A stretch of 11,045 nucleotides of DNA, taken from an uncultured Caldimicrobium sp. (lineage in GTDB: Bacteria > Desulfobacterota > Thermodesulfobacteria > Thermodesulfobacteriales > Thermodesulfobacteriaceae). The notes under the pieces were generated by a model. The model was given only the letters and a program-made list of their open reading frames with translations. It ran no database searches and was not told the origin of the DNA. Positions 1-11,045 of the stretch are shown here, one piece after another; within the stretch, counting starts at the first letter, position 1; each line of letters starts with the position of its first letter. Where the stretch lies: assembly GCA_938091475.1 (NCBI GenBank), contig CALLJI010000194.1, forward strand, positions 1 to 11,045, written 5' to 3'. The translations under genes and the position numbers were made by a program.

Positions 1-48
1 TTAACCTTCGGAAAAATACTCTTGTAGAGAGGTTAGAGGTAGTTAAGT

Positions 49-618
49 TTAAGTTTTTGGCTTCAAAAAAATTAGTTTTGTTTCTCCATAGATTTTACTA
101 TTTATTATTTCAAATTTTTCTTGAGGTACATTAAGAGGGAATGAGGCCTTCTCTTCCACTATCAAAAGGGTCTCTTTTTGCAGAAAGGAGTGAGGAATCT
201 CCTTTAGAGTTTTTTCTGCAAGACCCTTTTCATAAGTTGGAGTAATGAAGATAAGATGAAAGCCCTTAAAGTTTTCACCAAGGTGCTTGCTGATCTTAGA
301 AATCTCTTCTGGAAGCCTGAGCTTTAAGATTCTGCTATTATCCATCAAATTTAATTTTTCCAAATTTTTGTGGATAATCTTTAAGCTTAAAGGACTAAAA
401 TCTACAAAAATTACATAGTTTGCCCCCCTTGAGAGGGCCTCAATTCCTAAGGCTCCTGTTCCAGCAAAAAGATCAAGGATACACCATCCCTCTAAATTGT
501 GCCCTATAATATCAAAAAGGGCCTTTCTAATTCTACTTCTTAATGGTCTGATAGAGAATTCCTTTGTAGGAGGGGTGTAAAGTTTTTGACCTTTAAATTT
601 ACCGCCTGTAATTTTCAA
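49..618 (-). CDS. rsmD: 16S rRNA (guanine-N2)-methyltransferase RsmD-like, altered catalytic motif
   Basis: Resembles RsmD, the SAM-dependent enzyme that makes m2G966 in 16S rRNA during 30S assembly. The 189 residues match the usual family length. Visible features are the N-terminal 'ITGGKFKGQKL' and 'RPLRSRIRKALFDII' (about residues 24-38), the SAM-binding loop LDLFAGTGALGIEAL (48-62), the acidic residue after the second strand (VDFS, 72-75), and the typical C-terminal 'YGETKLIFLK'. The odd point is motif IV: the family has (D/N)PP(F/Y), but residues 126-129 read TPTY, so the catalytic acid or amide is a threonine. The start is TTG, overlapping the speE stop as TTGA; only a weak GGAG lies about 13 bases upstream, so translation probably depends on coupling. 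Family assignment is firm; activity is uncertain. Confidence 0.9.
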   Translation of the reverse strand: MKITGGKFKGQKLYTPPTKEFSIRPLRSRIRKALFDIIGHNLEGWCILDLFAGTGALGIEALSRGANYVIFVDFSPLSLKIIHKNLEKLNLMDNSRILKLRLPEEISKISKHLGENFKGFHLIFITPTYEKGLAEKTLKEIPHSFLQKETLLIVEEKASFPLNVPQEKFEIINSKIYGETKLIFLKPKT

Positions 619-1451
619 GGATTATTTGAGGTCTCCAAGAGATTTAGCCAATTAGCAGAGAGGGAAAAATAATAGGGATTTAATTGAGGGTGATAGTATT
701 TTCCATAATAGGTTTGAAGAGGTTGAATCCAGGGTTTTTCTTCTTTTGAAGCTATCAAAAAGGCTATCTCTTCACCATAACAAGGAACATAGGTGCGGAT
801 GACTTTGACATAGGGGAAGACTTTTTTAATTACTGGATATGCCTCTTTTAAAACCTTAGGGAAATAGATAGGAAGGCTGGCCTGCTGGATGAAAACTCCA
901 AAGGGCTTTAAAACTCTAAAACTTTCTTTATAAAACTCTTCTGTATAAAGACTTTTGGCAGGACCTACAGGGTCTGTGCAATCTACAATGAGTAGATCAA
1001 AACTTTCACTCATACTCTCTTTAAGGCCCATCAGACCATCTTTGATTATAAAATCAACTCTTGAATCGTTATAATCACCGCTAATATTATAAAAATATTT
1101 CTGAGAGAGCTCAAAAACTAATTTATCAATTTCAAATTGAAGGATTTTTTTTATAGAAGGTATTTTTTGAAGTTCCCTTAGAACACCTCCATCCCCTCCA
1201 CCGATAATGATGACCTCCTCTGGAGGGGATGGAAGAAGACTTGCAGGCAAAAGAGTAATAGTTTCGTGGTAGATATACTCGTCTTTCTCAGTAAACTGCA
1301 CAATGCCATCTAAAACTAAAAAGTATCCCCAAGAGGGATTTTTAAGTATTTGAATTTTTTGTATGGCGCGCTCTTCAAAAACTAATTCAACAAGATAGCT
1401 ATGTCCGAAGTCCTTAAAGATTTTCTCGCGCCACCAAAATTGACCAGTCAA
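615..1451 (-). CDS. speE: Spermidine synthase family aminopropyltransferase
   Basis: Transfers the aminopropyl group of decarboxylated SAM to a diamine (putrescine, or agmatine/cadaverine in some thermophiles) in the cytosol. With the start chosen here it has 278 residues, normal for SpeE. Motifs: LDGIVQ then DEYIYHE (about 47-63), the glycine-rich IIGGGDGGVLRE (about 82-93), and DCTDPVGPA with the catalytic Asp (about 157-165). The acceptor cannot be read from sequence. Start choice: an in-frame TTG at 1463 is possible, but the TTG at 1449-1451 has GGAGG five bases upstream and overlaps the upstream stop as TTGA, the same arrangement as at the next gene, so I prefer it. Its substrate normally comes from SpeD, whose neighbour homologue here looks unable to form a pyruvoyl cofactor. 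Confidence 0.92.
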   Translation of the reverse strand: MTGQFWWREKIFKDFGHSYLVELVFEERAIQKIQILKNPSWGYFLVLDGIVQFTEKDEYIYHETITLLPASLLPSPPEEVIIIGGGDGGVLRELQKIPSIKKILQFEIDKLVFELSQKYFYNISGDYNDSRVDFIIKDGLMGLKESMSESFDLLIVDCTDPVGPAKSLYTEEFYKESFRVLKPFGVFIQQASLPIYFPKVLKEAYPVIKKVFPYVKVIRTYVPCYGEEIAFLIASKEEKPWIQPLQTYYGKYYHPQLNPYYFSLSANWLNLLETSNNP

Positions 1452-1897
1452 GTTTCCCTCCAATCAGTTTGAGTTAAGCCTCTTGCAATTTCTGCGATAC
1501 ACACCTTTTCAGGTTGAAATTTTTCTTGCAACCCTTGCAAAATGGCATAAGCTTTTTCTTTACAGTCTGCAATGATATCGATAGCAGAATACCCCTTTTC
1601 TGGCCAGGTATGTATATAAATATGAGCTTGACCTGAATTTACTTGAGCTGAGACTCCAAAGGGCTGAAATTGATAGCTAATGGCTCTAATATTTTCTTTA
1701 TTTTCCCGATTTTCCTGGCTATTTAGAGCATAAAGAAGAAACTCTTCTACCTTTTTAGCTTCCGCTAAGAGTTCAAAGGGGGAATTCCAAAATTCCACTA
1801 CTAAATGATAACTCCAAATACATCGTTTTTGGGCACCTTGCTGGAAAGGGATGAGTTCAAAATTTTCAATTAAGCAGTTAGACTGAAGACCCCTCAT
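1448..1897 (-). CDS. SpeD-like (AdoMet decarboxylase family) protein lacking the pyruvoyl-forming serine
   Basis: Homologous to bacterial class 1b S-adenosylmethionine decarboxylase, a proenzyme that cleaves itself at Glu-Ser so the serine becomes the catalytic pyruvoyl group. HLVVEF (31-36), FGVS (80-83) and HIYIHTWPEKGYSAIDI (92-108) align without gaps to the family. In that alignment the Glu-Ser-His of active enzymes is Gln90-Ala91-His92, so the cleavage serine is absent. The residues corresponding to Ser55 and His68 of the Thermotoga enzyme are kept (Ser83, His96), while the position of catalytic Cys83 is Asp111, with a Cys one residue later. The 149 residues are slightly longer than usual because of a 24-residue N-terminal stretch and an insert at about 58-70. 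ATG start with a very good Shine-Dalgarno (GGAGGTGA at 1901-1908). It heads the cluster with speE and rsmD. Possibly a regulatory partner of a true SpeD elsewhere, or an unprocessed protein with another role. Confidence 0.85.
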   Translation of the reverse strand: MRGLQSNCLIENFELIPFQQGAQKRCIWSYHLVVEFWNSPFELLAEAKKVEEFLLYALNSQENRENKENIRAISYQFQPFGVSAQVNSGQAHIYIHTWPEKGYSAIDIIADCKEKAYAILQGLQEKFQPEKVCIAEIARGLTQTDWRET

Positions 1898-1910
1898 AGC
1901 TCACCTCCCC

Positions 1911-1927
1911 CCAGGCAAGGTGCCTGG
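1911..1927 (-). promoter_or_regulatory. GC-rich hairpin abutting the Shine-Dalgarno of the SpeD-like gene
   Basis: Seven-base arms CCAGGCA/TGCCTGG enclose a three-base loop. On the minus strand the hairpin lies between tRNA-Pro and the SpeD-like gene and ends three bases before the GGAGGTGA ribosome site. Its loop region contains CACCT, complementary to AGGTG of that site, so an alternative pairing hiding the site can be drawn, although the hairpin itself looks more stable. It could instead be a processing signal behind the tRNA. Read on the plus strand it is followed by six T's, but no plus-strand gene lies upstream to terminate. The structure is visible; any regulatory role is a guess. Confidence 0.35.
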
Positions 1928-1955
1928 ATTTTTTGAGAATTTTTAATAAAAAAAA

Positions 1956-2029
1956 TCGGGACGGGCGGATTTGAACCGCCGACCCCCCACACCCCAAGCG
2001 GGTGCGCTTCCAGGCTGCGCTACGTCCCG
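1956..2029 (-). tRNA. tRNA-Pro(GGG)
   Basis: Folds as a complete cloverleaf: acceptor CGGGACG/CGTCCCG, D stem GCGC/GCGC, anticodon stem CCCGC/GTGGG with loop TTGGGGT (anticodon GGG, reading CCC), T stem GGCGG/CCGCC with loop TTCAAAT, and discriminator A. The C1-G72 pair is typical of bacterial proline tRNAs. CCA is not encoded. A run of eight T's directly follows the 3' end and may aid termination or processing. It is transcribed toward the SpeD-like gene, 58 bases away, so it may be the first member of that transcript. Confidence 0.96.
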
Positions 2030-2054
2030 ATTTTAAAATTAACTTAACATTTCA

Positions 2055-2082
2055 ATAATAAATAATTTTTATCCGATGTCAA
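2055..2082 (-). promoter_or_regulatory. Sigma-70-type promoter for tRNA-Pro
   Basis: On the minus strand a perfect TTGACA (2077-2082) is followed after 16 bases by TATTAT (2055-2060), five of six matches to TATAAT. The -10 box lies 25 bases before the tRNA 5' end. The speD-speE-rsmD cluster downstream has no better promoter of its own, so this one may drive the whole unit. Confidence 0.7.
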
Positions 2083-2153
2083 GGTCTCAAGAAATGAGCT
2101 GTTAATTATGCCTAACCCAAAGGGTTTTAGCTATTTAATTTAGACGAAAAAGG

Positions 2154-2176
2154 TAGCTGCAGGCTATAGCCAGCTA
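2154..2176. other. Imperfect inverted repeat in otherwise featureless intergenic DNA
   Basis: The stretch 2083-2236 upstream of the repeat cluster holds no supportable gene. It contains TAGCTG...CAGCTA arms around an inner GCTATAGC palindrome with a three-base bulge. On the minus strand it is followed by CC and five T's, like a weak terminator, but no minus-strand gene lies upstream. A small AACCC/GGGTT hairpin sits at 2115-2127. Function unknown. Confidence 0.3.
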
Positions 2177-2236
2177 GAAAAAAGATCATTGTTCCCTTTC
2201 CCACATCTAGAGGTAATTAGGGTGTTTAGAGGATTG

Positions 2237-2429
2237 TGTAGGGGAAACCCTTTCGGGTGCCCGGGATGGAAGGTCTGAGGCAAGCCCTGCCCCTACGAAT
2301 TTGTGGGCAATTCGTGAATTGCCCCTACGAAATTGGGCAGGGGCAAGCCCTGCCACTACATATAATACCCTTTTGGGCACGGCATTGCCATGCCCTACAA
2401 TTTTATCGGGGCGATTCGTGAATCGTCTC
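2237..2429. repeat. Repeat cluster A: GTAGGGG/CCCCTAC palindromic (REP-like) units
   Basis: About six imperfect palindromes, more GC-rich than the surrounding DNA, lie head to tail between the divergent tRNA-Pro and propeller-gene promoters. The first (2237-2262) begins GTAGGGG. Later ones end in CTAC: 2279-2296 (partial), 2303-2328 (arms GGGCAATTC/GAATTGCCC around GT), 2335-2359 (GGCAGGG/CCCTGCC) and 2375-2398 (GGCACGGC/GCCATGCC, one mismatch). The last, 2408-2429 (GCGATTC/GAATCGT), has lost its end. GTAG at the foot of a hairpin is a hallmark of REP elements moved by RAYT-type Y1 transposases in other bacteria, but no transposase is present here. The reading frame across 2207-2500 on the minus strand is made of these repeats and is not taken as a gene. 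Confidence 0.85.
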
Positions 2430-2493
2430 TTCCTTTTTAAATTTTTTACAATGTGACATTTTAAAATAGTAACCACACCTAAAAATTTCTCTC

Positions 2494-2522
2494 TTGACAA
2501 ATTTATTAAAGTTATGTATAAA
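2494..2522 (+). promoter_or_regulatory. Strong sigma-70-type promoter of the propeller/GTPase operon
   Basis: TTGACA (2494-2499), a 17-base spacer and TATAAA (2517-2522). Transcription would start near 2529, giving a leader of about 40 A-rich bases, with an AAGGAGGG ribosome site six bases before the ATG at 2569. This is the closest match to consensus in the window, suggesting high basal expression. Confidence 0.8.
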
Positions 2523-2568
2523 GTAAATAAAATATTTTTTAAAAAAATAAAATAAAGGAGGGTATGTT

Positions 2569-3861
2569 ATGAAAACTGTGGGAAAGACAAGAAGAGAGTT
2601 TTTAAAGCAAGCTGGGTTAGCTACCTTTTTTTTACTTTTCTATAAGAGTACAGCCTCTGCTGCTAAAGCTACTCCCATGGAAAAGCCCGTCTTTGCTTTG
2701 AGGGGAGATGGAGCAGTGGTTGTTATTGATCCTCAAAGTGATCAAATCATTGCTAAAATTGCCACAGAAGGCAAAGGTGGAACCTTAGGCTCTATAACTC
2801 CTAAAGGCGATCTTCTCTTTGTTGCAAATAATGCCCCAGGTATGAGAACAGTTTCAGTCATAGACACTAAAAAATTAGGTTTGGTCAAAAATATCGAAAC
2901 CGGTAATCGTCCAAAGCACCCAGTAGTTTCCACCAAAGGTGATTATGTTGCTGTAAATCACTCTGGAGTGGATGAGGGAAAAATAAGGGTTGCCTTTATA
3001 GATATTAAGACTTTAGAGGTTGCTAAAACTGTAGAGCTACCTGTCAAGAACCTTGAACATAAAGGCGATTTCAGTATGCATGGTTCTTGGTGCAGTAAGG
3101 GAGCCTTATATGCTATTGGAAATTATGCGGATAACGAATTTTATCTGATTTCTTCTAAAAATTTTGAGATACTTTCTACCGTTAAAGTTGATGGAAATCC
3201 TCATTATTTTGATTTTAAGGGCAACACTCTTTGGGTAACCGTTGAATTAAATGAACCAAAAACCCAGAACTCAAAGCCCTTAGTATATATCTATAACATT
3301 AGCAACCCCTCTAAGCCTACTTTGGAGTCCACTTTGGCAGTAGATTTAACTTCAGATGAAATAGCAGAACTTGCCCGCATTGAAGGGCATCATGGGAATT
3401 TTACAAATGATGGAAAATATTTTATTATCTGCAATAGAGGTGCTTCCCCCTTTGAGGGAATTACGATGCAAATTTATGAGGCTAAGACTAGAAAATTGCT
3501 TAAAAGTTATCCAGCCTCTATCAAGGGTATTGGGCATGCCTATATCACACCAGACAATAAATTTGCCGTTATCACCCAATATGGGGATAATAAATTAGAG
3601 GTTATCAATCTTAAGAATTTTGAAAAGGTTGCCCTAATTGATACTGGTATAGGAAAACATATGGGACATGTAGTTTTTAGTGCCGATGGCAAGAAAATGT
3701 ATGCCTCCAATAGAGTAGGAGATTCTGTTTTTGTGATTGATACAACCACTTGGGAAATTAAAAAGCGGATTTTAACAGGAGAAGCTGGGCAGGCTCAAGG
3801 GCAAGTAGTTAAGGATTTTTACGCAGTATTTGAAAGGGTTAGTTCGCCTGTGTTGAGTTAA
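2569..3861 (+). CDS. Tat-exported YVTN-type beta-propeller protein with a ring of histidines
   Basis: The protein (430 residues) starts with a twin-arginine signal: TRREFLKQAG (7-16), a hydrophobic stretch (17-24) and an Ala-rich cleavage region near residues 29-33. It should therefore be exported folded. The rest is a seven-bladed propeller of the YVTN/cytochrome-d1-like superfamily, with repeats of the form 'xHxxxxxxGkyxxVxN'. His117, His171, His212, His275, His323 and His367 each occur 6-7 residues before the Gly/Asn turn of successive blades; only the first and last blades lack it. His131, 164, 274 and 364 are extra. Such a ring recalls the His-lined copper site of nitrous oxide reductase and the haem pocket of NirS/NirN, but specific motifs of those enzymes are not evident. 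There is no CxxCH haem-c motif. It is followed after 2 bases by a COG0523 GTPase. Propeller and Tat export are firm; ligand and reaction are unknown. Confidence 0.85.
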   Translation: MKTVGKTRREFLKQAGLATFFLLFYKSTASAAKATPMEKPVFALRGDGAVVVIDPQSDQIIAKIATEGKGGTLGSITPKGDLLFVANNAPGMRTVSVIDTKKLGLVKNIETGNRPKHPVVSTKGDYVAVNHSGVDEGKIRVAFIDIKTLEVAKTVELPVKNLEHKGDFSMHGSWCSKGALYAIGNYADNEFYLISSKNFEILSTVKVDGNPHYFDFKGNTLWVTVELNEPKTQNSKPLVYIYNISNPSKPTLESTLAVDLTSDEIAELARIEGHHGNFTNDGKYFIICNRGASPFEGITMQIYEAKTRKLLKSYPASIKGIGHAYITPDNKFAVITQYGDNKLEVINLKNFEKVALIDTGIGKHMGHVVFSADGKKMYASNRVGDSVFVIDTTTWEIKKRILTGEAGQAQGQVVKDFYAVFERVSSPVLS

Positions 3862-3863
3862 AA

Positions 3864-5219
3864 GTGAGTTATAGAGCCTTTTTAGTTTCTGGCTTCTTAG
3901 GAAGCGGGAAAACAACTTTTATCTTGGAGAACCTGCTTCCCTGGTTAAAGGGGGAGCAGGTTTCTATTTTAGTGAATGACTATGGTGAAATTAATTTTGA
4001 TAAACTAAAGTATTATGAAAAGCGTCTTCAGGTTTTGGGGATTGAAGGCAGTTGTATTTGCTGCACAGCAGGAGAAGCCTTTCTAAATGCCTTGCAGGAG
4101 GTAAAAAAACTTTCTCCTACAGTCATAGTAGAAACTTCTGGAGTTTCTGAGATAGATCCCATTTATGAAGCCCTGGAAAGTGAGGGATTTACAGTTGAAG
4201 TAGTTTTTACTACCCTTAACTTAGATTTACCTGAAAATCTCTTTACTTCTCCGCTTGTGCAAAGTCTGATTTTTTCCTCCCAGATTTTAATCTTAACCAA
4301 AGCCGATCTTATCTCACCAAGAGAGGTGACCAGGAAAATTTCTTATATCACTCCTTATAAAAAGCCCTATTTCATAGCCTACGAGGGAAAGATTAGAGAA
4401 AATTTAGAAGAACTCCTATTAATAAAGTCTGATAAAGCAAAGGGGCATCTTCACTTGCCTTACAATCCCTTTTATAGAGATACTTTGAAATTAAAGGGTT
4501 TTTATAGTAGAGAAGACATTGAAGGCTTTTTAAAAAGGCTTCCTTCGGAAATTTATAGAGTAAAGGGGGTTATCTCTTGTGTAGAAAGCCCTGTTCCTTT
4601 AGCTTTAAATTTTAGTTTTGGCTATATTAGTTGGGAAAAAATGGAAACTACTACTTCTAATTTTCTTGTCTTTATTGGTGTGGTGGATCCAAGGCCTTTT
4701 TTTAAGGATTTCCCACCACCCGTAAAGGGTACCAAAAAATTTGAGAGAAAAATGTTTCCTATAAAAGGTTTTGATAGAAGGAATGGGATAGCCTACTTCA
4801 ATGGAGAGGTTGTTTCAGAATTGAATGCTTTAGAGCGCTTGTACTCTTTAATCCAAGAAGCCAAGGCTCCACTCTTTATCACAAAAGATAAAAGAGCTCT
4901 AAACTCTAAATTAAGAGAGAGAGCTTTGACTTTTAGGAGTTTTGAATATTCAAGGCTTTTAAAGTTGAGAGAGAGGATTGAAGCGTATCCAGATGATATA
5001 GTTATTTGCTTTGATCTGCCAAGTGGCCTTGTCAGCTGGTTTATAGAAAAGATACCCCATAAAAAATTTCTTCATTTTGGAGAGGAGTATCTTTTACCTT
5101 CAGCCTATCTCTCACTTAAAATCAATTCTATAGAAAAAAAGAGGGCACTGTTAGACCTGTTTGAGGAAGGTTTGTATAAGTTACGCATTGATTCGCAAGA
5201 TGGAGATGAGGGGATTTGA
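3864..5219 (+). CDS. CobW/COG0523-family (G3E) GTPase with long C-terminal extension
   Basis: A likely metal-delivery GTPase. Motifs: Walker A GFLGSGKTT (10-18), NDYGEI (38-43), the metal-binding CxCC motif CICC (64-67), ETSG (90-93) and TKAD (145-148, in place of NKxD). A CobW C-terminal-like region, including 'YRVKGVI' (231-237), runs to about 272. The remaining ~180 residues are unlike ordinary 320-400-residue family members; I do not recognise this part, which is rich in Lys/Glu/Leu and lacks a His-rich tail. GTG start, 2 bases after the propeller stop and without a clear Shine-Dalgarno, so translation is probably coupled. The pairing suggests it helps load a metal into the propeller before Tat export (inference). 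The final residues are encoded by antisense of tRNA-Ala, and no earlier in-frame stop exists. Confidence 0.85.
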   Translation: MSYRAFLVSGFLGSGKTTFILENLLPWLKGEQVSILVNDYGEINFDKLKYYEKRLQVLGIEGSCICCTAGEAFLNALQEVKKLSPTVIVETSGVSEIDPIYEALESEGFTVEVVFTTLNLDLPENLFTSPLVQSLIFSSQILILTKADLISPREVTRKISYITPYKKPYFIAYEGKIRENLEELLLIKSDKAKGHLHLPYNPFYRDTLKLKGFYSREDIEGFLKRLPSEIYRVKGVISCVESPVPLALNFSFGYISWEKMETTTSNFLVFIGVVDPRPFFKDFPPPVKGTKKFERKMFPIKGFDRRNGIAYFNGEVVSELNALERLYSLIQEAKAPLFITKDKRALNSKLRERALTFRSFEYSRLLKLRERIEAYPDDIVICFDLPSGLVSWFIEKIPHKKFLHFGEEYLLPSAYLSLKINSIEKKRALLDLFEEGLYKLRIDSQDGDEGI

Positions 5220-5272
5220 ACCCCCGACCTCCGGAGTGCGATTCCGGCGCTCTCCCCCTGAGCTACATCCCC
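5201..5272 (-). tRNA. tRNA-Ala(CGC)
   Basis: Full cloverleaf: acceptor GGGGATG/CATCTCC with the G3-U70 pair that defines alanine identity, D stem GCTC/GAGC, anticodon stem CCGGA/TCCGG with loop ATCGCAC (anticodon CGC, reading GCG), T stem GGGGG/CCCCT with loop TTCAAAT, and discriminator A. CCA is not encoded. It lies 5 bases after the rpsT stop on the same strand, with no visible promoter of its own, so it is probably cut out of the rpsT transcript. Its last 19 bases overlap the convergent GTPase gene. No terminator hairpin follows it. Confidence 0.96.
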
Positions 5273-5277
5273 AGGTT

Positions 5278-5562
5278 TTAAGCTTGAATCTCAACTTTAC
5301 TTTTTGCTTGATTAAATTTCTCAAAAAGTTTAGATATTTTGTTGGCTGCTTTGTTTTTATGAAAAATTCCTTTACTCACTCCCCTGTGAAGTAAGCTTTG
5401 AGCAAGTTTAAGTTGTTCTTCAGCCTTAACTAAGTCTCCAGCGTCTAAAAGAGATAAGAATTTCTTTATCTCCGTTTTTACTCTGCTTTTAAACATACGA
5501 TTTCTTAATCTTCTCTTTTCACTCTGTCTCCAGGCTTTCTCAGCTGATTTGTGGTGTGGCAC
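5278..5562 (-). CDS. rpsT: 30S ribosomal protein S20
   Basis: A primary 16S rRNA-binding protein of the small subunit. The 94 residues are very basic and helical, with the typical opening (MPHHKSAEKAWRQSEKRRLRN) and the conserved later segment LHRGVSKGIFHKNKAANKISKL (about 57-78). GTG start; AAGGAGG lies about 9 bases upstream, with a second GGAG right before the GTG. Single-gene unit with tRNA-Ala directly downstream. In E. coli S20 represses its own translation and uses a non-ATG start; the GTG here would fit a similar mode, but that is not shown. Confidence 0.96.
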   Translation of the reverse strand: MPHHKSAEKAWRQSEKRRLRNRMFKSRVKTEIKKFLSLLDAGDLVKAEEQLKLAQSLLHRGVSKGIFHKNKAANKISKLFEKFNQAKSKVEIQA

Positions 5563-5591
5563 TCCTTTTCCTCCTTATAATTTTTATCCTA

Positions 5592-5620
5592 AATTTAATC
5601 CCTAATTTACGGGTTGTCAA
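5592..5620 (-). promoter_or_regulatory. Sigma-70-type promoter of rpsT/tRNA-Ala
   Basis: On the minus strand TTGACA (5615-5620), a 17-base spacer and TAAATT (5592-5597, four of six matches). The -10 box ends about 30 bases before the GTG start. The -35 box is perfect and the -10 box weak, so the exact -10 could be shifted; another AT-rich candidate lies a few bases nearer the gene. Confidence 0.6.
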
Positions 5621-5646
5621 CTTATTTTGAGAATCTTTCAAAAATT

Positions 5647-6200
5647 GTAGGGGCTCCCCCTTGCGATGCCTAAAGGGATAAAATTAGTAGTAGGGGCGAT
5701 TCACTAATCGCCTCCCAAAACTGTAGGGGCACGGCATGCCGTGCCCCCAATTGGGTAGCCCCAAGGGCTGCCCCTACTTTTTTAATTTTTTTTGGGCTCA
5801 GCATGCTGAGCCCCTACAGGTTTTAATTTTCGGGCAAATCGTGATTTGCCCCTACAGATTAATCTCGCAGGCTAAAGCCTGCGGATACCTTTTTATGTAA
5901 GGACACGGTGGTGCGGAGCCCCCACGTAAAAACTCTTGAGCAGCCTTGTCGGGCCTCTACAAAAATGGGCTGGGGCAAGCCCAGCCCGTACAAATTTGTG
6001 GGCGGTTCGTGAACCGCCCCTACAGATGAAACTTTTGGGCACGGCGGTGCCGTGCCCCTACGAATTTTTAGGCGATTCGTGAAGCGCACCTACAGATTAA
6101 ACCTATGGGCAAGGCGTTGCCGAGCCACACCTGTTTTGAGACAATTGGTAAATAACCCCTACCAGAAGACCTTTTGAGTATGGGTAAGTCCAGCCCCTAC
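5647..6200. repeat. Repeat cluster B: about 14 GTAGGGG/CCCCTAC palindromic (REP-like) units
   Basis: Fills the divergent gap between rpsT and purL. Left units begin GTAGGGGC without a CTAC end: 5647 (decayed), 5690-5714 (GGCGATT/AATCGCC) and 5723-5748 (a perfect 22-base palindrome at 5726-5747, half GGGGCACGGCA). The following units mostly end in CTAC: 5753-5777 (GGGTAGCCC/GGGCTGCCC), 5794-5817 (perfect GGGCTCAGCA half), 5832-5855 (GGGCAAATC/GATTTGCCC), 5967-5991 (GGGCTGGG/CCCAGCCC), 6000-6023 (GGGCGGTTC/GAACCGCCC), 6037-6061 (GGCACGGC/GCCGTGCC) and 6071-6093 (decayed); 6107-6126 is a palindrome whose CTAC is lost. Degenerate pieces lie at 5902-5960, 6140-6162 and 6182-6200. Stem sequences differ while pairing is kept. 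The minus-strand reading frame at 5859-6089 consists of repeat DNA and is rejected as a gene. Confidence 0.88.
5866..5883. repeat. Perfect 8-bp hairpin of a different repeat type inside cluster B
   Basis: CGCAGGCT and AGCCTGCG arms around an AA loop. It lacks the GGGC/GCCC core and CTAC end of its neighbours, so it is either a second repeat family inserted in the array or an independent hairpin. Followed by GATACC and a T-run (5890-5894), which could make it a plus-strand terminator, though no plus-strand gene precedes it. Confidence 0.6.
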
Positions 6201-6244
6201 ATTTTAAAACCAAAATATTTACTAGTTGTAAACTTTTAATTAAA

Positions 6245-9200
6245 ATGGTATATTCCTCATCAAAGCCTATGAGTATTACAAGAATAGAAGTCGGTCTTAA
6301 GCCAGGTCTAAGAGATACTCATTCCAATAAAATTCTAAAAAAAATAAAAAGAGATCTTCGCATTGAGATAGAGGAGCTTAACTATTACAGAGTTTATTTG
6401 ATTGAAGGTAATTTTTCAGAGGAGACAATTTCTCTCTTTGCCGAGTCAGCTCTTTGTGACCCTGTGATAGAGGTTTTTAGTATAAACAGACCTCTGTGGG
6501 AGAGATTAGGGATAGAGTTTGACTGGGCTGTGGAAATTGGATATCTTCCTGGAGTCACAGATAATGAAGGAAAAGTGGCTGAAGAGGCTTTAAGTTATTT
6601 ATTAGAAAGACCAATTAATCCAGCTACTGAAGGGGTTTATTTTGCAAGACTACTTTTGATTAAAGGGCATCTTAAAAGGGAGGATGTTCATAGGATCGCT
6701 AAGGATCTTCTGGCAAATGAACTGATTGAAAGATGGTTTATCCTCTCAAGAGAGGAAGCTCAAAGGAAATGGTTTAGTTACCCTCCACCGAGAGTAACAG
6801 AATATTTTCCTCCTCTCGTTGAAACCTTTGATTTGTCCTCCCTTTCTGATGAACAACTTATTTCACTCTCAAGAGAGAGACTTCTTGCCTTAAATTTGGA
6901 GGAGATGAAGACCATAGTAGAATATTTTTCTAAAAAAGATTTTCTCAAAATAAGAGAAGCCTATGGTCTTACCAAGGAGATTACAGATGTAGAATTAGAA
7001 AGTCTTGCTCAAACCTGGTCAGAACATTGCAAACATAAAATCTTTAATGCCCTCATAACTTATAGAGATTTTGAGAAGAATGTTACTGAGGAAATTGATA
7101 GTCTTTTCAAGACCTACATAAAAGGAGCTACAGAGAGGATTAGAAAGGAAAAAGGGAAGAAGGATTTTTGTTTATCTGTTTTTGTAGATAATGCAGGGGT
7201 AATAAAACTTGATGAAAAATGGGCTTTAGCCTTTAAAGTGGAGACGCACAATAGTCCCTCGGCACTTGATCCTTATGGAGGCGCTTTAACAGGGATTGTT
7301 GGAGTGAATAGAGATCCCTTGGGAACTGGAAAGGGAGCAAAATTAATTTTCAATACAGATGTTTTTGCCTTTGCTCCTCCAGACTGGGATGCACCTCTTC
7401 CACCCCGCCTTCTTCACCCAAAGAGAATTTTTGAGGGTGTGAGAGAGGGAGTTGAGCATGGTGGGAATCAAAGTGGTATTCCAACAGTCAATGGTTCTAT
7501 TGTGTTTGATCCGCGTTTTCTTGGTAAGCCCTTAGTATTTTGTGGCACAGGGGGGCTAATTCCCTTAGAGGTGGCTGGAAAACCTGGTTGGGAGAAAAAG
7601 GCAAATCCTGGAGACATTGTTGTAATGGTAGGTGGCAAGATAGGCAAGGATGGAATTCATGGAGCAACCTTTTCCTCAGAGGCTTTGCATGAGGGATCTC
7701 CTGCTACCGCTGTACAAATAGGTGATCCAATTACACAAAAGAAAATGCTTGATTTCCTTCTGAAAGCGCGAGATTTGGGGTTATATAATTCTATTACGGA
7801 TAATGGTGCTGGAGGGCTATCTTCTTCGGTGGGAGAGATGGCAAAAGAGGCAGGTGGTGCTGAAATAGATTTAGCGCAAGCTCCTCTGAAATATCCAGGC
7901 CTTAAGCCCTGGGAGATTTTGGTGTCAGAAAGTCAAGAGAGAATGACTGTAGCTGTGCCCCCTGATAAAGTAGAAGAATTTTTAAGTCTTGCCAAAAAGA
8001 TGGGAGTTTTAGCCACACCCCTCGGGAAGTTTACAGATTCAGGCTATTTTCATATACTTTATAATGGAAAAACCGTGGGACTTCTACCCCTTGAATTCCT
8101 TCATAATGGTGTGCCCCAGCTTAAACTGATAGCGGAGTGGAGAAAACCTTCTTATCCAGAAAAAGTTGAAGTCCCCTATCCGGAAGACTTTACTAAAATA
8201 TTAAAGGACCTTTTGAGAAGTTATAATATTTGTTCCAAAGAGTATGTTGTTAGGCAGTATGACCATGAAGTTCAGGGGAAAAGTGTGATAAAGCCCCTCT
8301 GTGGGATAAATGAAGATGGTCCAAGTGATGCTGCGGTTCTGAGGCATAATTTTGAGAGTTATCAGGGGATTGTAATAGCTCATGGGATATGTCCTAAATT
8401 TTCAGATTATGATACCTATCTTATGGCAGCAAATGCCATAGATGAAGCGGTGCGCAATGCAGTATCTGTGGGGGCAGATTTAGAATATATGGCAGGGTTA
8501 GACAATTTTTGCTGGTGTGATCCCATTGAAAGTGAAAAAAACCCTGATGGCAGGTATAAATTAGCCCAGTTAGTGAGAGCGGTTAAAGCTGTATATGATT
8601 ATACGAGCCTTTATGGGATCCCTTGTATCTCTGGAAAGGATTCTATGAAAAATGACTATCTTATGTCCCTTGGGCTTGATCCGGAAGGAGAAAATCCATA
8701 CAAAGTGGGTCAAATCTTAAGGGATGGAAGTTTAAAAATTTCTATCCCTCCTACACTCCTTTTCTCAGTGGTTGCAAAAATCCCTGATGTGAGACTTGCT
8801 CAAACGATGGATATTAAAAGACCAGGAGCTTATATATATCTTTTGGGCGAGACTTATGAAGAATTAGCAGGTTCAGAGTACTTTAAAATTTTGAATATCT
8901 TTGGTGGAAGAGTGCCTACTCCAAGGGCTGACTTAAATAAAAAGATTTATATTGAGCTTCGAGACGCCATATATAACAGGTTAATTGATTCTGCTCATGA
9001 TCTCTCAGATGGGGGCTTAGGTGTAGCTATAGCTGAAAAGGCCTTTGCTGGTGGTTACGGAGCCTTTTTAGATCTCTCAGCTCTTCCCTTTGAAGGAGAA
9101 AAAAGAGAGGATTTTATACTTTTTTCTGAAAGCGCAGGTAGAATCTTAGTTACCGTACCAAAGGAAAAAACTAAAGATTTCGAATCCCTTTTCCAGGGAC

Positions 9201-9334
9201 TACCTTGCTATTTAATTGGAGAGACTATTTCTGAGCCCTTTTTAAAAATAAAAGGTCTTGCTGGAAAATTAATAGTGGATGCCAACATTTGGGATTTAAA
9301 AAAGGCTTGGCAAGAACCTTTTGGAGATTGGTAA
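6245..9334 (+). CDS. purL: Phosphoribosylformylglycinamidine synthase, PurS-PurL fusion without glutaminase
   Basis: Makes formylglycinamidine ribonucleotide from FGAR, ATP and ammonia in purine synthesis. At 1029 residues it lies between the short PurL (~700-750, with separate PurS) and the enterobacterial enzyme (~1300, with C-terminal glutaminase). Residues 11-82 and about 98-168 look like two PurS-type modules ('VGLKPGLRDTHSNKI', 'LPGVTDNEGKVAEEAL'). The catalytic part begins at WSEHCKHK (258-265), then ETHNSPSALDPYGGALTG (333-350), HGGNQSGIPTVNGS (405-418) and TDNGAGGLSSSVGEMA (518-533). The second half has CISGKDSM (near 793-800) and SAHDLSDGGLG (near 915-925). It ends without a glutaminase domain, so a separate PurQ is expected, but none is in the window. 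No Shine-Dalgarno precedes ATG 6245 or the in-frame ATG 6269; the start is uncertain by eight codons. hisD follows after 3 bases. Confidence 0.95.
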   Translation: MVYSSSKPMSITRIEVGLKPGLRDTHSNKILKKIKRDLRIEIEELNYYRVYLIEGNFSEETISLFAESALCDPVIEVFSINRPLWERLGIEFDWAVEIGYLPGVTDNEGKVAEEALSYLLERPINPATEGVYFARLLLIKGHLKREDVHRIAKDLLANELIERWFILSREEAQRKWFSYPPPRVTEYFPPLVETFDLSSLSDEQLISLSRERLLALNLEEMKTIVEYFSKKDFLKIREAYGLTKEITDVELESLAQTWSEHCKHKIFNALITYRDFEKNVTEEIDSLFKTYIKGATERIRKEKGKKDFCLSVFVDNAGVIKLDEKWALAFKVETHNSPSALDPYGGALTGIVGVNRDPLGTGKGAKLIFNTDVFAFAPPDWDAPLPPRLLHPKRIFEGVREGVEHGGNQSGIPTVNGSIVFDPRFLGKPLVFCGTGGLIPLEVAGKPGWEKKANPGDIVVMVGGKIGKDGIHGATFSSEALHEGSPATAVQIGDPITQKKMLDFLLKARDLGLYNSITDNGAGGLSSSVGEMAKEAGGAEIDLAQAPLKYPGLKPWEILVSESQERMTVAVPPDKVEEFLSLAKKMGVLATPLGKFTDSGYFHILYNGKTVGLLPLEFLHNGVPQLKLIAEWRKPSYPEKVEVPYPEDFTKILKDLLRSYNICSKEYVVRQYDHEVQGKSVIKPLCGINEDGPSDAAVLRHNFESYQGIVIAHGICPKFSDYDTYLMAANAIDEAVRNAVSVGADLEYMAGLDNFCWCDPIESEKNPDGRYKLAQLVRAVKAVYDYTSLYGIPCISGKDSMKNDYLMSLGLDPEGENPYKVGQILRDGSLKISIPPTLLFSVVAKIPDVRLAQTMDIKRPGAYIYLLGETYEELAGSEYFKILNIFGGRVPTPRADLNKKIYIELRDAIYNRLIDSAHDLSDGGLGVAIAEKAFAGGYGAFLDLSALPFEGEKREDFILFSESAGRILVTVPKEKTKDFESLFQGLPCYLIGETISEPFLKIKGLAGKLIVDANIWDLKKAWQEPFGDW

Positions 9335-9337
9335 AGG

Positions 9338-10645
9338 ATGCTTAGAGTTTTAAATTATCCTTCTAAAAGAGCCCATAGGTTCATACAAAGACTCTTGCAA
9401 AGAATTGAGGAATATCCTACCAAATTAGAAAATTATGTAAAAAGGATTGGAAGGGAGGTAAAGCAAAAGGGAGATGAAGCCTTATTAAAATATACTCTTC
9501 AATTTGACGGAGTTAGGCTCGAAGCTAAAGACCTCAGAGTTAAAGAGGAGGAAATAGAAAGGGCATATCAAGAGATTGATAGCTCGCTTTTAGAAGCCAT
9601 AAAATTAGCTATAGAGAAGGTGAAAAAATTCCATGAGAGGGTTTTACCAGTCAGTTGGTTTTCTACTGAAGGAGATTGTTTACTTGGTCAATTAGTCAAA
9701 CCTGTGAGCAGAGCTGGTCTCTACATTCCAGGGGGGAAGGGAGGAGAGACTCCTTTAATTTCAACTGTGATTATGTCTGCAGTGCCAGCAAAAATTGCTG
9801 GTGTAGAGAGTATTATTATGGTATCACCTCCGCGCAGTGATAAATCGCTCCATCCAGCCTTGCTTGTTGCAGCAAAGGAAGCAGGTGTGAATGAAATATA
9901 TAGAGTGGGTGGCCCTTGGAGTATTTTTGCCTTAGCCTATGGAACTGAGAGTATACCAAAGGTGGATATAATTTGTGGTCCAGGAAATATTTATGTGACC
10001 CTTGCCAAAAAGTTAGTTGCCTTTCAAGTTGGGATTGATTTTCTTGCTGGTCCCTCTGAGGTACTTATAATTGCTGATGAGACTGCCCCTCCTGAATTTG
10101 TGCTCTGGGATATGCTTGCTCAGGCAGAACATGATCCCCTAAGTTTAAGCTTGCTTATTACACCTTCAAAGAAATTAATTCAAGAGGTTCAGAGGCTCTT
10201 ACCTTCTGCTTTGGAAAAGGGATACAGGAGAGAGATTGTAGAACAATCCTTGCGCAAAAGGGGTGCTCTTATAAAAGTAGGAAGTTTGGAGAGTGCCTTT
10301 GAGCTTGCCAATGAGATTGCGCCTGAGCATCTTGAGCTTATGATTGAGAATCCAGAGGAATATTTACCTTTAATTAAAAATGCAGGTGCTGTTTTCTTAG
10401 GTGCCTACACTCCTGAAGCCATAGGAGATTATTTAGCAGGCCCAAATCATATATTGCCCACTATGGGATTAGCAAGATTTGCAAGCTCCCTATCCACGGA
10501 AAAGTTTATAAAAAAGATCAATTTTATGAAGTACTCAAAAGAGGCTTTAGAAAGAGAGGCTCAAAGTGTAATTAGGCTTGCCCAAGCTGAGAATCTCCCC
10601 TCACATGCAGAGGCAGTAAAAGTAAGATTAAAAAATAATTTTTAA
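9338..10645 (+). CDS. hisD: Histidinol dehydrogenase
   Basis: Catalyses the last two steps of histidine synthesis, histidinol to histidine with two NAD+. The 435 residues match the family. Predicted zinc ligands are all present: Gln262 and His265 (AQAEHD), Asp364 (GDYLAGPNH) and His423 (PSHAEA). The catalytic Glu330-His331 pair sits in APEHLEL. Other conserved stretches are YIPGGKGG (129-136), IICGPGNIYV (211-220) and GIDFLAGPSEV (232-242). One departure: the usual GGAQAI segment reads GGPWSI (191-196), so a Gln that contacts NAD in the E. coli enzyme is Trp here. ATG start, 3 bases after purL, with GGAG inside the purL end about 11 bases upstream, suggesting a coupled purL-hisD operon. No other his gene is in the window, so the gene is outside a his operon here. 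Confidence 0.95.
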   Translation: MLRVLNYPSKRAHRFIQRLLQRIEEYPTKLENYVKRIGREVKQKGDEALLKYTLQFDGVRLEAKDLRVKEEEIERAYQEIDSSLLEAIKLAIEKVKKFHERVLPVSWFSTEGDCLLGQLVKPVSRAGLYIPGGKGGETPLISTVIMSAVPAKIAGVESIIMVSPPRSDKSLHPALLVAAKEAGVNEIYRVGGPWSIFALAYGTESIPKVDIICGPGNIYVTLAKKLVAFQVGIDFLAGPSEVLIIADETAPPEFVLWDMLAQAEHDPLSLSLLITPSKKLIQEVQRLLPSALEKGYRREIVEQSLRKRGALIKVGSLESAFELANEIAPEHLELMIENPEEYLPLIKNAGAVFLGAYTPEAIGDYLAGPNHILPTMGLARFASSLSTEKFIKKINFMKYSKEALEREAQSVIRLAQAENLPSHAEAVKVRLKNNF

Positions 10646-10677
10646 AACAAAAACAGTCTTAAAGGGGTGAGAGAAAA

Positions 10678-11045
10678 ATGAAACTTTATTGTGATCCAAT
10701 GGAGTTTGCTGAAGAGATCCTTGAAGATATTGAAACAGAGATTGAAACCTTAGGACTAGCCAAAATCCCCAATCCCCTCAAGAGCCCAAATCAATGTTTC
10801 GTAAGTGATGAGCATAGAGTAAGTTTAAGGGTAAATTATAGATATTTACAAGAAACTATTTCTCAAAATAAGAGTGTTCCCTCTCTTGAGCTTGCCGGAC
10901 CAAGACCTTATATTTATTTTGATCCTTCCAAAGTAAAGGCTGGAATAGTTACTTGTGGAGGGCTTTGTCCTGGTATTAATGATGTAATAAGAAGTATTGT
11001 GATGACCCTATATTATTCTTATGGTGTAGATAAAATTATAGGCTT
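10678..11045 (+). CDS. Phosphofructokinase-family protein (ATP or PPi dependent), 3' end outside window
   Basis: Only the first 122 residues are present; the frame stays open to the window end. The sequence ELAGPRPYIYFDPSKVKAGIVTCGGLCPGINDVIRSIV (71-108) is the start of the catalytic domain of long-form phosphofructokinases; GGLCPG (94-99) is the phosphate-donor-binding loop. The preceding ~85 residues form the N-terminal extension typical of the plant/spirochaete-like group, often annotated as diphosphate- or ATP-dependent fructose-6-phosphate 1-phosphotransferase. The residue that separates ATP from PPi use lies beyond the window, so the donor cannot be called. ATG start with AGGGGTGAG about 8 bases upstream; 32 bases after hisD with no terminator visible, so possibly cotranscribed. 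Confidence 0.88.
   Translation, partial: MKLYCDPMEFAEEILEDIETEIETLGLAKIPNPLKSPNQCFVSDEHRVSLRVNYRYLQETISQNKSVPSLELAGPRPYIYFDPSKVKAGIVTCGGLCPGINDVIRSIVMTLYYSYGVDKIIG

Follow-up and report, generated by a model that had tools for sequence, protein, structure and literature searches.

What can a SpeD homologue that lacks the pyruvoyl-forming serine contribute to an operon in which the next gene, speE, needs decarboxylated AdoMet (dcAdoMet)? The question is raised by a window of 11,045 nucleotides (the whole stretch of DNA that was analysed) on contig C194, which belongs to the 233-contig, 72% complete genome of a heat-loving sulfur bacterium from the Caldimicrobium/Thermodesulfobacterium group. 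In the window the minus strand carries, in this order, tRNA-Pro(GGG), the SpeD homologue, speE and an rsmD-like gene. The features are as follows, with T. maritima residue numbers in brackets:

2055..2082, minus strand: possible promoter TTGACA-16-TATTAT, 5′ of the tRNA (11/12, a consensus match only)
1955..2030, minus strand: tRNA-Pro(GGG), directly upstream of the SpeD homologue on the same strand
1902..1910, minus strand: ribosome site GGGGAGGTG of the SpeD homologue, by SD sequence
1448..1897, minus strand: serine-less SpeD (the dead subunit, or dead SpeD), 149 aa, ATG start, by ORF reading
1649..1669, minus strand: Phe77 (F49), Pro79 (P51), Gly81 (G53) and Ser83 (S55), kept, each in 152/152 family members
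1622..1630, minus strand: Gln90-Ala91-His92 at the site of Glu62-Ser63-His64, by ungapped alignment
1598..1612, minus strand: His96-Thr-Trp-Pro-Glu100 (H68 to E72), kept, all five in 152/152
1565..1567, minus strand: Asp111 at the position of the catalytic Cys83, by ungapped alignment
1456..1461, minus strand: speE ribosome site GGAGGG, within the final codons of the dead speD
1448..1456, minus strand: C-terminal Glu-Thr and stop of the dead SpeD (Thr end in 152/152)
615..1451, minus strand: speE (aminopropyltransferase), PF01564 at 155.9 bits, probable TTG start
49..618, minus strand: rsmD-like methyltransferase, 3′ of speE, PF03602 at 135.6 bits

The window SpeD scores 72.6 bits against PF02675 (cut-off 25), and both the AdoMet_dc domain and the alpha-beta half-sandwich fold are present; against TIGR03330, the AdoMetDC equivalog model, it reaches 68.6 bits, which is under the cut-off of 75.65. 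The ungapped alignment bore out the earlier note, which had placed Gln-Ala-His (90-92) where Glu-Ser-His is expected and had found the catalytic Cys83 displaced: Asp111 stands in its place, and Cys83 occurs in 0/152 relatives. Ser83 and His96, which the note had listed as remaining, are invariant in 152/152 relatives; the T. maritima equivalents of S83, H96 and E100 are Ser55, His68 and Glu72. A HMMER pairwise alignment opened a one-residue gap that set Cys112 on Cys83, and the idea that Cys112 is a displaced Cys83 was rejected because Cys stands in that next column in 3/152 family members. The best solved relative by sequence, 1tmi, is the S63A mutant of T. maritima AdoMetDC. A match between the model of the window SpeD and the human AdoMetDC C-terminal half was given no special weight, as active prokaryotic SpeDs match that half as well.

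To follow the loss of the serine through the relatives, 60 of them were searched; a dead SpeD was found in each of the six other genomes of the genus as well as across the family and the order, and neither E62+S63 nor C83 occurred in any of the first 66 distinct sequences. A family profile search gave 956 proteins, and the best 120 of these, which were read, contained a second clade (P0072-P0120; Dissulfurirhabdus and other relatives) with the identical residue pattern. Some family members carry the database label 'adenosylmethionine decarboxylase'. The final set, taken from the loci and the best 120 of the 956 proteins, comprised 152 distinct sequences after removal of those shorter than 130 or longer than 184 aa (P0044, P0064) and of identical sequences. 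E62 and S63 are found together in 0/152, S63 in 14/152, E62 in 7/152 and C83 in 0/152. The earlier note had named Ser in close relatives as a pointer to sequence error; none of the 14 members with Ser63 has Glu62, none of the 152 has Cys83, and sequencing error was rejected because 151 other distinct sequences carry the equal loss. The note had also raised the conservation of Gln-Ala. Ser63 is missing in 138/152; position 62 is highly variable and position 63 is mostly Ala (104/152).

In the family F49, P51, G53, S55, H68, T69, W70, P71, E72, D79, R112 and G113 are invariant in 152/152. Among the 71 members that are less than 80% identical, none of the 106 core positions varies more than position 62, and position 83 ranks 92nd, while 19/106 positions are invariant, among them 49, 55, 68 and 72. 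A second processing residue nearby was considered and rejected, as no position between 56 and 67 is invariant. For comparison, 16 canonical SpeDs picked for Pro51 have S63, H68, E72 and C83 in 16/16, F49 in 15/16, E62 in 14/16 and Ser55 in 12/16, with Thr in the other 4. Pairwise dN/dS in the dead family has a median of 0.21 (range 0.02-0.53, 150 pairs) versus 0.053 in the intact paralogue A3 described below (39 pairs), so the dead family is constrained, yet less tightly than A3. It also has ends of its own that are not common to canonical or A3 SpeDs: the residues ahead of His7 number 30 (median) in the dead family, 13 in A3 and 10 in others, and the C-terminus is Thr in 152/152 and Glu-Thr or Asp-Thr in 150/152. 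Overlap with the speE ribosome site is insufficient as the sole cause of the Glu-Thr tail, because members without an adjacent speE also end in Asp-Thr.

The ribosome site of the dead speD, which the earlier note had called excellent, is the SD sequence at 1910-1902, and a 7-pair hairpin lies at 1911-1927, between the tRNA and this site, followed by a T run on the plus strand only. At the other end the speD stop overlaps the speE TTG start (1451-1449) as TTGA, preceded by GGAGGG at 1461-1456, and the ACTTGA junction is found in 30/30 loci, the window's own counted. The speD-speE coupling that had been proposed earlier stands, with speE translation coupled to that of the dead speD, and the speE start moves from TTG 1463 to, most likely, TTG 1451-1449. 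tRNA-Pro(GGG) immediately precedes the gene, in the same orientation, in 27/31 other family loci (18/18 in the order, 9/13 in clade 2; L118, L120, L122 and further order loci were left out of this survey), 16-174 nt ahead of the first in-frame ATG of the dead speD, and was found at 0/24 canonical or A3 speD loci. The tRNA is kept upstream also where speE sits elsewhere, and it is possibly co-transcribed with the dead speD. In clade 2, speE is not adjacent in 4/16 loci; at two loci without an adjacent speE (L127, L131) an opposite-strand gene neighbours the dead speD or its tRNA, and we take this gene to resemble SAM hydroxide adenosyltransferase (DUF62).

The second intact speD that the earlier note suggested searching for was found in the same genome. 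The only other SpeD of the host, A3, has Glu-Ser-His, His68, Glu72 and Cys83 intact and lies beside a speB-like gene; the two proteins are separate ORFs on contigs C194 (dead SpeD) and C7 (A3). Across the phylum, 34/395 genomes carry the dead family (scores of at least 152 bits, the next being 96). The motif was read in 31/34 carriers, with G030, G031 and G033 assigned by profile score, and eight members read from the lower-scoring group all had Ser63 and Cys83. A3 is present in 34/34 of these carriers, and they are the very 34 genomes that score highest for A3. By PF02675, 33/34 carriers have exactly two SpeDs and G103 has three; in 33/34, A3 is the only pyruvoyl-capable SpeD seen. In the order-level set the dead gene is present in 37/41 genomes; A3 accompanies it in 34/37 and was not seen in the carrier drafts G016, G029 and G040 (90, 70 and 76% complete); the drafts G020 and G035 have A3 without the dead gene, and G023 and G039 have neither. 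The dead gene is absent from 56/90 A3 genomes, and in no locus read were the dead and A3 genes neighbours.

E62, S63 and C83 are kept in 51/51 A3 sequences, and position 49 is Tyr, not Phe, in 51/51; Ser55 and His68 are kept, and position 72 is Glu in 43/51 and Asp in 8/51, with Glu72 in 7/15 of the A3-alone members. Judged by these residues, the AdoMet side of the A3 active site is relaxed. Pro51 was tried as a mark of A3 and dropped, because there is an insertion at this point and two alignments differ (Asp versus Ala/Gly).

The company that A3 keeps bears on what it decarboxylates. Arginine- and ornithine-decarboxylating SpeDs were found by a genomic pattern, namely a SpeD without SpeE, or a second copy, with no SpeA (available text of PMC10407285). 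The 56 genomes that have an A3-profile match but not the dead gene divide into 27 in which this is the sole SpeD and 29 with two or more. SpeE (PF17284) is missing in 26/27 of the A3-only genomes versus 3/29 of those with two or more SpeDs, and SpeA was found in 0/56. The matching protein is less closely related to A3 (135-144 bits) in 7/27 A3-only genomes, and in 4/29 of the other group the profile matched a divergent SpeD encoded next to speE. A3 is followed by a speB-like gene in 37/37 order loci and 16/16 clade-2 carriers, and has one nearby in 12/20 A3-only loci and 8/16 loci of genomes with a canonical SpeD. Searches of the carriers for three known families of arginine decarboxylase gave SpeA 0/34, PvlArgDC 0/34 and OKR 0/34. 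A strong PF02784 protein, probably LysA, is present in every carrier, and nine carriers have more than one; such PF02784 proteins may include another arginine or ornithine decarboxylase. Judged by gene company, A3 looks like an arginine-decarboxylase-type SpeD. As sole SpeD it mostly occurs without SpeE, so it may decarboxylate arginine on its own and require the dead subunit for AdoMet. None of the named SpeDA proteins of Li 2023 stood among the best 120 of 7958 A3-profile matches, most of which are unnamed, and the proline used there to tell AdoMetDC from ADC is given without a position in the available text (PMC10407285).

The carriers themselves need dcAdoMet, as SpeE is present in 31/32 (G031 and G033 left out) and norspermine is reported to be prominent in T. 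thermophilum (PMC11107197, in the part available). In the one carrier in which SpeE was not found, G187, the dead gene is kept nonetheless.

In a tree of 80 sequences, from which sites 62, 63 and 83 had been left out, the dead family forms one clade (100/99) among canonical SpeDs, so that self-processing was most likely lost once. With the reserve that the alignment is 110 columns long and support is low at several deep forks, the tree sets the dead clade apart from A3 and does not support an origin of the dead SpeD from A3. On sequence grounds the dead family groups with canonical class 1b AdoMetDC, and the most likely history read from the tree is that a canonical AdoMetDC lost self-processing once, in a lineage having A3.

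Several other unusual SpeDs came up in the searches. A separate second group without Glu-Ser and Cys83 was seen in Candidatus Melainabacteria / Caenarcanales (L106, L108-L116), with Phe at position 83 in 10/10, Thr in place of Ser55, and F49, H68 and E72 kept in 10/10; speE was not found in the fetched flanks of these loci, and in the 4/10 loci read the gene is preceded by what is presumably a purF-like gene. Divergent SpeDs with Glu-Thr-Ser instead of Glu-Ser-His occur at G103:C134 (L198) and G168:C85 (L201), and the third SpeD of G103, weighed as a possible missing AdoMetDC, has a PF02784 decarboxylase within about 3 kb on the same contig. By eye, the genes around the SpeD homologue of L199 (G112), which has Glu-Ser-His and Cys, look phage-like. 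Finally, P0121, a metagenome protein of 262 aa, joins a SpeD-like half (HTWPE) to an A3-like half (HTFPD), with Glu-Ser-His and Cys in both, a natural example of two SpeD types linked in one chain.

The residues that the dead SpeD has lost and kept fall into two groups: Glu62, Ser63 and Cys83, which serve its own site, are gone, and Phe49, Ser55, His68 and Glu72, which in this fold belong to the site of the opposite half, are kept. In eukaryotic AdoMetDC the pyruvoyl Ser and the Cys come from one half, and the His and the ribose-binding Glu (strand 12) from the other, while prokaryotic enzymes carry the union of both residue sets and build the sandwich from two identical molecules (available part of PMC1282579). 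The corresponding human residues are numbered S68, C82, S229, H243, F223 and E247 in the source text available, and T. maritima Ser55 equals human Ser229 (PMC3975893, as far as its text was available).

We therefore regard the dead SpeD as probably a partner subunit rather than a decayed gene, because a half-site useful to a second copy has been kept across a large group of related bacteria. Our leading reading, to which we give a little under an even chance, is that the dead SpeD and A3 form a half-site heterodimer that makes dcAdoMet for SpeE. As predicted from the residues, the two would pair face to face like the two halves of eukaryotic AdoMetDC, with A3 bringing the pyruvoyl group and the proton-donating Cys, and the dead SpeD bringing a His and a Ser that would assist cleavage or catalysis, the adenine-contacting Phe and the ribose-binding Glu; the dcAdoMet formed would then go to SpeE. 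Less certainly, A3 alone may act on arginine and be switched to AdoMet by pairing. That an A3 homodimer serves arginine and the heterodimer AdoMet, with the dead paralogue setting the substrate, is a possible but rather doubtful extension. Several points count against the half-site heterodimer. The T. maritima S55A mutant still self-processes, according to the portion of the literature available; A3 could be a working homodimer, because Ser55 and His68 are kept and Glu72 is present in 43/51; and in the 56/90 A3 genomes that have no dead subunit, A3 has to function unaided. To these come the 3/37 order-level carriers in which A3 was not seen, the two genomes with A3 only, the separate positions of the dead and A3 genes, and the retention of the dead gene where speE is not adjacent or, in G187, was not found.

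The dead SpeD could also be a SpeE partner or dimerisation domain, in the manner of the N-terminal AdoMetDC-like domain within human spermine synthase, or a deliverer of dcAdoMet, with A3 alone as the AdoMetDC. We consider this unlikely. A purely structural domain would need no invariant F49/S55/H68/E72, the set is kept in the 4/16 clade-2 loci without adjacent speE, and 26/27 A3-only genomes show no SpeE, which makes A3 as a general AdoMetDC unlikely. T. thermophilum APT01 is given as a spermidine synthase that is active in E. coli (PMC11107197, in the part available); it may or may not be the neighbour of the dead speD.

The earlier note had suggested a prozyme-like activator of a second SpeD. 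The partnership part of that idea gains from the intact SpeD in 34/34 phylum and 34/37 order carriers, while its allosteric form loses ground to the half-site. As a classical prozyme, the dead SpeD would activate an already AdoMet-active A3 allosterically, lending no active-site residues; the dead AdoMetDC paralogue of trypanosomes does activate by heterodimerisation (available text of PMC5201418), and the dead SpeD is almost always found together with A3. The trypanosome prozyme, as far as its description was available, has lost active-site residues, among them the one at human F223, and in Leishmania ADL all the AdoMet-binding residues that were compared are gone, whereas the dead family never lost F49 or E72. 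Since the kept residues act across two halves, the half-site fits better, and we think the prozyme form somewhat less probable still than a SpeE partner.

It is improbable that the dead SpeD instead senses AdoMet, dcAdoMet or polyamine and regulates SpeE or another protein, with no A3 heterodimer: the AdoMet-contacting residues are invariant, and the N-terminal extension and [ED]T tail peculiar to the family against canonical and A3 SpeDs would suit such a role, but it requires an unnamed target and leaves dcAdoMet synthesis in the carriers unaccounted for. A new binding function, the third option of the earlier note, is possible. Another possibility mentioned earlier, that of a different cofactor, found no support; an active decarboxylase with another cofactor, or with processing at a different residue, would account for the kept fold and substrate residues and for Ser63 in 14/152, but is very improbable given that position 62 is highly variable, 63 is Ala in 104/152, C83 is present in 0/152 and nothing is invariant from 56 to 67. 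That the gene is a functionless leftover from an earlier speD-speE operon, or that the sequence is wrong, can be dismissed almost entirely, since the lesions are those expected from decay but the relaxed constraint that should accompany it is not seen in one clade (100/99) with a median dN/dS of 0.21 and 19/106 positions invariant among 71 divergent members.

If the half-site heterodimer is real, spermidine synthesis in Thermodesulfobacteriales and some neighbours would be supplied by a two-gene complex overlooked by annotation, in which a pseudoenzyme gives half of the active site and may also select the substrate. Bacteria would then have an unfused counterpart of eukaryotic AdoMetDC, which would bear directly on the origin of class 2 AdoMetDC. 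If the substrate switch also holds, the subunit ratio would set the flux to agmatine versus dcAdoMet in a whole bacterial group.

A pseudoenzyme partner of AdoMetDC is a known kind of protein; its stand-alone bacterial form is new in the literature searched, as no stand-alone bacterial dead SpeD was found in the open-licence literature, and the words 'prozyme', 'pseudoenzyme' and 'inactive' are absent from the text of PMC10407285. A3 fits the genomic pattern of SpeDA/SpeDC, in which genomes have two SpeD paralogues, some by speB, and no canonical SpeA/SpeC (available text of PMC10407285); unlike the window protein, which lacks both, SpeDA and SpeDC keep the pyruvoyl Ser and the Cys. A degraded domain working with an active AdoMetDC is known from the SpeD/degraded-SpeD2 fusion of Victivallis vadensis, with a Desulfobacter latus relative, and E. 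coli regains spermidine when given the Victivallis fusion (same source, in the part available). That protein is fused and its second domain is degraded from an ornithine-decarboxylase (SpeDC) copy, whereas the dead SpeD stands alone, groups with canonical SpeD and has a live copy that looks substrate-shifted. Human spermine synthase has an N-terminal AdoMetDC-like domain that differs in being fused and tied to dimerisation.

The trypanosomatid prozyme (ADL in Leishmania) is alike in being a dead paralogue of AdoMetDC that persists beside a single live copy, and is described as found in trypanosomatids only (available text of PMC5201418). It differs in being a class 2 protein that relieves autoinhibition and has lost the substrate residues, whereas the dead SpeD is a single half-sandwich of 149 aa that falls with class 1b in the tree and has kept them. 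The C-terminal half of eukaryotic class 2 AdoMetDC is also a non-cleaving half, and it gives the His and the ribose-binding Glu (available part of PMC1282579); there the halves are joined in one chain, whereas here they would be encoded by two bacterial genes and the dead half groups with class 1b SpeD.
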